DNA from: Galbibacter mesophilus
Lineage (GTDB): Bacteria > Bacteroidota > Bacteroidia > Flavobacteriales > Flavobacteriaceae
Length of the DNA stretch: 64,000 nucleotides
Assembly (NCBI RefSeq): GCF_023721415.1
Contig: NZ_JAMQVC010000001.1
Coordinates: 310,001 to 374,000, forward strand
Direction of reading: 5' to 3'
Positions 1 through 64,000 of this stretch are shown in pieces. Position numbers and translations under genes: made by a program. A model generated the notes under the pieces. The model was given only the letters and a program-made list of their open reading frames with translations. It ran no database searches and was not told the DNA's origin. Position 1 is the stretch's first letter. Each line of letters begins with the position of its first letter.

Positions 1-215
1 TCAACATTACGGAAATGGATGCAGGAAAAGGGTTGAACTACACATTACATAATCCAAAAAATGGGGTGTACGCATTTCTTTTGGAAGGTAATGTTTCCAT
101 AAACGATGAAACTCTTGAAAAGAGAGACGCCCTTGGCATTAGAGAAGCGGAGGAACTAAAAATAAACGCAACAGCCGACAGTAAATTATTGCTGATGGAG
201 ATTCCTATGGCGTAG
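1..215 (+). CDS. Pirin family protein, C-terminal end (truncated by the window edge)
   Basis: The reading frame is open from base 3 and ends at TAG 213-215, giving about 70 residues of a C-terminus. The stretch running LNYTLHNPKNGVYAFLLEG, then a beta-rich segment and a final LLLMEIPM, matches the closing cupin domain of YhaK/YhhW-type pirins as I remember them. Pirins are metal-binding bicupin proteins; some are quercetin dioxygenases and the role of most is unknown. The N-terminal cupin, which holds the metal ligands, lies outside the window, so activity cannot be judged. A probable terminator follows about 40 bases downstream. Confidence 0.8.
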   Translation, partial: NITEMDAGKGLNYTLHNPKNGVYAFLLEGNVSINDETLEKRDALGIREAEELKINATADSKLLLMEIPMA

Positions 216-257
216 TGTGATAGACTTTTAAATTCTTACGGCTTAAATTTTGAATAG

Positions 258-317
258 AGCTTCATTCAGTTGTAAATGACTCAAAAGGATTTTGCTGCTG
301 GATGAAGCTATTTTTTT
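258..317 (+). terminator. Probable intrinsic terminator after the pirin gene
   Basis: The arm AGCTTCATTCAG (258-269) pairs with CTGGATGAAGCT (298-309) with a single T-G wobble. Seven T residues follow at 311-317. The loop is long (28 bases), which lowers certainty, but the position fits the end of the pirin transcript. Confidence 0.5.
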
Positions 318-352
318 ACGTTTAGTTTTTACGAAGACAGCATGTTTTACAA

Positions 353-481
353 TCATCGATTTCTTCGGCACCTTTCACTGCAGTACTTTACATGCTCCCA
401 GTCTCGCTCCCATTTATTACGCCACGTAAAAGGCCTACCACAAACTAAACAAATCTTGGAAGGTTTTTCTTTGTTGGCCAT
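353..481 (-). CDS. DUF2256 family small zinc-ribbon-like protein (42 aa)
   Basis: The minus strand from ATG at 481 reads 42 codons to TGA at 353. The product starts [20 protein letters not shown] and continues through a Trp-rich, charged middle to [11 protein letters not shown]. The C-x2-C and C-x3-C pairs, with the GRPFTW and KYCSERCR signatures, are those of the DUF2256 family, predicted to bind one zinc ion. Function is not established; relatives are often found near photolyase or cryptochrome genes, but none is visible here. It starts 24 bases downstream of the ABC exporter stop on the same strand, so it may be the last gene of the truA-exporter transcript. The plus-strand frame over it is only its shadow. 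Confidence 0.85.
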
Positions 482-505
482 GGGTAAAATAATTTTTCAA
501 ATGTT

Positions 506-2275
506 TTATACGGCCTCTTCCGCTAAAAACTGAACTTCATATAGATTTCTATAGTAACCATCAGGTTTTTTCAGAAGCTCTTCATGCGTCCCGGATTCTA
601 CAATGTTCCCAGCTTCCATCACCAGAATTTTATCGGCTTTTTTAATGGTTGCCAAGCGGTGTGCAATGACAATTGAAGTGCGCCCTTTGGTAATTTTATC
701 GGTAGCTTTTTGAATGAGTTTTTCTGAATGTCCGTCCACCGAAGAAGTTGCTTCATCTAAAATTAAAATACTCGGATTACTTACGTAAGCCCGTAAAAAC
801 GCAATTAGTTGCCTTTGACCACTGGAAAGCATGCTTCCACGTTCTTTTACGTTATAGTGATAACCGCCTGGAAGGCTCGTAATAAATTTATGAATTCCGA
901 TATCTTTTGCAGCTTGCACTACATCTTCCTCTCTTATGGAATTATCATTTAAGGTGATATTATTTAATATAGTATCCGCAAATAAGAATACATCTTGAAG
1001 TACAATGGCAATTTGTGAACGTAATGATTTTATGGTGAATTCAGAAATATTTGTGCCATCCGCCAAAATCTCCCCGGAGTTAATATCGTAAAAACGATTC
1101 AGCAAATTAATTATAGTTGATTTACCCGCGCCTGTAGCTCCAACAATTGCAATGGTTTCCCCCGGTTTTGCATCAAAGGAAATACCGTGAAGCACTTCTT
1201 CATCTGGAACATACCCAAAACGAACATTCTTAAACGAAATTTCACCTTTTAAATTATTAGCCTTTAAGGTTCCTTTGTTTTCAATTTTACTATCCGTGTC
1301 AAGAATATCAAAAACACGGTTGGCAGCAACCATACCCATTTGAAGGGTGTTAAATTTATCGGCGATTTGTCTTAGAGGTCTAAAAATCATGGAAGAGAGC
1401 ATGATAAACATAAATATATTACCTAAATCTTCCGCTCCATCCATAACGGCACGTAAGCCTCCAAACCAAACAATTAAACCTGTTGTGATAGAAGACATTA
1501 ATTCTACTACCGCAATAAAAATGGAGTTGTACCAAACGGTGTTTACCCAAGCTTTTTTATGTTTATCGTTTATTTCTTTAAATTGTTGATATTCTTCATT
1601 TTCACGAACAAAAAGCTGTACGATTTTCATTCCCGACAAGCGTTCCTGCACGAAAGAATTTAAATTGGAAACTTCTCTACGTACCTCCACAAAAGCTTTT
1701 TTCATAGCCTTCTGAAACAAACGGGTAGCATAAAGCATTAAAGGTAGCACCGCAAAAATAATGAGCGAAAGTTTCCAATCGAAATAGATCATTACCCCTG
1801 CCACCACAATCATTTTTAGCAAGTCGCTCACAATCATGAACAGCCCATCGCTAAAAATAGCCGCGATACGTTCAATATCGCTAACCGCCCTAGTAACCAA
1901 CACTCCCACGGAAGAGCTATCAAAATACTTCATTCTAAAACGAAGCATGTGCTTAAAAAGTTTTACCCGGATATCTTCAATAACCGATTGTCCGAGCCAA
2001 TTCGCGTAATAGATAAAAGAAAGCTGACTGATTACTTCTAAAAAAAGCACAATTGTCATGTACACTACAAATATCAGCAATCCATGACTATCTTTATTCA
2101 AAATGTAATCATCAACAGTATATTTCAATAAAATAGGCCTTACAGAAGAAAAGACCGAAAGCATAATAGCGGCAATTGCCACACCAATAAAAGTGAGTCG
2201 GTATGGTTTGGTGTATTTCATCAATCGGGTAAAAAGCCCGAGATCGAATGTATTTCCTGTTTTATCTTTACTCAT
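506..2275 (-). CDS. ABC exporter, fused membrane and ATPase domains (ABCB/MsbA-like half transporter)
   Basis: This 589-residue protein has an N-terminal six-helix ABC transporter membrane domain (about residues 20-310) and a C-terminal nucleotide-binding domain. The ATPase shows Walker A GATGAGKST near residue 378, the signature LSSGQRQ near 480, Walker B LILDEATSSVD near 501 and the switch His in IAHRLA near 534. All catalytic residues are present, so an active homodimeric or heterodimeric exporter in the inner membrane is expected. The substrate cannot be told: lipid, drug and peptide exporters share this architecture. Its start codon overlaps the end of truA by eight bases, which suggests translational coupling. 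Confidence 0.9.
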   Translation of the reverse strand: MSKDKTGNTFDLGLFTRLMKYTKPYRLTFIGVAIAAIMLSVFSSVRPILLKYTVDDYILNKDSHGLLIFVVYMTIVLFLEVISQLSFIYYANWLGQSVIEDIRVKLFKHMLRFRMKYFDSSSVGVLVTRAVSDIERIAAIFSDGLFMIVSDLLKMIVVAGVMIYFDWKLSLIIFAVLPLMLYATRLFQKAMKKAFVEVRREVSNLNSFVQERLSGMKIVQLFVRENEEYQQFKEINDKHKKAWVNTVWYNSIFIAVVELMSSITTGLIVWFGGLRAVMDGAEDLGNIFMFIMLSSMIFRPLRQIADKFNTLQMGMVAANRVFDILDTDSKIENKGTLKANNLKGEISFKNVRFGYVPDEEVLHGISFDAKPGETIAIVGATGAGKSTIINLLNRFYDINSGEILADGTNISEFTIKSLRSQIAIVLQDVFLFADTILNNITLNDNSIREEDVVQAAKDIGIHKFITSLPGGYHYNVKERGSMLSSGQRQLIAFLRAYVSNPSILILDEATSSVDGHSEKLIQKATDKITKGRTSIVIAHRLATIKKADKILVMEAGNIVESGTHEELLKKPDGYYRNLYEVQFLAEEAV

Positions 2276-3020
2276 TAATTTTAAATATTCTTTCTGGATA
2301 CAAAACTTCCGTTAAATAGAGTCCGTGAGCGGGAACCGATGCTCCTGCGTTGCTCCTATTTTTACTTTCAATAATTTTTTTAACGTCCTCCATAGTACGT
2401 TTTCCCATTCCTACATCAAGTAAAGTCCCTACCACGGCGCGAACCATATTACGAAGAAATCTATCGGCCGTAATATGAAACACCAACAAGTCGTTTTGAC
2501 GAACCCAAACGGCCTTCCTAACATCACAAATATAAGTTTTTACATCGGTGTTTGACTTTGAAAAACATTGAAAATCCTTATACTTCAATAATAAATCAGC
2601 CGCTTCATTCATGGCGTCTAAATCTAGTTCTGCCCTTAAATTATAGGCATAATCCGTGTAAAAAGGATTTTTCTGAGAAACCACCCAATACTCATAGCTG
2701 CGTTGGACAGCGTCGAAACGTGCATGCGCATCATCTTGAACTCTCTGAATGTTCTGTATGGAAATATCAGTAGGCAAATAACTATTCAATTTATAATGAA
2801 GCTCTTCCTCATCAACAATAGATTCCACATCGAAATGCGCATACATTTGTTTGGCGTGTACCCCAGCGTCTGTTCTTCCCGCGCCTACAATTTGTATTTC
2901 GCTTCGTAACAATGTAGAAAGCGCATTTTCTAACACTTCCTGAACCGAAATAGCATTGGGTTGGTATTGCCAGCCGTGATAATGCTTACCATTGTATGAA
3001 AGTTCTAAAAAATATCTCAA
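2268..3020 (-). CDS. truA: tRNA pseudouridine(38-40) synthase TruA
   Basis: TruA isomerises uridines 38-40 in the anticodon arm of many tRNAs. The 250-residue length is usual. The catalytic motif GRTDAGVHAKQ is present with the nucleophile Asp at residue 51, and the second-domain segment around RFLRNMVRAVVGTLLDVG is typical of the family. The gene overlaps the ABC exporter start, a link that has no obvious functional meaning and probably reflects co-transcription. A TATCTTTG box lies about 33 bases upstream of the start. Confidence 0.95.
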   Translation of the reverse strand: MRYFLELSYNGKHYHGWQYQPNAISVQEVLENALSTLLRSEIQIVGAGRTDAGVHAKQMYAHFDVESIVDEEELHYKLNSYLPTDISIQNIQRVQDDAHARFDAVQRSYEYWVVSQKNPFYTDYAYNLRAELDLDAMNEAADLLLKYKDFQCFSKSNTDVKTYICDVRKAVWVRQNDLLVFHITADRFLRNMVRAVVGTLLDVGMGKRTMEDVKKIIESKNRSNAGASVPAHGLYLTEVLYPERIFKINE

Positions 3021-3052
3021 AACCTAAGTAATGTTGTTTTTTAACCAAGAAA

Positions 3053-3077
3053 CAAAGATACCATTATTTTGCACCAA
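3053..3077 (-). promoter_or_regulatory. Possible truA promoter (-7 box TATCTTTG)
   Basis: On the minus strand TATCTTTG (3060 to 3053) matches the Bacteroidota -7 consensus TAnnTTTG. A TTG lies only 14 bases upstream, shorter than the usual 17-23, so the -33 assignment is weak. It would start transcription about 25 bases before truA. Confidence 0.35.
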
Positions 3078-3188
3078 CTGAATGCAGAAAGTGCTGAGGA
3101 ATCAAAAACTAATGTTCCTATCATTTAAAGACATTTTTTTATTGCTGATATGATTTCTCTAATTGAAATGATACCTTTACCCTGAAGA

Positions 3189-3695
3189 ATGAAATTTATG
3201 CGTAAAATCCTATTGTTATCGGACACACATAGTTACTTGGATGAGAAAATCCTTAAATATGTAAATCAAGCTGATGAAGTATGGCACGCGGGCGATATTG
3301 GAGATTCTAAAGTTACGGATACCATACAAAAATACAAACCATTAAAGGGGGTATTTGGAAATATAGACAACGATAAAATAAGATTGGAATTTCCAGAGAA
3401 CAACCGTTTTACATGTGAAAATGTGGATGTTTGGATTACTCACATTGGTGGTTATCCTAATCGTTACGATAAAAGAATTCGAGAAGAAATAAAAAAGAAT
3501 CCTCCAAAATTATTCATCAGTGGCCATTCCCATATTTTAAAAGTAATGTGGGATAAAAAACTAAATCTACTACATATGAATCCTGGAGCAGCCGGAAAAC
3601 ATGGATTCCATAAAGTGAGAACCATGTTGCGGTTTGTAATTGATGGCGAACAAATAAAAAATCTTGAAATTATAGAGTTGGAAAAAAGAGTTTAA
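3189..3695 (+). CDS. YfcE/MJ0936-type metallophosphoesterase
   Basis: A 168-residue calcineurin-like phosphoesterase. The metal-binding signatures appear in order: DTH near the N-terminus, then HAGDIGD, GNID, THIGG, SGHSH and the closing NPGAAGKHG. This set is that of the YfcE/MJ0936 family, cytoplasmic phosphodiesterases active on artificial substrates whose natural substrate is unclear. ATG 3189 is used here; an internal ATG at 3198 gives MRKILLLSDTH, equally consistent with the family start. It is divergent from truA and is followed after 35 bases by the DUF4197 lipoprotein gene. Confidence 0.88.
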   Translation: MKFMRKILLLSDTHSYLDEKILKYVNQADEVWHAGDIGDSKVTDTIQKYKPLKGVFGNIDNDKIRLEFPENNRFTCENVDVWITHIGGYPNRYDKRIREEIKKNPPKLFISGHSHILKVMWDKKLNLLHMNPGAAGKHGFHKVRTMLRFVIDGEQIKNLEIIELEKRV

Positions 3696-3730
3696 CTTTC
3701 CTAAGAAACTGAATATTAAAAACCTTAATC

Positions 3731-4450
3731 ATGAATACATCCATTAAAAAACTTCCTTTAATTGTTTTAGCAATAACCATATTTTCTTCCAGCTGTACTT
3801 CTTTGAATACAACTAACGGAAGTTCTCAAAACAGCAGTGTTGTTTTAAACACGGTTCAGTCCGTTTTGAAAAACGGTACACAAGATGCCTTTGCTGTTTT
3901 TGGCGATACCGAAGCATTTATGACCAACGCTCTTATTGATGCCGCCATGCCCAAGGAGTTAAAAGACATCAATCGAAAACTAGAATCCTACGGACTATCA
4001 AGCGTTGTAGAAAAAGAAAAAGCGCTTATCAGCGAAGTAGCAGAAGCTTCCATAACGGCCGCAAAGCCTATTGTTACGAAAGCCATAAATAAGATGACTC
4101 CACAAGATGCCATAGCCATACTTTCTGGAGGAAAAGGAGCAGCCACGCAATACCTTAAGGACAAAACCTATACCGATCTTACTAAAGCCATCAATCCGGT
4201 TGTAACTTCAAAAACCGAAAGTCTTGGAATAAACAGTTTGCTGGACAATGCTCTTGGCGGGAACAACAGTTCTTTAAATGAAATTGTTGGGGTGGTTTTA
4301 GGCACCGGTAGTTCTGCAAACGGCACAGTACAGTTAAACGATGCGATAACCAAACAATTAACCGATGGTCTATTCAACATTGTGGAAGACGCAGAAAATG
4401 ATGCCCGCTCCAACCCAACAACGATTCTAAATTCTATATTAACGAATTAA
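3731..4450 (+). CDS. DUF4197 family lipoprotein
   Basis: This 239-residue protein begins with a lipoprotein signal: hydrophobic residues 8-18, then SSSC with the lipidated Cys at 22. The rest is mostly helical, with the TTNALIDAAMPKEL-like and GGKGAATQYLKDKT segments I associate with DUF4197 proteins. No enzymatic motif is visible and the function is unknown. It probably sits in the outer or inner membrane facing the periplasm. Its TAA stop (4448-4450) interlocks with the stop of the convergent DUF3467 gene (4447-4449). Confidence 0.82.
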   Translation: MNTSIKKLPLIVLAITIFSSSCTSLNTTNGSSQNSSVVLNTVQSVLKNGTQDAFAVFGDTEAFMTNALIDAAMPKELKDINRKLESYGLSSVVEKEKALISEVAEASITAAKPIVTKAINKMTPQDAIAILSGGKGAATQYLKDKTYTDLTKAINPVVTSKTESLGINSLLDNALGGNNSSLNEIVGVVLGTGSSANGTVQLNDAITKQLTDGLFNIVEDAENDARSNPTTILNSILTN

Positions 4451-4761
4451 GCCTCGCCCGTCGGCCCGAAGTTCAACGGCATAGGTGGCTGTTCGTAATC
4501 TTTTATTTCGCCATGTGCCTGCTCAAAGCGATGCACATTATCGCCCAATGCCTTTAAAAACCTTTTGGCATGTTGTGGGGTTAAAATAATCCTGCTTTTA
4601 ACTTTAGCCTTCGGCCTGCCCGGCATAATGCTCACGAAGTCTACCACAAATTCTGAAACGGAGTGGTTGATAATCGCTAAGTTAGCATACGTCCCTTCTG
4701 CTGTAGCATCGTCCAGTTCTATATTGATTTGATTTTTGTTTTTATCGTTTTGATCACTCAT
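4447..4761 (-). CDS. DUF3467 family protein
   Basis: A 104-residue soluble protein whose core, with TYANLAIINHSVSEFVVDF and SRIILTPQHAKRFLKAL, matches DUF3467. Members are small and cytoplasmic and have no assigned biochemical role. The gene lies just downstream of rpoC on the same strand, a neighbourhood I recall as common in Flavobacteriia. A strong terminator lies between the two, so it may be transcribed mostly from read-through or from its own promoter, which I could not identify. It ends in a four-base convergent overlap with the DUF4197 gene. Confidence 0.85.
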   Translation of the reverse strand: MSDQNDKNKNQINIELDDATAEGTYANLAIINHSVSEFVVDFVSIMPGRPKAKVKSRIILTPQHAKRFLKALGDNVHRFEQAHGEIKDYEQPPMPLNFGPTGEA

Positions 4762-4844
4762 AGTATGTGTTTGAAAGTTTATAAAATTTAAAGCAGTATT
4801 GACTTTGAATAATTTTCTTTAGACTTGGGTAAAAATAGTATTTT

Positions 4845-4880
4845 AAAAAAGAAAACCCCAAAGGAAATCCTTTGGGGTTT
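4845..4880 (-). terminator. Intrinsic terminator after rpoC
   Basis: A perfect 13-bp inverted repeat (4853-4865 with 4868-4880, core CCCCAAAGGA) lies 22 bases beyond the rpoC stop. In the minus direction it is followed by TTTTCTTTTTT. It would end the long secE-rpoC transcript. Confidence 0.85.
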
Positions 4881-4901
4881 GAATATCTATATTAAAAGAC
4901 A

Positions 4902-7900
4902 TTAAAAGTTAACGTGCTGCTGTTGTTTGCTAGCCATAATCTCATTGTACTCTTCTTTAGATCCTACAATAATATCATCATAGTCTCTCATACCAGTACC
5001 AGCTGGGATTTTGTGCCCAACAATTACGTTTTCTTTCAATCCTTCAAGATCATCTACCTTACCGCTTACCGCAGCTTCGTTCAGTACTTTTGTAGTTTCC
5101 TGGAACGATGCAGCCGAAATAAACGACTTGGTTTGTAATGATGCTCTTGTAATACCTTGCAATATTGGTGTAGCTACTGCAGGAACTGCATCTCTAGCCA
5201 CTACAAGTTCTTTGTCATTTCTTCTCAAGATAGAGTTCTCATCTCTCAACTCACGTGGAGAGATAATCTGTCCAGCCTTAAGTGTTTCAGAGTCTCCTGC
5301 ATCCTCGATAACTTTCATTCCAAAGATTCTATCATTTTCTTCAATGAAGTCATCTTTATGAACTAATTGTTGCTCTAAGAATGTAGTATCACCAGAATCT
5401 TGGATATTAACTTTACGCATCATTTGACGTACTACTACCTCAAAGTGCTTATCATTAATTTTCACCCCTTGTAAACGATATACTTCCTGTACTTCATTTA
5501 CTAGGTACTGCTGAACCGCAGAAGGCCCCTTAATTCTTAAGATATCTTCCGGAGTTATAGAACCGTCTGAAAGTGGCATACCGGCACGAACGTAATCGTT
5601 CTCCTGAACAAGAATTTGGTTGGATAACTTCACCAAATACTTTTTGATATCCCCTAACTTAGATTCTACAATAATCTCACGGTTACCTCTTTTAATTTTT
5701 CCAAAAGAAACAACACCATCAATTTCAGAAACTACTGCTGGGTTGGAAGGGTTACGTGCTTCGAAAAGCTCAGTAACTCTTGGTAAACCACCGGTAATAT
5801 CCCCTGCTTTAGAAGATCTTCTTGGTATTTTAACAAGGATTTTTCCTTCTTCAATTTTCTCATCATTATCTACCATAATGTGAGCTCCAACAGGTAAGTT
5901 ATAAGAACGTAATGTCTCCCCTTTACTGTTTTTAATCAACAATGTTGGGATAAGTTTCTTGTTTCTAGATTCAGAAATTACTTTTTCTTGGAAACCGGTT
6001 TGTTCATCGATTTCAACTTGGTAAGTAACCCCTTGATCAATATTCTCGTAAGCAATTTTACCAGAGAATTCAGAAACAATTACCGCGTTATATGGATCCC
6101 ACTGACAAATAATCGTACCTTTTTCAACTTTAGCTCCATCTTTTACAAAGATTTGAGAACCGTAAGGAACGTTATTGGTTGCCAATGTGATATTGGTTTT
6201 CTCATCGATAAATTTAACCTCGGCAGTTCTAGAAATTACAATATCAACCTCTTTTCCTTCAGCATCGGTTCCTTTAACTGTTTTAAGGTCTTCAATTTCA
6301 ACCTTACTGTTAAATTTAGCAATGATTTTATTTTCTTCTGAAATGTTACCTGCAATACCTCCCACGTGGAATGTACGAAGCGTAAGCTGTGTACCAGGCT
6401 CTCCAATAGACTGTGCAGCAACAACTCCAACAGCCTCTCCTTTTTGAACCATTTTACCAGTGGCTAGGTTTCTACCGTAACACTTAGCACAAATTCCTTG
6501 TTTCGCCTCACAAGTAAGCGGTGAACGAACTTCCATTCTTTCTACTGGCGAAGCTTCAATTTTCTTAACGATTTCTTCTGAAACCTCTTCTCCTGCTCCA
6601 ACTAAAAGCTCTTCAGTAAGTGGATCGTACACATCATGTAGAGATACACGTCCTAAAATACGCTCTCCAAGTGACTCAACGATTTCGTCATTTTTCTTTA
6701 AGGCTTCCACTTCTACACCACGCAGTGTTCCACAGTCTTCTGTGTTTACAATAACGTCTTGAGAAACGTCCACCAAACGACGTGTTAAGTAACCCGCATC
6801 CGCAGTTTTTAATGCCGTATCCGCAAGTCCTTTACGTGCACCGTGCGTAGAGATAAAGTACTCAAGAATTGAAAGACCTTCTTTAAAGTTAGAAAGAATT
6901 GGGTTCTCGATAATCTCTCCACCACCAGCAGTAGATTTTTTCGGTTTCGCCATCAATCCACGCATACCGGTAAGCTGACGAATCTGCTCTTTAGATCCCC
7001 TCGCTCCTGAATCAAGCATCATGAACACCGAGTTAAATCCTTGGTTATCTTCACGAATACGCTTCATTGCAAGTTCGGTTAGCATAGCATTGGTAGAAGT
7101 CCAAACGTCAATCACCTGATTGTAACGCTCGTTATTGGTAATAAGACCCATGTTATAGTTGGCCATAATTCCATCTACCTGCTCGTTTGCTTCCGCAATC
7201 ATTGGGTGTTTTTCTTCAGGAATAATAATATCACCTAAACTGAAAGACAATCCACCTTTAAAGGCGAAGTTATACCCCATGCTCTTGATTTTATCCAAGA
7301 AATCTGCCGTAGTTGGCACATCGGTTGCCTTTAAGATTTTTCCAATAATATCACGAAGCGACTTTTTAGTCAATACTTCATTAATGTAACCTGCTTTTTC
7401 TGGAACCACTTGGTTGAAAAGAATTCTACCAACAGTAGTTTCGATAATTTGCGGTACTAACTCACCTTCTTCATTGAAGTCTTTCGCACGAACTTTAACA
7501 ATAGCATTCAAATCAACTTTTTTCTCGTTGAAAGCAATGGTTACTTCATCCGCAGAATAGAAAGTCAATCCTTCTCCTTTAATCTTATGGTCTTCTGTAG
7601 ATTTTCTAGCTTTGGTCATATAGTAAAGACCAAGCACCATATCTTGAGAAGGTACCGTAATTGGTGAACCGTTAGCGGGGTTCAAAATATTGTGAGAAGC
7701 CAACATTAACATTTGTGCTTCCAAAATAGCTTCTGGACCTAGTGGCAAGTGAACCGCCATTTGATCCCCATCGAAATCCGCGTTAAATGCCGTACAAACC
7801 AGTGGGTGCAATTGAATTGCTTTTCCCTCGATAAGCTTAGGCTGGAACGCTTGGATACCCAAACGGTGAAGCGTAGGAGCACGGTTAAGTAGTACTGGGT

Positions 7901-9209
7901 GTCCTTTAAGAACATTTTCCAAAATATCCCAAACTACAGGCTCTCTTTTATCTATAATTTTCTTAGCAGATTTTACTGTTTTTACAATTCCTCTTTCAAT
8001 TAATTTTCTAATTACAAAAGGCTTGTACAGCTCAGCTGCCATATTTTTAGGAAGACCACACTCATACAGTTTCATTTCTGGTCCAACAACAATTACCGAA
8101 CGTGCTGAATAATCCACACGCTTACCTAGAAGGTTTTGACGGAAACGTCCTTGTTTACCTTTTAATGAATCTGAAAGTGACTTAAGTGGTCTATTTGATT
8201 CTGTTTTAACCGCAGATGACTTGCGAGTGTTGTCGAACAAAGAATCTACAGATTCCTGAAGCATACGCTTCTCGTTACGCAAGATTACTTCTGGCGCTTT
8301 GATTTCCATCAAACGCTTCAAACGGTTGTTTCTGATAATTACACGACGGTAAAGATCATTTAAATCTGAAGTCGCGAAACGACCTCCATCCAATGGAACC
8401 AACGGACGCAATTCTGGTGGAATCACCGGAATCACTTTCATGATCATCCATTCTGGATTGTTTTCTCTATTCTTTTGAGACTCACGAAGCGCTTCTACTA
8501 CTTGAAGACGCTTAAGTGCTTCTGTTTTACGTTGTTTAGACGTTTCAGTATTCGCTTTGTGACGTAACTCGTAAGATAGTTCGTTAAGATCGATTCTTGA
8601 TAAAAGCTCGATCAAACATTCAGCTCCCATTTTAGCGATAAACTTATTTGGATCTGTATCTTCCAAATATTGGTTTTCAGCAGGAATGGATTCAAGAATG
8701 TTTAAGTATTCCTCTTCCGTAAGGAAATCCATTTTTTGTACAGGATCTCCATCGGCGTTTTTAGCATCTCCAGGCTGGATTACCACATAACGCTCGTAAT
8801 AAATAATCATGTCCAATTTCTTGGATGGCAACCCAAGAAGATATCCAATTTTATTAGGTAAAGAACGGAAATACCAAATATGTGCTACCGGTACCACTAA
8901 GTTAATGTGACCTACTCTGTCTCTACGTACCTTTTTCTCGGTAACTTCCACACCACATCGGTCACAAACAATACCTTTATAACGTATTCTTTTGTATTTA
9001 CCACAAGCACATTCGTAATCCTTTACCGGACCAAAAATACGCTCACAGAAAAGACCGTCACGTTCTGGCTTATGTGTACGGTAGTTGATGGTTTCCGGCT
9101 TAAGCACTTCTCCTCTAGATTCTGCCAAAATAGATTCTGGAGAGGCCAAACCGATTGAGATTTTATTAAATCTCTGTTGAACTGTATTCTTATCTTTATT
9201 TCTAGCCAT
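4902..9209 (-). CDS. rpoC: DNA-directed RNA polymerase subunit beta'
   Basis: RpoC (1435 residues) forms half of the RNA polymerase active centre. The invariant NADFDGDQM loop that holds the catalytic magnesium lies near residue 478. The N-terminal zinc finger is seen as [13 protein letters not shown] followed by CDRCG (residues about 66-88), and the second zinc cluster [11 protein letters not shown] lies near 900. Length and domain order fit Bacteroidota beta' subunits. The gene follows rpoB after a 181-base gap containing three hairpins, wider than the gap in most rpoBC operons. Confidence 0.99.
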
Positions 9210-9241
9210 AATATATGGTGATAATGAATTAAGTGTAATTT

Positions 9242-9384
9242 ACCCTCGTCGAGGGTTTAATTCTCCAGCTTTTACTGGAAAGAATTAATTTATTTTTCTT
9301 TAAAAACCTTTCAGCATTGCTGTAAGATAGTTGATGACTATTATTTTAGTGAAGGCACTCAGCAAAAACCAAGTGCCTCTACTA
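9242..9384 (-). promoter_or_regulatory. Three consecutive hairpins in the rpoB-rpoC intergenic region
   Basis: Within the 181-base gap, ACCCTCGTCGAGGGT (9242-9256) is a tight palindrome. TTAATTCTCCAG pairs with CTGG-AA-AGAATTAA (9257-9288). GGCACT pairs with AGTGCC (9354-9377), extended outward by TAGT and ACTA to 9347-9384. None has a clear T-tract in the minus direction, so RNA processing or mRNA stability is more likely than termination. The role is inferred from structure only. Confidence 0.5.
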
Positions 9385-9390
9385 AAAATA

Positions 9391-12300
9391 TTATTCTTCC
9401 AATCTAATGTCTAATCCAAGACCCTTCAATTCATGCATCAATACATTGAACGATTCCGGTAACCCTGGCTCTGGCATCATTTCTCCCTTAACGATAGACT
9501 CATAAGTTTTTGCTCTACCGATAACATCATCAGATTTAACAGTCAAAATTTCCCTAAGCGTACTTGATGCTCCATAAGCTTCAAGTGCCCAAACTTCCAT
9601 CTCACCAAAACGCTGACCACCAAATTGTGCTTTACCTCCTAAAGGCTGTTGCGTAATTAATGAGTATGGTCCAATAGAACGAGCGTGCATCTTATCATCT
9701 ACCATGTGGCCTAATTTAAGCATGTAAATTACACCCACTGTAGCCGCTTGATCAAAGCGCTCTCCAGTTCCACCATCATAAAGATAAGTGTGACCGAATC
9801 TTGGAATTCCTGCTTGGTCTGTAAGTTCATTAATCTGATCTAAAGACGCTCCGTCAAAGATTGGAGTTGCAAACTTCTTACCGATGTTTTTACCAGCCCA
9901 ACCTAATACGGTTTCGTAAATCTGACCAATGTTCATACGCGATGGTACCCCTAGTGGATTCAATACGATATCTACCGGTGTTCCATCTTCCAAGAATGGC
10001 ATATCTTCTTGACGAACGATTCTCGCAACGATACCTTTGTTACCGTGACGACCTGCCATTTTATCCCCTACTTTAAGCTTACGTTTTTTAGCGATGTACA
10101 CTTTAGCAAGTTTCATGATTCCCGCTGGTAATTCATCTCCAACAGAAATTGTAAACTTATCTCTACGCAACGCTCCTTGTAGGTCGTTTAATTTAATTTT
10201 ATAATTGTGAAGAAGATCATTGATCAACGCATTGGTCTCATCATCTGTAGTCCAAGTTCCGCTCACTAAGTGTGCGAAATCATCAACTGCATTTAACATC
10301 TTCTGCGTGTATTTCTTTCCTTTAGGGAATACTTCTTCACCTAAATCGTTAAATACACCTTGAGAAGTTTTTCCATTTACAATAGAGAACAACTTATCTA
10401 CCAACACATCTTTAAGCGCTGTGAACTTGGTTTCGTATTCAAGTTCAAGCTTAGCGATGTCTTCTTTATCTTTTGCTCTTTTGCGCTTATCTTTAATAGC
10501 ACGTGAGAACAATTTCTTGTCGATTACCACACCGTTTAATGATGGAGACGCTTTTAAAGAAGCATCTTTTACATCACCGGCTTTGTCACCAAAGATGGCA
10601 CGAAGTAATTTTTCTTCTGGAGTTGGGTCGGATTCTCCTTTAGGAGTAATCTTACCAATTAAAATATCACCAGGTTTTACTTCTGCACCAATACGAATCA
10701 TACCGTACTCATCCAAGTCTTTTGTAGCCTCTTCTGAAACGTTTGGTATGTCGTTCGTTAATTCTTCAGCACCTAATTTGGTATCTCTAACTTCTAATGA
10801 ATACTCATCGATATGAATAGAGGTAAAGATATCTTCTCTTACCACTTTTTCAGAAATCACGATTGCATCCTCGAAGTTATATCCTTTCCAAGGCATGAAG
10901 GCCACTTGAAGGTTTCTACCCAAAGCAAGTTCTCCTTGCTGTGTTGCATATCCTTCACAAAGCACCTGTCCTTTTTCAACTTTATCACCTTTTCTTACGA
11001 TAGGCTTCAAGTTGATAGAAGTTCCTTGGTTTGTTTTTCTGAATTTAACAAGATCGTATGTTTTGAAATCATCATCAAAACTTACCAATCTATCATTTTC
11101 AGTTCTGTCGTATTTAATTCTGATCTTAGAAGCATCTACGTAATCCACAACACCATTTCCTTCAGCATTGATCAATACTCTAGAATCAGAAGCTACTTGA
11201 CGCTCTAGTCCAGTACCTACAATTGGCGATTCTGGTCTTAATAATGGAACTGCCTGACGCATCATGTTTGATCCCATTAATGCACGGTTCGCATCATCAT
11301 GCTCCAAGAATGGAATTAAAGATGCCGAGATAGAAGCAATTTGGTTAGGTGCAACATCGGTATAGTGAATCTCATCTGGATCTACCACTGGGAAGTCACC
11401 TTCCTCACGAGCAATTACTTTTTCAGAATCGATCGTTCCATCGTCTGTTAAAGGAATGTTTGCCTGTGCAATTTTCTTCTCCTCTTCTTCTTCAGCACTT
11501 AAATAAAGTATTTCTGAAAGATCTACTTTACCATTATCTACCTTTCTATATGGAGTTTCGATGAATCCCATACCGTTTACTTTGGCGAATACACTCAATG
11601 AAGAAATCAAACCAATGTTTGGTCCTTCAGGTGTTTCAATCGGACAAAGACGACCGTAGTGCGTATAGTGAACGTCACGAACCTCGAAACCTGCTCTTTC
11701 CCTTGACAAACCACCTGGCCCAAGTGCCGATAGACGACGCTTGTGCGTAATCTCTGCCAACGGATTCGTTTGATCCATAAACTGAGACAACTGGTTGGTA
11801 CCAAAGAAAGAATTAATTACAGAAGACAATGTTTTTGCATTAATCAAATCGATTGGCGTAAACACCTCGTTATCACGCACATTCATACGCTCACGAATAG
11901 TTCTTGCCATACGAGCTAAACCAACACCAAATTGAGAAGACAATTGCTCACCCACAGTTCTAACACGACGGTTAGACAAGTGATCGATATCATCGATCTC
12001 TGCTTTAGAGTTAATCAACTCAATAAGATATTTAATAATGGTAATAATATCTTCTTTTGTTAGAACCTGCTTATCCATTGCGATATCCAAGCCTAACTTT
12101 TTGTTCATTCTATAACGACCAACTTCACCTAAGTTGTAACGTTGATCAGAAAAGAACAACTTGTCAATAATACCTCTAGCCGTTTCTTCATCTGGCGGCT
12201 CAGCATTACGTAATTGACGGTATATGTGTTCTACAGCCTCTTTTTCTGAGTTTGTAGGGTCTTTTTGTAATGTATTATAGATAATAGCATAATCACCGGT

Positions 12301-13203
12301 TTGGCTATCTTCTTTATGCAACAAGATAGTTTTTACGTCGGTTTCTATAATTTCATCTATATGTTCTTTTTCAAGTATGGTATCCCTATCGAGTACAATT
12401 TCATTACGCTCAATGGAAACTACTTCTCCTGTATCTTCATCAACAAAATCTTCATGCCAAGTTTTAAGCACACGTGCCGCTAACTTTCTACCCAACACTT
12501 TTTTCAATCCGCTTTTAGACACCTTGATTTCTTCAGCAAGATCGAATATTTCCAAAATATCCTTATCACGCTCAAAACCGATGGCACGGAAAAGTGTAGT
12601 AACAGGTAATTTTTTCTTTCTATCGATATAGGCGTACATCACGCTGTTAATATCGGTAGCAAATTCTATCCAAGAACCTTTAAAAGGAATTACTCTGGCA
12701 GAATATAATTTAGTTCCGTTTGCGTGGAACGATTGACCAAAGAATACACCTGGAGACCTGTGTAATTGCGATACGACTACTCGTTCAGCTCCGTTAATAA
12801 CAAAGGTACCACTTGGCGTCATGTAAGGGATAACCCCTAAATAAACGTCCTGTACTATGGTTTCAAAATCTTCGTGCTCTGGATCTGTACAATACAGTTT
12901 TAGTCTAGCCTTTAAGGGTACACTGTACGTTAACCCTCTTTCAATACACTCTTGAATAGAGTAACGAGGAGGATCGATAAAGTAGTCTAAAAATTCTAGT
13001 ACAAATTGATTGCGCGTATCAGTAATGGGGAAGTTCTCCAAGAAGGTGTTATAAAGACCTTCGTTACCTCTCTCTTCAGATTTTGTTTCCAGTTGAAAGA
13101 AATCCTGGAATGATTTAATCTGAATGTCCAAGAAATCCGGATAAGCCGGCGTATTCTTTGCAGAGGCGAAATTAATTCTTTCAGTCTGATTTGTGAACAT
13201 CAA
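9391..13203 (-). CDS. rpoB: DNA-directed RNA polymerase subunit beta
   Basis: RpoB (1270 residues) is the second large polymerase subunit. The rifampicin pocket [20 protein letters not shown] near residue 480 keeps the Asp, His and Ser that correspond to E. coli D516, H526 and S531, so no common resistance change is visible. The C-terminal [14 protein letters not shown] segment and the [14 protein letters not shown] loop are intact. The start is either of two adjacent ATGs (13203 or 13200). It follows rplL after a gap with two strong hairpins. Confidence 0.99.
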
Positions 13204-13263
13204 TGGACAATATTTTGATTAAAATGAAATTATAAATACGTATACATTTATATACGCAAAAAG

Positions 13264-13328
13264 GGTTTAGGTCTCTTTCCATAAAATTTGGAAAGGACCT
13301 AAACCGTATCTTACAGCTTGAAGCTGTA
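13264..13328 (-). promoter_or_regulatory. Twin hairpins between rplL and rpoB (likely attenuator or processing site)
   Basis: GGTTTAGGTC and CTTTCCA (13264-13281) pair with TGGAAAG and GACCTAAACC (13289-13305): 17 bp with one bulged T and a 7-base loop. A second palindrome, TACAGCTTGAAGCTGTA, occupies 13312-13328. In E. coli the same gap holds an attenuator and an RNase III site that lower rpoBC expression relative to L7/L12. The structure is seen; the equivalent role is inferred. Confidence 0.6.
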
Positions 13329-13336
13329 GGTAAGAA

Positions 13337-13714
13337 TTACTTTAATTCTACCTCAGCACCAGCTTCTTCTAAAGACTTCTGAAGACCTTCAGCTTCGTCT
13401 TTAGATACTCCTTCTTTAATAGCTTTAGGAGCGCTATCTACTATCTCTTTTGCTTCTTTAAGACCAAGACCAGTTAATTCTTTAACTAGTTTTACAACAG
13501 CCAATTTAGAAGCACCAGCAGCTTTAAGGATTACATCAAATTCTGTTTTCTCCTCAGCAGCAGCGTCACCACCAGCGGCAGCACCACCAGCAACAGCTAC
13601 AGCTGCAGCAGCAGGCTCAATACCATATTCTTCTTTTAAGATATCAGCTAATTCGTTTACTTCTTTAACTGTTAAATTAACTAATTGTTCTGCAAAATCT
13701 TTTAAATCTGCCAT
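13337..13714 (-). CDS. rplL: 50S ribosomal protein L7/L12
   Basis: bL12 forms the flexible stalk that recruits translation factors. The 125-residue protein has the N-terminal dimerisation helices, an Ala/Gly-rich hinge near residues 36-52 and the conserved C-terminal factor-binding domain with [12 protein letters not shown] and [12 protein letters not shown]. It follows rplJ after 55 bases, the usual partner, since L10 anchors the L12 dimers. The hairpins after its stop may help to give the high L12 to RNA polymerase ratio that cells need. Confidence 0.99.
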
Positions 13715-13769
13715 TTTTCTATCGTTTTAATAAATTTTTAAAATATATAATTGTTTAAGTGCGTACTAC

Positions 13770-14291
13770 TTATGATTCCCTTTCTGATAAAGTTTTAAGG
13801 ATACCAGCTAACTTACCACCACCAGACTTAAGTCCGCTAATAACATTCTTAGCAGGTGATTGTAACAATGTAATGATATCTCCAATAACCTCGTCTTTAG
13901 ATTTGATGCTAACTAATGCATCTAGCTTATCATCTCCAAGGTAGATTGCCTCTTCGATAAAAGCTCCTTTTAAAAGAGGCTTATCTGATTTCTTACGGAA
14001 ATCCTTAATCACTTTTGCAGGACCATTTCCAGTTTCAGAAAACATTAAAGAAGTATTTCCTTTAAGTACTGATGGAAGGTCACCGAAATCTTTATCAGAA
14101 GCATCCATTGCCTTTGCAAGCAATGTATTTTTAACAACTGCGAGTTTGATGTTTGCTTTAAAACAAGCTCTACGTAAATTAGAAGTTGTTTGTGCATCCA
14201 AACCTGAAATATCTGCTAAATAGATATTTCCATTATCACCTAACTGCGCAGTTAAATCTTCTATTACCGTTAACTTTTCTTCTCTAGTCAT
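13770..14291 (-). CDS. rplJ: 50S ribosomal protein L10
   Basis: uL10 binds 23S rRNA and anchors L12 dimers at the stalk base. The 173-residue product has the typical N-terminal segment with LTAQLGDNGNIYLADISGLD and the NLRRACFKANIKLAVVKNTL core. Only 23 bases separate it from rplA, leaving little room for the long L10-binding leader known from E. coli. If autoregulation exists here, its target must lie elsewhere. Confidence 0.98.
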   Translation of the reverse strand: MTREEKLTVIEDLTAQLGDNGNIYLADISGLDAQTTSNLRRACFKANIKLAVVKNTLLAKAMDASDKDFGDLPSVLKGNTSLMFSETGNGPAKVIKDFRKKSDKPLLKGAFIEEAIYLGDDKLDALVSIKSKDEVIGDIITLLQSPAKNVISGLKSGGGKLAGILKTLSERES

Positions 14292-14314
14292 GATTAAAAA
14301 ATTTATACTACCTA

Positions 14315-15004
14315 TTAAACTGCCTTAGGATCTACAGGAATACTAGGACTCATAGTACTTGAAATAAAGATACTCTTCACATAGGTTCCTTTAGCCGCAG
14401 TTGGCTTAAGCTTCATTAATGTTTGTAATAATTCATTGGCGTTACCAGCAATTTTATCTGCTGAAAAAGATGCTTTACCAATAGCAGCGTGAACGATACC
14501 TGTTTTATCAACTTTAAAGTCAATTTTACCTGCTTTTACTTCACTTACCGCTTTAGCTACATCCATAGTAACTGTACCAGTCTTTGGGTTAGGCATTAAA
14601 CCTCTTGGTCCTAAAATACGACCTAAGGGACCTAATTTACCCATTACGCTTGGCATGGTGATGATTACATCAACATCTGTCCAACCGTCTTTAATCTTTT
14701 GTAAGTATTCATCTAACCCTACATAGTCCGCTCCAGCTTCTCTAGCTTCCGCCTCTTTGTCTGGAGTAACCAATGCAAGTACTTTAACATCTTTACCAGT
14801 TCCGTGAGGAAGTGTAACAACCCCTCTAACCATTTGATTTGCTTTACGAGGATCTACTCCTAAACGCACTGCCAAATCAACCGATGCATCAAACTTAACG
14901 TTAGTGATATCTTTTACCAATTGCGAAGCTTCTTCTACAGAGTACAATTTACTTCTGTCGATTTTCGCAACTGCTTCTTTTTGCTTTTTTGTCAATTTTG
15001 CCAT
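14315..15004 (-). CDS. rplA: 50S ribosomal protein L1
   Basis: uL1 forms the mobile stalk that guides deacylated tRNA out of the E site. Its 229 residues and the motifs [18 protein letters not shown] and [15 protein letters not shown] are diagnostic. In many bacteria L1 also represses its own operon by binding the rplK leader. The 71-base gap between nusG and rplK could hold such a site, but no clear L1-type stem was recognised. Confidence 0.99.
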
Positions 15005-15023
15005 TTCTAGATTCTTTTAAGAT

Positions 15024-15461
15024 TTAAAAAGGCTTATCACCTGAAACCGTTAATCCCATAGATCTTGCAGTTCCCGCAACCATGCTCATAGCAGATTCTA
15101 CGGTAAACGCGTTTAGATCTTGCATTTTGTCTTCTGCGATAGCTTTTACTTGATCCCAAGTAACGCTAGCCACCTTTTTACGGTTTGGCTCACCAGAACC
15201 CTTTTTAACCTTAGCCGCTTCCATAAGCTGAACTGCCGCCGGCGGTGTCTTAATTACAAAGTCAAATGACTTGTCTTTGTAAACGGTGATAACAACAGGC
15301 AACACTTTACCCTGCTTGTCCTGCGTACGAGCGTTGAACTGCTTACAGAACTCCATGATGTTAACACCGGCAGCACCTAGAGCGGGTCCAACCGGCGGCG
15401 ACGGATTCGCAGCACCTCCCCTAACTTGTAGCTTAACTACTTTACTAACTTCTTTTGCCAT
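15024..15461 (-). CDS. rplK: 50S ribosomal protein L11
   Basis: uL11 sits at the GTPase-associated centre and is needed for stringent factor activation. The 145-residue protein carries the N-terminal Pro-rich [20 protein letters not shown] segment and the C-terminal rRNA-binding domain ending in SMGLTVSG. It is 19 bases upstream of rplA, so the two are surely co-transcribed. Confidence 0.99.
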
Positions 15462-15532
15462 TGTGTATGTTCAATTTAAATTTGAATCGTCTCATTTAAT
15501 TGGAAGCAAGACGAATCTATATAATGTAACTA

Positions 15533-16084
15533 TTATATTTTCTCTACTTGCATATAACTCAATTCCAATGGTGTTTTTCTTCCGAAAATCTTCACCATTA
15601 CCTCAAGCTTACGCTTTTCTTCGTTAACCTTTTCAACAGTTCCATTAAAACCATTAAAAGGTCCATCTATCACCTTAACCGTTTCACCAAGAACAAAAGG
15701 TATAGCAACGTTATCTGTCTTAACAGACAACTCATCTACCTTACCTAACATTCTATTTACTTCCGACTTTCTAAGCGGCACAGGATCTCCTCCTTTAACC
15801 TCACCTAAAAAACCAATTACTCCAGTAATAGACTTAATAACGTGCACAATCTCCCCTCCTAAGTTGGCTTTCACCATCACATAGCCAGGAAAGTAAACAC
15901 GCTCTTTATTTATTTTTTTTCCGTTTCGTATTTGAACCACCTTCTCGGTAGGCACTAATACTTCATCTACATAATCCTCATATCCAAGACGAGCTATATC
16001 CTGCTCTATGTAGCCTTTAACTTTATTCTCTTGACCACTTACAGCCCTTACTACATACCATTGTTTTGCCAACGCTTCTGCCAT
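15533..16084 (-). CDS. nusG: Transcription termination/antitermination factor NusG
   Basis: NusG binds RNA polymerase and links it to Rho or the ribosome. The 183-residue protein starts with the NGN domain (WYVVRAVSGQENKVKGYIEQ) containing the conserved VYFPGYVMVK strand. It ends with a KOW domain around FVLGETVKVIDGPFNGFNGTV. Length is usual and no Bacteroidota-type specialised insert (as in UpbY/LoaP paralogues) is present, so this is the housekeeping copy. It follows secE by 21 bases. Confidence 0.98.
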   Translation of the reverse strand: MAEALAKQWYVVRAVSGQENKVKGYIEQDIARLGYEDYVDEVLVPTEKVVQIRNGKKINKERVYFPGYVMVKANLGGEIVHVIKSITGVIGFLGEVKGGDPVPLRKSEVNRMLGKVDELSVKTDNVAIPFVLGETVKVIDGPFNGFNGTVEKVNEEKRKLEVMVKIFGRKTPLELSYMQVEKI

Positions 16085-16105
16085 TGCAATACCCGTCTTT
16101 ATATA

Positions 16106-16294
16106 TTAATTACCAATTACTCCAAAATAAAGCTCAATCAGTTTTGCGAAAACTGTATCAACGCCCCATATTGCTAATGAAAAAAGTATAGAGAAAACAG
16201 CAACAACAACCATAAGGTTTTGTCCTTCAGCCCAAGTAGGCCAAGTTACATTAGCTCTTAACTCTTCAAATGATTCTTTAATATAACTTACCAT
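16106..16294 (-). CDS. secE: Preprotein translocase subunit SecE
   Basis: A 62-residue SecE of the short, single-helix type. An amphipathic N-terminal helix ending in ELRANVTWPTWAEGQ is followed by one membrane segment of about 20 residues (MVVVAVFSILFSLAIWGVDT). SecE clamps SecY in the inner-membrane translocon. Position between tRNA-Trp and nusG is the widespread bacterial arrangement. Confidence 0.96.
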   Translation of the reverse strand: MVSYIKESFEELRANVTWPTWAEGQNLMVVVAVFSILFSLAIWGVDTVFAKLIELYFGVIGN

Positions 16295-16370
16295 TTTAAC
16301 TCTATATATTAAGAACGATAATTAATCAATTTTATAACCTAAAGACTAATACCGTACACTTTTACACTTG

Positions 16371-16441
16371 CACGGGTGGAGAGATTCGAACTCCCATCAA
16401 CGGTTTTGGAGACCGGTATTCTACCCTTGAACTACACCCGT
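16371..16441 (-). tRNA. tRNA-Trp (anticodon CCA)
   Basis: The 71-base sequence folds as a cloverleaf on the minus strand. The acceptor arm ACGGGTG pairs with CACCCGT, the anticodon loop is CTCCAAA with CCA, and the T arm holds GTTCGAATC. The 3' CCA is not encoded (CAA follows). It lies between tuf and secE, an arrangement also seen in other phyla. Confidence 0.97.
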
Positions 16442-16446
16442 TTATT

Positions 16447-16491
16447 CAAGTTGAAAGGCATCCCGCCTGCGACGGGACACCCTTTAACTTG
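16447..16491 (-). promoter_or_regulatory. Long hairpin between tuf and tRNA-Trp
   Basis: CAAGTTGAAAGG (16447-16458) pairs with CCTTTAACTTG (16481-16491) with one bulge. An inner TCCCG/CGGGA stem occupies 16461-16477. It begins 16 bases after the tuf stop and ends 5 bases before the tRNA. No T-tract follows on the minus strand, so an RNA-processing signal separating tuf mRNA from tRNA-Trp is more likely than a terminator. Confidence 0.5.
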
Positions 16492-16507
16492 TTATACTGA
16501 TACGAAA

Positions 16508-17695
16508 TTAATCTAAAATTTCAGTTACCTGACCAGCACCTACTGTTCTACCACCTTCACGGATAGCGAAACGTAAACCTTTGCTCAATGCAATTGGCTG
16601 TAACAACTCAACAGTAATAGTTAAGTTATCTCCAGGCATTACCATCTCAACTCCATCAGGTAAAGTAATTGTACCTGTTACGTCTGTTGTACGAACGTAG
16701 AACTGAGGACGGTAGTTATTGTGGAATGGAGTGTGACGTCCACCTTCTTCTTTCTTAAGAACGTAAACCTCTGCTTTGAATTTAGCGTGAGGAGTTACAG
16801 AACCTGGCTTACAGATAACCATACCTCTTTTGATATCGGTTTTCTCGATACCTCTTAAAAGAATACCTACGTTATCTCCAGCTTCACCTCTATCTAATAT
16901 CTTACGGAACATCTCAACCCCTGTAATAGTAGAAGCCAATTTCTCTGCTCCCATACCGATGATATCTACAGCCTCACCAGTTTTAGCAACACCTGACTCA
17001 ATACGTCCAGTTGCAACTGTACCACGACCTGTAATTGTAAATACATCTTCGATAGGCATTAAGAAATCTTTATCAATATCTCTCTGTGGCAATTCGATCC
17101 ACTCATCAACAGCTTCCATCAACTTCATTACAGAGTCAACCCACTTTTGCTCACCATTCAAAGCACCTAGAGCAGAACCAGGAATAACAGGACCGTTATC
17201 TCCATCATACTCGTAGAAAGAAAGTAATTCTCTTACTTCCATATCAACAAGCTCTAAAAGCTCCTCATCATCAACCATATCAACTTTGTTCAAGAAAACA
17301 ACGATTCTTGGAACACCTACCTGACGACCTAAAAGGATGTGCTCACGAGTTTGTGGCATAGGACCATCTGTAGCAGCAACTACCAAAATAGCACCGTCCA
17401 TCTGAGCAGCACCTGTAACCATGTTCTTTACGTAATCCGCGTGACCAGGACAGTCAACGTGTGCATAGTGACGATTTGCTGTTTGATACTCTACGTGAGA
17501 AGTATTAATTGTGATACCTCTTTCTTTTTCTTCAGGAGCGTTATCGATTGAATCGAATGAACGTGCATCAGAAAAACCAGCATCAGCTAAAACTTTAGTA
17601 ATAGCAGCAGTTAAAGTAGTTTTACCGTGATCTACGTGTCCAATTGTACCTATATTTAAGTGTGGTTTGGAACGATCAAAAGTTTCCTTTGCCAT
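16508..17695 (-). CDS. tuf: Elongation factor Tu
   Basis: EF-Tu (395 residues) delivers aminoacyl-tRNA to the ribosome. The GTPase motifs are present: GHVDHGKTT at about residues 19-27, DCPGHADY and NKVD. Domains 2 and 3 are full length, ending in [14 protein letters not shown]. It is preceded by tRNA-Thr(GGU) by 55 bases and followed by tRNA-Trp, so its mRNA must be released from a mixed tRNA-mRNA transcript by processing. Confidence 0.99.
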
Positions 17696-17750
17696 GATTT
17701 AATAATTTAATCTTAGTTATATATTAGTGTTCAAATTTAAACGCAACAAG

Positions 17751-17822
17751 AGCCAATGACGAGAATTGAACTCGTGACCTCTTCCTTACCAAGGAAGCGC
17801 TCTACCCCTGAGCTACACCGGC
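17751..17822 (-). tRNA. tRNA-Thr (anticodon GGU)
   Basis: A 72-base cloverleaf. The acceptor arm GCCGGTG pairs with CATTGGC using G-T wobbles, the anticodon loop is TTGGTAA, and the T arm holds GTTCAATTC. CCA is not encoded. It is the last of four tRNAs before tuf. Confidence 0.97.
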
Positions 17823-17990
17823 TAATAAGTTTAAGCTTTTCAGTTTATAAAAAATAAGCTTTTAAAAACGCTTTAAACAAAAACCATAAACTCAAAGTAC
17901 TAGAATTAGAGAAGAGAACACACCTTATTTCCTTAAGATAGTCTCATCTCTATTTTACAGACTTATAAAAACAAGCCCTTATCTATTTAG

Positions 17991-18063
17991 AGCGGGAGAC
18001 GAGGTTCGAACTCGCGACATTCAGCTTGGAAGGCTGACGCTCTACCAACTGAGCTACTCCCGC
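17991..18063 (-). tRNA. tRNA-Gly (anticodon UCC)
   Basis: A 73-base cloverleaf. The acceptor arm GCGGGAG pairs with CTCCCGC, the anticodon loop is CTTCCAA (TCC), and the T arm holds GTTCGAAC. CCA is not encoded. A spacer of 168 bases, AT-rich and without a recognised gene, separates it from tRNA-Thr(GGU). Confidence 0.97.
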
Positions 18064-18125
18064 ATTATTTTTAAATTCCTAACTATACTTCCGCAAACAT
18101 ATTGCCATACCCGAAGTAAGTTTTG

Positions 18126-18208
18126 TGGGGAGAGCAGGATTCGAACCTGCGAAGGTAAAAACCAACAGATTTACAGTCTGTCCTCGTTGGCCGCTTGAGT
18201 ATCTCCCC
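18126..18208 (-). tRNA. tRNA-Tyr (anticodon GUA)
   Basis: An 83-base class II tRNA with a long variable arm. The acceptor arm GGGGAGA pairs with TCTCCCC, the anticodon loop is CTGTAAA (GTA), and the T arm holds GTTCGAATC. CCA is not encoded. Confidence 0.97.
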
Positions 18209-18371
18209 AATTTTTTCTGAACAATGAATCTCAATTCCCTATTCAAAAATTCCGAGCGCAAAAATAATTATTATTTCTCAATAAACAATCATATTTTTCA
18301 TCTTTTTGCAAAGATTATTTTTACACTGCTAGAAATCATCAAATTATCAAAAAACACTACTCTTTTTATTG

Positions 18372-18445
18372 AGCCGATGGAGGGACTCGAACCCACGACC
18401 TGCTGATTACAAATCAGCTGCTCTAGCCAGCTGAGCTACATCGGC
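18372..18445 (-). tRNA. tRNA-Thr (anticodon UGU)
   Basis: A 74-base cloverleaf. The acceptor arm GCCGATG pairs with CATCGGC, the anticodon loop is TTTGTAA (TGT), and the T arm holds GTTCGAGTC. CCA is not encoded. It is the first tRNA of the cluster, 10 bases after the T-tract of a terminator hairpin. Confidence 0.97.
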
Positions 18446-18454
18446 GTATTCAGT

Positions 18455-18480
18455 AAAAAAGTCCGCTATTTCTAACGGAC
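18455..18480 (-). terminator. Intrinsic terminator with GAAA tetraloop after hpf
   Basis: On the minus strand GTCCGTTA-GAAA-TAGCGGAC forms an 8-bp stem with one T-G pair and a GNRA loop, followed by six T residues. It lies 54 bases after the hpf stop and just before tRNA-Thr. A promoter box immediately upstream would start transcription inside its first arm. Confidence 0.75.
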
Positions 18481-18482
18481 TG

Positions 18483-18511
18483 CAAATGTATATAAATTAT
18501 TCTTTATACAA
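18483..18511 (-). promoter_or_regulatory. Promoter of the tRNA-tuf transcript
   Basis: On the minus strand TTTG (18512-18509) is followed after 18 bases by TACATTTG (18490-18483), an exact fit to the Bacteroidota TTG-N17-23-TAnnTTTG consensus. Transcription would begin near 18476, within the terminator hairpin that ends the hpf transcript. Confidence 0.6.
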
Positions 18512-18534
18512 AACAAATTGTATAAAATTTTTAT

Positions 18535-18837
18535 CTAGCTATAAGCCCTTAATTTTTGCTTTCTTTTTTTGAGGGAACGCTCTAAAGAATTGGCTGCGCA
18601 ATCTATGGCTTCTTCAAATGTTTTACACTTTTTCTTTACGATGTATTCATCTCCAGGCACATGCACTTTTACCTCTGCAATTTTATTTTCCTTTTCACTG
18701 GTATTTTGAACCTTTAGGTACACATCAGAATAGACGACCCTGTCGTAATAATGATCTAATTTATTCATTCTTTTTTGAATGAAGTTTAACAATTTTTGAT
18801 CTACGTTGAAATTGACAGATTGTGTGTTTACATCCAT
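18535..18837 (-). CDS. hpf: Ribosome hibernation promoting factor, short HPF/RaiA type
   Basis: A 100-residue protein of the HPF/YfiA family. It shows the beta-alpha-beta-beta-beta-alpha pattern with KLLNFIQKRMNKLDHYYDRV, KVQNTSEKENKIAEVKVHVP and a basic C-terminal helix. It binds the 30S decoding centre during stress and blocks tRNA and mRNA sites. The long-HPF dimerisation domain is absent. It follows xerC after 103 bases that include a small GCCCT/AGGGC hairpin, and precedes the tRNA-tuf cluster. Confidence 0.92.
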   Translation of the reverse strand: MDVNTQSVNFNVDQKLLNFIQKRMNKLDHYYDRVVYSDVYLKVQNTSEKENKIAEVKVHVPGDEYIVKKKCKTFEEAIDCAANSLERSLKKRKQKLRAYS

Positions 18838-18864
18838 TTCCTTTACAATTTAAAGTTAAACATT

Positions 18865-18887
18865 GCCCTAAACAGGGCTCCTTTTTT
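18865..18887 (+). other. Terminator-like hairpin in the hpf leader, oriented against the operon
   Basis: On the plus strand GCCCT-AAAC-AGGGC (18865-18878) is followed by TCC and six T residues. Genes here run on the minus strand, so it would stop antisense transcription. In sense RNA it is a small hairpin 27 bases before the hpf start. The role is unknown. Confidence 0.35.
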
Positions 18888-18940
18888 CGGCATCATACCG
18901 AATTGCGTATTAGTGCTTCATGAAGAAATTATTTTAATTA

Positions 18941-19834
18941 TTACTTTTTTGAATTTCTAGGGTACGCATTGCCATATTGCTTTTTTAATTCTGCCATACT
19001 ATTGTGCGTATATACCTGGGTGGAAGCCAAGCTTGAATGCCCCAACAATTCTTTAACGGAATTCAAGTCCGCCCCATTGTTCAGCAAATGTGTTGCATAG
19101 GTGTGCCTAAGTATATGCGGACTCTTTTTTAACTTGGTTGACACCTTACTAAGGTACTTATTTATTGTTCTATAAACAAAGCTTTCATAAATTTTATGAC
19201 CGTTTTTAAGAAGAAATAAACAGTCCGCTGAGGCTTCATTAACAACCTCTTCCCTTTTTGCCAAATATTCCTTAAGAAGTGTGGAACAAAGAGAAGGGAT
19301 TGGCACAAAACGTTCTTTGTTACGCTTCCCTAAAACTTTGATTGTTTGCCCACCCAAATCTACATCGGAAACTGATAGGTTTATAAGTTCTGCTCTTCGT
19401 ATCCCTGTAGCGTAAAACAATTCTATTAATAGCTTGTCTCTGCAACCCTCAAAAGTATCTTCAAATTGCATATCGTTCAACACTTCTTTCATTTCCTTCG
19501 GAGAAAAGGGAACTTCAAGCTTCTTTTCCGTTTTTAATGCCTTATGCTTCGCCAAAGGGTTTATTTCAATCTGCTTCGTTTTCAGTAAAAATTTATAGTA
19601 TGCTTTTAAGGAAGCTACTTTTCGATTCACACTTCGATTACTTAAACCTTCTTCCACCAAGGACACAATCCACGAACGTATTTGCGAATAATTTACCTGC
19701 TGAATAGAATTTTCCTCAAAATGGGTTTGGTTAAATTCAAGAAAAGACTCCAAATCCTTTTGATATGCCAAAATAGTGTGCTTGGAATAGTTTTTCTCTA
19801 GCTGAAGATAGTCGATGAATTTTTGAAATGGCAT
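18941..19834 (-). CDS. xerC: Tyrosine recombinase XerC/XerD family
   Basis: A 297-residue tyrosine recombinase with an N-terminal SAM-like domain (residues about 1-85) and a catalytic domain. The catalytic set is complete: Arg146 in TGIRRAE, a Lys near 170, His240 and Arg243 in HILRH, His266 in GHSS and the nucleophile Tyr275. Xer enzymes resolve chromosome dimers at dif. Placement between rpsU and hpf in a housekeeping cluster and normal length argue against a mobile-element integrase. Whether it is the XerC or XerD partner cannot be told from one gene. Confidence 0.9.
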   Translation of the reverse strand: MPFQKFIDYLQLEKNYSKHTILAYQKDLESFLEFNQTHFEENSIQQVNYSQIRSWIVSLVEEGLSNRSVNRKVASLKAYYKFLLKTKQIEINPLAKHKALKTEKKLEVPFSPKEMKEVLNDMQFEDTFEGCRDKLLIELFYATGIRRAELINLSVSDVDLGGQTIKVLGKRNKERFVPIPSLCSTLLKEYLAKREEVVNEASADCLFLLKNGHKIYESFVYRTINKYLSKVSTKLKKSPHILRHTYATHLLNNGADLNSVKELLGHSSLASTQVYTHNSMAELKKQYGNAYPRNSKK

Positions 19835-19851
19835 TACGGATAGGTTTATTC

Positions 19852-19859
19852 CAAATATA
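19852..19859 (-). promoter_or_regulatory. Possible xerC promoter (-7 box TATATTTG)
   Basis: TATATTTG on the minus strand fits the -7 consensus and lies 18 bases upstream of the xerC start, after the rpsU terminator. No TTG is found at the proper -33 distance. Confidence 0.4.
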
Positions 19860-19900
19860 AGGAAAACGTTTTTGTTATTCTCGCCACTCTGGAAGGATTG

Positions 19901-19936
19901 AAAAATAAAAAATCCCGCTTCAACTGAAACGGGATT
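19901..19936 (-). terminator. Intrinsic terminator after rpsU
   Basis: AATCCCG (19911-19917) pairs with CGGGATT (19930-19936). In the minus direction the stem runs into TTTTTTATTTTT. It lies 28 bases after the rpsU stop and separates rpsU from xerC. Confidence 0.85.
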
Positions 19937-19963
19937 CCTAATATTCTTATCAAGAAAAAGAAA

Positions 19964-20158
19964 CTATACTTCTTCTTGGTCTCTTAAATTTTGAACATAA
20001 GCTGCTTTCTGAATTTGAGCTCTTTTCTCTATTGAAGGTTTTGTAAACTGCTGACGGCTACGTAGCTGACGCATTGTACCAGTTCTATCAAATTTACGCT
20101 TGTAACGCTTAAGCGCTCTGTCTATATTTTCTCCTTCTTTTATTGGTATAATTAACAT
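19964..20158 (-). CDS. rpsU: 30S ribosomal protein S21
   Basis: bS21 is a small basic protein of the 30S platform. From ATG 20158 it has 64 residues, MLIIPIKEGENIDRALKRYK onward, typical of Bacteroidota. An upstream ATG at 20191 would add 11 residues but would place the Shine-Dalgarno site inside the gene, so 20158 is preferred. In Flavobacteriia, bS21 together with bS18 and bS6 is known to hold the 16S rRNA tail and hide the anti-Shine-Dalgarno sequence. Tyr54 is present here; I recall it as a contact residue, which should be checked. The gene has its own promoter, an exceptional Shine-Dalgarno site and a terminator. Confidence 0.96.
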   Translation of the reverse strand: MLIIPIKEGENIDRALKRYKRKFDRTGTMRQLRSRQQFTKPSIEKRAQIQKAAYVQNLRDQEEV

Positions 20159-20166
20159 AAGTTGAC

Positions 20167-20178
20167 CACCTCCTTTCT
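20167..20178 (-). promoter_or_regulatory. Perfect 12-base Shine-Dalgarno sequence of rpsU
   Basis: The minus-strand sequence AGAAAGGAGGTG is fully complementary to the canonical 16S rRNA 3' end (CACCUCCUUUCU). It is 8 bases from the ATG at 20158. Other genes in the window lack such sites, so this one marks rpsU for translation by ribosomes whose anti-SD is free, meaning those lacking bS21. That gives a simple autoregulatory loop. Confidence 0.9.
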
Positions 20179-20188
20179 TTAATGGCGG

Positions 20189-20196
20189 CAAAGATA
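20189..20196 (-). promoter_or_regulatory. rpsU promoter -7 box
   Basis: TATCTTTG on the minus strand matches TAnnTTTG exactly. The -33 region shows TTTC rather than TTTG at the expected spacing. Transcription would begin near 20182, leaving a leader of about 24 bases that is almost entirely the Shine-Dalgarno region. Confidence 0.55.
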
Positions 20197-20288
20197 TACA
20201 ATATTTTAATTTTTGAAATAAAAAAATAAAAAATTATTCAACCGCTATCTATTTCTGCTACAGTGACCTAGACGTGAGATTAAAGCAC

Positions 20289-20323
20289 AAAGTCCCGACA
20301 TCTGACTTCGGGCATCGGACTTT
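20289..20323. repeat. Intergenic palindrome after the acyl-CoA dehydrogenase gene
   Basis: AAAGTCC (20289-20295) pairs with GGACTTT (20317-20323), with further partial symmetry inside (CCGACATC against GCATCGG). No T-tract follows on either strand. It resembles the short palindromic intergenic repeats common in Flavobacteriia; only one copy of this type was seen here. Confidence 0.4.
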
Positions 20324-20335
20324 AGTCACTTCAAA

Positions 20336-21499
20336 TTACTTTAAAATATTTCTTGCGATAACAACTTTTTGGATTTCGGTAGTACCTTCTCCAATGGTAC
20401 AAAGTTTAGAATCTCTGTAGAATTTCTCTACTGGATAATCCTTTGTATATCCATAGCCTCCGTGAATTTGCACAGCTTCGTTGGCAATGCGAACACAAGC
20501 TTCGGAAGCATACATTTTACACATAGCGCTCAGCTTGGTCATTTTTCTGCCTGCATTTTTTTCAAAAGCTGCTTTATGCAATAGTAATTCTGAAGCTTCA
20601 ATTTCAGTTGCCATATCTGCCAACTTGAAAGAGATTCCTTGAAACTGGGAAATTGCTTTGCCAAACTGAACTCGTTCCTTTGAATATTTTAAAGCAGCCT
20701 CGTAAGCTCCTTTTGCAATCCCCAAGGATAAAGCTCCGATGGAAATACGGCCACCATCCAAAATTTTCATGGACTGAATGAACCCATCTCCCACTTCACC
20801 AAGCCTATTTTCATCGGGAATTCTACAATCGGAAAATATTAATTCTGCCGTTTCACTGGCTCTCATTCCTAATTTATCTTCTTTCTTCCCGCTAGAAAAA
20901 CCTTTTGTTCCCTTTTCAACCACAAAAGCGGTCATGCCATGGGAATCTCCTTTTTCACCAGTTCTTACAATAACAACTGCAATATCCCCACTTTTACCAT
21001 GGGTAATAAAATTTTTAGCTCCGTTAATAACCCATTCATTACCATCTTTAACCGCAGTAGTTGCCATTCCGCCAGCATCAGAACCTGTGTTGTGTTCGGT
21101 AAGCCCCCAAGCCCCAATCCATTCGGCAGTGGCTAACTTTGGCAACCATTTTTGCTTTTGCTCCTCGTTACCAAAACTTAAAATATGATTGGTACATAAT
21201 GAATTATGCGCTGCTACAGAAAGACCAATAGATGGATCTACTTTAGAGATTTCATCTAAAATCGCGATGTATTCATGGTAACCTAGCCCCGAACCACCAT
21301 ACGTTTCTGGCACCAAAACTCCCATAAAACCAAGCTCCCCAGCTTTTTTAAAAACCTCAACAGGAAAAGTCTGGGATTCGTCCCACTCCATAACATGCGG
21401 CCTTATATATTGTTCAGCAAAATCTTTAGCTGCCGTTGCAACCATTTGCTGTGTTTCGGTATAATCAAAATTCATTTGTGCAGCGATATCCAATTCCAT
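20336..21499 (-). CDS. Acyl-CoA dehydrogenase (short/medium-chain type)
   Basis: This FAD flavoprotein family introduces the first double bond in acyl-CoA degradation. The 387-residue product has the N-terminal helical domain, the middle beta domain with WGLTEHNTGSDAGGM, and a C-terminal domain with QIHGGYGYTKDYPVEKFYRD and GEGTTEIQ, where the catalytic Glu is expected. The chain-length preference cannot be read off; butyryl-CoA-like or 2-methylacyl substrates are plausible. The family usually starts at MNFDYTETQQ, which is the internal ATG at 21475, so the first eight residues may not be real. It follows the HhH protein gene on the same strand. Confidence 0.9.
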   Translation of the reverse strand: MELDIAAQMNFDYTETQQMVATAAKDFAEQYIRPHVMEWDESQTFPVEVFKKAGELGFMGVLVPETYGGSGLGYHEYIAILDEISKVDPSIGLSVAAHNSLCTNHILSFGNEEQKQKWLPKLATAEWIGAWGLTEHNTGSDAGGMATTAVKDGNEWVINGAKNFITHGKSGDIAVVIVRTGEKGDSHGMTAFVVEKGTKGFSSGKKEDKLGMRASETAELIFSDCRIPDENRLGEVGDGFIQSMKILDGGRISIGALSLGIAKGAYEAALKYSKERVQFGKAISQFQGISFKLADMATEIEASELLLHKAAFEKNAGRKMTKLSAMCKMYASEACVRIANEAVQIHGGYGYTKDYPVEKFYRDSKLCTIGEGTTEIQKVVIARNILK

Positions 21500-21585
21500 C
21501 CCTCAATTTTAAGCCACTTAGGCGGAGTTTATATTATTCTTCGAAAAGTGTTCGTTATTCTCAGCAGATTTGTAGCTTAAAAAAG

Positions 21586-22401
21586 CTAATCTGTTGTCAA
21601 ATATAGTTCAATTCTATTTAATTTATTGGTAGGAAAGTCTTCTAATTTTGTTAATTCAGCAATTGAATCAATCTTATGATATTTCGTTCTGTAAGTTACG
21701 ATTTTTTTGGCAATTTCCCAGCTCAAGTAAGTCACTTCACTTATTTGTTTGACTGAAGCCGTATTCACATTTAATTTGACAAAACTTGGCTTTTTGCGTA
21801 TTTCAAAATGCTCTTTTAGTCTTACCACTACCTCCTTGTTTAAACCATAAACCTCATCTAATTGGTCCAGAAAATAAAATCCTCCTAAATAAGAACGATA
21901 TTTAATAAGCCTTGTCGCCAACTTCTCGCCTACACCGTAAACCTTTTGAAAATCTTTAGCAGTGGCGGTATTTACATCCAACTTTTTAAATCTCTTTACT
22001 GAAAAAATTGTTGGTTGCCGTTTCTCAAACTTCGGAAACAAGAGATAAGGCGACAACTGAAGAAGAAGGGAATCCGAAATTTTCGTTACTTTTTGAAAAT
22101 CGGAAGCCGAGTTTAGGAATTTTCCGCTGTTACGGAATGCCCAAAGGCGATCAATTTCTTCCGTCGACAACCCCATTGAATACCCTTTGAAATCGGATAG
22201 ATAGTTTGGATTGAATGGATACATTATCAGCTTGGCGAAAGTTTCTCTTTCCGAAGAAAAATTGTTATCAAAAACCACATTATCCTTCTTAAAAAGATGA
22301 CCCCATATTGAAAAAGACTGAATGAGCAGCACTCCTAATATCAAAAAAAATATCCCACTTCGTTGGCTTTTAGAAAACCGGAAGTGGGACATGAGTTTCA
22401 T
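21586..22401 (-). CDS. Membrane-anchored protein with three helix-hairpin-helix modules (ComEA-like)
   Basis: A 271-residue protein with one membrane helix (about residues 17-35) followed by repeated HhH modules. The second and third begin KLDVNTATAKDFQKVYGVGE and KLNVNTASVKQISEVTYLS, the NTA pattern of ComEA-type DNA-binding domains. A first, more diverged copy covers about residues 72-118. Such proteins bind double-stranded DNA outside the inner membrane during natural transformation. Whether this one does is unknown, since the flavobacterial forms are poorly studied. It lies 19 bases downstream of the symporter gene, so the two share a transcript. A 29-base hairpin overlaps its stop codon. 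Confidence 0.8.
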   Translation of the reverse strand: MKLMSHFRFSKSQRSGIFFLILGVLLIQSFSIWGHLFKKDNVVFDNNFSSERETFAKLIMYPFNPNYLSDFKGYSMGLSTEEIDRLWAFRNSGKFLNSASDFQKVTKISDSLLLQLSPYLLFPKFEKRQPTIFSVKRFKKLDVNTATAKDFQKVYGVGEKLATRLIKYRSYLGGFYFLDQLDEVYGLNKEVVVRLKEHFEIRKKPSFVKLNVNTASVKQISEVTYLSWEIAKKIVTYRTKYHKIDSIAELTKLEDFPTNKLNRIELYLTTD

Positions 22402-22420
22402 TTAAAATGAATAGTTATTA

Positions 22421-24502
22421 TTATGCAGTTTTCTTCTCTACTCTTTGCTTTTTAAACAATTCGTTGTTGTTGTATTTTCTCCAATACTCACGAAGATCGT
22501 TTCTTACCTCGCCACTCATTATATACAATCCAATAATGTTAGGGAAAGACATCGCCAAAATCATCATATCCGAGAAATCAAGTACAGCTCCTAAACTTAC
22601 CGAAGCCCCAACCACTACAAAGAATAAGAAAAGTATTTTATAAACGAATTCTGTTTTTTTACTTTTTCCGAAAAGGTATGTCCATGCACGCATTCCGTAG
22701 TACGACCAAGAAATCATAGTTGAGAAGGCGAACAAAAATACGGCTGCTGCCAATACGTATGGGAACCAAGAAATAACACTACCAAATGCGGTAGATGTTA
22801 ACTCTGCCCCTGCGACTCCAGAAACTTCGTGCATCCCTGTGAAAATTAACACCAATGCGGTAAGCGTACAAACCACAACTGTATCGATGAATGGCTCTAG
22901 CAACGCAACAAAACCTTCTGATGGTGGGTGATTAGTCTTCGCAACACTATGTGCAATTGCTGCAGATCCCACACCAGCCTCATTAGAGAATGCAGCTCTT
23001 TGAAAACCTACTATTAGCACTCCCAAAATACCGCCTTTTAAAGCACTCGGACTAAAAGCACCGTCGATAATTGCGGCAAATGCAGGTCCAATATTTTTAA
23101 TATTCACAAAAATTACAACCAACGCTCCAATTACATAAACCGCTGCCATAAAAGGAACAATTTTACCAGTAACTTTTGCGATACTGTTAATTCCTCCAAT
23201 AATTACTACCCCCACGAGAATAGCTACAATAACACCGAACCAAAATCCGTTTCCATCTAAAAAGGCAAACTGACCTGATAAAATTTCAAAAGATTGATTG
23301 GCCTGGAACATGTTTCCACCTCCAAAAGAAGCACCAACAGCGAGAACAGCGAATAACACCGCCAAAACTTTTCCAAGTCCTGACTTATTTTTTTTCTCTA
23401 AACCGTAGCGCAAGTAATTCATAGGACCTCCAAAAACACGTCCATCTGGAAGGATATCCCTATATTTCACACCCAATGTACATTCCACAAACTTAGAAGA
23501 CATTCCAAGTAGTCCTGCAACAATCATCCAAAGCGTTGCTCCAGCTCCACCCAAAGATACAGCTACCGCCACTCCGGCAATATTACCTAGACCAACCGTT
23601 GCAGATACAGCAGTTGCCAAAGCCTGAAAATGCGTAATACTTCCCGGCGCATTGGGATCATCATATTTTCCTTTAGCCAATTCCAATGAGTGCTTAAATC
23701 CACGTACATTGATGAATCCCATTCTCAAAGTAAAGAAAGCTGCTCCAAAAATTAACCAAACAACAATAAATGGAATGGTTATCGTTTGAAAATCGCCGTT
23801 AGGATGTGTTAACGGAATTGGATTATCGTACACTATGTTTGCAAAAACATCAGCATTAGTTTCAATTTTATGCTCGGTATTGTTGGCATTGTAAATAACT
23901 TTTCCTTCATCCAACAAATGCTCCAATTCTCCATCGGCCAGCGCTGTTGCAGTTACATCGCTACCGTCCTTTTTAGAGATTACAGCAATGGGATCCCCTG
24001 TTTCCACATGGGCTCCATCTTCAACCAACCACTTTTTTAAAGTAAATTTATTTTCGGTCTGAGCCGTCCAGCCAGGGATGGAAACCATCTTTTTATCTGC
24101 GTAGATTATTGGATCGTACAATCCTATTGCTGCAAATGGATCCCAAAATAAAACGGAACTTAAACCTGCTACTGCTGGCGTCATTGTTCCGTTAAATATC
24201 TCTGTTATGGATTTGGATTCAATCTTAAAGGTTTTTTCTACGGAAGCTCCTGCCGCGTCTGTAACAGTTACCGAATAATCGATACCTTCCGTTAATCCAG
24301 AAGCTACATTAGAATCCAGTGGTGTACTTTGATTGCTCCATCTGTATTCGTAAGGAGGTTGTCCACCGGTTACTTCCAACTCTACTTGTCCATCATTAAT
24401 TCCTGTAGAAGGGTTTATTAAGTTTTCTTTTACAGTAAGCTCCTGTGCAAATAATGCCACAGAACCCAACAGCATTAAAATAGAGAGAAATTGTTTTCTC
24501 AT
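22421..24502 (-). CDS. Alanine/sodium symporter (AGCS family) with SprB-like and biotinyl-like N-terminal extension
   Basis: The C-terminal 450 residues (about 242-680) form an AGCS amino-acid/sodium symporter with VGLGNIAGVA, GGPMNYLRYGLEKK and about ten membrane helices. Such carriers import alanine or glycine with Na+. The first 240 residues are unusual. A signal peptide (1-19, ending LFAQ) leads to a SprB/PKD-like beta domain (about 22-94, with GGQPPYEYRWSN) and then a segment resembling a biotinyl/lipoyl barrel (about 136-210, with LVEDGAHVETGDPIAVISKK). No canonical MKM biotinylation motif is present. The extension would face the periplasm. Standard AGCS proteins are about 450-550 residues. 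Confidence 0.88.
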   Translation of the reverse strand: MRKQFLSILMLLGSVALFAQELTVKENLINPSTGINDGQVELEVTGGQPPYEYRWSNQSTPLDSNVASGLTEGIDYSVTVTDAAGASVEKTFKIESKSITEIFNGTMTPAVAGLSSVLFWDPFAAIGLYDPIIYADKKMVSIPGWTAQTENKFTLKKWLVEDGAHVETGDPIAVISKKDGSDVTATALADGELEHLLDEGKVIYNANNTEHKIETNADVFANIVYDNPIPLTHPNGDFQTITIPFIVVWLIFGAAFFTLRMGFINVRGFKHSLELAKGKYDDPNAPGSITHFQALATAVSATVGLGNIAGVAVAVSLGGAGATLWMIVAGLLGMSSKFVECTLGVKYRDILPDGRVFGGPMNYLRYGLEKKNKSGLGKVLAVLFAVLAVGASFGGGNMFQANQSFEILSGQFAFLDGNGFWFGVIVAILVGVVIIGGINSIAKVTGKIVPFMAAVYVIGALVVIFVNIKNIGPAFAAIIDGAFSPSALKGGILGVLIVGFQRAAFSNEAGVGSAAIAHSVAKTNHPPSEGFVALLEPFIDTVVVCTLTALVLIFTGMHEVSGVAGAELTSTAFGSVISWFPYVLAAAVFLFAFSTMISWSYYGMRAWTYLFGKSKKTEFVYKILFLFFVVVGASVSLGAVLDFSDMMILAMSFPNIIGLYIMSGEVRNDLREYWRKYNNNELFKKQRVEKKTA

Positions 24503-24590
24503 AAAGAATTATGTTTAGGTTATATTTAAATTATAAAATTCTTAAAAACTGACGCGGCAATATCATAAAAAAAAGGCGGTTATTCAAATT

Positions 24591-25616
24591 TTACCCGTTA
24601 AATGTATTTTCCGGTATTTGAAATATGGTATGGAGTTTTTTAATTTGGGAAGGCTGCCCCAAAACCATCAACTTAGACTTTGGCAATAATTCCACATTAG
24701 CGTCCGGATTAATCACATATTTTCCGTCTGGTTGCTTATAACCAATTACTGTACAGCCGGTTTGTCTTCTAAGGTCCAAATCTACCAAAGTCTTGTACAA
24801 ATATCCGTTGGGCAAATTATCCACGGCTACTTCTTCCAAATTAATCGTTGTTTCGTCATCTATGGAAAGTTGATCCATAAACTCAATTAAATCTGGCAAC
24901 ACCACTAGAGAAGCCATATGGTCTCCGCCAATCTTATCGGGCATGATGGTTTTATTGGCTCCGGCTAAAATGAGTTTTCGTTGGGACGTTTCTTGGGAAG
25001 CTCTACTTATAATAGTAATTTCCTTATTTAATTGTCTCGAAGAAAGCACTACAAAAAGATTATCGGCATCGTTGGGCAATGCAGAAATCAAACAAGCAGC
25101 TCTTGTAATACCTGCATCTTGAAGCGTCTCATCTTCATTTGCGTTGCCAATAACAAACAAAACGTCATCACTATATTTGTTCACCAATTCTTCATCCTGC
25201 TCTATAACCACGAAGTCCTTCTCGTATGCCTTGAGCTTTTTTGCTGCCTGCATGCCATTTCTTCCGTAGCCACAAATAATTATATGGTTGTTTAACTTAT
25301 CGACTTGCTTTTTCATTTTTCGATATTTTATATGAAACAGTGAGCTCCTTGACAAAACATACTCGGTAACCACGGAAATGGCGTACGCCACTATAAACAC
25401 GCTGGAAATTATGAGAATTATGGTGAAAATTTTATCCGCATCATCTGTTGGGCGCACCTCACTAAAACCAACTGTAGTCACGGTAATGACTGTCATGTAA
25501 GCTGCCTCTACCCAAGAATAATCTCCCAAAAGCCTATAGCCCAAAATTCCGAAGGAAAAAATAAAAACCAATAAAGCTATGGCAATATAAAACTTAGACT
25601 TGAAAAGTTTAAACAT
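24591..25616 (-). CDS. Two-helix potassium channel with cytosolic RCK (TrkA-N/TrkA-C) domain
   Basis: A 341-residue Kch/MthK-like channel. Two membrane helices (about 8-28 and 65-90) flank a pore loop with the filter TVTTVGFSEV near residue 48. A Rossmann RCK domain follows, starting at HIIICGYGRNGMQAAK, with a C-terminal TrkA-C-like domain. Tetramers would conduct K+ under control of a nucleotide or ion bound to the RCK ring. The filter reads TVGFSE rather than the usual TVGYGD, so ion selectivity is not assured. It is 88 bases upstream of the symporter on the same strand. Confidence 0.88.
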   Translation of the reverse strand: MFKLFKSKFYIAIALLVFIFSFGILGYRLLGDYSWVEAAYMTVITVTTVGFSEVRPTDDADKIFTIILIISSVFIVAYAISVVTEYVLSRSSLFHIKYRKMKKQVDKLNNHIIICGYGRNGMQAAKKLKAYEKDFVVIEQDEELVNKYSDDVLFVIGNANEDETLQDAGITRAACLISALPNDADNLFVVLSSRQLNKEITIISRASQETSQRKLILAGANKTIMPDKIGGDHMASLVVLPDLIEFMDQLSIDDETTINLEEVAVDNLPNGYLYKTLVDLDLRRQTGCTVIGYKQPDGKYVINPDANVELLPKSKLMVLGQPSQIKKLHTIFQIPENTFNG

Positions 25617-25688
25617 AGATTAGCCTTTACGGACAGTTAATTTACAAAATTGCAGTGAAAATGCTTCAAAACAAGATATATTCATGTA

Positions 25689-25916
25689 TTATAAATCAAA
25701 AACGGAAGTTCGTTTGGTGTACACTAAGTCTTTTAACCTTAACCAAAATGCCAGTGTTAAATACACAAAAAACCATATTCCGAGGGTAAAAAACGACGCG
25801 TAAATAAAAAATAAACGCACATTTTTTGTCTTCATTCCCAATCTATCGGCCAAACGGGAAGATACAGCATACCCATGTCGCTCGAAATAATACCTCATGT
25901 TTTGAAAAAAACCCAT
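25689..25916 (-). CDS. PspC-domain small membrane protein
   Basis: A 75-residue protein consisting of little more than a PspC domain: FFERHGYAVSSRLADRLGMK and a hydrophobic C-terminal half with one or two membrane helices. In proteobacteria PspC works in the phage-shock envelope response; the stand-alone flavobacterial versions are uncharacterised. Two starts are possible, ATG 25916 or ATG 25898 (MRYYFERHGY). The -7 box is so near that the first would give an almost leaderless mRNA, so the second is plausible. Confidence 0.8.
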   Translation of the reverse strand: MGFFQNMRYYFERHGYAVSSRLADRLGMKTKNVRLFFIYASFFTLGIWFFVYLTLAFWLRLKDLVYTKRTSVFDL

Positions 25917-25920
25917 GGCA

Positions 25921-25928
25921 CAAATATA
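25921..25928 (-). promoter_or_regulatory. Promoter -7 box of the pspC-like gene
   Basis: TATATTTG on the minus strand fits TAnnTTTG and ends 4 bases before ATG 25916. No TTG is seen at the standard -33 distance; TTT is there instead. Confidence 0.4.
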
Positions 25929-25948
25929 ACAACCTTCCCGTTAAAAAA

Positions 25949-27220
25949 CTATCTCCCCATCAATTGCACTCCAATTTCGCATTGTAAGCATTTATTTTTA
26001 GCACAGTAGTTATGATACATTTGAAGAACCGATTGACTTTCTAAAGCGGAAGCTACTTCAACTCCGTGTTCTATAAAAGCGTCTACAATATTATTTCGCT
26101 CTGCCGTTAAGCCCCTTAAAAGGGTCAATATTTCTTCTTCAATCTCTTTTCCTTGTTGTTTGGCGTAACAAAATTTTAAAGGGATTATGGTATTTATCAG
26201 AAGCAAATCGACTACATTCTTACTTATCTTTTTCTTTCTTACGGACGATGCTTCTTTCTGAAAAGTAAAATGGTTATTCCAATAGGGTGAAGCGGTCGCC
26301 TGAAGAAGTCCGTAGAAATCATCAAGATTGTTACAGCTGATTATTTGATGAAACAATTGCCGCTGGACATGGTACAAATTAGCCAGTTGAGACAGTCGCA
26401 ATGTTGGAAAATTATAAGGTCGTAGTTTAAAGAACTGTGGAACAATCTGTACTTCCGATAATTTAAATTTATTTGCTAAATAATGATATTCTTCGGAAAG
26501 TTCCTTAGGGTAACTGTCTAAACCTTCTTGTGGCAACAAATTTGAGATTCCGAAAAGTAAAGCTTCCAGAGCCTTAATCGAATGCGTGTTTTTACGGAAA
26601 ACTCCGAAAGGAAGTTGATTCCCAATGGATGCAAAACTCGCGGCATTGACTTTTGTACCGAAATTTTTAAGCAGCATCTGAAAAAGCACCGCCTCCCAAT
26701 CGTTTTTTAAATCACCTAAAAGACTTTCAATAAATTTACTTTTTTGTTGAAGTCGTTCAAAAAAAAGTCTTTCAAACCATCTGTTTTTATGGAAAGTATC
26801 CACTTGAGGAAGGTCTTTTTCACAATTAATGAACTTTTTACGTCTAAGCACTAAGTTTTGATAGTCGTACAACGTCTTTTCATCAACTATATTTTGAAGT
26901 TCCAACGTAGGTATTGCGGCATTAGCGGCATTGAAAACTTCCACGTCATGCTCCCAAACCACGTGAAGGATTACATTATTGTAAGCATTATCGTTTTGAT
27001 GATGGTGCGCATACCAAAAAGAAGATTTCAAGTGCATTTCTACACTACCCGCCCAAAGCTGCCCACCAATACGAAGTTGGGCATTTAAAAAATCAGGCCC
27101 GGAATGTTGATTGTAGTTACCAAGGGAAACCAACTCGATTAAGTCGCCGGACTGAGTAGCCAATTCTACACCGTTAAATTTTTTAAACTTCCAGATATAA
27201 TGCAAAAAATCTTCTTTCAA
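25949..27220 (-). CDS. DUF2851 family protein
   Basis: A 423-residue soluble protein. The N-terminal region with KEDFLHYIWKF, NQHSGPDFLNAQLRIGG and HVVWEHD, and the C-terminal CAKNKCLQCEIGVQLM with closely spaced Cys residues, match the DUF2851 family common in Bacteroidota. No biochemical role is known. The Asp, Glu and His residues near the N-terminus (SGPDF, VEMHLKSS) recall a nuclease-like core, but this is only an impression. It lies upstream of the pspC-like gene by 32 bases. Confidence 0.85.
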   Translation of the reverse strand: MKEDFLHYIWKFKKFNGVELATQSGDLIELVSLGNYNQHSGPDFLNAQLRIGGQLWAGSVEMHLKSSFWYAHHHQNDNAYNNVILHVVWEHDVEVFNAANAAIPTLELQNIVDEKTLYDYQNLVLRRKKFINCEKDLPQVDTFHKNRWFERLFFERLQQKSKFIESLLGDLKNDWEAVLFQMLLKNFGTKVNAASFASIGNQLPFGVFRKNTHSIKALEALLFGISNLLPQEGLDSYPKELSEEYHYLANKFKLSEVQIVPQFFKLRPYNFPTLRLSQLANLYHVQRQLFHQIISCNNLDDFYGLLQATASPYWNNHFTFQKEASSVRKKKISKNVVDLLLINTIIPLKFCYAKQQGKEIEEEILTLLRGLTAERNNIVDAFIEHGVEVASALESQSVLQMYHNYCAKNKCLQCEIGVQLMGR

Positions 27221-27295
27221 GATTTAGACGATTCTATATTTTGAAAGAAGATAGTAAAAATATTATAAATATAGATTATTTTCTTTTTGTATTTT

Positions 27296-27610
27296 TTAGT
27301 CTTCTGCGACTTCTCCTTCCCATTCCATGAAACCACCCAACAGATTGTTTGTGTTTTCAAATCCGGCCTGGTTCATTAGCATGCAAGCTTGCGCGCTACG
27401 TTTTCCTGAACGACAATACACATAATAGTTTTTAGATTTATCAAGTTCTTCAATTTCATCTAAAAATCCCTGACCTTTGTAAATATCAATTTGGATAGCA
27501 TTAGGAATATACCCCTCTTCTACCTCTTCATCGGTGCGAACATCTAGAACCACTGCATTCTCATCGTTTTTTAATTGTTCTGCCCATTCTTCTTGTGTTA
27601 AATCTACCAT
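27296..27610 (-). CDS. Single-domain rhodanese-like sulfurtransferase
   Basis: A 104-residue rhodanese domain with the active-site loop YCRSGKRSAQA, catalytic Cys66, and the family motifs VVLDVRTDEEVEEGYIPNA and LLGGFMEWEG. It carries sulfur as a persulfide or acts in thiol chemistry in the cytoplasm. The six-residue loop CRSGKR is typical of small-molecule sulfurtransferases of the GlpE/PspE type. No signal peptide is present. It stands between DUF2851 and the redoxin genes with modest gaps. Confidence 0.92.
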   Translation of the reverse strand: MVDLTQEEWAEQLKNDENAVVLDVRTDEEVEEGYIPNAIQIDIYKGQGFLDEIEELDKSKNYYVYCRSGKRSAQACMLMNQAGFENTNNLLGGFMEWEGEVAED

Positions 27611-27690
27611 GGTATTATTTTTTCAAATTAAACGTTTTTAATAAATATCTTTTAGGATGTAAACTTAAGCTACAATTTCCCAAATAGGAA

Positions 27691-27721
27691 AATAAAAAAA
27701 TCCGAGATTCAAATCTCGGAT
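27691..27721 (-). terminator. Intrinsic terminator after the thioredoxin-family gene
   Basis: ATCCGAGAT (27700-27708) pairs with ATCTCGGAT (27713-27721) around a TCAA loop. On the minus strand it is followed by seven T residues. It lies 31 bases past the stop at 27753. Confidence 0.85.
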
Positions 27722-27752
27722 CACAAATTTATAATTTTCTTTCTGAAATTGA

Positions 27753-28367
27753 TTACACTTTAATGGAACAACCTATGGCTTTGGTGTTTTTAATTTCTAT
27801 TTCATTGCCACTAAGCATGGCATCAATTGCGTTTTCTACATATTTTACTTCCACCGCCTCGGCGTCTTGGTAATTATCGTCGATAGCACCGATATATTTA
27901 ACTTCATAACCGCCATCTGTTTTTTCTAACAAGAAACAATGCGGTGTTCTTTGGGCTCCATACATTGGAAAAACCTCCTGGTTTTCATCAAGTAAATATG
28001 GGAAAGTATAATCTTTCGCCTTGGCTCTTTTTTGCATATTTTCAAAACTATCTTTGGGCTGAACCTCCGGACTGTTTGGATTTATAGCTACCACAGGCAC
28101 TCCTATTTTTTGATATTTTTTATCCAATTCAATTATCCGATCCTCATAAGCGTTAGCGTACGGACAACTATTGCAGGTAAAAATCACCAAAAAACCCTTC
28201 GCTTCCGCATAATCGGAAAGGGAAACAAATTTACCGTCAACATTTTTCAGTTTAAAATCGGATGCCTTGTCACCTACTTGGTAACCTTCATTAAATGAAT
28301 TTGGTGTAGTAAATGCTGCAAATAGCGACATTAAACCCATTAGGCAGATGAGCTTTATTATTTTCAT
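27753..28367 (-). CDS. Exported thioredoxin-fold protein (AhpC/TSA-Redoxin type)
   Basis: A 204-residue protein with a signal peptide (residues about 1-20) and a redoxin fold. The active-site motif CNSCPYAN places Cys65 and Cys68 as a CxxC pair, and a third Cys sits near the C-terminus (GCSIKV). The downstream QRTPHCFLLE segment contains the cis-Pro. It probably acts as a periplasmic thiol peroxidase or reductase. It lies 17 bases after the TlpA-like gene, so the two form a redox pair in one transcript. Confidence 0.88.
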   Translation of the reverse strand: MKIIKLICLMGLMSLFAAFTTPNSFNEGYQVGDKASDFKLKNVDGKFVSLSDYAEAKGFLVIFTCNSCPYANAYEDRIIELDKKYQKIGVPVVAINPNSPEVQPKDSFENMQKRAKAKDYTFPYLLDENQEVFPMYGAQRTPHCFLLEKTDGGYEVKYIGAIDDNYQDAEAVEVKYVENAIDAMLSGNEIEIKNTKAIGCSIKV

Positions 28368-28384
28368 AAGAAAGGTTAGTTACG

Positions 28385-28936
28385 TTAATCTACAAATTTT
28401 TTCACTTCAGCCTCTAATTCATTAAAGGTAAAGGATTTTTCATAAAATAAACGCTTTTTTTCATTAAATATTATAGTGGCAGGAATGGCGCCCGACCAAT
28501 TTTGGTCAACTTTGGGAATCCAAGTATTCTGTTTGGGGTCGTCCAAAAGTAAAACTTGGTTGCGGAAATTCTTTTTTTCAAGAAAGGGAACCAACACTTT
28601 ATCTGCCTTTTTAGGAAAATCCAAGCTTACCAAAATTACTTCCACTCCGTCCCGATTGTATTTTCTTTGTAATTTTTCAAAAGAAGGAAGCTCTTTTACG
28701 CAAGGTTTGCACCATGTTGCCCAAAAGTTAACCACGTAAGTCGTTTTACTTTTTTTCTGAAGAAGTTTCTCAAATTGGTCAAAGTTATAAACAGGAATAG
28801 CAAAGTTGTTGGCGGTCAACGTGTCCATTGGGATCACTTCATTAAATTCTCCCAAAGCAAAGAAGTTATTGGTCTTCTTTTGCTCATTACAACTCATAAA
28901 AAGCACCGTTATAACTGCTACAATTATCGTTCTCAT
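28385..28936 (-). CDS. TlpA-like thiol-disulfide oxidoreductase lipoprotein
   Basis: A 183-residue protein from ATG 28936. It begins with a lipoprotein signal, MRTIIVAVITVLFMSC, lipidated at Cys16, followed by a thioredoxin fold with WATWCKPC (Cys76, Cys79) and a cis-Pro segment AIPATIIF. It would act as a membrane-tethered reductant of periplasmic disulfides. The frame stays open upstream to 29398, but that extension runs over the marR promoter and has no family resemblance, so the start at the lipobox is chosen. It is co-transcribed with the redoxin gene and divergent from marR. Confidence 0.9.
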   Translation of the reverse strand: MRTIIVAVITVLFMSCNEQKKTNNFFALGEFNEVIPMDTLTANNFAIPVYNFDQFEKLLQKKSKTTYVVNFWATWCKPCVKELPSFEKLQRKYNRDGVEVILVSLDFPKKADKVLVPFLEKKNFRNQVLLLDDPKQNTWIPKVDQNWSGAIPATIIFNEKKRLFYEKSFTFNELEAEVKKFVD

Positions 28937-29020
28937 GTGTCCTCTCTGTTTAATTGCATCGGTTAAATGTATTAATCCGGAACAGAACAAAGCGATTTTT
29001 AACAAAAAATTATAAATAAG

Positions 29021-29063
29021 TTGTACAATAAACCGAATAAATAATATACATTTGTACATACAA
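29021..29063 (+). promoter_or_regulatory. marR promoter with overlapping palindromic operators
   Basis: TACATTTG (29047-29054) fits the -7 consensus with a TTG 23 bases upstream (29021-29023). Two palindromic sites cover it: TTGTACAA (29021-29028) on the -33 and TTGTACATACAA (29052-29063) on the -7 and start region. A near-identical site follows the gene, so these are probably MarR operators for autorepression. Confidence 0.6.
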
Positions 29064-29078
29064 TTGTTGTTAATACAA

Positions 29079-29534
29079 ATGAAAATTGAAAATATCATAA
29101 TGTCTAATAAAATGCCTCTAGGAAGAAAGACGGCGATAAATCTTATGTACACAACGAATGTGTTACACGATCGTACTTCTGAAATCCTTAAGCCATTTGA
29201 TTTGTCTACGCAACAATTTAATGTTTTACGTATTCTTAGAGGGCAAAAAGGCAAACCTGCCAATCTAAGCACCATCCAAGAACGTATGATTACCAAAATG
29301 AGTAACACCACACGATTGGTTGATAAACTTTTGGCAAAGGGGTTGGTATGTCGAGTGACATGCGAAGCCAACCGGAGGAAAGTTGAAATTACCATCACTC
29401 AAAAAGGTTTGGATGTGCTTTCAGAATTGGATAAACCTATAGACGATCAACATCAAGCAATGATTAAAAATGTTTCCAAAGAAGAATTAGAACAATTCAA
29501 TTTGATATTGGAAAAACTCAGAGATTCAGAATAA
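29079..29534 (+). CDS. MarR family transcriptional regulator
   Basis: A winged-helix regulator of 151 residues from ATG 29079. The core LSTQQFNVLRILRGQKG, the recognition helix region MITKMSNTTRLVDKLLAKGLV and the wing with RRKVEITITQKG are typical. MarR proteins are dimers that release DNA on binding phenolic or redox signals. A TTG 27 bases upstream lies within the operator and is not a credible start; ATG 29100 is a second option. A nitroreductase and a YceI protein follow, with a matching operator before the nitroreductase, so the set is likely its regulon. Confidence 0.9.
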   Translation: MKIENIIMSNKMPLGRKTAINLMYTTNVLHDRTSEILKPFDLSTQQFNVLRILRGQKGKPANLSTIQERMITKMSNTTRLVDKLLAKGLVCRVTCEANRRKVEITITQKGLDVLSELDKPIDDQHQAMIKNVSKEELEQFNLILEKLRDSE

Positions 29535-29552
29535 AAAAATTTAAATAAACAC

Positions 29553-29564
29553 TTGTATATACAA
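29553..29564 (+). promoter_or_regulatory. Perfect palindromic operator before the nitroreductase gene
   Basis: TTGTATATACAA is a perfect 12-bp palindrome 21 bases before the ATG. Over 31 bases it shares 24 positions with the site that precedes marR (29049-29079), which supports recognition by the same regulator. Confidence 0.6.
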
Positions 29565-29584
29565 TTAATGTAATAACAATAATA

Positions 29585-30217
29585 ATGAGTACATACCTTA
29601 AAAATCTAGAATGGCGATATGCCACCAAAAAGTTTGATAATATTAAAAAAGTATCCGAACAAGATTTGGAGACCCTAAAAGAGGCTATTCAATTATCGGC
29701 ATCTTCTTATGGACTTCAACCTTACAAGGTCCTTATTGTTTCAGATCAAGAAACGAAAGAAAAATTAAAACCAGCAGCTTGGAACCAAACACAAATTACC
29801 GATGCTTCCCATCTAATCATTTTTGCTAGCATCGATAATTTGAACGATTCCCACGTAGACGAATACATCAATAACATCAGCAAAACAAGAAATCTAGAAG
29901 CCTCTGAGCTGGAAGGATTTTCAGGGATGATTAAAGGCACTTTAGCTCCATTGTCTGAAGATATGAAAAGTACTTGGGCTGCTAAACAAACCTATATTGC
30001 TCTTGGAAATTTACTCTCTGCGGCTGCGGACTTAAAAATTGACACTTGTCCTATGGAAGGTTTCAATGCCGAGCAATTCAAAGAGATTTTAGGCCTTGAT
30101 AAACTAGGACTTACGCCTACCGTAATTGCACCCGTTGGATACAGAGCTGAAGATGATGCTTACCAACATTTAAAAAAGGTTCGCAAACCCTCTTCTGATT
30201 TATTTATGAACATTTAA
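29585..30217 (+). CDS. Nitroreductase family NAD(P)H-dependent oxidoreductase
   Basis: A 210-residue FMN enzyme of the NfsB/YodC group. Typical segments are YATKKFD, LSASSYGLQPYKVLIV, the TYIALGNLLSAAADLKIDTC helix and the CPMEGFN loop. It reduces quinones or nitro compounds using NAD(P)H in the cytoplasm. The position behind a MarR regulator and its operator suggests induction by electrophiles such as quinones. YceI follows after 30 bases. Confidence 0.92.
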   Translation: MSTYLKNLEWRYATKKFDNIKKVSEQDLETLKEAIQLSASSYGLQPYKVLIVSDQETKEKLKPAAWNQTQITDASHLIIFASIDNLNDSHVDEYINNISKTRNLEASELEGFSGMIKGTLAPLSEDMKSTWAAKQTYIALGNLLSAAADLKIDTCPMEGFNAEQFKEILGLDKLGLTPTVIAPVGYRAEDDAYQHLKKVRKPSSDLFMNI

Positions 30218-30247
30218 TAACAACTATATAATTAAAAATTAAATACT

Positions 30248-30820
30248 ATGAAAAAGAAAATTTTAAAATCGGTCTTAGCATTCTCCGTAGTTATTGGCTC
30301 TTCTGCCTTTAAAGATTTGGACACGAAAAAAGTAGATGCTGAAAAAAGCGAAATTACATGGAAAGGGTACAAAGTTACTGGTTCCCATGTAGGAAATGTA
30401 ACTTTAAAAAGCGGAGAACTCGCTTTTGATGACGACAAATTGGTAGGTGGAAACTTTACAGTAGACATGACAACCATTGGTTCAACTGATTTGGAAGGAG
30501 AGTACAAAACCAAACTAGACGGACACCTAAAGTCTGATGACTTTTTTGGCGTTGAAAACCATCCAACAGCTAAACTGTCTTTCACAACCGTAAAGGCGAC
30601 AGGTAAAAACTCTTACGAGGTTACAGGCGACCTAACCATTAAAGGTGAAACCCACCCAGTTACTTTTGATTTATCTGTTTACGGAAATAAAGCGACAGCC
30701 AACGTAAAAATTGATAGAACAAAATACAATGTTCGTTACGGTTCGGGGAGTTTCTTCGATAATCTTGGTGACAAAACCATTTACGACGAGTTCGACCTTG
30801 TAGTAGATTTGGTTTTCTAA
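30248..30820 (+). CDS. YceI family lipocalin-like periplasmic protein
   Basis: A 190-residue protein with a signal peptide (residues about 1-20) and a YceI beta-barrel. The segments SEITWKGYKVTGSHVGNVTLKSG, DGHLKSDDFFGVENHPTAKL and GDLTIKGETHPVTFDL are characteristic. YceI proteins bind polyisoprenoid or quinone-like lipids in the periplasm. Pairing with a nitroreductase under a MarR repressor suggests a quinone or electrophile stress module. A terminator follows 29 bases after the stop. Confidence 0.93.
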   Translation: MKKKILKSVLAFSVVIGSSAFKDLDTKKVDAEKSEITWKGYKVTGSHVGNVTLKSGELAFDDDKLVGGNFTVDMTTIGSTDLEGEYKTKLDGHLKSDDFFGVENHPTAKLSFTTVKATGKNSYEVTGDLTIKGETHPVTFDLSVYGNKATANVKIDRTKYNVRYGSGSFFDNLGDKTIYDEFDLVVDLVF

Positions 30821-30849
30821 AAATTGTTTATGAAAGAGAAAGAAGAAAG

Positions 30850-30875
30850 AGGAGCTGTAAAAGGCTCCTTTTTTT
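30850..30875 (+). terminator. Intrinsic terminator after yceI
   Basis: AGGAGC (30850-30855) pairs with GCTCCT (30864-30869), followed by a run of T residues to 30875. It ends the marR-nitroreductase-yceI transcript. Confidence 0.8.
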
Positions 30876-30926
30876 GTATAACAATGTCACAATCAATATA
30901 AAATTAGTGGTAATTATTCTTTTTTG

Positions 30927-30957
30927 TTTGAAAGTTTAAAATTGATTTCTATATTTG
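30927..30957 (+). promoter_or_regulatory. trp operon promoter
   Basis: TTTG (30927-30930), a 19-base spacer and TATATTTG (30950-30957) match the Bacteroidota promoter consensus exactly. Transcription should start about 30962-30965, within a few bases of the leader-peptide ATG at 30966. Confidence 0.75.
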
Positions 30958-30965
30958 AAACATAA

Positions 30966-31022
30966 ATGAGAACATTCAGAACAAATACATGGTGGTGGTC
31001 TAACTTACGTAAAACGTCGTGA
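30966..31022 (+). CDS. trpL: trp operon leader peptide (18 aa, three consecutive Trp codons)
   Basis: The short frame reads MRTFRTNTWWWSNLRKTS and stops at TGA 31020-31022. Three tandem TGG codons occupy 30990-30998. With the terminator hairpin downstream, this is the hallmark of ribosome-mediated transcription attenuation. When Trp-tRNA is scarce, a ribosome stalls on the Trp codons and the antiterminator forms. When it is plentiful, the ribosome reaches the stop codon and covers the antiterminator arm. No Shine-Dalgarno site is present and the promoter suggests a very short 5' leader. Confidence 0.88.
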   Translation: MRTFRTNTWWWSNLRKTS

Positions 31023-31089
31023 GGTAGCATTGCTGTAGTATTTTAAAAAAATATGTAAAGGCTTGTCAATCACGACAAGCCTTTTTTTT
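31016..31089 (+). promoter_or_regulatory. trp attenuator: antiterminator arm and intrinsic terminator
   Basis: The terminator is AAAGGCTTGTC (31057-31067) paired with GACAAGCCTTT (31074-31084), followed by a T run to 31089, 22 bases before trpE. GTCGTGA (31016-31022), at the leader stop codon, is complementary to TCACGAC (31070-31076), which covers the loop and the start of the 3' arm. Pairing of these would prevent the terminator. The arms are seen; the switching follows the known mechanism. Confidence 0.82.
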
Positions 31090-31110
31090 GTTAAAACCAG
31101 AAGAAATTAT

Positions 31111-32511
31111 ATGAAATCGTATTCCTTAAAAACCCATTACAAACAAATACTTGCCGACACTATTACTCCGGTTAGCGTGTATTTGAAAATTCGTGACCGT
31201 TTCCCAAATAGTATCTTGTTGGAAAGTAGTGACTACCATGCCAACGATAACAGTTTTTCATACATCTGTTTCAATCCTATTGCTACTATCAAAGTGGAAA
31301 ATGGCATCATTTCAAAAACATTTCCAGACGGAGTTGCTTCCGAAGAAAAAATAAACGGAGATATTCATATACCTTCGGAAATTGAAAATTTCACCAAATA
31401 TTTTAAGACGGAAAAAAGTGACTTCAAGTTTATAAACAACGGTTTGTTTGGATACATAGCATATGATGGAGTACAATATTTTGAGGATATAGAAATCACT
31501 AAAAAGGAAGGTTCCTTAGATATTCCCGACATTTTTTATGCGGTTTACCAAAATATTATTGCCATTAATCACTTTAAAAATGAAGCCTATATATTTTGTC
31601 ACAGTTACGGCGACGAAAACAATATTGAAGAAATACATCAACTTTTGCAAGCGAAAAACTATGCTTCGTATAACTTTTCCAAAGTCGGGGAACCTACTTC
31701 CAAATTAGAAGACAACGACTACAAAAAGCTAGTTGAGCAAGCTAAAAAACATTGCCATCGTGGAGATGTTTTTCAATTGGTGTTAAGCAGACGTTTTGCT
31801 CAAAAATTTAAAGGTGATGAATTTAACGTGTACAGAGCTTTAAGGTCTATAAATCCTTCTCCCTATTTGTTTTATTTCGACTACGGAAATTTTAAAATTT
31901 TTGGAAGTTCACCTGAAGCTCAACTTGTTGTTAAAGATAACAAAGCTGAAATTCATCCCATTGCAGGAACGTTTAAAAGAACGGGGAATGATGAAAAAGA
32001 TGCTGAGCTGGCAAAACAACTGGCTGCCGACGAGAAAGAAAATAGTGAACACGTAATGTTGGTAGACCTTGCGAGAAACGACTTAAGCAGAAATGGTAAT
32101 ACCGTGGAAGTGGAAACTTACAGGGAAGTTCAGTTTTTTTCACACGTTATTCATTTGGTTTCCAAAGTTACGGGGCAGAAAAAGAAAGAAATTCCAACCA
32201 TGCAAGTGGTGGCAGATACCTTCCCTGCCGGGACGCTCAGTGGAGCACCAAAATATATGGCTCTTAAATTAATTGACAAATATGAGGCTACAAACCGAGG
32301 TTATTACGGCGGGGCCATTGGTTTTATGGATTTCGACGGAAATTTTAACCATGCAATCATGATTAGGACATTCTTAAGTAAAAACCACGAACTGTATTAT
32401 CAAGCGGGTGCGGGAATTGTATCGGAGTCGAAACCGGAAAACGAATTACAAGAAACCTATAATAAATTGGGTGCTTTGAAAAAAGCAATGGAAATGGCAG
32501 AAGATATTTAG
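31111..32511 (+). CDS. trpE: Anthranilate synthase component I
   Basis: TrpE makes anthranilate from chorismate with ammonia from TrpG. From ATG 31111 the protein has 466 residues. The feedback motif LLES (36-39), which binds tryptophan, is kept, so allosteric inhibition is expected. The catalytic C-terminal half shows VLSRRF, HPIAGTFKRTG, LVDLARND, GTLSGAPK and GAGIVSES. The frame is open to a TTG at 31063, but that lies inside the attenuator hairpin. The close relative PabB is excluded by the operon and by the Trp-specific leader. Confidence 0.97.
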   Translation: MKSYSLKTHYKQILADTITPVSVYLKIRDRFPNSILLESSDYHANDNSFSYICFNPIATIKVENGIISKTFPDGVASEEKINGDIHIPSEIENFTKYFKTEKSDFKFINNGLFGYIAYDGVQYFEDIEITKKEGSLDIPDIFYAVYQNIIAINHFKNEAYIFCHSYGDENNIEEIHQLLQAKNYASYNFSKVGEPTSKLEDNDYKKLVEQAKKHCHRGDVFQLVLSRRFAQKFKGDEFNVYRALRSINPSPYLFYFDYGNFKIFGSSPEAQLVVKDNKAEIHPIAGTFKRTGNDEKDAELAKQLAADEKENSEHVMLVDLARNDLSRNGNTVEVETYREVQFFSHVIHLVSKVTGQKKKEIPTMQVVADTFPAGTLSGAPKYMALKLIDKYEATNRGYYGGAIGFMDFDGNFNHAIMIRTFLSKNHELYYQAGAGIVSESKPENELQETYNKLGALKKAMEMAEDI

Positions 32512-32533
32512 TGGTTTATAGTAAATCACGTTT

Positions 32534-32577
32534 TCATCCTAAGCTTGCCTGCCTTTCGGACGGTAAGGTCGAAGGAT
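32534..32577. repeat. Palindromic intergenic repeat, trpE-trpG gap (variant with insert)
   Basis: The unit starts TCATCCTAAGCTTG and ends GTCGAAGGATA, the same ends as the copies near 34.3, 35.9 and 38.0 kb. Here about 20 extra bases, themselves able to pair (GCCT against AGGT-like arms), lie between the halves. Confidence 0.6.
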
Positions 32578-32598
32578 ATTAAATTATAGTAAAAGAAT

Positions 32599-33162
32599 AT
32601 GAAAAAAATATTAGTTATAGATAACTATGATAGTTTCACGTACAATTTAGTACATTACTTGGAAGATTTAGGTTGCGAAGTCACGGTTAAAAGAAACGAC
32701 CAATTAACTCTTGAAGAAGTGGCGCCTTTTGATAAGATAGTGCTTTCTCCAGGGCCTGGCATACCGGATGAGGCCGGACTTTTAAAAGAAATTATTCGTA
32801 CATACGCCCCTACAAAAAGTATTTTTGGAGTTTGCTTGGGTCAGCAAGCCATTGGAGAGGTTTTTGGAGGAAAACTCATCAATATAGATGAAGTGTATCA
32901 CGGGGTGGCTACAAAAATTAAGGTCTCAACAGATAATCCCATATATAAAGATTTACCAGAAGAAATTGAAGTCGGCCGTTACCATAGTTGGGTGGTAGAC
33001 CCCAATTTACCCGATGTACTAAAAGCAACTTCCTACGATGAAAACGGACAAGTTATGTCGCTTACCCATACGGAGTATGATGTGTGTGGAGTGCAATATC
33101 ATCCCGAATCGGTTTTAACGCCAGAAGGGAAAAAGATTTTGGAGAATTGGCTACATTCCTAA
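32599..33162 (+). CDS. trpG: Anthranilate synthase component II (glutamine amidotransferase)
   Basis: TrpG releases ammonia from glutamine for TrpE. The 187-residue class I amidotransferase has the oxyanion region SPGPGIPDEAG, the nucleophile Cys79 in GVCLGQQAIGE and the His168 and Glu170 pair in VQYHPES. It is a stand-alone subunit, not fused to TrpD. An 87-base gap with a palindromic repeat separates it from trpE. A shared role with a PabB elsewhere is possible, as in other bacteria, but no sign of it is seen here. Confidence 0.96.
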   Translation: MKKILVIDNYDSFTYNLVHYLEDLGCEVTVKRNDQLTLEEVAPFDKIVLSPGPGIPDEAGLLKEIIRTYAPTKSIFGVCLGQQAIGEVFGGKLINIDEVYHGVATKIKVSTDNPIYKDLPEEIEVGRYHSWVVDPNLPDVLKATSYDENGQVMSLTHTEYDVCGVQYHPESVLTPEGKKILENWLHS

Positions 33163-33259
33163 CCCCTCCCAAAGGAGATAGGTAATGAGGGACCAATAAA
33201 TTTTGAGAGTTAAAAATATCCAATAACCATTAAATAAATTTTTCCCTTCGGGGGAGCTA
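33163..33259. repeat. Repeat-rich trpG-trpD gap
   Basis: The gap of about 105 bases contains CCCCTCCCAAAGGAG near its left end and CCCTTCGGGGGAG near its right, with two halves of a CT-rich/GA-rich palindrome separated by AT-rich sequence. It looks like a decayed member of the CCCCTCC/GGAGGGG type of flavobacterial intergenic repeat. Confidence 0.4.
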
Positions 33260-33268
33260 GTGGGACTT

Positions 33269-34261
33269 ATGAAAGAAATACTAAACAGATTAATAAATCA
33301 CGAAACCATTTCGAAAGAAGAGGCCAAAAATGTATTGGTAAATATTTCCAATGGCGCTTATAACACGAGTCAAATTGCGGCTTTTTTAACCGTTTACATG
33401 ATGCGAAGCGTAACAATTGAAGAGTTGGAAGGTTTTCGCGATGCACTTTTAGAATTATGCTTAGCTGTAAACTTAGAAGATTACAATACCATCGATTTAT
33501 GTGGAACGGGCGGCGACGGTAAAGACACATTCAACGTCTCCACCCTTGCATCTTTTGTTACTGCCGGCGCTGGAGTACATGTTACTAAACACGGAAACTA
33601 TGGGGTTTCTTCCAAATGTGGGTCAAGTAACGTTATGGAGCATTTAGGAATTCAATTTTCCAATAATTTAGATTTCTTAAAAAAATCGATTGACGAAGCA
33701 GGGATTTGCATTTTACATGCACCTCTTTTTCATCCGGCTATGAAAAATGTTGCGCCTATCAGGAAGGAATTGGCCGTAAAAACCTTTTTTAACATGCTTG
33801 GGCCTATGGTTAACCCCGCATTTCCTAAAAACCAAATGGTGGGCGTTTTTAATTTGGAACTAGCAAGAATGTATGGTTATTTATACCAAAACACTGATAA
33901 AAATTACACGATTTTACATGCCCTGGATGGGTATGACGAAATTTCCCTTACTGGTCCAACGAAAGCCATTAGAAACCAAACCGAGCAAATGTTGCAAGCA
34001 TCCGATTTTGGTGTTAAAGAACACGGGCAAAATGATATTGTAGGCGGCGAAACCATAGACGCTTCAGCAAAAATTTTCGTGAATGTCCTTAGCGGAAAAG
34101 GGACAGAAGCACAGAACAATGTAGTTTGCGCCAATGCAGGAATGGCAATTGCCACCGTAAAGAATTTGAGTCCGATTCAAGGATTTGAGCAAGCCAAAGA
34201 ATCTTTATTAAGTGGAAAAGGGTTGGAGGCGTTTCAGAAATTAAAAAGTTTAACGATTTAA
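33269..34261 (+). CDS. trpD: Anthranilate phosphoribosyltransferase
   Basis: TrpD couples anthranilate to PRPP. From ATG 33269 it has 330 residues; a GTG nine bases earlier is less likely. The PRPP-binding loop GTGGDG lies at residues 79-84. The anthranilate-site segment KHGNYGVSSKCGSSN follows, with Arg and Asn residues in VAPIRKEL and FNMLGPMVNP. Length and motifs are standard. Confidence 0.97.
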   Translation: MKEILNRLINHETISKEEAKNVLVNISNGAYNTSQIAAFLTVYMMRSVTIEELEGFRDALLELCLAVNLEDYNTIDLCGTGGDGKDTFNVSTLASFVTAGAGVHVTKHGNYGVSSKCGSSNVMEHLGIQFSNNLDFLKKSIDEAGICILHAPLFHPAMKNVAPIRKELAVKTFFNMLGPMVNPAFPKNQMVGVFNLELARMYGYLYQNTDKNYTILHALDGYDEISLTGPTKAIRNQTEQMLQASDFGVKEHGQNDIVGGETIDASAKIFVNVLSGKGTEAQNNVVCANAGMAIATVKNLSPIQGFEQAKESLLSGKGLEAFQKLKSLTI

Positions 34262-34293
34262 GAATTGAAAATTTAAGGAATACAGAGATATAT

Positions 34294-34361
34294 AGTCTTC
34301 GACAAGCTCAGTCTGAAATTGAAACTAACCCTAAAGTCATCCTGAGCCTGTCGAAGGGCAT
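34294..34361. repeat. Inverted pair of palindromic repeats, trpD-trpC gap
   Basis: One copy in reverse orientation (CTTCGACAAGCTCAG, about 34297-34311) faces a forward copy (CTGAGCCTGTCGAAG, about 34342-34356). The two arms can form a 15-bp hairpin with one mismatch in the polycistronic mRNA. Confidence 0.7.
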
Positions 34362-34380
34362 TTTTAACCAATTAACTAAA

Positions 34381-35175
34381 ATGAACATCTTAGATAAAAT
34401 AGTAGCCGATAAAAAAAAGGAAGTTGCTTTAAAAAAGCAGTTAATTCCAATTTCACAATTGGAGTCGAGTGTGCTTTTTGAGCGTGATTGTATTTCTTTG
34501 GCTGAAAAATTGAAAATAAGTGAAACCGGTATTATCGCCGAACACAAACGACGTTCGCCATCGAAATCGGTTATTAATCAGTCGTTAAATGTACAAGATG
34601 TAGCCGTCGGATACGAAAATGCTGGTGTTTGTGGGATGTCGGTTTTAACAGATGGAAAATATTTTGGCGGCTCTTTAGATGATTTGTTATTGGCTAGAGC
34701 ATCTGTAAAAATGCCTCTGTTACGAAAGGAATTTATTGTGGACACTTATCAAATGCTGGAAGCCAAAGCTTACGGAGCAGATGTAATTTTGCTTATTGCT
34801 GCTATATTAACTCGCGAAGAAATCAAATTATTTTCAGAAACTGCAAAAAATCTCGGTTTGGATGTTTTGTTGGAAGTTCATAACGAAGAAGAACTTCAAA
34901 AATCCGTTATGCCAAGTTTGGATATGCTCGGTGTAAACAATAGGAATTTAAAAACATTCGATGTCAGTTTGGATGTAAGCAAGTCGCTTTCAGAAAAAAT
35001 CCCGAACGATTTTGTAAAAGTTTCCGAAAGTGGCATAAGCTCCGTAGAGGCCATTCAAGAATTACAGCCGTTTGGTTACAAAGGGTTTTTAATTGGTGAA
35101 AACTTTATGAAAACCGACAATCCAGGTGAAAGTGCTACTGAATTTATAAAGGGCCTTTCGGATAAACAATTATGA
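34381..35175 (+). CDS. trpC: Indole-3-glycerol phosphate synthase
   Basis: TrpC closes the indole ring of the carboxyphenylamino-deoxyribulose phosphate intermediate. It has 264 residues in a TIM barrel. Catalytic segments are IIAEHKRRSPSKS (Glu54, Lys56), LLRKEFIVDTYQ, LLEVHNEEEL, GVNNRNLKTF and SESGIS. It is a separate gene, not fused to TrpF as in enterobacteria. trpF starts 10 bases after its stop. Confidence 0.97.
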   Translation: MNILDKIVADKKKEVALKKQLIPISQLESSVLFERDCISLAEKLKISETGIIAEHKRRSPSKSVINQSLNVQDVAVGYENAGVCGMSVLTDGKYFGGSLDDLLLARASVKMPLLRKEFIVDTYQMLEAKAYGADVILLIAAILTREEIKLFSETAKNLGLDVLLEVHNEEELQKSVMPSLDMLGVNNRNLKTFDVSLDVSKSLSEKIPNDFVKVSESGISSVEAIQELQPFGYKGFLIGENFMKTDNPGESATEFIKGLSDKQL

Positions 35176-35185
35176 ATTTTAAGTA

Positions 35186-35887
35186 ATGAAACGATTTCAT
35201 TTAAATATCGAGAACCAAGAAAAAGCCTCGTCCCCGCTCCAGGGAGAATTAAGGAGAGGACTCCTCAAAATCTGCGGAATGAAATTTCTCGATAATATTG
35301 AAGCAGTTGCGAAGCTTCAACCGGATTACCTAGGTTTTATTTTTTATGAAAAATCGGCTCGTTTTAATGAAGACAATGTGCCAAATTTACCAGCTGGTAT
35401 TCAAAAAATTGGTGTATTTGTAGATGCTGAAATTGATTTCGTTCTTGAAAAAGTAAAAAATCATCAATTGCATGGAATACAATTACACGGAAATGAATCT
35501 CCTGAATATTGCCGACAGCTAAAAAACAAGTTAAATTCATTAGAAACAGGCATTAAAATTATTAAAGTATTCTCCATAAAGGATGAATTCGATTTCTCCG
35601 TTTTAAACCCCTTCGAAACCGTGGTCGATTTTTACCTGTTTGATACAAAAGGAAAACTTCCCGGTGGAAATGGATACACTTTTAATTGGGAAGTGCTTAA
35701 AAATTATCCATCCGAAAAGCCATTTTTTTTGAGCGGAGGCATTGGAATGGAGGAACTGGAAAAACTTAAAAGTTTAGATTCTAACCTACCGATTCATGCC
35801 ATCGATGTGAATAGCAAGTTTGAGTTGGAACCAGGATTAAAAAATGTAGAATTACTAAAAGAGTTTATATACCAACTAAGGTTTTAA
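35186..35887 (+). CDS. trpF: Phosphoribosylanthranilate isomerase with in-frame N-terminal insertion
   Basis: TrpF performs the Amadori rearrangement before TrpC. The 233-residue product has the catalytic Cys30 in [27 protein letters not shown] and the Asp in DVNSKFE. Most TrpF proteins start a few residues before KICG and are about 200-210 long. Here 25 extra residues precede, including [13 protein letters not shown], encoded by a palindromic DNA element (35230-35261). No ATG, GTG or TTG codon lies in frame between ATG 35186 and the Cys codon, so the extension must be translated. The fold itself looks intact. Confidence 0.93.
35230..35261. repeat. Palindromic element inside the 5' end of trpF
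   Basis: GTCC-CCG-CTCC (35230-35240) pairs with GGAG-A-GGAC (35253-35261). Its CT-rich to GA-rich design resembles the element in the trpG-trpD gap. It is translated in frame as part of the TrpF extension. Confidence 0.5.
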
Positions 35888-35912
35888 AACTCACAATAAA
35901 ATAGAAAAATTA

Positions 35913-35937
35913 GTCATCCTGAGCTTGTCGAAGGATA
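35913..35937. repeat. Palindromic intergenic repeat, trpF-trpB gap
   Basis: GTCATCCTGAGC followed by TTGTCGAAGGATA is the clean 25-base form of the repeat. A TTG inside it opens a longer trpB frame, but this is not a credible start. Confidence 0.75.
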
Positions 35938-35954
35938 AAATTTTGTCAAAGCAT

Positions 35955-37139
35955 ATGAAAACATACAACGTCAACGAAAAAGGATATTACGGAGATTTCG
36001 GAGGTGCATACATCCCTGAAATGCTGTATCCAAATGTGGAAGAGTTACGTCAACAATATCTTTCTATTATGAATGAGGATTCTTTTAAAGAGGAGTTCCA
36101 TCAACTTTTAAAAGATTATGTCGGCCGTCCTTCCCCCTTGTATTTTGCCAAAAGAATGTCTGAAAAACATGGCGCTAAAATTTATCTTAAGCGAGAAGAC
36201 CTCAACCATACTGGAGCGCACAAGATAAACAACACCATTGGTCAGATTTTAATGGCAAAGCGATTGGGCAAAAACCGAATTATCGCCGAAACAGGTGCTG
36301 GGCAGCATGGTGTTGCTACCGCTACTGTTTGTGCGCTTATGGGAATAGATTGCGTGGTTTATATGGGAGAAATAGACATTGACCGCCAAGCGCCAAATGT
36401 TGCCCGAATGAAAATGTTGGGCGCCGAGGTCCGACCAGCAAAGTCGGGTAGCCGCACTCTGAAAGATGCCACCAACGAAGCCATTCGCGACTGGATTAAT
36501 AATCCGGTAGATACACATTACATTATTGGTTCCGCTATTGGTCCGCATCCTTATCCAGATATGGTTACGCGTTTTCAGAGTATCATTTCAGAGGAAATAA
36601 AATGGCAACTGAAAGAAAAAGAAGGTCGCGAAAATCCGGATTATGTGGTCGCTTGTATTGGTGGCGGAAGTAACGCCGCAGGAACCTATTATCATTTTTT
36701 AGAGGATGAAAAAGTAGGAATTATCGCTGTAGAGGCTGCTGGAAAAGGAGTCGATTCTGGTGAAAGTGCTGCTACTTCCGCATTGGGAAAAGAAGGTATA
36801 ATTCATGGATGTAAAACTTTGCTGATGCAAACAGGAGACGGACAAATAACGGAGCCGTATTCTATTTCTGCGGGATTGGATTACCCTGGCGTGGGACCCA
36901 TGCACGCACATTTGTACCGCTCTGGTCGTGGTGAATTCTTCTCCATTACCGATGAAGATGCCATGAAAGCCGGATTGGAATTGTGTAAAACGGAAGGTAT
37001 TATTCCGGCTATTGAAAGTTCGCATGCTTTAGCAATTTTCCATCATAAAAAATTCAAAAAGGATGATGTCATTGTAATCAACCTTTCGGGCCGCGGCGAC
37101 AAAGATTTAAACACATACATCGATTATTTTGATTTGTAA
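35955..37139 (+). CDS. trpB: Tryptophan synthase beta chain
   Basis: TrpB condenses indole with serine using PLP. From ATG 35955 the protein has 394 residues. The Schiff-base Lys is residue 90 in HTGAHKINN. The phosphate-binding loop [10 protein letters not shown] and the segment [11 protein letters not shown] are present. The family start [14 protein letters not shown] is close behind the chosen Met. This is the TrpB1 form that partners with TrpA, whose gene follows after 12 bases. Confidence 0.98.
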
Positions 37140-37151
37140 AAAAGAATATCA

Positions 37152-37916
37152 ATGAATAGAATTCATAAAAAATTACAGGAAGACAAAAAATTATTGTCCA
37201 TATATTTTACAGCAGGATACCCCAACCTAGAAGATACCGTACCGATTATTGAGCAATTGCAAAAAAGCGGTGTGGACATGTTGGAAATCGGACTCCCATT
37301 TTCCGATCCGCTTGCTGACGGACCTACCATTCAGGAGAGCTCTACCCATGCCCTTACAAACGGAATGACAACTGCAAAACTGTTCGAGCAACTAAAAGAT
37401 ATTAGAAAAACTGTTAATATTCCTTTAATCATCATGGGATATTTTAACCCCATGATGCAATATGGCGTTGAGGCTTTTTGTAAAAAATGTAACGAAATTG
37501 GGATTGACGGACTCATAATTCCCGATCTCCCTGTGGATGTTTACAACGAAGAATACCGATCTATTTTTGAAAAGTACAACCTCATCAACGTGTTCTTAAT
37601 TACGCCACAAACCTCCGAAGATCGTATTAGATTTATCGATTCTGTTTCCAACGGATTTATTTACATGGTGAGTTCGGCCAGCGTTACTGGAGCTAAAAAC
37701 ACCTTTGGGGATGCACAAAACCAGTATTTTGAAAGAATTTCCAATATGAAACTGAAATCACCGCAAATTGTGGGGTTTGGAATTAGTAATGCCGAAACGT
37801 TTAAAGCGGCTACCAAGTATGGAAAAGGCGCCATTATTGGCTCGGCTTTTATTAAAATGATTAAAGAAAAAGGAATTGAAGGTATCGATGATTTTGTTAA
37901 ATCCATCCGATTATAA
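37152..37916 (+). CDS. trpA: Tryptophan synthase alpha chain
   Basis: TrpA cleaves indole-3-glycerol phosphate and passes indole through a tunnel to TrpB. The 254-residue TIM barrel has catalytic Glu46 in EIGLPFSDP and Asp56 in LADGPTIQ. The phosphate site GFGISNAE and the active-site loop segment VSSASVTGAKN are also present. It ends the trp operon and is convergent with galM. Confidence 0.97.
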   Translation: MNRIHKKLQEDKKLLSIYFTAGYPNLEDTVPIIEQLQKSGVDMLEIGLPFSDPLADGPTIQESSTHALTNGMTTAKLFEQLKDIRKTVNIPLIIMGYFNPMMQYGVEAFCKKCNEIGIDGLIIPDLPVDVYNEEYRSIFEKYNLINVFLITPQTSEDRIRFIDSVSNGFIYMVSSASVTGAKNTFGDAQNQYFERISNMKLKSPQIVGFGISNAETFKAATKYGKGAIIGSAFIKMIKEKGIEGIDDFVKSIRL

Positions 37917-37990
37917 ACGTTTTCTTTCTGAAAAAGCTTTTTATTAACAATTTAGGTAACTAGTTCTTTTTTGGGTTTAAGTATTCTGTT

Positions 37991-38017
37991 GTCAGGCTGA
38001 GCTTGTCGAAGCCCATC
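37991..38017. repeat. Palindromic intergenic repeat, trpA-galM gap
   Basis: GTCAGGCTGAGC followed by TTGTCGAAGCCC is a variant of the repeat found in the trp operon. The outer arms GGCT and AGCC have changed together and keep pairing, which argues for selection on the hairpin or for separate subfamilies. Confidence 0.65.
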
Positions 38018-38063
38018 ATAAAACTTTATCCTACTCCATTAATAAGTAAAACAAATAGGGGAG

Positions 38064-39020
38064 TTATTTTACAGCGAATTCAAAACTACTTTCGTTTAAA
38101 TATGCTTCCCCTTTTTTTAACACAGCTGATGGAAAGTGATCGTTATTGGGGGCATCCGGAAAGTTTTGTGTTTCAAAACAGATGCTTGGATATTTCTCCA
38201 ATGGATTATTCATCATTTTGCTTTCTTCCATAGCTTCAGGGGTGTACACCACGACTCCAGGCTGATTGCTGGAGATCTTCATTTCTATACCCGATTGCTC
38301 GCTATACAATGTAGCTAACGGTTCTTTTTCAGTAATAACATAACAATCGTCTAGTCCTTTAAAATCTTTGTGGTCTTCAATACGGATTGGTTTCCTAAAA
38401 TCAAAATAGGTATTGGCAACAGGTTTAAAATTTCCATTCGCCACATTGTATTGATCTTTTTCTAAAATCTCCTCTGCATTAATTTTCAATTCATGGTCTA
38501 AAACAGAACCCTTCCCCGCTAAATTGTAATAATTATGGTTGGTAAGGTTAACAATAGTATCTTCCGTAGCGGTCGCTTTGTAGCGGATTATCAATTTATT
38601 CCCTTGTAATTGATAAGTACAAAAGGCATGAAGCTCTCCGGGATAACCTTCTTCCATAGCTTCACTTACATACGAAAAAGTGATAAATGGATTCTCCCCC
38701 TCCTCGCGTTGATGTAGTTGCCAATCTTTATAACCAAAACCTTCTTCGCCTCCATGCAAGTGAACTCCCTTACTATTGTTGGCCAATAGATATTTTCTTC
38801 CATTAAGCACGAAACCTTCTTTATGGATTCGTCCAGCAAAACGTCCCGCCGTCGCTCCTAAATGAATACTGTTGTTTTTATAATCAGAAACATTTTCATA
38901 ACCAATAATAACATTTACATCGCTGTTGTTTCTATCTTTTACAATTACTTGCTGAAGCGCTGCTCCTGTAGAAACGGCAACTATTTTTATATATTCATTC
39001 TGAATGGCAAAGGTCTTCAT
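38064..39020 (-). CDS. galM: Aldose 1-epimerase (galactose mutarotase)
   Basis: This 318-residue enzyme interconverts alpha and beta anomers of aldoses. Signatures are GATAGRFAGRI, KGVHLHGGEEGFG with a catalytic His, LTNHNYYNLAG with the second His, and the C-terminal ETQNFPDAPN with the catalytic Glu. No signal peptide is seen, so it is cytoplasmic. It stands alone between the trp operon and the ECF sigma locus, and its sugar cannot be inferred from context. Confidence 0.93.
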   Translation of the reverse strand: MKTFAIQNEYIKIVAVSTGAALQQVIVKDRNNSDVNVIIGYENVSDYKNNSIHLGATAGRFAGRIHKEGFVLNGRKYLLANNSKGVHLHGGEEGFGYKDWQLHQREEGENPFITFSYVSEAMEEGYPGELHAFCTYQLQGNKLIIRYKATATEDTIVNLTNHNYYNLAGKGSVLDHELKINAEEILEKDQYNVANGNFKPVANTYFDFRKPIRIEDHKDFKGLDDCYVITEKEPLATLYSEQSGIEMKISSNQPGVVVYTPEAMEESKMMNNPLEKYPSICFETQNFPDAPNNDHFPSAVLKKGEAYLNESSFEFAVK

Positions 39021-39138
39021 GTTAAATTTTTAGGTAGTTTTACAGACAAACGAAACTACAAAAAAGTGTTCTTTTTTATCGCTATTCGAGGGAATAAATA
39101 ATGATTTCGAAGAATTTAAAAGAAAACTTTAAAAAAAT

Positions 39139-39163
39139 GAAACGCTTTACTTTTTGCGTCGTC
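39139..39163 (+). promoter_or_regulatory. Candidate ECF-sigma-dependent promoter
   Basis: GAAAC (39139-39143), a 16-base spacer and CGTC (39160-39163) resemble the GAAC/CGTC promoters used by many ECF sigma factors, 47 bases before the sigma gene. This suggests autoregulation. No TAnnTTTG box was found in this gap. Confidence 0.45.
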
Positions 39164-39209
39164 TTTAAGAGTAGATAGTAACAAAGCCAACTAAAAGTAA
39201 CAAGCCGGC

Positions 39210-39752
39210 ATGCTTGAAATAGATCTTATTGAGAAATGCAAAAGCAACAACCGAAAAGCGCAAATGCAGCTTTACGACATGTACTGTCACGGCATGTTCT
39301 GTGTTGCCATGCGGTATTTGAAAAACACAGATGACGCACAGGACGCCATGCAGGAAGCTTTTATTAAAGCTTTTCAAAAACTAGATCAGTTTAAGGCAGA
39401 AGTTACTTTTGGGGCTTGGTTAAAACGAATTGTAATTAATAAGTGTATTGATTTTTTAAAGGCAAAGCAACATCAAATTTATTCTTTAGACGAAAGTTTT
39501 ATGCATGTTGAGGAAGACGAAAACTGGCAGGTGGAAAGCGATATATCCAAAGAAGAAATTGTAAATGCCATTGAAAAATTACCTAACAAATACAAGGTTG
39601 TGGTAATGCTTTATTTGGTGGAAGGATTTGACCATGAGGAAATTTCAGAAATATTGCATATTAATAATAACACTTCCCGCACCCATTTAATGCGGGGAAA
39701 GCAAAAGCTACAATCACTTTTAAAACACAAAATAGATGGCACAGGATATTAA
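39210..39752 (+). CDS. RNA polymerase sigma-70 factor, ECF subfamily
   Basis: A 180-residue ECF sigma factor with region 2 (MRYLKNTDDAQDAMQEAFIKAF, then FGAWLKRIVINKCIDFL) and region 4 (AIEKLPNKYKVVVMLYLVEGFDHEEISEIL with the recognition helix). It would redirect RNA polymerase to the stress or surface genes of its regulon. Its 3' end overlaps the next gene by 17 bases, which is typical for a sigma and anti-sigma pair. A GAAAC/CGTC motif upstream suggests self-activation. Confidence 0.93.
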   Translation: MLEIDLIEKCKSNNRKAQMQLYDMYCHGMFCVAMRYLKNTDDAQDAMQEAFIKAFQKLDQFKAEVTFGAWLKRIVINKCIDFLKAKQHQIYSLDESFMHVEEDENWQVESDISKEEIVNAIEKLPNKYKVVVMLYLVEGFDHEEISEILHINNNTSRTHLMRGKQKLQSLLKHKIDGTGY

Positions 39753-40323
39753 AAAGCTATTGAAAGATTGTTTTGAAGAAAAACATGAGCTGCCACAAGG
39801 GCATCGCGAGGCATTTTCTAAATTGTTGGAGCAAGAACTTCCGCAGAAAAAAGAAAATAAATCCTTTTTGTTCTGGAAAGTAGCGGCAGCCGTATTGGTT
39901 TTAATTGGAGTGGGCACTGTATTCTTCAGCAATAATAAAGAAATAACAACTTCTGAAAAGGGTGTGGCGAATACAGAAAATAGCGCCCCAAACAGTGAAT
40001 CTATCACTTTAGGGTCTATTTCTCCTGATTTGAAAAAGGTGGAAGACTATTATGTAGCTAATATTAATTTGGAATTGGCGGAAATTGATCTTTCCGAAGC
40101 AAATAAAAAATTACTAGATGGCTATATGACGCGTCTTGGCGAATTGAACGACGCTTACCAAGACCTTACGGTTGAACTCAATGAAGTAGGTCCAAACGAC
40201 CAAACCATCAATGCACTTATTAGCAACCTGCAATTACGTTTACAGTTACTATACCGATTGAAAGAAAAGATTAAAGAACTTAAACAAACAACAAATGAAG
40301 AATTTACAACACAAAATGTATAG
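39736..40323 (+). CDS. Single-pass membrane protein, probable anti-sigma factor
   Basis: A 195-residue protein with about 43 cytoplasmic residues, one membrane helix (about residues 44-64, FLFWKVAAAVLVLIGVGTVF) and a helical, charged periplasmic part. The cytoplasmic N-terminus is short (KKLLKDCFEEKHELPQGHRE) and lacks a zinc-binding HxxxCxxC motif. The anti-sigma call rests on the overlap with the ECF gene and the topology, not on a recognised domain. The C-terminal region looks like coiled helices. Confidence 0.65.
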   Translation: MAQDIKKLLKDCFEEKHELPQGHREAFSKLLEQELPQKKENKSFLFWKVAAAVLVLIGVGTVFFSNNKEITTSEKGVANTENSAPNSESITLGSISPDLKKVEDYYVANINLELAEIDLSEANKKLLDGYMTRLGELNDAYQDLTVELNEVGPNDQTINALISNLQLRLQLLYRLKEKIKELKQTTNEEFTTQNV

Positions 40324-41764
40324 GTTTATTGCAGTCATGTTGCTTACTTCTGCTGGCATGTATGCCCAAACAGAAACAAAAACCTACAAAGAATCCTTCA
40401 ACGTAAATGACGATGTGGTAGTAGATGTTAATACGAGCTACGCCGATGTTACTTTTGATACTTGGAACAAAAATAAAGTAGAAATTGAAGCTATAATTGA
40501 AGTAGAAGGTCTTTCTAAAGAAGATGCGGCAGCTTATTTTAAAAAGTGGGGCTTTACAGCGCAAGGAAACAGCAATAAAGTAACCATTAAAACATCTAGT
40601 GGATCAAGATGGGGACATGGAAAAGATGTGGTTTTTGTCACTGATTCAGACAATATGGTTTTTGCCTTTAACGACTCCATACATATGGCTCCTATGCCAC
40701 CCATGCCACCTTTACCAGAGATGGATTCTTTGATAATTATCCCTCCGATGCCCCCAATGCCGCCATTGCCCTTTGATTTTGATAACTTTTCTTTTGATTA
40801 TGAAGCGTATAAAAAGGAAGGTGACGCTTATTTAGAAAAATGGAAAAAACAATTCAATGAAAGTTTTGATGAGGAGGTAAAAGCTAATTTAGAAGAATGG
40901 AAGAAAGAAGTAAAGGAGCACCAAACGGAGTGGCAAGTGGTTCGAAAAGAAATGGTGAAGGAAAGAGAACAAATGCAAAAAGAGCGTGAAAAACAACGTA
41001 TTGAAATAAGAAAAATTCAGAAGGAAGCACATAAGGCAGCCCGAGAAGCCCATGCGGCAGCAAGGGAAACTCAAGCTAAGATAATGCGTTGGAATGTAGC
41101 GCCTGGCGGACAATCGCCTAATGTATTTTTCTACGATTCTTCCAAAGACGACAAAAATGTAAAGGTTAAAAAAACTATCAAGATTAAAATACCGAAAGGC
41201 GCTAAACTAAAAATGAATGTACGCCATGGGGAAGTCACCCTGGCCGAAAATTATTCCAATATCAATGCAACCTTGTCTTACACAAGGTTGCATGCCCCTA
41301 TGGTGACTGGGGAATCCTCATTTATAGAAGCCTCCTACTCGCCTCTCGTAGTAGAACGTTGGAACAAAGGTGAACTAAAAGCCAATTATGCTGAAGCTAT
41401 TAACTTGAAGCAGGTAAAAAGTATAAAGCTTACCTCAAAATCTTCCAATGTCGTGATAGAAAACCTCACTGGCGATGCTATCATTAATGGTAGCTTTGGC
41501 GACTTGTCCGTAGGTGCGGTTTCAAACGACTTTAGCAACCTCAACATAGTGTTAGATAATTCCGACGCAAAGCTATCCCTCCCAAAAACGGCCTTCACTT
41601 TTTACAGCAATGCCTCCAATTCTTCTATCAAGTACCCCAAGAGCTTAATCTTAAAGGTCTCCAAGCAATACAACAACGAAGTTGCCAATGGCTATTTCTC
41701 CCAAAAGAACAGCAACAGAACCATTAACCTTGTAGCTAACTTCAGTAATGTGGTTTTACAATAA
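40295..41764 (+). CDS. Exported protein with DUF4097-like beta repeats, Pro/Met-rich linker and charged coiled coil
   Basis: A 489-residue protein with a signal peptide ending near MYAQ (about residue 24). After an N-terminal domain (about 25-120) comes a tract of PPMPP repeats (about 130-165). A very acidic/basic helical stretch follows (about 175-270, rich in Lys, Glu and Arg, with WKK, REQMQKEREKQR and AAREAHAAARE). The C-terminal part (about 290-489) looks like repeated beta strands with VRHGEVTLAENYSNINATLSY and LTSKSSNVVIENLTGDAII, as in DUF4097 proteins. The start overlaps the previous gene by 29 bases; ATG 40316 is an alternative. It is probably the target of the ECF system at the cell surface. 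Confidence 0.7.
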   Translation: MKNLQHKMYRFIAVMLLTSAGMYAQTETKTYKESFNVNDDVVVDVNTSYADVTFDTWNKNKVEIEAIIEVEGLSKEDAAAYFKKWGFTAQGNSNKVTIKTSSGSRWGHGKDVVFVTDSDNMVFAFNDSIHMAPMPPMPPLPEMDSLIIIPPMPPMPPLPFDFDNFSFDYEAYKKEGDAYLEKWKKQFNESFDEEVKANLEEWKKEVKEHQTEWQVVRKEMVKEREQMQKEREKQRIEIRKIQKEAHKAAREAHAAARETQAKIMRWNVAPGGQSPNVFFYDSSKDDKNVKVKKTIKIKIPKGAKLKMNVRHGEVTLAENYSNINATLSYTRLHAPMVTGESSFIEASYSPLVVERWNKGELKANYAEAINLKQVKSIKLTSKSSNVVIENLTGDAIINGSFGDLSVGAVSNDFSNLNIVLDNSDAKLSLPKTAFTFYSNASNSSIKYPKSLILKVSKQYNNEVANGYFSQKNSNRTINLVANFSNVVLQ

Positions 41765-41774
41765 TACAAGTGCG

Positions 41775-42130
41775 TTAACTTCCATTTCTCCTCTGATATC
41801 ATTCATTTATTTCCCGTTTATTAGCACTTCCATTGCGCAAACAACCATTTGCTTTATGTGAACAAGTGCCTCTTTTTCGTAAACAAACACTTTCTTTCTG
41901 TAAACAGCCATTTCCTGTTGCTAAAATTCATTTCTCTTCTGTAAACAAGTGTTTCTTTTATGTAAATAAGCATTTCGTCTCTGTAAATAGATATTTCATT
42001 TGTGCAGACAATTACTGTTCTATTGATACCGTTTACTTTGTATGAGCGAACAAATAAATTATTCCTGTAAACATTCGTTTCATTTGTGTAATCGAGTAGT
42101 TTTATTCTGAAGACAACCATTTCTCTTTTG
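41775..42130. repeat. Array of about 17 degenerate 21-bp tandem repeats
   Basis: Units mostly of 21 bases (a few 19, 20 or 23) follow each other without gaps. The common pattern begins TAAACAA, continues with a short variable part and CATTTC, and ends near TTTTCTG. Clear units start at 41880, 41901, 41942, 41963, 41984 and 42068. The copies differ at many positions, so the array is old. Both strands can be read as heptad-repeat peptides (70 and 96 codons), which follows from a period divisible by three; neither reading looks like a real protein. It fills most of the gap between the surface-protein gene and msrA. Confidence 0.75.
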
Positions 42131-42190
42131 AAAATAAACAGCAACTATTCTACTGGTTACAAAAGAAATTTTGCCAAACAGATTAACAAA

Positions 42191-42228
42191 CAAAAAAGGC
42201 CAAACAAATTTAATATTTGTTTGGCCTT
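42191..42228. terminator. Strong bidirectional terminator between the repeat array and msrA
   Basis: AAGGCCAAACAAAT (42196-42209) pairs perfectly with ATTTGTTTGGCCTT (42215-42228). On the minus strand a T run follows (complement of 42192-42197), ending msrA. On the plus strand TTAACTTTTAT follows, which could also work. Confidence 0.85.
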
Positions 42229-42262
42229 AACTTTTATATTTTGATGAATGTTATTCTATATG

Positions 42263-42943
42263 TTAATGCGCTTCTTCCTTTAGAAGCTCAGGATATTTCT
42301 TTTGAAATTTACGCAGCCGCGGAATAGATACATTGCGTACATACGGATTATTGGGATTCCGCTTCTCATAATCTTGGTGATACTCTTCTGCTATCCAAAA
42401 TTTCTCAAACGGTTCCACCTGCGTAACGATAGGCTTTGTGAAAATTTCTTTTTTTTCTAACTGCTTTATATAGCGTTCTATAATTTCTTTTTCCTTGTTA
42501 TTTTTGTAAAAAGCAATGGAACGATATTGCGGACCAACATCGGGACCTTGGCGGTTGTATTGTGTAGGATCATGCGAGCCAAAAAAGACACGCACTAAAG
42601 TTTCAAAAGAAACCTCTTTAGGATCGTAATATACTTTTACACTTTCTGCATGCGATGTTTTTCCACCACCAACTTCTTGGTAGGTTGGGTTTTTCTCGCT
42701 TCCCCCGGCATAACCAGATTCTGCTTCTTTTACCCCTTTTACACTTTCGAAAACTGCTTCCACGCACCAAAAACATCCGCTCGCAAAATAGGCAGTTTCA
42801 TATTTAGATAAATCTTGTTGTGGTTTCTCGAAAGTTGTTTTCGCAGTAACTTGAGCTGGTTTTTCTTCTTTTTTGGTGGATGACTGGCAGCTCACCGTAA
42901 AAAAGCTCAATAAAAGAAGTGCATTAAGTTGTATGAATTTCAT
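42263..42943 (-). CDS. msrA: Peptide-methionine (S)-S-oxide reductase, lipoprotein form
   Basis: MsrA repairs oxidised methionine. The 226-residue protein begins with a lipoprotein signal ending FFTVSC (Cys19), then a linker, then the MsrA domain with the active-site GCFWC at residues 56-60. The rest, with SGYAGG, PTYQEV, TSHAESV and GPQYRS, is standard. Being lipidated, it would act in the periplasm. The resolving Cys residues found near the C-terminus of many MsrA proteins are absent, so an external reductant acting directly is likely. Confidence 0.95.
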   Translation of the reverse strand: MKFIQLNALLLLSFFTVSCQSSTKKEEKPAQVTAKTTFEKPQQDLSKYETAYFASGCFWCVEAVFESVKGVKEAESGYAGGSEKNPTYQEVGGGKTSHAESVKVYYDPKEVSFETLVRVFFGSHDPTQYNRQGPDVGPQYRSIAFYKNNKEKEIIERYIKQLEKKEIFTKPIVTQVEPFEKFWIAEEYHQDYEKRNPNNPYVRNVSIPRLRKFQKKYPELLKEEAH

Positions 42944-43022
42944 AAAAATTTGTTTTTAGTATGAGTCCGATTAGCACCTAAAACCTTACAAAATCATATT
43001 CATAACAAATCAACTTTCCAGT

Positions 43023-44225
43023 CTAAATTTCTTTGAACCGGATTAAATAGGTTACACCATTGGTTGCTTCCAGTTTGTTTATAGACCCTCTAAGTTGGCG
43101 GGTTAAACTATTAATAAGTTTGAGTCCCATAGAACCTTGTGAACTGGTACAATTGTCTTCGGCGTAACCAACGCCATCATCGCTTAAGGTAAGGCGAAAA
43201 TATTCCAAATCTGTTTGTTCAATAGAAATAGTAATAGTTCCTTCGTCTTTATGCGGAAAGGCATGTTTAAAAGAATTGGTGATAAACTCACTAATCAGCA
43301 AGCCTAAAGGAATGGCTGTTTCAACATTAAACTTTATATTCTTAATATTCGTTTGAAAAACAATTTTCTTATCATTCTTGTTTAACGAATTATCTAAAAA
43401 ACTACATAATTGAGCTATATAATCTTGATATTCTATTCTGGCAAGATCTTCCCTAGCATATAACATTTCATGCACAATGGCCATAGAGAGCACTCGGTTA
43501 TGGCTGCTGGAGAGCATTCTTTTAGTTTCTTCGCTTGTAGAGTTCCTCGCTTGCATGTTTAATAAACTGGAGATAGTCTGCAAATTGTTTTTCACCCGAT
43601 GATGGATCTCCTTTAAAAGCACTTCGTTCTCCTTGCTTTTCTTTTCAATTTCTTTTTTGGATGTTAAAAGTCGGTTGTAGTTGCGCAGCAATATTCTCCC
43701 TAGAATGGCGCCCAAAATGTACATACTGAAAAGGAGAACGATTAAACTAAATGTTTCCTGCGAGGCCGGCGGCACTTTGTTTTTTACTGAAAAATGGAGC
43801 GATTCATGAAAATAAACCGCCAGGATAAATGTTAATATAATAATTAGATTAAATCTTCCGTAGGCTCTAGTAGATACATATCCCCCGAATACAATAAGAA
43901 GCATAACGAAAGCAAATGGACTGTTAAGACCGCCACTGTACAACGTCACTACGGCCGACCCTATAAGCGCCAAAAAGCAAGTGCCCAAATAAATGTACAT
44001 TACTTTTCCATGCTTGTAATACATAAAAGTATTTACCAAATTGGCAATACCATAAACAAGGAAAGTCTGCGGGATTACTTCAGTTATATCTAAAATGAAA
44101 TAACAAATAGGCGCAAAGCACAACATGATAATTGAGGAAAAATAGTTGGTATTTAGAATAAGATCTATTTTTTCCTGCAAGCTATCTGAAGCGCCTTTAT
44201 TGAGTCCCATAAAAACAAATTGCAT
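43023..44225 (-). CDS. Sensor histidine kinase, HisKA_2 type, with integral membrane sensor
   Basis: A 400-residue kinase. About six membrane helices fill residues 30-195, without a periplasmic domain of size. The dimerisation and phosphoacceptor motif EIHHRVKNNLQTISSLLNMQ lies near residue 208. The ATPase domain has LLISEFITNSFKHAF (N box), LSDDGVGY (G1) and GSMGLKLINSL. The class is that of HisKA_2 kinases that often signal through stand-alone receivers. No response regulator is next to it, so it is an orphan. Confidence 0.9.
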   Translation of the reverse strand: MQFVFMGLNKGASDSLQEKIDLILNTNYFSSIIMLCFAPICYFILDITEVIPQTFLVYGIANLVNTFMYYKHGKVMYIYLGTCFLALIGSAVVTLYSGGLNSPFAFVMLLIVFGGYVSTRAYGRFNLIIILTFILAVYFHESLHFSVKNKVPPASQETFSLIVLLFSMYILGAILGRILLRNYNRLLTSKKEIEKKSKENEVLLKEIHHRVKNNLQTISSLLNMQARNSTSEETKRMLSSSHNRVLSMAIVHEMLYAREDLARIEYQDYIAQLCSFLDNSLNKNDKKIVFQTNIKNIKFNVETAIPLGLLISEFITNSFKHAFPHKDEGTITISIEQTDLEYFRLTLSDDGVGYAEDNCTSSQGSMGLKLINSLTRQLRGSINKLEATNGVTYLIRFKEI

Positions 44226-44380
44226 GGGGGTGCATATTTATGTGTTAAAAGAATAGAAGCATTCTTTCCTTTAAAAACGATGTCAATTTGAATTTTCAAA
44301 CGCAAACAACCCGTATTTTCTAGGTATAAGAAGCCATTTATTTATTGGTTTTCAAGCTCCTAAGATATCGTTTTTTTTCA

Positions 44381-44417
44381 AAAAAAAAGCGATAAAAACA
44401 TACGTTCTATCGCTTTT
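44381..44417 (-). terminator. Intrinsic terminator after secA
   Basis: AAAAGCGATA (44385-44394) pairs with TATCGCTTTT (44408-44417). In the minus direction the stem runs into a T run. It lies 20 bases after the secA stop. Confidence 0.8.
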
Positions 44418-44436
44418 AAAAACTTTTTTACCTTTT

Positions 44437-47400
44437 TTAGTCTTCTACAAGTACCCATTCTCCCTTGGTTAAAAGGGGTTCCGCTTGTTTAAACTTAAGA
44501 GTTTTATTTTCTCCCGTCATTACGTTTTTAATAGTAACACGGTCGTTTCGTCCAATTTTGGGCTTATCTCTCACAATAGTTTCTGTAACCTGTGGGCGTT
44601 GCTGAGTTTGACCGGCAGCTCTATTTTGTGCCGCTAACTCATCACTATTTGGAATTTCTTCTTTAGACGTTTTATAATCTTCTTTCCGCTTCGTTTCCCG
44701 AGCTTCTTGAATGTTGGATGTGTCTTCTGTTGGAAGTTCTCCTTTGAATAGGAAAGATATCACTTCCCTGTTCACCTTATCTATCATCCCTTTAAAAAGT
44801 TCAAAAGCTTCAAACTTATAAATCAATAAAGGATCTTTTTGCTCATGGACCGCTAACTGCACAGATTGCTTCAATTCATCCATCTTCCGTAAATGCGTCT
44901 TCCATGCATCATCAATAATGGCAAGGGTAATGTTCTTTTCAAAATCGGTGATTAACTTCTTCCCTTCAGATTCATAAGCATCTTTAAGGTTGGTTACCAC
45001 TTTCAAGGTTTTAATACCATCTGTAAATGGAACTACAATACGTTCAAACTTATTGTTTTCGTTCTCATAAACATTTTTAATTACCGGATACGCTGTTTTG
45101 GCATTACGCTCAATCTTATCTTGGTAATATTGAAGCGCTGCTTTGTAAACCACATCGGTAATTTCCCTAGCGGATTTCTTTTTAAATTCTTCTTCGTTTA
45201 TAGGAGAAGTAGTAGAGAAATATTTAATCAACTCAAACTCGAAGTTTTTAAAGTCGCTAGCCAACTTGTTACTCTCTACGATAGCCTCGCAGGTATCAAA
45301 CACCATATTGGCGATATCCAGTTTAAGACGTTCCCCTTCCAAGGCGTGCCTTCTTCTTTTATAAACTACTTCACGTTGAGCGTTCATAACATCGTCATAC
45401 TCCAATAAACGTTTACGTACCCCGAAGTTATTTTCTTCTACTTTTTTCTGAGCCCTTTCAATGGATTTGGTCATCATGGAATGCTGAATTACCTCTCCAT
45501 CTTCCAGTCCCATTCTATCCATCATTTTTGCTACTCTTTCAGAACCGAAAAGGCGCATCAAATTATCTTCCAAAGAAACATAGAACTGCGAACTTCCAGG
45601 ATCTCCTTGACGACCGGAACGACCTCTTAACTGGCGGTCAACACGACGGGAATCGTGACGTTCTGTACCAATAATGGCCAAACCACCAGCGTCTTTAACC
45701 TCTTTGGAAAGTTTAATATCGGTACCACGACCTGCCATGTTGGTCGCAATAGTTACCACTCCTGGCTTACCAGCTTCCGCAACGATGTCGGCTTCTTTTT
45801 TATGAAGCTTCGCATTCAATACGTTATGCTGAATTTTGTTCATGGAAAGAGATTTCGATAATAACTCGGAAATCTCTACAGAAGTAGTACCTACCAATAC
45901 TGGGCGACCTTCACCTACCAATCGAATTACTTCTTTGATTACGGCATTGTATTTTTCCCTTTTCGTTTTGTAAATAAGGTCTTGCATGTCTTTTCTGGCA
46001 ATCGGTCTATTGGTTGGGATTTCCATCACATCCAAATCATAGATTTCCAAAAACTCTCCCGCCTCGGTAATGGCAGTACCTGTCATACCAGACAATTTAT
46101 TATACATTCTAAAGTAATTCTGTAAAGTTACGGTAGCAAAAGTCTGTGTTGCCGCTTCGATCTTTACATTTTCTTTAGCCTCAATAGCTTGGTGAAGACC
46201 ATCTGAGTAACGACGGCCATCCATAATACGCCCCGTTTGCTCATCTACAATCATCACTTTATTTTCCATCACAACATATTCCACATCTTTTTCAAAAAGC
46301 GTGTACGCCTTTAAAAGTTGGTTCATAGTGTGGATACGTTCACTTTTTACTGAAAAATCTTTAAAAAGCTCTTCTTTAAGTTCCGCTTCTTCTTCCGGAG
46401 AAAGATTTTTATTTTCAATTTGAGCTATTTCCGTACCAATATCTGGCATCACAAAGAAATCTGGATCGGTATCCCCTGATAAATATTCAATTCCCTTGTC
46501 AGTAAGTTCAATTTGATTGTTCTTTTCATCGATAACAAACCACAATGCTTCATCTACAACCGGCATTTCACGGTTATTATCCTGCATGTAATGGTTTTCC
46601 GTTTTCTGAAGTAACTGCTTTATCCCTTCCTCACTTAAAAACTTAATAAGTGCTTTATTCTTTGGCAATCCGCGGTGAACACGTAACAACTGAAACGCTC
46701 CTTCCTTGGTATTTCCTTCAGCAATTAATTTTTTAGCTTCTGCTAAGAGACCCGTTAAATATTGGCGTTGCTTAGCTACAAGATCGCTTACCTTTGGTTT
46801 TAATTCATTGAATTCATGACGATCTCCTTGCGGAACCGGTCCAGAAATAATCAATGGTGTTCTCGCGTCGTCAATCAATACAGAATCGACCTCATCCACG
46901 ATAGCATAATTGTGTGTGCGCTGTACCAAATCGTCTGGTGTATGCGACATGTTATCACGCAGATAATCGAAACCAAACTCATTGTTCGTCCCGTATGTTA
47001 TATCTGCTAAATATGCTTTTCTACGACCTACAGAGCCCGGTTGATGGTTATCGATACAGTCTATCGACAAGCCATGAAACTCAAATAAAGGACCCATCCA
47101 AGCGCTGTCCCTACGTGCCAAATAGTTGTTTACTGTTACCAAATGAACACCGTTACCAGTTAGGGCATTTAGGTAAACTGGCAAGGTTGCCACCAACGTT
47201 TTACCCTCCCCTGTCTGCATCTCGGCAATTTTTCCTTGGTGAAGGGCAATACCTCCAATAAGTTGCACATCGTAATGCACCATATCCCAAGTTACTTCTT
47301 TACCTGCGGCGTCCCAAGAGTTGCTCCAAATCGCTTTGTCATCTTCTAACGTAACATAATCATTCTTTCCAGAAATTTCCCTATCGAATGCTGAGGCTGT

Positions 47401-47793
47401 AACGGTAATGGTTTCGTTATTGGCAAAACGTTTAGCAGTTTCCTTAACTACGGCAAACGCTTCTGGAAGTATATCGTTAAGTGTTTTTTCTGAAGCTTCC
47501 TGCGCTTTTTCCTTTAAAGCATCTATTTCAGTATAAATATCTTCATTACGATCGATGTCGTTGGAAGCTTCTGCTTCTGCCTTTAGTTCAGCAATCTTTT
47601 CATCAAAAGAAGCGGTAGCAGCTTTTATCTTATTTTTAAACTCTTGTGTTTTAGAACGAAGTTCATCGTTAGTGAGCTGAGATAGCTTATCTTCAAAAGA
47701 TTTTATTTGGTCTACAATAGGTTGCAAAGCCTTCACATCTTTCTTCGCCTTATCTCCTACGAAAACTTTTAAAACGGAATCGAGTAAACTCAT
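44437..47793 (-). CDS. secA: Preprotein translocase ATPase SecA
   Basis: SecA drives proteins through SecYEG. At 1118 residues it has the long Bacteroidota form. The DEAD motor shows MQTGEGKTLVA (Walker A), the VDEVDSVLIDDARTPLIISG stretch (Walker B, given in part) and GTDIKL; NTNEFGFDYLRDN-like sequence is also present (reads GTNNEFGFDYLRDN). The second motor half has TNMAGRGTDI and QLRGRSGRQGDPG. Extra insertions in the first nucleotide-binding domain account for the length. The C-terminus lacks the CxCGSGKK zinc site and instead ends in a basic VTIKNVMTGENKTLKF module, as in other Bacteroidota. Confidence 0.97.
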   Translation of the reverse strand: MSLLDSVLKVFVGDKAKKDVKALQPIVDQIKSFEDKLSQLTNDELRSKTQEFKNKIKAATASFDEKIAELKAEAEASNDIDRNEDIYTEIDALKEKAQEASEKTLNDILPEAFAVVKETAKRFANNETITVTASAFDREISGKNDYVTLEDDKAIWSNSWDAAGKEVTWDMVHYDVQLIGGIALHQGKIAEMQTGEGKTLVATLPVYLNALTGNGVHLVTVNNYLARRDSAWMGPLFEFHGLSIDCIDNHQPGSVGRRKAYLADITYGTNNEFGFDYLRDNMSHTPDDLVQRTHNYAIVDEVDSVLIDDARTPLIISGPVPQGDRHEFNELKPKVSDLVAKQRQYLTGLLAEAKKLIAEGNTKEGAFQLLRVHRGLPKNKALIKFLSEEGIKQLLQKTENHYMQDNNREMPVVDEALWFVIDEKNNQIELTDKGIEYLSGDTDPDFFVMPDIGTEIAQIENKNLSPEEEAELKEELFKDFSVKSERIHTMNQLLKAYTLFEKDVEYVVMENKVMIVDEQTGRIMDGRRYSDGLHQAIEAKENVKIEAATQTFATVTLQNYFRMYNKLSGMTGTAITEAGEFLEIYDLDVMEIPTNRPIARKDMQDLIYKTKREKYNAVIKEVIRLVGEGRPVLVGTTSVEISELLSKSLSMNKIQHNVLNAKLHKKEADIVAEAGKPGVVTIATNMAGRGTDIKLSKEVKDAGGLAIIGTERHDSRRVDRQLRGRSGRQGDPGSSQFYVSLEDNLMRLFGSERVAKMMDRMGLEDGEVIQHSMMTKSIERAQKKVEENNFGVRKRLLEYDDVMNAQREVVYKRRRHALEGERLKLDIANMVFDTCEAIVESNKLASDFKNFEFELIKYFSTTSPINEEEFKKKSAREITDVVYKAALQYYQDKIERNAKTAYPVIKNVYENENNKFERIVVPFTDGIKTLKVVTNLKDAYESEGKKLITDFEKNITLAIIDDAWKTHLRKMDELKQSVQLAVHEQKDPLLIYKFEAFELFKGMIDKVNREVISFLFKGELPTEDTSNIQEARETKRKEDYKTSKEEIPNSDELAAQNRAAGQTQQRPQVTETIVRDKPKIGRNDRVTIKNVMTGENKTLKFKQAEPLLTKGEWVLVED

Positions 47794-48010
47794 GTTTTTA
47801 TTTGTATTTAGGTATTCAAGTGATATAATCTTTTATAAAATCGGTTAAAAATTGCTTTTCACACCATTTATTTTGGGTTTTTACTGCTTTGTAGCGCTGT
47901 GCTATTCCTTTCATAAAAACGCTTCAAAGGGTACAAAACCAACAATTTCTCCCTACCATCAAGGCGGGTAAACTTCAATTTTAAAAGTTTAGATCACTTC
48001 GTCAAAATTA

Positions 48011-48045
48011 AGCAAAAAAAAAGCCTCAGAAGAGACTTTTTTGCT
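48011..48045 (-). terminator. Intrinsic terminator after the DUF2795 gene
   Basis: AAGCCTC (48021-48027) pairs with GAGACTT (48032-48038) with one mismatch, flanked by A and T runs and closed by AGCAAAA/TTTTGCT. A run of nine T residues follows on the minus strand. Confidence 0.7.
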
Positions 48046-48063
48046 TTATAATGTTAAGTGTTG

Positions 48064-48285
48064 TTAATATTCATCCTCATTCCAAAGGTAATCTTCCTCT
48101 GTTGGATAATCCGGCCAAATCTCTTCAATAGATTCATACATATCGCCTTCGTCTTCCATAGCTTGTAGATTTTCTACTACTTCTAATGGAGCGCCGGTTC
48201 TAATAGCATAGTCAATTAATTCATCTTTTGTCGCGGGCCAAGGGGCATCGTCTAAATAGGATGCTAATTCTAAAGTCCAATACAT
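48064..48285 (-). CDS. DUF2795 family small acidic protein
   Basis: A 73-residue acidic protein with MYWTLELASYLDDAPWPATK, TKDELIDYAIRTGAPLEVVENL and a C-terminus rich in Asp, Glu, Tyr and Trp. The pattern matches the DUF2795 family, predicted to be a small helical domain of unknown function. It is monocistronic, with its own clear promoter and terminator, so it is probably expressed on its own. Confidence 0.85.
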   Translation of the reverse strand: MYWTLELASYLDDAPWPATKDELIDYAIRTGAPLEVVENLQAMEDEGDMYESIEEIWPDYPTEEDYLWNEDEY

Positions 48286-48308
48286 CTGCTATAGATTTTA
48301 ATTTTGTG

Positions 48309-48338
48309 CAAAAATAAATTTTTAAAGTAAAAAGTCAA
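48309..48338 (-). promoter_or_regulatory. Promoter of the DUF2795 gene
   Basis: On the minus strand TTG (48338-48336), a 19-base spacer and TATTTTTG (48316-48309) match the Bacteroidota consensus. The start would be near 48302, 17 bases before the ATG. Confidence 0.65.
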
Positions 48339-48426
48339 GTAAAATTTATATTATTTACATATTATTTCTAAGAACGTAGTTTTTAGGGCGTTATATTGAT
48401 TATTGTTCAATATTTAAAGGTCTGTT

Positions 48427-49005
48427 TTAACCATTCTCCTTGTTGGGGATCCATTTCACTTCCTCAGCCTTCAAGTCAGAAGTCAACTTCCGTGCCAACA
48501 CAAATAAATAATCCGACAAACGATTTAAATAACGCAAAACCAACTCATCAAAAGCTTCGTTTTCAAACAAATACGTAGCCTTTCGTTCTGCCCTGCGACA
48601 CACGGTTCTAGCCAAGTGACAATATGACACAGTTGTATGACCTCCAGGTAAAACAAAATGAGTCATTTGAGGCAAGCTAGCATCCATTCTGTCGATTTCA
48701 TTCTCTAAAAACTCAATGTCGCCTAAAATTATAGATGGAATATTCAATCGCTTTTTTCCACTTTTTAAAAATTCTTTTTCCGGTGGCGTGGCCAAAATTG
48801 CTCCAACGGTGAAAAGCCGATCCTGAATTTCAATAATCGTTTGTTGATAGCTCTCACCTATGTCTTGATCGCGAATAAGTCCCATCCAGGAATTGAGTTC
48901 GTCAACGGTTCCGTAAGCTTCGATTCGAATATGATGCTTGGGAACACGTGATCCGCCGTACAATGCGGTTGTCCCTTTATCCCCAGTTTTCGTGTAAATT
49001 TTCAA
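48427..49005 (-). CDS. Cob(I)yrinic acid a,c-diamide adenosyltransferase, PduO type
   Basis: This 192-residue enzyme attaches the adenosyl group of ATP to reduced cobalamin. It has the N-terminal KIYTKTGDKGTTALYGG ATP loop, the AYGTVDELNSWMG motif and the ARTVCRRAER helix with conserved Arg residues, ending in NRLSDYLFVLAR. PduO-type enzymes act as trimers. A cobalamin-dependent enzyme such as methylmalonyl-CoA mutase is expected elsewhere in the genome. Confidence 0.94.
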   Translation of the reverse strand: MKIYTKTGDKGTTALYGGSRVPKHHIRIEAYGTVDELNSWMGLIRDQDIGESYQQTIIEIQDRLFTVGAILATPPEKEFLKSGKKRLNIPSIILGDIEFLENEIDRMDASLPQMTHFVLPGGHTTVSYCHLARTVCRRAERKATYLFENEAFDELVLRYLNRLSDYLFVLARKLTSDLKAEEVKWIPNKENG

Positions 49006-49044
49006 TACTTATAATTTTAATAATGTTCCAAGTTTGACAAAAGG

Positions 49045-49185
49045 TTACCGCTCTTTTCTTTTAGAACTATAACGGTCTTCAAACCTGTTGTTCCGTCTAT
49101 CTCTCATTCGCTTCATGTTGCGTTTATTATTCAACCAAACGAAGATAAATAGAACAGCTAATATAACAATCCAAATGGCTCTAGT
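49045..49185 (-). pseudogene. Small membrane protein ORF lacking a start codon (possibly truncated)
   Basis: An open frame of 46 sense codons ends at TAA 49045-49047. It encodes one hydrophobic segment (IWIVILAVLFIFVWL) followed by a very basic tail (KRNMKRMRDRRNNRF and further Arg/Lys residues). That is the plan of small membrane proteins common in flavobacteria. No ATG, GTG or TTG precedes the hydrophobic part before an in-frame TGA at 49186-49188. Either an unusual ATT start is used or the 5' end has been lost, perhaps to the element next to it. Confidence 0.45.
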
Positions 49186-49440
49186 TCAGTTTTGAGTGAG
49201 AAATATAGTATCTATCATTTCATAGGGTGCCTTTTCATTTCTTTTGCTCGCCCAAAAGAAACGAAACAAAGAAAAAGGCGCCTTATCCAAGGAATTTTTT
49301 CGACCATTAAGTCGTAAAACCGCAATCAAAACTCCGCGTCGCTCCGTACCTTCGCTCCTGCTCTCGGAGCTTTTGATTACTATTCTGAGGATAAGGAGTT
49401 TTTTTGCGGCTGATTTCAACGCTATTTTAAGCTAGAACAA
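49186..49440. repeat. Putative interspersed intergenic element (about 250 bp)
   Basis: This stretch has no convincing gene but looks composed, with CCCAAAAGAAACGAAAC and AAAGAAAAAGGCGCC near one end and a Ser/Leu-rich frame on both strands. I recall similar AAAAGAAACGAAACAAAG-type sequences between genes in other flavobacteria. Its two flanks carry similar minus-strand words, ATTTGGATTGTTATATTAGCT (split here as ATTTGGATTG and TTATATTAGCT, 49156-49176) and ATTTGGGTTGTTCTAGCT (49430-49447), which might be a diverged duplication made on insertion. Confidence 0.35.
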
Positions 49441-49556
49441 CCCAAATCAAAACAACTACTCTTGTAGATCTTACTACTTAATTGGGAATAGTTTTTAAAT
49501 GACTTTTTACATTAAAATTGGCAGGACTTTCCCGCCACTCCATTTAAAATAACAAA

Positions 49557-50099
49557 TTAAATTCGAATAGAAAAATCTTCTTTCACCTGACCTTTCTTCC
49601 TGAATAAGAGTCCGATATCAAAAAAATCGATAGACACTTGAAATTTTGTGTTCTTTTTTAAATGCTCCCACTGTTTTTTCTGAAGGTTTGTTGCTGAAAT
49701 ATGATCTATCACCAGTAAACTGAAATCATCAGAAGCACCCAGAATTTCTTCAACACAATCAGTTTTCAATGAAAAATATTCAGTTTTGTCACTTCGGAAG
49801 CAATTTTCGTGAAACTTAGAAAAATCCATATCATTAAAATAATGAAGAGTACGATTGATGATTTTCTGTTTTCGTTTTGAAAATGGAGCCCTTTCCTTCC
49901 ATTCCATCAACATTTTATGCTCCCCAAACCGTTGGTTTTTATAAAGTCCGTTTGTTAAATATTCATACACAAAAGGCGAATGCACCCCATGGCGGTTAGT
50001 GGATGTGAATAGATATTTTATGTACTTAAAAGGTTTCAAGTTTCTGGTTTTAGCTTTCTTAAAAACGAATATTGAGTACTGCATACTGAATATTGCCAA
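49557..50099 (-). CDS. Hypothetical protein, possibly a degenerate methyltransferase relative
   Basis: A frame of 180 codons starting at TTG 50099; an ATG at 50084 gives 175. The N-terminal segment IKYLFTSTNRHGVHSPFVYEYLTNGLY is one I know from flavobacterial class I SAM-dependent methyltransferase-like proteins of about 240 residues. The glycine-rich SAM-binding loop expected in the middle is missing, and the C-terminus (FFDIGLLFRKKGQVKEDFSI) is kept. It is therefore a shortened, probably non-catalytic member or a related family. It directly follows the ABC-F gene on the same strand. Confidence 0.6.
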   Translation of the reverse strand: MAIFSMQYSIFVFKKAKTRNLKPFKYIKYLFTSTNRHGVHSPFVYEYLTNGLYKNQRFGEHKMLMEWKERAPFSKRKQKIINRTLHYFNDMDFSKFHENCFRSDKTEYFSLKTDCVEEILGASDDFSLLVIDHISATNLQKKQWEHLKKNTKFQVSIDFFDIGLLFRKKGQVKEDFSIRI

Positions 50100-50105
50100 C
50101 TACCA

Positions 50106-51974
50106 CTACCCCTCTTCCATTTTCATGGAAAGTTCAAACCAAGCTTCTGTTTTTTCCTCAATAGCATCAATAATTTCTTGAAGCTTTATGGATTGCTTAT
50201 CAATTTCATCGCCAACCAATTCTCCAGTAGCAAAAACAGCTTCGGCCTCTTTTTTCTGTTCTTCCAGTTTTTTTATGTCCCGTTCCAGTCGTTTATACTC
50301 CTTTTGCTCTTCATAATTCAATCCAGCATTGGCATCTTTTTTCCAAGTTTTTTTAGTGTTCTCTTCCGAGGTAGTTTTAGTTTCCTTTTCGGGCTCACTG
50401 CTTTCATACGCGCGGTAATCGGTGTAATTCCCTGGAAAATCTTCAATCTCAGCATCACCTTTAAAAACAAAAAGGTGATCTACGATTTTATCCATAAAAT
50501 AACGGTCGTGAGAAACCACCACCAAACAACCCGGAAAATCCAATAGAAACTCTTCCAGAACGTTAAGGGTTACAATATCCAAATCATTGGTTGGCTCATC
50601 AAGAATAAGGAAATTCGGATTCTGAATAAGAACCGTACACAAATACAGCCTTTTCAACTCTCCCCCACTCAACTTTTCGACGTAATCGTATTGTTTTTTA
50701 CGATCGAATAAAAATCTTTCCAACAATTGAGCCGCAGAAATTTGCCTTCCCTTCGTCAGCGGGATAAACTCGCCGTATTCTTTTATAATATCAATTACTT
50801 TTTGTGCAGGCTTCGGATTGATACCGCTTTGCGTATAATAACCGAATTTTACAGTTTCACCAATGATTACTTTTCCTGCATCAGGTGAAACATTACCCGT
50901 AAGAACATTTAAAAAAGTAGATTTTCCAGTTCCATTTTTACCGATAATTCCAATACGTTCGCCTTTTTTAAAGGTGTATTCGTATTTATCCAGTATTTTT
51001 TTGTCTTTAAAACTTTTGGACACATTATGAAACTCCACAATTTTGCTCCCCAAACGCTCCATATTAATTTCCAATTGAATTTTATGGTCTTGCCTGCGTT
51101 GGTGAGCTTTTTCCTTTATTTTGTAGAAATCATCAATTCTAGATTTGGACTTAGTGGTTCGGGCTTTCGGCTGGCGCCGCATCCAATCCAGTTCTTTTGT
51201 AAATAAGTTTTTTGCTTTATCTACCGACGCCTGCTCTGCTTGAAGTCTCGCCTCTTTCTTTTCTAAATAATAAGAATAATTTCCTTTATATTGGTACAGT
51301 TTCCCGTGGTCTAGCTCTATAATTTCGTTACACACACGCTCCAGAAAATAACGGTCGTGTGTTACCATAAATAGCGTTATATTTTCTTTTGCGAAATACT
51401 GTTCCAACCATTCAATCATTTCCAGATCCAAATGGTTGGTAGGCTCATCGAGAATGAGCAAATCGGGAGTATTGAGTAAAATAGTGGCGAGCGCCAAACG
51501 TTTTTTTTGTCCGCCCGAGAGTTTGTTTACTTTTAAATCCAGTTTCTCCAGCTTCAGCTGAAAAAGAATTTGTTTGTATTGTGTTTCAAAATCCCAAGCA
51601 TTTTTAATATCCATTTGCTCAAAAGCTTTTTGGTAAGCTTCGGTATCTTCCGGATTTTGCAATGCTTTTTCATATTGCTGAATAGTTTTCAGCACATTAT
51701 TTTCAGAAGCAAAAATGGTCTCTTCAATAGTTAAATTAGGATCCAAATCGGGTTCTTGCGACAAAAAGGAAATTCGAATACCATTCCGTGAAATTACCTG
51801 ACCGCTATCAGGAGTGTCCTTTCCTGTGATAATATTCAGTAAGGAAGTTTTTCCAGTACCATTTTTAGCTATGAATGCTATTTTTTGATCTTTATTGATT
51901 CCGAAGGAAATGTCGGTATAAAGAACACGTTCGCCATACGATTTGGCTATATTTTCTACTGATAGATAGTTCAC
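50106..51974 (-). CDS. ABC-F family ATPase (Uup-like)
   Basis: A 622-residue protein with two ATPase domains and no membrane segment. Walker A sites are AKNGTGKTS and GKNGTGKST, signatures LSGGQKKRLAL and LSGGELKRLYL, Walker B ILDEPTNHLD and ILDEPTNDLD. The linker between them is Arg/Lys-rich, and a C-terminal coiled coil (about 545-620) is the Uup-type extension. ABC-F proteins bind the ribosomal E site, and Uup also affects DNA transposition in E. coli. A resistance role is not suggested by context. Confidence 0.93.
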   Translation of the reverse strand: MNYLSVENIAKSYGERVLYTDISFGINKDQKIAFIAKNGTGKTSLLNIITGKDTPDSGQVISRNGIRISFLSQEPDLDPNLTIEETIFASENNVLKTIQQYEKALQNPEDTEAYQKAFEQMDIKNAWDFETQYKQILFQLKLEKLDLKVNKLSGGQKKRLALATILLNTPDLLILDEPTNHLDLEMIEWLEQYFAKENITLFMVTHDRYFLERVCNEIIELDHGKLYQYKGNYSYYLEKKEARLQAEQASVDKAKNLFTKELDWMRRQPKARTTKSKSRIDDFYKIKEKAHQRRQDHKIQLEINMERLGSKIVEFHNVSKSFKDKKILDKYEYTFKKGERIGIIGKNGTGKSTFLNVLTGNVSPDAGKVIIGETVKFGYYTQSGINPKPAQKVIDIIKEYGEFIPLTKGRQISAAQLLERFLFDRKKQYDYVEKLSGGELKRLYLCTVLIQNPNFLILDEPTNDLDIVTLNVLEEFLLDFPGCLVVVSHDRYFMDKIVDHLFVFKGDAEIEDFPGNYTDYRAYESSEPEKETKTTSEENTKKTWKKDANAGLNYEEQKEYKRLERDIKKLEEQKKEAEAVFATGELVGDEIDKQSIKLQEIIDAIEEKTEAWFELSMKMEEG

Positions 51975-52127
51975 AAATACATTTTTTGCAAATTAAAGCA
52001 ATTTCAAGTTTGCAAACGATAAAATTTGATGATTCCTGAGAAGACTACTGAATGCCGGATGTTAGTTGCTTGAGGTTTTTATAATTTGCACTGTTAACTT
52101 TTAAATTGCGATCTTGACCTTGCCAGA

Positions 52128-53003
52128 TTAAACACCTAAAAACACATCCCTTTCCCTTTTTATAAATTCTTCCAGCGATGTGGGCTGTTTGCCTGTTATT
52201 TTTTGAAAAGCGTTGCTCAATTTTGGCACTTTTTGAAACCTAGGCAAGAAATGCAGTATTAGCATTACAAGAACAAATTCCTTGGGCATTCCTTCCCTCC
52301 GCTTTTTTATGTAAAATGAAATTGGATTAACACTGCGAAAGCGAATTTCTTCGCCAATTATGCGACTCATAATCTCAGTAACTTCAAAGAAGTTTTTATT
52401 TTCCTTCCCTGTAATTTCAAGCGCCTGATTCTTAAAGTCATTAAAATCATGAATACAAATTGCTGTATTTTCTCCAATGTTTTTTACATCCACCCAGTTA
52501 AATTTAGCCTTTCCTGATGGCAACGTTATTTGTTTTCTTGTCTTAATTTCAGGTAAAAGGGTTGTGGTTAAATTTTGCATGAAATAACTGGGACGAATAA
52601 ATATATATTTAAAATTCAGCTTCAGAATTAACTTTTCAATTTTGTAATGCGGAATCATTTTACTTTTTTCAGCCCCTTGCACGGATAAAAATATAATTTG
52701 CTGGACTCCTACCGATTTAGCAGTTTCCAAGAGAGGTTTAAAAAAAGTATCTACATCGGCAATTTGTGGAGGACGCAATAGAAATAAAAGCTGAATGTTG
52801 TGCAAAGCGGGTTGATACGTTTCTGAATTTTCAAAATCAAAAATCCGATATTGAAGTGTTGGAATATGCTGAAATTTGGCTTTGGCAGACTCTAAATTAC
52901 GAACGCCAGCAAAAATTTGGTCGGTAGAGCGTATTTCATTTAAATAATGAATAACCTCACTACCAATATTCCCCGTAGCACCGGTAATTAGCACATTTTT
53001 CAT
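52128..53003 (-). CDS. NmrA/SDR-type NAD(P)-binding protein
   Basis: A 291-residue atypical short-chain dehydrogenase of the NmrA type. The Rossmann motif TGATGNIGSEV lies at the N-terminus and FLSVQGAEKSKMIPHYKIEK carries the YxxxK-like pair. The C-terminal half with RPSYFMQNL and FNWVDVKNIGE is typical of proteins that sense NADP or act on quinones. Substrate and role are unknown. Confidence 0.85.
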   Translation of the reverse strand: MKNVLITGATGNIGSEVIHYLNEIRSTDQIFAGVRNLESAKAKFQHIPTLQYRIFDFENSETYQPALHNIQLLFLLRPPQIADVDTFFKPLLETAKSVGVQQIIFLSVQGAEKSKMIPHYKIEKLILKLNFKYIFIRPSYFMQNLTTTLLPEIKTRKQITLPSGKAKFNWVDVKNIGENTAICIHDFNDFKNQALEITGKENKNFFEVTEIMSRIIGEEIRFRSVNPISFYIKKRREGMPKEFVLVMLILHFLPRFQKVPKLSNAFQKITGKQPTSLEEFIKRERDVFLGV

Positions 53004-53076
53004 TTCAACACCTGCTTATTCTTCACATTAAGAAGAAAGGTAATGAATTTTAGAATAGTAAAATAAAAGTTCGCAA

Positions 53077-53502
53077 TTAGTTCTTGCTGTGTATGCTACC
53101 AGCCCATTTGGTCTGCAAATGACCAAATTTTTTAATCTCTTGACGCAGCAGCGATAAAAATTCCCTGCCTTGTTGACTTCTGATTTCTAACTTTTCGCAG
53201 TAATGGATTAAAGAAGCGGTAGTTTTTTCCAGTGACGAAAGAGAAGCTAATTTTACGTTGATATCCGGCGAGGTTTCAGCCATTGCAATTTTAGGTGCCA
53301 GCCCCAAAGAAGTCATGATTAACTTGTCAGAATAGACATCATCCAGACTTTGTGAACGATGTAATTCCATAACAGATTTTTCCCCCCGCAAGTATTCAAC
53401 AATTTGTCTACTCAGCGTAAAGATGTGAATGGCCTTTTTGTAAACCGGTAACTTGGTTACATTTCGCCTTCGGTAACCATGTCGAAAATAATTTTTCTTC
53501 AC
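53077..53502 (-). CDS. Hypothetical helical protein (four-helix-bundle-like)
   Basis: A 141-residue, probably all-helical protein. The pattern LPVYKKAIHIFTLSRQIVEYLRG, a middle helix and SLSSLEKTTASLIHYCEKL recalls the four-helix-bundle family first seen in 23S rRNA intervening sequences. The N-terminus is strongly basic (RHGYRRRNVTK). I cannot assign it with certainty. It is divergent from the lrp gene. Confidence 0.6.
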   Translation of the reverse strand: MKKNYFRHGYRRRNVTKLPVYKKAIHIFTLSRQIVEYLRGEKSVMELHRSQSLDDVYSDKLIMTSLGLAPKIAMAETSPDINVKLASLSSLEKTTASLIHYCEKLEIRSQQGREFLSLLRQEIKKFGHLQTKWAGSIHSKN

Positions 53503-53616
53503 CTTTGCTTCTTTACTCCAAATTTACTGCGGAAAAGAAAAAATCTTATTTCTATTCTAAAGCAAAAAGCGTAATTTGCATTAATAATTAAAGTATTTAA
53601 GGTAATTTAGCTTAAT

Positions 53617-54060
53617 ATGAAAATAGATGACCTGAATTGGGCAATTTTAAAACTTTTACAGGAAAATGCACGTTATTCCCATGCCGAAATAGGGAGAAAA
53701 GTGGGCCTTTCTTCACCCGCAGTTGCCGAACGCATTAAAAAATTGGAAGATGTAGGTGTAATTGATGGATATACTGCTGAAGTGAACCATATTCAAGCAG
53801 GATATCAATTAAAAGCATTTATTACCTTGCGGGCGTTTATGGGAAAACTAAAACCGTTTTTGGAACAGGTAAAACAGTTTAAAGAGGTATTAAACTGCTA
53901 CCGGATTACGGGCAATGAAAATTTGGTTATGGAAGTGGTCTTTTACGATCAATTTCATTTGGAAGAGTTTATAGACAAATTAATTACCTATGGTGAAGTG
54001 CGAACTTCTATTGTACTCTCCAATGTAATCTCAAACAAACCGATTGGCAAGAATAGATAG
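53617..54060 (+). CDS. Lrp/AsnC family transcriptional regulator
   Basis: A 147-residue regulator with an N-terminal HTH (WAILKLLQENARYSHAEIGR then VGLSSPAVAERIKKLEDVG) and a C-terminal RAM domain with CYRITGNENLVMEVVFYD. Such proteins form octamers and respond to amino acids. The target genes are not evident; the divergent helical protein and NmrA-like gene are candidates. Confidence 0.92.
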   Translation: MKIDDLNWAILKLLQENARYSHAEIGRKVGLSSPAVAERIKKLEDVGVIDGYTAEVNHIQAGYQLKAFITLRAFMGKLKPFLEQVKQFKEVLNCYRITGNENLVMEVVFYDQFHLEEFIDKLITYGEVRTSIVLSNVISNKPIGKNR

Positions 54061-54079
54061 TGCTAACAATCTATTTTTT
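54052..54079 (+). terminator. Intrinsic terminator overlapping the lrp stop codon
   Basis: AATAGAT (54052-54058) pairs with ATCTATT (54069-54075) and runs into six T residues. The stem begins in the last codons of the regulator gene. Confidence 0.55.
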
Positions 54080-54082
54080 GAT

Positions 54083-54646
54083 TTATTTTAAAGAAGCTAT
54101 TTTAACATAGCCCACATGCATTTCATCTTCTGAAATAGTATCCATTTGGGTATAAGAAAGTTGGTATTTCTCTTTAAATTCATTGGAAAGCATTTCTTCG
54201 ATATTGTAAATATCATCTACATCGACTCCGTATTTATCATCAATATGAGATTCTGCACCTTTAAAACCACAATGTTTGTAGAACGTAGTGGCTTTGGACT
54301 TTTTTATGGCTTCCGCTTTTGTTTTGGTAACCGCTAAAATTTTATAATGATATTCTTCGAACTCATTTTCTTTGTATCCGCCTAGATTTACAAAAAACAA
54401 TTGATCTTCAGAAGTATCGTTTTCACTACGCTCTTGAATAGTAATCTTGTAGCCATCAACCGAAGTAACTTCACGCCAGGCATCAATATGGATTTGCCCT
54501 TTTGCTTCAGGCCAGAAAGATTTCATGGCTGGCACCAATTCTTTTAACGAGGAGCCAATTCCGAAGAAAATATCGTGCTGTTCAGTAAACCTACCTTCGG
54601 GTTTGCAGCCCAACATTACCATAAACAATTTCCTTTCTGAAGTCAT
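54083..54646 (-). CDS. DUF1543 family protein
   Basis: A 187-residue soluble protein made of two related halves. Each has a strand-rich part of the type LFMVMLGCKPEGRFTEQHDIFFGIG or LFFVNLGGYKENEFEEYHYKILAV followed by a helix, the repeat plan of DUF1543. Function is unknown. It has its own promoter and is convergent with the Lrp regulator. Confidence 0.85.
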   Translation of the reverse strand: MTSERKLFMVMLGCKPEGRFTEQHDIFFGIGSSLKELVPAMKSFWPEAKGQIHIDAWREVTSVDGYKITIQERSENDTSEDQLFFVNLGGYKENEFEEYHYKILAVTKTKAEAIKKSKATTFYKHCGFKGAESHIDDKYGVDVDDIYNIEEMLSNEFKEKYQLSYTQMDTISEDEMHVGYVKIASLK

Positions 54647-54669
54647 ATTTATAAAATTTGAAATTTGCG

Positions 54670-54677
54670 CAAAGATA
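54670..54677 (-). promoter_or_regulatory. Promoter -7 box of the DUF1543 gene
   Basis: TATCTTTG on the minus strand fits TAnnTTTG, 23 bases before the ATG. A TTG lies 24 bases further upstream, one beyond the usual range. Confidence 0.5.
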
Positions 54678-54924
54678 AATCTTGTAATTAAACTTCATTG
54701 GCAAAAAGATGTTAAGTTGAATTATTTGAAGACTTAAACTCCCCACCCCACCTTATTTATTTTTACCGTAAATATTTGAAAAATCAAAATCGATATGACA
54801 AATAACGCATAGCTTCGGAACATATAGCCTTAACATACATGAAAATCATCTATTAAAAAAGAAGCTTTTTTGCAAAAAAGTGGCAATTTCGTTCATTTTT
54901 GTGGCTATTTCTAAAAAAAGCAAC

Positions 54925-54955
54925 TTGACAGCAAAGCTTTTAATAATTATTTTTG
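54925..54955 (+). promoter_or_regulatory. Promoter of the AraC-type regulator
   Basis: TTG (54925-54927), a 20-base spacer and TATTTTTG (54948-54955) match the Bacteroidota consensus, 33 bases before the ATG. The rest of the gap from 54647 shows AT-rich sequence and no gene. Confidence 0.6.
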
Positions 54956-54988
54956 CTTCTAGCAATTTAAGCACGTGTCACTTTAAGA

Positions 54989-55999
54989 ATGAAAGATATA
55001 AGAATGACTAAGGAGAGCGTCTCCTCTGTTCTTTATGACCTCCAAGGCACTTTGGGCGGTGTAGTGGAAACATCCGGTAGGGATAAAATACTTAGAGTGA
55101 ATAATGCAATGGCCGTTGGGGAAATACGAGCGGTACATTTATTTGGACGAATTGATGCCCTAATTTATGATATAACTTTTTTAGAGGAAATTAATTACTC
55201 CATTACAGAAGACGATGAAAATCTTCTTTATTTCCTGTTTTTTCATAAAGGTTATATGCTTCAAAAATCTGCTGAGGAGAAAGATTATATCACTCTAAAA
55301 GAAATGCACCATAATCTATTCTACTTAGAAAGAGAATTTGAGCATCACGCCAAGCTACCTGCAAATATTCGCCTCCAATATATCGTAATCAACACAAGTT
55401 TGTTACTCCAAATTGACGATTTAAACAAACCCTTTTTACTCAATAGCAGTTTTCGGGAATATATTGAGCAGAATATGAACAATGGCTATTTTCATTTTGC
55501 AGGAGGCATAGACATTTCCGCTAATAAAGTAGCGGAGAGCCTTTGGGCATCTCATTCTTCAGAAGTTTTAAATCAGCTTCAGATACATAGCACGGTGCTT
55601 CAAATTTTGGTGAGCCAGATAAAGTACTTTGAAAACGTCTTCCTTTCTAATATAGATACTACCCGAAAAGAATATCACAAAGAGATTGCAGCGATAGATA
55701 ACTACATTAATTTACATATTGATCAAAACTTCAAACTTAAAGATCTTCAACTCGCCGCTGGAATAAACGCTACCAAGCTTCAACAAATAATTAATAATAC
55801 GTACGGATTATCTGCCAACAATTATATATTAAAGTTGAAAATGGATTTTGCCGCTTCCTTGCTTCTTAATCCTTCCTTAAATATTTCTGAAGTGAGCTAT
55901 AAAATAGGTTTTAACAATAGAAGCTACTTTAGCAAAAAATTTCAAGAATACAGCGGTTCTTTACCCTCAGAATACCGTAAAAGTCATTTGGAAAAATAA
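54989..55999 (+). CDS. AraC family transcriptional regulator with unrecognised N-terminal domain
   Basis: A 336-residue protein. The last 100 residues form the AraC double HTH: IDQNFKLKDLQLAAGINATKL, then NISEVSYKIGFNNRSYFSKKF and the closing SGSLPSEYRK. The first 230 residues, mostly beta then helical, do not match a cupin I recognise and may bind a ligand. It is convergent with the GntR gene of the rhamnose locus, so it could help to control that locus, but nothing in the sequence proves it. Confidence 0.88.
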   Translation: MKDIRMTKESVSSVLYDLQGTLGGVVETSGRDKILRVNNAMAVGEIRAVHLFGRIDALIYDITFLEEINYSITEDDENLLYFLFFHKGYMLQKSAEEKDYITLKEMHHNLFYLEREFEHHAKLPANIRLQYIVINTSLLLQIDDLNKPFLLNSSFREYIEQNMNNGYFHFAGGIDISANKVAESLWASHSSEVLNQLQIHSTVLQILVSQIKYFENVFLSNIDTTRKEYHKEIAAIDNYINLHIDQNFKLKDLQLAAGINATKLQQIINNTYGLSANNYILKLKMDFAASLLLNPSLNISEVSYKIGFNNRSYFSKKFQEYSGSLPSEYRKSHLEK

Positions 56000-56078
56000 A
56001 ATAAGACTCTCTTGCTAACGAAAGGCTAAACTTTTATTCAGAAGTTTGAAGAAGAGATAATAGAAGAATCAGCGGTAG

Positions 56079-57119
56079 TTAAAGTGATTTTCTTTCAATA
56101 AAATTAAAAGGATTCTTAATCTTTCCTTTTTCTTTATTGATAATCATTTGGGCTGCTGTTTCCCCCATCTTTTTGAAATCAGTAGAAATTACCGTGATTC
56201 CCAAAAGTTCTTTGAGCGGGGTATCATTGTATGAAATCACGCCGATATTCTCTCCTAAAACAAGATCTTTCTCCCTAATTTGCTTAATCAAGTTCACCAA
56301 ATCCGACTCTTCAATAGTTATAAAAAGATCGCCTTCCTTTAAAATAATATCTTCGTAGATTTCATCAATAATGTCGAAATCGATACCAAATTCAACACAA
56401 AACTTCCTAAAACCATGCAATATTCGCCTGGGATAAGGGTAAACTGATTTTTCAGGATAAATTAAAAAAAGCTTTTTGTACGTTTTAATTTTATCAAGAC
56501 CAACTTTTAAAGCTTCATAGATATCATTTTCAAAATCTTGGTAAATTTCAGCAATACTATCATCTAAACCGACTTTGTTGTTATCCATTATTACCAATTT
56601 TTCTTTTGGTATTTTATCTATGGCATTGGCAATAGCATCATTTGAACTAAGGTGCTGAAGATCTTTACTCTTAAAATGAGGCATAATTACATAATAATCG
56701 TACGCCCCTAAGTTCTTCTCAAGTAAATTTAAAAACAAGGTTTCATCGCAGTGATAAATATGAAGATCGGTATGCGAATTCCCTCCAATAGAATCAATAA
56801 ACGAATTGTAAATACGCATTTTATAAGAGCTCAGCTTATTGATTAACATTAGAATATTGATTTTTGATATCAATTGAGTTCTAGTAATGTAATATCCTTT
56901 ACCCCGAATAGAGGTGATAATTTTACGCTCCTTTAAAATACTATATGCTTTTTCTACTGTATCCCTGGAAAGGTAAAACTCTTCACTAAATTGATTAATG
57001 GAAGGTATTTTATCGTCCACTTTTAAGTTTCCTGTAGAAATGTTTTGAATAATTGCATCTACCACCTGTTTGTACTTAGGCTTTCTTGAACTTTCGTCTA
57101 TGCTTATAGATGCCAACAT
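56079..57119 (-). CDS. GntR-type regulator with periplasmic-binding-protein-like effector domain (probable rhamnose regulator)
   Basis: A 346-residue regulator from ATG 57119. The winged HTH (about 10-75) reads KYKQVVDAIIQNISTGNLKV, then SINQFSEEFYLSRDTVEKAY and the wing IRGKGYYI. The remaining 260 residues resemble a LacI-type sugar-binding domain, with DYYVIMPHF, KLVIMDNN and LGITVISTDFKKMG. The frame is open back to 57347, but the extra N-terminus overlaps the divergent gene and has no domain, so 57119 is chosen. Being divergent from the rhamnose genes, it most likely senses rhamnose or an intermediate. Confidence 0.88.
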   Translation of the reverse strand: MLASISIDESSRKPKYKQVVDAIIQNISTGNLKVDDKIPSINQFSEEFYLSRDTVEKAYSILKERKIITSIRGKGYYITRTQLISKINILMLINKLSSYKMRIYNSFIDSIGGNSHTDLHIYHCDETLFLNLLEKNLGAYDYYVIMPHFKSKDLQHLSSNDAIANAIDKIPKEKLVIMDNNKVGLDDSIAEIYQDFENDIYEALKVGLDKIKTYKKLFLIYPEKSVYPYPRRILHGFRKFCVEFGIDFDIIDEIYEDIILKEGDLFITIEESDLVNLIKQIREKDLVLGENIGVISYNDTPLKELLGITVISTDFKKMGETAAQMIINKEKGKIKNPFNFIERKSL

Positions 57120-57317
57120 AATCGTAAACGCTTTAAGGTTTAAAGGATGGTTTTTACTTTGAAAATTATTTACAATTCCTTCGCAAGTATAATGCAAAGA
57201 GCCAGTAAATTCTAATACTTTAAGATTTTTTTTATGGATTACGGTACAGTACAGGACAGATAACAAATTAGTATCAATTAGTTTAGCAGTAACAAATTGT
57301 ATAACCAAAAGAGAACA
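57120..57317. promoter_or_regulatory. Divergent control region of the rhamnose locus
   Basis: This gap must hold both promoters and operators. Repeated TACAG/GACAG words (TACGGTACAGTACAGG near 57240-57255) form a candidate operator. No exact TAnnTTTG box was found in either direction; TAGTTTAG near 57280 is the nearest on the plus strand and TATACTTG on the minus strand. Confidence 0.35.
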
Positions 57318-59423
57318 ATGGACAACTTGGCCAAAAAATTTAAGCATGTAAATTACTTATGGGATGATAAAAAAGCAGCCAGCTTGGGAGATGACCAAGT
57401 GGCACTGTTTCTATACCGATCTAATATTTTGGGCGCCGATTTACGAATTACCAATTACGGCGGAGGAAATACTAGTTGCAAAACCATGGAAAAAGACCCG
57501 CTTACTAATGAAGAGGTGGAAGTAATGTGGGTAAAAGGTTCTGGTGGTGATATAGGTACCCTCACCCGTGCCGGAATTGCTGGTTTATATACCGAAAGAC
57601 TTAGAAATCTTAAAAATGTATATGGCGGACTGGAAGATGAGGACCGCATGGTGGGACTTTTTAACCACTGTATTTACGATTTAGACAGTAAAGCCCCTTC
57701 CATCGATACGCCACTTCACGGTCTATTGCCATTTAAACATATTGATCACCTTCACCCCGACGCGCTTATTGCAGTCGCGGCCGCAAAAGACAGTGAGAAA
57801 GTCACCAAAGAAATATGGGGAGATACCATGGGCTGGGTGCCATGGCAACGTCCAGGGTTTGATCTTGGGCTTCAATTGGAGAAATGCCTGAACGAAAATC
57901 CAGGTATTCGCGGTATTGTACTTGGCAGTCACGGATTGTTTACTTGGGGAGATACTTCTTATGAATGTTATATGAATAGTTTGGAGGTTATTGAAACGGC
58001 TTCTGAATATATTGAGAACAAGATAAAAGAAAACGGAAGCGTATTTGGCGGACAAAAAGTGGAAAGCCTTCCTGCAGACGAACGCAAAGAAAAGGCTGCA
58101 CAATTGATGCCTTTGCTAAGAGGACTTTGTTCTTCGGAACAAAATATGATTGGTCATTTTACCGATAGCGATACAGTACTGGAATTTATAAACAGTAATG
58201 ATCTTTCCCGCTTAGCTCCAATGGGAACTTCTTGTCCAGACCACTTTTTACGCACTAAAATACAACCGTTGGTATTGGAGCTGGATAAAGATGAAGACCT
58301 TACTGATACTATTTCTGTATTACACAAACTGGAGCCCGCTTTCGAGCAGTACCGACAGGAATATGCAGATTATTACAATAGCTGCAAACACGACAATAGT
58401 CCGGCCATGCGTGATGCCAATCCAGTTATTATAATATATCCAGGGGTAGGAATGTTCTCCTTTGCAAAAAACAAACAAACAACCCGGGTGGCTAGCGAAT
58501 TTTATGTGAATGCTATTAATGTAATGCGTGGCGCAGAAGCTATTTCAGCATACACTTCATTACCAAGACAAGAAGCATTCGACATTGAATATTGGCTTTT
58601 GGAAGAGGCAAAATTACAGCGAATGCCCGCAGAACAACCGCTTTCCAGAAAAATCGCCATTGTTACCGGTGCTGGCGGGGGTATTGGAAAAGCCATTGCT
58701 GACAAATTAGTTGCGGAAGGCGCCAATGTTGTTTTAACCGATATCAGTGAAGAATCATTAAAAGAAGCTGTAAAAACCTATAAAAAAGACCAAGTAGCCA
58801 CGGCTATTTGCGATGTTACCAAAGAAGATTCAATAAAACAAGCCTACAAACAGGCAATACTGGCTTTTGGTGGGGTAGATATAATTGTTCACTCAGCAGG
58901 ATTGGCCATCTCAAAATCTTTGGAAGATACTACCCAAAAAGATTGGGATTTGCTTCAGGATATTCTTGTGAAAGGTCAGTTTTTAATGGCACAGCACGGT
59001 GTAACCATCCTTAAAAATCAAGGTTTGGGAGGTGATATTGTAAATATTGCTAGTAAAAACGGACTCGTTTCTGGACCTAACAATGTTGGCTACGGTACTG
59101 CAAAAGCTGCCCAACAACATATGACGCGTTTGTTGGCTGCAGAATTGGGAGAAGCTAAAATCCGCGTTAATACAGTAAACCCAGACGGAGTAATTGTTGG
59201 AAGTAAAATTTGGGAAGGTGATTGGGCCGAAGGTCGAGCTAAAGCTTATGGAATCACCGTTGAGGAATTGCCTGCTCACTACGCCAAAAGAAATTTATTG
59301 AACGAAATTATCTACCCAGCAGATATCGCTAACGGCGTATTTTCATTGGTAGCTATTTTAGATAAATCCACCGGAAACATTATTAATGTTGACGGAGGAA
59401 TGGCCAATGCTTTTGTAAGGTAA
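57318..59423 (+). CDS. Bifunctional rhamnulose-1-phosphate aldolase/lactaldehyde dehydrogenase (RhaEW-like)
   Basis: A 701-residue fusion from ATG 57318; a TTG seven codons upstream is rejected. The N-terminal part (about 1-430) is a class II aldolase domain with TNYGGGNTSCK, VKGSGGDIGTL, the His-rich LPFKHIDHLHPDAL and GSHGLFTWG. The C-terminal part (about 440-701) is a short-chain dehydrogenase with TGAGGGIGKAI near 449 and YGTAKAA near 592. The family cleaves rhamnulose-1-phosphate to dihydroxyacetone phosphate and L-lactaldehyde and oxidises the latter to lactate. The downstream lactate dehydrogenase fits this. Confidence 0.9.
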   Translation: MDNLAKKFKHVNYLWDDKKAASLGDDQVALFLYRSNILGADLRITNYGGGNTSCKTMEKDPLTNEEVEVMWVKGSGGDIGTLTRAGIAGLYTERLRNLKNVYGGLEDEDRMVGLFNHCIYDLDSKAPSIDTPLHGLLPFKHIDHLHPDALIAVAAAKDSEKVTKEIWGDTMGWVPWQRPGFDLGLQLEKCLNENPGIRGIVLGSHGLFTWGDTSYECYMNSLEVIETASEYIENKIKENGSVFGGQKVESLPADERKEKAAQLMPLLRGLCSSEQNMIGHFTDSDTVLEFINSNDLSRLAPMGTSCPDHFLRTKIQPLVLELDKDEDLTDTISVLHKLEPAFEQYRQEYADYYNSCKHDNSPAMRDANPVIIIYPGVGMFSFAKNKQTTRVASEFYVNAINVMRGAEAISAYTSLPRQEAFDIEYWLLEEAKLQRMPAEQPLSRKIAIVTGAGGGIGKAIADKLVAEGANVVLTDISEESLKEAVKTYKKDQVATAICDVTKEDSIKQAYKQAILAFGGVDIIVHSAGLAISKSLEDTTQKDWDLLQDILVKGQFLMAQHGVTILKNQGLGGDIVNIASKNGLVSGPNNVGYGTAKAAQQHMTRLLAAELGEAKIRVNTVNPDGVIVGSKIWEGDWAEGRAKAYGITVEELPAHYAKRNLLNEIIYPADIANGVFSLVAILDKSTGNIINVDGGMANAFVR

Positions 59424-59481
59424 ATAAATTATAAAAAGGGGCCTTAACCTCCCCAAATAGTTAGCTTTAGACAACGGTTAT

Positions 59482-59585
59482 AAATGTTCCATGGGTTTAT
59501 TTTACACCCATGGACATTTAAATTTTAAATGTTTCACGAAATCGTTTGAACTTTTTTAGTACGTTTAAACTTCTTAAAGTTCAAA
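59482..59585 (+). promoter_or_regulatory. Hairpin and inverted repeat between the aldolase fusion and the isomerase
   Basis: AAATGT-T-CCATGGGT (59482-59496) pairs with ACCCATGG-ACATTT (59506-59519), a 14-bp stem with one bulge and no T run. Further on, TTTGAACTT (59545-59553) and AAGTTCAAA (59577-59585) form a perfect 9-bp inverted repeat around GTACGTTTAAAC. These may protect mRNA ends or bind a regulator; the gap of 177 bases is long for an operon. Confidence 0.45.
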
Positions 59586-59600
59586 AAAAATACACTCAAA

Positions 59601-60881
59601 ATGAAGATTAGCCAAGATCAACTTCAAAATTATAACAAAGAGCAGCTAAGCCTGCATCAAAATCAATTCGAAAATCTCAGCGACAACCTATCAAAACATG
59701 GAGTTGATACCGAAAAAATAATCAATCAACTAGCCGATTTTCAAGTTGCGATTCCCAGTTGGGCATTGGGGGCTGGCGGCACCCGTTTTGGAAGATTTTC
59801 TTACCAAGGCGAACCTTCTTCTTTGGAACAGAAACTAGAAGATATCGGTGTAATCCATGCGCTTACGCAAACCGCTGGTGCCATTTCCCTTCATATTCCG
59901 TGGGATATACCAGAAGATTACAATGCGATTAAAGAACTTGCTACAAGTTTGGATATAAAGTTTGATGCGGTAAACTCCAACACTTTTCAGGATCAAAAAA
60001 ACGCAAAAGAATCCTATAAATTCGGTTCTTTGAGCAATACGAGTAAAGCTTCAAGAGATCAAGCAATTGCCCATAACATTGATGTTATAAACATTGGAGA
60101 TAAACTGGGCTCTAAAAGTATTACTGTTTGGTTGGCAGATGGAAGTTCTTTTCCGGGCCAATCCAATTTTCAAACGGCTCTATCACATACGCAAGACAGC
60201 TTAAAAGATATTTATAAGCACCTTCCTGAAGATTGGAAAATGTTCATTGAGTACAAACCGTATGAGCCTTATTTTTACAGCACGGTAATTCAAGATTGGG
60301 GAACCTCTTTTATGTTGGCAAATGAATGTGGCGAGAAAGCGTATACGCTAGTAGATTTAGGGCATCATTTACCGAACACCAATATTGAACAGATTGTTTC
60401 TACACTTATGCTGAAAGGAAAGCTGGGTGGTTTTCATTTTAATGATAGTAAGTATGGCGATGATGACATTACCGTTGGCTCCATAAAGCCATATGCCCTT
60501 TTCTTAATTTTCAATGAATTGGTGTATGGAATGCAAAACAATCCGCAGAATCCAGATCTTTCTTGGATGATTGATGCCAGTCACAATTTAAAAGATCCTT
60601 TGGAGGATTTAATTCAATCATTGGAGGCCATACAAATTGCTTATGCCAAAGCTTTACTGGTAAATCAAGACGACTTGAAACAAGCACAGCAAAATCACGA
60701 TGTTACTTTATGTCAAGAGATTCTGCAAAACGCTTACTTAACAGACGTGCGACCGCTGGTTAAGGAAGCCCGTCTAAAAAGAAACGGCGCCCTTAATCCG
60801 CTTCAGCAATATCGTTCTATAGCTGTAAGAAAACAATTGATAAAAGAAAGAGGAAAAAACACCGTAGCTACCGGACTCTAA
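59601..60881 (+). CDS. rhaI: L-rhamnose isomerase, RhaI type (sugar isomerase)
   Basis: This 426-residue TIM-barrel enzyme would convert L-rhamnose to L-rhamnulose. Metal-site segments are IEYKPYEPYFYSTV (Glu), LVDLGHHLPNTNIEQI (Asp, His), GGFHFNDSKYGDDD (His, Asp) and the final ASHNLKDP. It belongs to the Pseudomonas/Bacillus RhaI type rather than the E. coli RhaA type. Rhamnose as substrate is inferred from the family and the neighbours. The kinase gene follows after 9 bases. Confidence 0.88.
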   Translation: MKISQDQLQNYNKEQLSLHQNQFENLSDNLSKHGVDTEKIINQLADFQVAIPSWALGAGGTRFGRFSYQGEPSSLEQKLEDIGVIHALTQTAGAISLHIPWDIPEDYNAIKELATSLDIKFDAVNSNTFQDQKNAKESYKFGSLSNTSKASRDQAIAHNIDVINIGDKLGSKSITVWLADGSSFPGQSNFQTALSHTQDSLKDIYKHLPEDWKMFIEYKPYEPYFYSTVIQDWGTSFMLANECGEKAYTLVDLGHHLPNTNIEQIVSTLMLKGKLGGFHFNDSKYGDDDITVGSIKPYALFLIFNELVYGMQNNPQNPDLSWMIDASHNLKDPLEDLIQSLEAIQIAYAKALLVNQDDLKQAQQNHDVTLCQEILQNAYLTDVRPLVKEARLKRNGALNPLQQYRSIAVRKQLIKERGKNTVATGL

Positions 60882-60890
60882 AGTTTGCTT

Positions 60891-62264
60891 ATGAAGAAAA
60901 AAGTTACTGCTGTTTTTGACATCGGAAAGACCAATAAGAAATTTTTCCTATTTGATGAAGATTTCCAAGAAGTTTATCGTGAGTACACCACTTTTAACCC
61001 TATTGAAGATGAAGATGGCTATCCTACCGAAAACCTTCCTGCGCTTCAGGATTGGTTAAAATCCCTTTTTCACCGTATTCTGGAAGCAGAAGAGTTTGAT
61101 ATTAAAGCTATCAATTTTTCTTCCTATGGAGCAAGTCTTGTTCATTTAGATGAAAATGGTAATACGCTTACCCCGCTTTATAATTACACGAAACCCATTT
61201 CAGAAGAAGTTACTGATAAATTTTATAAAACTTACGGGCCTGAACTAGCGTTTACCCAAGCCACAGGCTCTTCCAAAGAGGGCCTTTTAAATTCTGGAAT
61301 GCAACTGTATTGGTTAAAAGAGACCAAACCGGAACTCTTCAAGAAAATCAAGTATTCTTTGCATTTACCTCAGTATCTCAGTTATATTTTTACAGGAATT
61401 CCGTTAAGCGAATATACCAGCATAGGATGTCATACCGCATTGTGGGACTACACAAAAAAGGACTACCATCGCTGGGTTTACGAGGAGGAAATTCACAAAA
61501 TACTGCCTCCAATTGTTTCTACGGAAACCAGTATAAACATGAATTATAACGGGAAACGCATTAAAATTGGTGTGGGTATACACGACAGCTCTTCTGCCCT
61601 GCTTCCATATGTGAGGAGCCTTGAGGAACCTTTTATTTTGGTTTCTACAGGTACCTGGAGCATTGCTTTAAATCCGTTTACTACGGAAGCGCTTTCCGTT
61701 AACGATATTGAAAAAGACTGCATAAACTATATGCGAATCAACGGAAAACCGGTAAAGGCTTCACGTTTGTTCCTAGGGAACGAATATAAAATTCAAGTCC
61801 AAAAATTGGCTAAAGCCTATAATGTAGCTCCCGATTATCATAAAACGGTTAAATTTAATGAAGAGGCCTATTATGAAATTACAAAAGAGTTTGAACACCT
61901 TTTTGCATGGGAAAGCATCCAACCGGACGAAAAAGTTACCGACACAAAATTACCGTACGATACTTTCGAACATGCGTATCATCATTTGATGATTGAATTG
62001 GTGATGCTTCAGGTAAAAAGCATCGAAACAGCCAAAGGCGGCGACACCATCCATAAATTGTATGTAGATGGCGGTTTCAGTGATAATGATGTGTATATAA
62101 AACTCTTGTCTCATTATTTGAGAAACATGGAATTACGCACTACCAATGCTTCGCTAGGCTCGGCTTTGGGGGCCGCAATCAGTATATCGGACACGAAACT
62201 GAATTCAAAATTCCTTAAAAAGAATTATTCCCTCAAAAAACACGTTCCACTCATAGTAAAATAA
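60891..62264 (+). CDS. FGGY family carbohydrate kinase (probable rhamnulokinase)
   Basis: A 457-residue sugar kinase from ATG 60891; an in-frame TTG six bases upstream is less likely. The ATP-site segments VFDIGKTNKKFFLFD, VSTGTWSIALNPF and VDGGFSDNDVY are those of FGGY kinases. It would phosphorylate rhamnulose at O1, the step between the isomerase and the aldolase, which flank it in function. The sequence resembles Bacteroidota kinases that differ from E. coli RhaB, so fuculose or another ketose is not excluded. Confidence 0.88.
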   Translation: MKKKVTAVFDIGKTNKKFFLFDEDFQEVYREYTTFNPIEDEDGYPTENLPALQDWLKSLFHRILEAEEFDIKAINFSSYGASLVHLDENGNTLTPLYNYTKPISEEVTDKFYKTYGPELAFTQATGSSKEGLLNSGMQLYWLKETKPELFKKIKYSLHLPQYLSYIFTGIPLSEYTSIGCHTALWDYTKKDYHRWVYEEEIHKILPPIVSTETSINMNYNGKRIKIGVGIHDSSSALLPYVRSLEEPFILVSTGTWSIALNPFTTEALSVNDIEKDCINYMRINGKPVKASRLFLGNEYKIQVQKLAKAYNVAPDYHKTVKFNEEAYYEITKEFEHLFAWESIQPDEKVTDTKLPYDTFEHAYHHLMIELVMLQVKSIETAKGGDTIHKLYVDGGFSDNDVYIKLLSHYLRNMELRTTNASLGSALGAAISISDTKLNSKFLKKNYSLKKHVPLIVK

Positions 62265-62269
62265 TTTTT

Positions 62270-63415
62270 ATGGCATTTACCTTTAATTATCAATACCCTT
62301 CCGTGGAAGACCTTAGAGAAAAGGCAAAAAAAAGAATGCCTCGGTTTGCCTTTGAATATTTAGATGGCGGGTGCAATGAAGATATTAACCTGTACAGAAA
62401 TACTTCAGAATTAAGGGAAGTACAACTGGAACCGCGTTATTTAAAAAATTATAATGAGGCTACCATAAAAACTACTTTATTCGGAAAGGAATATGATGCT
62501 CCATTCGGAATCGCGCCTGTTGGCCTACAAGGACTTATGTGGCCAAATGCACCACAGATATTGGCCAAAGCTGCTTTTCAACACAACATCCCGTTTATTT
62601 TAAGTACGGTTACTACCATGGATATTGAAAAAGCCAGCGAACTTACCGAAGGGAACGCTTGGTTTCAACTTTACAATCCGGTAGAAGACCATATTAGAAA
62701 AGATATCATTAAACGGGCGAGCGATGCCGGTTGCCCTGTTCTAGTGCTCTTGTGCGACGTACCCACTTTTGGATATCGTCCGAGGGATTTTAGAAACGGA
62801 CTTGCATTACCGCCAAATATGTCTATTCGTAACATCCTTCAAATACTGGCCAATCCCACTTGGGCTTTTAATACCTTAAAATACGGACAACCAACTTTTG
62901 AAAATCTTACTCCGTACATGCCGGAAGGATTGAATTTAAAGCAATTGGGGAAATTTATGGACAAGACCTTTTCGGGAAAATTGAATGAAGAACGCATAAA
63001 ACCCATCAGGGACCAATGGAAAGGGAAATTAGTTTTAAAAGGAGTAGCTTCCGAAGCGGATGCCCAAGAAGCCATTCGCCTGGGATTTGATGGAATTATT
63101 GTATCCAATCACGGCGGAAGGCAACTCGACGCAGGGGAATCTACCATAAAACCACTTACCACGATTGCTGAAAAATATGGCAATCAAATTGAAGTGATGA
63201 TGGATAGCGGTGTTCGTTCCGGCCCTGATATTGCCAGAGCAATGGCTAGCGGAGCAAAATTCACTTTTATGGGGCGGTCTTTCATGTACGGTGTCGGTGC
63301 CTTAGGGAATAAAGGCGGAGACCATACTATTTCCATGCTTAAAGTGCAACTGAAACAAGTAATGGACCAACTTTGCTGCGAAAAAATTGAAGACTTACCT
63401 AATCATTTAATTTAA
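62270..63415 (+). CDS. lldD: FMN-dependent alpha-hydroxy acid dehydrogenase (probable L-lactate dehydrogenase)
   Basis: A 381-residue enzyme of the LldD/glycolate oxidase family. It has the N-terminal RMPRFAFEYLDGG, the FMN-binding IAPVGLQGLMWP, and the active-site SNHGGRQLDAG with the His base near residue 281. MDSGVRSGPDIARAMASGA and FMGRSFMYG complete the flavin site. It oxidises L-lactate to pyruvate with electrons to the quinone pool or oxygen. It starts 5 bases after the kinase gene, which supports a role in using lactate made from rhamnose. Confidence 0.9.
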   Translation: MAFTFNYQYPSVEDLREKAKKRMPRFAFEYLDGGCNEDINLYRNTSELREVQLEPRYLKNYNEATIKTTLFGKEYDAPFGIAPVGLQGLMWPNAPQILAKAAFQHNIPFILSTVTTMDIEKASELTEGNAWFQLYNPVEDHIRKDIIKRASDAGCPVLVLLCDVPTFGYRPRDFRNGLALPPNMSIRNILQILANPTWAFNTLKYGQPTFENLTPYMPEGLNLKQLGKFMDKTFSGKLNEERIKPIRDQWKGKLVLKGVASEADAQEAIRLGFDGIIVSNHGGRQLDAGESTIKPLTTIAEKYGNQIEVMMDSGVRSGPDIARAMASGAKFTFMGRSFMYGVGALGNKGGDHTISMLKVQLKQVMDQLCCEKIEDLPNHLI

Positions 63416-63435
63416 CGAACCGAAAACACCTAACG

Positions 63436-64000
63436 ATGACACAATACGCTATTGAAGAAGACATTGAACAAGTAGCTGGAGGGGAATATGAAAGAGAACG
63501 CGTACCCGATTCTAAATTAAAAGGTTGGAAAAGTTTCCTTGGAATGTATGCTGGCGAGCACGCCGCGGGAACCGAATTTGTAATCGGACCTTTGTTTTTA
63601 ACTACAGGCGTGAGTGCTTTCGACCTGATTGTAGGATTACTTCTTGGGAATTTAATGGCCGTGCTTAGTTGGCGTTTCCTTACAGCTGAAATTGGCACGA
63701 AATTTAGATACACGCTGTATTTTCATCTTGAAAAAATTTGTGGTAAAAAGCTAGTTAACGTTTATAATTTAGCGAACGGAGTTCTTTTTTGTTTTCTGGC
63801 AGGTGCGATGATTACTGTTTCGGCAACCGCAGTTGGGATTCCGTTTAATATGGAAATGCCCAAACTAACCGATACCATGCCCAATAGCGCCACATGGATC
63901 ATTATTGTGCTGTGCATTGGAGCTGTTATTTCGGTAATTGCTGCAAAAGGCTACAGCACGGTGGCAAAAGCTGCCAATTGGATGTCACCTTTTATCGTAT
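63436..64000 (+). CDS. Multi-pass membrane permease, NCS1-like (3' end outside the window)
   Basis: An open frame from ATG 63436 runs off the window after 188 residues. The sequence has a hydrophilic start (MTQYAIEEDIEQVAGGEYER) and then membrane helices including VIGPLFLTTGVSAFDLIVGL, VLFCFLAGAMITVSATAVG and WIIIVLCIGAVISVIAAKG. The layout recalls purine/cytosine permease-like (NCS1) transporters. In this operon it is likely to carry rhamnose or a pathway product. Family assignment is tentative because the rest is missing. Confidence 0.65.
   Translation, partial: MTQYAIEEDIEQVAGGEYERERVPDSKLKGWKSFLGMYAGEHAAGTEFVIGPLFLTTGVSAFDLIVGLLLGNLMAVLSWRFLTAEIGTKFRYTLYFHLEKICGKKLVNVYNLANGVLFCFLAGAMITVSATAVGIPFNMEMPKLTDTMPNSATWIIIVLCIGAVISVIAAKGYSTVAKAANWMSPFIV

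Follow-up and report, generated by a model that had tools for sequence, protein, structure and literature searches.

A conserved trp attenuator with a predicted near-leaderless 5′ end upstream of the trp operon of Galbibacter mesophilus

The trp operon of G. mesophilus is preceded by a real and complete trp attenuator that belongs to an already known RNA family, and the near-leaderless 5′ end of this attenuator, as predicted from the promoter position, appears to be conserved among relatives. The element lies in a 64,000-nt stretch of DNA (the window, to which all coordinates refer). Its parts, their conservation, and the partner-specific pairing of its helices are established by the sequence and by comparison with related loci. 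Bacteroidota ribosomes hide their anti-Shine-Dalgarno sequence. We estimate a probability of about 0.8 that the element works as a ribosome-mediated attenuator, the leader ORF of which would be read from a near-leaderless mRNA.

Results

Element and downstream operon

A cmscan search gave a full-length match to RF01692 (Bacteroid-trp; model positions 1–131) at 30946–31067 of the window, scoring 68.4 bits (gathering score, 49), and Pfam assignments placed this element upstream of a complete trpEGDCFBA operon, in which the ATG of trpE is at 31111. The closest named TrpE relatives among the matches listed were those of Joostella atrarenae (88%) and a Galbibacter (86%). The antiterminator and the complete terminator fall outside the RF01692 model, which here starts inside the −7 promoter box, ends in the 5′ arm of the terminator, and therefore covers promoter DNA. 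At an E value of 0.001, RF01692 matched in 31 of 60 relatives and in 42 of 395 genomes from the phylum; five trpE-bearing family genomes that it missed (G009, G010, G018, G026, and G031) did have the leader. Elsewhere in the window, five tRNA genes were clustered at 16371–18445 on the − strand. The features of the element and its operon were as follows.

30927–30930, + strand: −33 promoter element TTTG, 19 nt before the −7 box (read from the sequence)
30950–30957, + strand: −7 promoter element TATATTTG, which matches the published Flavobacterium consensus TAnnTTTG
30962–30963, + strand: predicted transcription start, 4 or 5 nt after the −7 box (from published spacing)
30966–31022, + strand: leader ORF MRTFRTNTWWWSNLRKTS, 18 codons, with ATG at 30966–30968 and the stop codon TGA at 31020–31022
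30990–30998, + strand: three tandem Trp codons (TGG ×3), the sensor (read from the sequence)
30983–30988/31038–31043 and 30989–30997/31028–31036, + strand: outer helix, which holds the Trp codons (MFE fold, partner permutation)
31004–31009/31018–31023, + strand: protector hairpin, which hides the antiterminator arm (fold, partner permutation)
31016–31022/31070–31076, + strand: antiterminator, 7 bp (exact arms GTCGTGA/TCACGAC, partner permutation)
31057–31089, + strand: intrinsic terminator, stem 31057–31067/31074–31084 and T run (terminator scan, fold versus shuffles)
31111–37916, + strand: trpE, trpG, trpD, trpC, trpF, trpB, and trpA (ORFs and Pfam)

Leader ORF and its conservation at trpE loci

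The original prediction had described an 18-residue peptide with three adjacent Trp codons, and both its coordinates and its reading were confirmed. The start of the leader was unambiguous because an in-frame TAA (30963–30965) adjoined the ATG and no other ATG, GTG, TTG, or CTG occurred in the leader frame between this ATG and the first TGG. Taken alone, TGGTGGTGG was weak evidence (5 occurrences in the window versus 0.27 expected), as was the box pattern TAHHTTTG (58 versus 61.7 expected); the weight comes from the combination of the parts and from their conservation.

For the comparison, trpE loci were gathered by protein similarity, without reference to the leader. Set A consisted of the best 80 of at least 590 confirmed stretches and thus covered close relatives only; set B consisted of 54 trpE loci from 60 Flavobacteriaceae genomes; and set C represented the wider phylum (n = 20), comprising all 14 class members outside the family and six more distant ones, from 59 matching genomes. 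The three sets overlapped in part (L129 and L148 are one example). Leaders carrying two or three Trp codons in tandem were present at 80/80 loci of set A (best 80 of at least 590), 53/54 of set B, and 18/20 of set C. Retention of the Trp codons in relatives had been proposed beforehand as a check on the attenuator, and it was borne out at 133 of the 134 Flavobacteriaceae loci in sets A and B, which include some duplicates and, for set A, the best 80 of at least 590. Three Trp codons stood in tandem in 129 of 139 leaders and two in the remaining 10. No tandem-Trp leader was found at L192 and L221, and L207, which had only a W-L-W ORF, was counted as a miss. Within the family sets, eight loci had their leader more than 400 nt ahead of the trpE match.

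Promoter and predicted 5′ end

The TATATTTG box stands 8 nt before the leader ATG. In F. psychrophilum, the consensus TAnnTTTG was reported at positions −12 to −5 (PMC9723704), and at the probable promoters of F. johnsoniae the transcript starts 4–5 nt after the −7 box, the −33 element being weak in the same data (PMC6847099). This published spacing gave a predicted 5′ UTR of 3–4 nt for the window. As for the general lengths of leaders, 87% of the predicted F. johnsoniae transcripts from probable promoters have leaders over 10 nt (PMC6847099), leaderless mRNAs account for 5.5% in F. psychrophilum (PMC9723704), and 5′ UTRs shorter than 10 nt make up about 3.7% in B. thetaiotaomicron (PMC7366714). 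The consensus promoter claimed in the original prediction was present as a box, but a sigma-70-style reading of it (match 10/12) was dropped because TTTG-N19-TATATTTG was better read as a Bacteroidota promoter of the −33/−7 type. The near-leaderless start claimed there fits the promoter position, which was conserved in many relatives, and the start itself stands as a prediction.

An inverted repeat (AGGAGC/GCTCCT) followed by a T run was read by eye at 30850–30876, after the YceI gene, and is probably the YceI terminator; the automated terminator scan listed this repeat on the − strand only. As the probable terminator of the YceI gene, it would insulate the trp promoter. This repeat bears on the possibility that the true start lies upstream, at another promoter or by read-through from YceI, so that the box near the ATG is idle and the element is an ordinary leadered attenuator. 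We consider such an upstream start unlikely. The box near the ATG is a predicted promoter only, its pattern is common at chance level in the window, and in Flavobacterium-like relatives it stands 16–20 nt before the ATG; however, the repeat separates the YceI gene, no further TAHHTTTG was found on the + strand in 30669–30949, and the box was kept with TTG at a spacing of 19–21 nt upstream in 108 of 131 nonredundant leaders that had a strict box and enough upstream sequence. Furthermore, the gap between box and ATG was 4–8 nt at 57/80 loci of set A (best 80 of at least 590), which also argues for a start close to the ATG. The other loci of this set (best 80 of at least 590) had gaps of 14–30 nt (19 loci), with none at 9–13 nt, or lacked a strict box (3) or an ATG leader (1). 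The gaps in set B were 4–9 nt at 20/54 loci, 10–12 nt at 6, and 14–33 nt at 23, with 3 loci lacking the box and 2 an ATG leader, and those in set C were 4–8 nt at 6/20 loci, 10 nt at 2, and 16–32 nt at 3, with 7 lacking the box and 2 a leader. The box was even closer to the ATG in many relatives than in the window.

The predicted UTR, taken as the gap minus 4, was calculated for 132 nonredundant strict-box leaders of the family and class (those from set A being from the best 80 of at least 590). It was 0–5 nt in 80 of the 132 leaders, including 47 with 0–1 nt, 6–9 nt in 8, and 10 nt or more in 44, which were A-rich. A strict split into two classes of UTR length was weakened by the 8 intermediate leaders. 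Only one transcribed in-frame ATG preceded the Trp codons in 72/80 short leaders (66/80 when GTG, TTG, and CTG were also counted). The leaders of L132 and L167 start with TTG, with the box about 17 nt upstream in both, and the ATG-only trait of the short class is a weak contrast to them because this class was defined through ATG.

The short box-to-ATG gap might be neutral, the promoter position drifting with no effect on translation of the leader. Short, intermediate, and long forms all occur (80, 8, and 44 of 132), and orthologous leaders presumably work with either form. Nevertheless, we find a neutral gap doubtful, since the two forms cluster by clade and differ before the ATG. In the Allomuricauda-Maribacter-Arenibacter clade, 51 of 53 loci (within the best 80 of at least 590) were short, one was long, and one was unclassed. 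In a quick TrpE tree of set A (best 80 of at least 590) and the window, with 77 rows labeled short or long, the label changed 4 times compared with 17.3 times when shuffled (0/500 shuffles as low), a count that is inflated by near-copies; starred branches force only 1 change. Short forms were found in Galbibacter/Joostella, Allomuricauda/Flagellimonas, Christiangramia, Zunongwangia, Robiginitalea, and nearly all of the Maribacter-Arenibacter-Cellulophaga group, and long forms in Aquimarina, Olleya, Xanthomarina, Mariniflexile, Neptunitalea, Pareuzebyella, and the one Flavobacterium on the tree. In the short class, 82% of leaders had A at −1 and 58% had C at −2, which fits a transcript start adjoining the ATG, and just 16% had A at −3, whereas the long class had A at −3 in 82% and an A-rich leader resembling the Kozak-like context described for F. 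johnsoniae.

Alternative RNA helices in the window

The 7-bp antiterminator that had been predicted over the leader stop codon has exact arms, and the pair GTCGTGA/TCACGAC occurred once in the window and in 0 of 100 shuffles. The strong terminator predicted before trpE was likewise recovered, with a fold of −16 kcal/mol (z −7.7) that none of 200 shuffles equaled. The two structures are mutually exclusive because they share 31074–31076. On the − strand as well, a T-rich run comes after the hairpin at 31057–31084, so this hairpin may also stop antisense transcription.

The protector hairpin and the outer helix, which were absent from the original prediction, also belong to the element. The arms of the protector are CTTACG (31004–31009) and CGTGAG (31018–31023). 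This hairpin was weakly better than shuffles in the window (z −1.88, 9/200), and the region 30962–31076 folded no better than shuffles (z −0.42, 67/200); support for the protector and the outer helix rests on the comparison with relatives. The untranslated RNA hides the antiterminator arm, so that termination should be the default. With the leader masked to 31010, as by a stalled ribosome, the antiterminator formed in RNAs ending at 31076 or 31080, and the terminator in those ending at 31084 or 31087. At full length with the leader masked, the forced antiterminator lay 0.8 kcal/mol above the terminator state. Since the terminator state was lower at full length even when masked, the switch would have to be kinetic.

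Comparative analysis of alternative pairing

The pairing was compared in 143 nonredundant leaders of sets A, B, and C with a recognized terminator; L188, L209, L216, and L220, which the terminator finder missed, were dropped. TCGTGA was present in 110 of the 143 leaders. Its distance from the last Trp codon was 18–19 nt in 107 of these, and it lay in reading frame 0, 1, and 2 in 87, 22, and 1, respectively. The fixed distance with a changing frame pointed to conservation of the RNA, and conservation of the C-terminal residues of the peptide in their own right was therefore rejected. This result also bears on the idea that there is no attenuation and that the peptide instead has a separate function, such as the one proposed for Sinorhizobium peTrpL. 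The C-terminal NLRxTS recurs, and a trans role was reported for S. meliloti peTrpL (PMC7298713), but the conserved letters shift frame and pair with the terminator, and we regard a peptide role in place of attenuation as highly improbable. A peptide role may exist in addition to attenuation.

In the 33 leaders without TCGTGA the arm differed, and the partner often differed with it; examples of such co-varying arms and partners are TTTGTCGCAATA/AATTGCGACAAG (L181), CCGGGG/CCCCGG (L205), and, outside the class, CTCAGTGA/TCACTGAG (L219). For 29 of these 33 leaders, those inside the class, the duplex energy with the leader's own partner was compared with that of permuted partners, ignoring kinship between leaders. 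The diverged leaders did not look alignable, and this partner-swap analysis was used in place of an alignment-based pair count. The antiterminator had a mean of −8.56 with its own partner and −6.02 with permuted partners (sd 0.40; 0/5000 permutations as good), and the protector −6.10 and −3.88 (sd 0.34; 0/5000). The corresponding values were −8.60 and −7.32 for the outer helix (0/5000), with 1/5000 permutations as good when the last two Trp codons were left out, and −2.88 and −3.13 for a control segment (4053/5000). Pairing was poor at some diverged loci (L170, L208, and L210). The covariation of the alternative stems that had been suggested as a check was thus found as partner-specific pairing in the 29 diverged leaders, but not in the 110 TCGTGA leaders, where own pairing was no better than swapped pairing (−10.03 versus −10.05), as expected when the arms are near-identical; these leaders therefore carry no covariation evidence.

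Other leaders and genome-wide pattern

Across the genome of the window, TATATTTG-N3-9-ATG occurred 26 times versus 24 for a reversed control pattern, and genome-wide leaderlessness was rejected. Among ordinary genes, 82 of 884 ORFs had a box within 60 nt, 5 of them at a gap of 3–9 nt; this background is only a rough check because 45 of the 82 had a gap of 22 nt and probably represent one orthologous gene beside trp. Leaderlessness of all attenuators in the genus was rejected by the hisG leaders. A poly-His leader was present at 16/18 hisG loci, and the gap was 18–19 nt in all seven members of the genus, with a gap of 6 nt at one locus outside it (L266). The hisG leader in the genome of the window (L262) encodes HHHH in MTIFTSHHHHFHAFAQAR and has a terminator-like hairpin; it is leadered, with a box-to-ATG gap of 18 nt.

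Leaders rich in Ile, Leu, and Val occurred ahead of ilvD in the genome of the window (L274) and, among ilv leaders, at L269, L276, L279, and L280; at L269, L274, and L280, two leader ORFs, each with a terminator-like hairpin, stood in tandem. The arrangement TAATATTG-N5-ATG was found ahead of ilvD in 7/7 genus members, where it belongs to the first leader, and in one further genome (8/17 loci). Judged from this arrangement, the ilv leader of the genus may share the near-leaderless form, a case that is tentative because TAATATTG departs from the consensus at one position. The near-leaderless trp form is therefore not generic and is perhaps not limited to trp.

Discussion

The claim of ribosome-mediated trp attenuation was sustained by RF01692 membership, by the tandem Trp codons at 133/134 loci, and by the partner-specific pairing in diverged relatives. 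We infer the start site, initiation of the leaderless type, and the response to tryptophan, which would operate as follows. RNA polymerase would start at about 30962–30963, leaving 3–4 nt ahead of the leader AUG. A ribosome would load on this 5′-proximal AUG with the help of neither a Shine-Dalgarno site nor an A-rich leader. Under a shortage of Trp-tRNA, the ribosome would stall on the three Trp codons, opening the outer helix and masking the 5′ arm of the protector; the freed GTCGTGA would then pair with the emerging TCACGAC while the terminator stem is still incomplete, and transcription would continue into the operon. When Trp-tRNA is plentiful, the ribosome would reach the UGA inside GTCGTGA and cover this arm, and the terminator would form. 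With no ribosome, the protector would occupy the antiterminator arm, giving termination as the default.

A possible broader reading, which we hold tentatively and at somewhat below even odds, is that Bacteroidota, in which Shine-Dalgarno sites are not used and leaderless mRNAs are rare, favor near-leaderless starts for certain regulatory leader ORFs, namely that of trp and perhaps, in this genus, that of ilv, and that lineages have switched between TATATTTG-N5-ATG and a Kozak-like A-rich leader. If this switching is true, a single family would contain orthologous attenuators read by two initiation modes. The two forms would bear on start-codon selection by ribosomes that make no use of Shine-Dalgarno sites: near-leaderless and leadered versions with the same readout appear to occur in related culturable species, and trp read-through would report directly on initiation at each. 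The analysis also exposed a gap in the Rfam family, in which part of the conserved 5′ block is promoter, and the antiterminator and most of the terminator are outside the model.

Weinberg et al. listed RF01692 in 2010 (PMC2864571), and the element was also recorded for the trp operon of F. psychrophilum (PMC6414381), a species in which leader-peptide attenuation of amino-acid operons was inferred (PMC9723704). A comparative study suggested leaderless signals for Bacteroidetes genes generally (PMC5397173), which the F. johnsoniae data, as far as they are drawn on here, do not support as a general rule. Searches of open-licence papers found neither leaderless leader peptides nor a conserved near-leaderless trp variant for Bacteroidota. 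Attenuation in the phylum and a leaderless trp leader in Sinorhizobium are thus already known, and the new element would be the conserved near-leaderless variant in Bacteroidota.

The window element can be set beside four known systems, the first of which is that of enterobacteria. The enterobacterial trp attenuator has a tandem-Trp leader peptide and alternative protector, antiterminator, and terminator helices. The window element resembles this commonly described arrangement in its tandem Trp codons and three alternative helices; it differs in that its antiterminator takes up the terminator loop and the start of the 3′ arm, in the overlap of the antiterminator arm with the leader stop, and in a leader without a Shine-Dalgarno site. 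In mycobacteria, poly-Cys leaderless upstream ORFs were reportedly described by Canestrari in 2020. These ORFs (PMC4633059) are similar to the window leader in being short, leaderless, and rich in the regulated amino acid, whereas the amino acid there is cysteine, and leaderless mRNAs are common in mycobacteria but a small minority in Bacteroidota. The described RF01692 elements, like that of the window, lie ahead of trpE and have Trp codons, a protector, and an outer helix; the model differs in having no antiterminator and no complete terminator, and a near-leaderless start is not mentioned in the part of PMC2864571 considered here. Finally, the trp attenuator trpL/rnTrpL of S. meliloti has an RNA of which the leader ATG forms the very 5′ end (PMC7298713); the predicted start in the window is 3–4 nt before the ATG. 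Although S. meliloti is an alphaproteobacterium with Shine-Dalgarno-using ribosomes and its attenuator controls only trpE(G), according to the portion of that work used here, the two systems are alike in layout.
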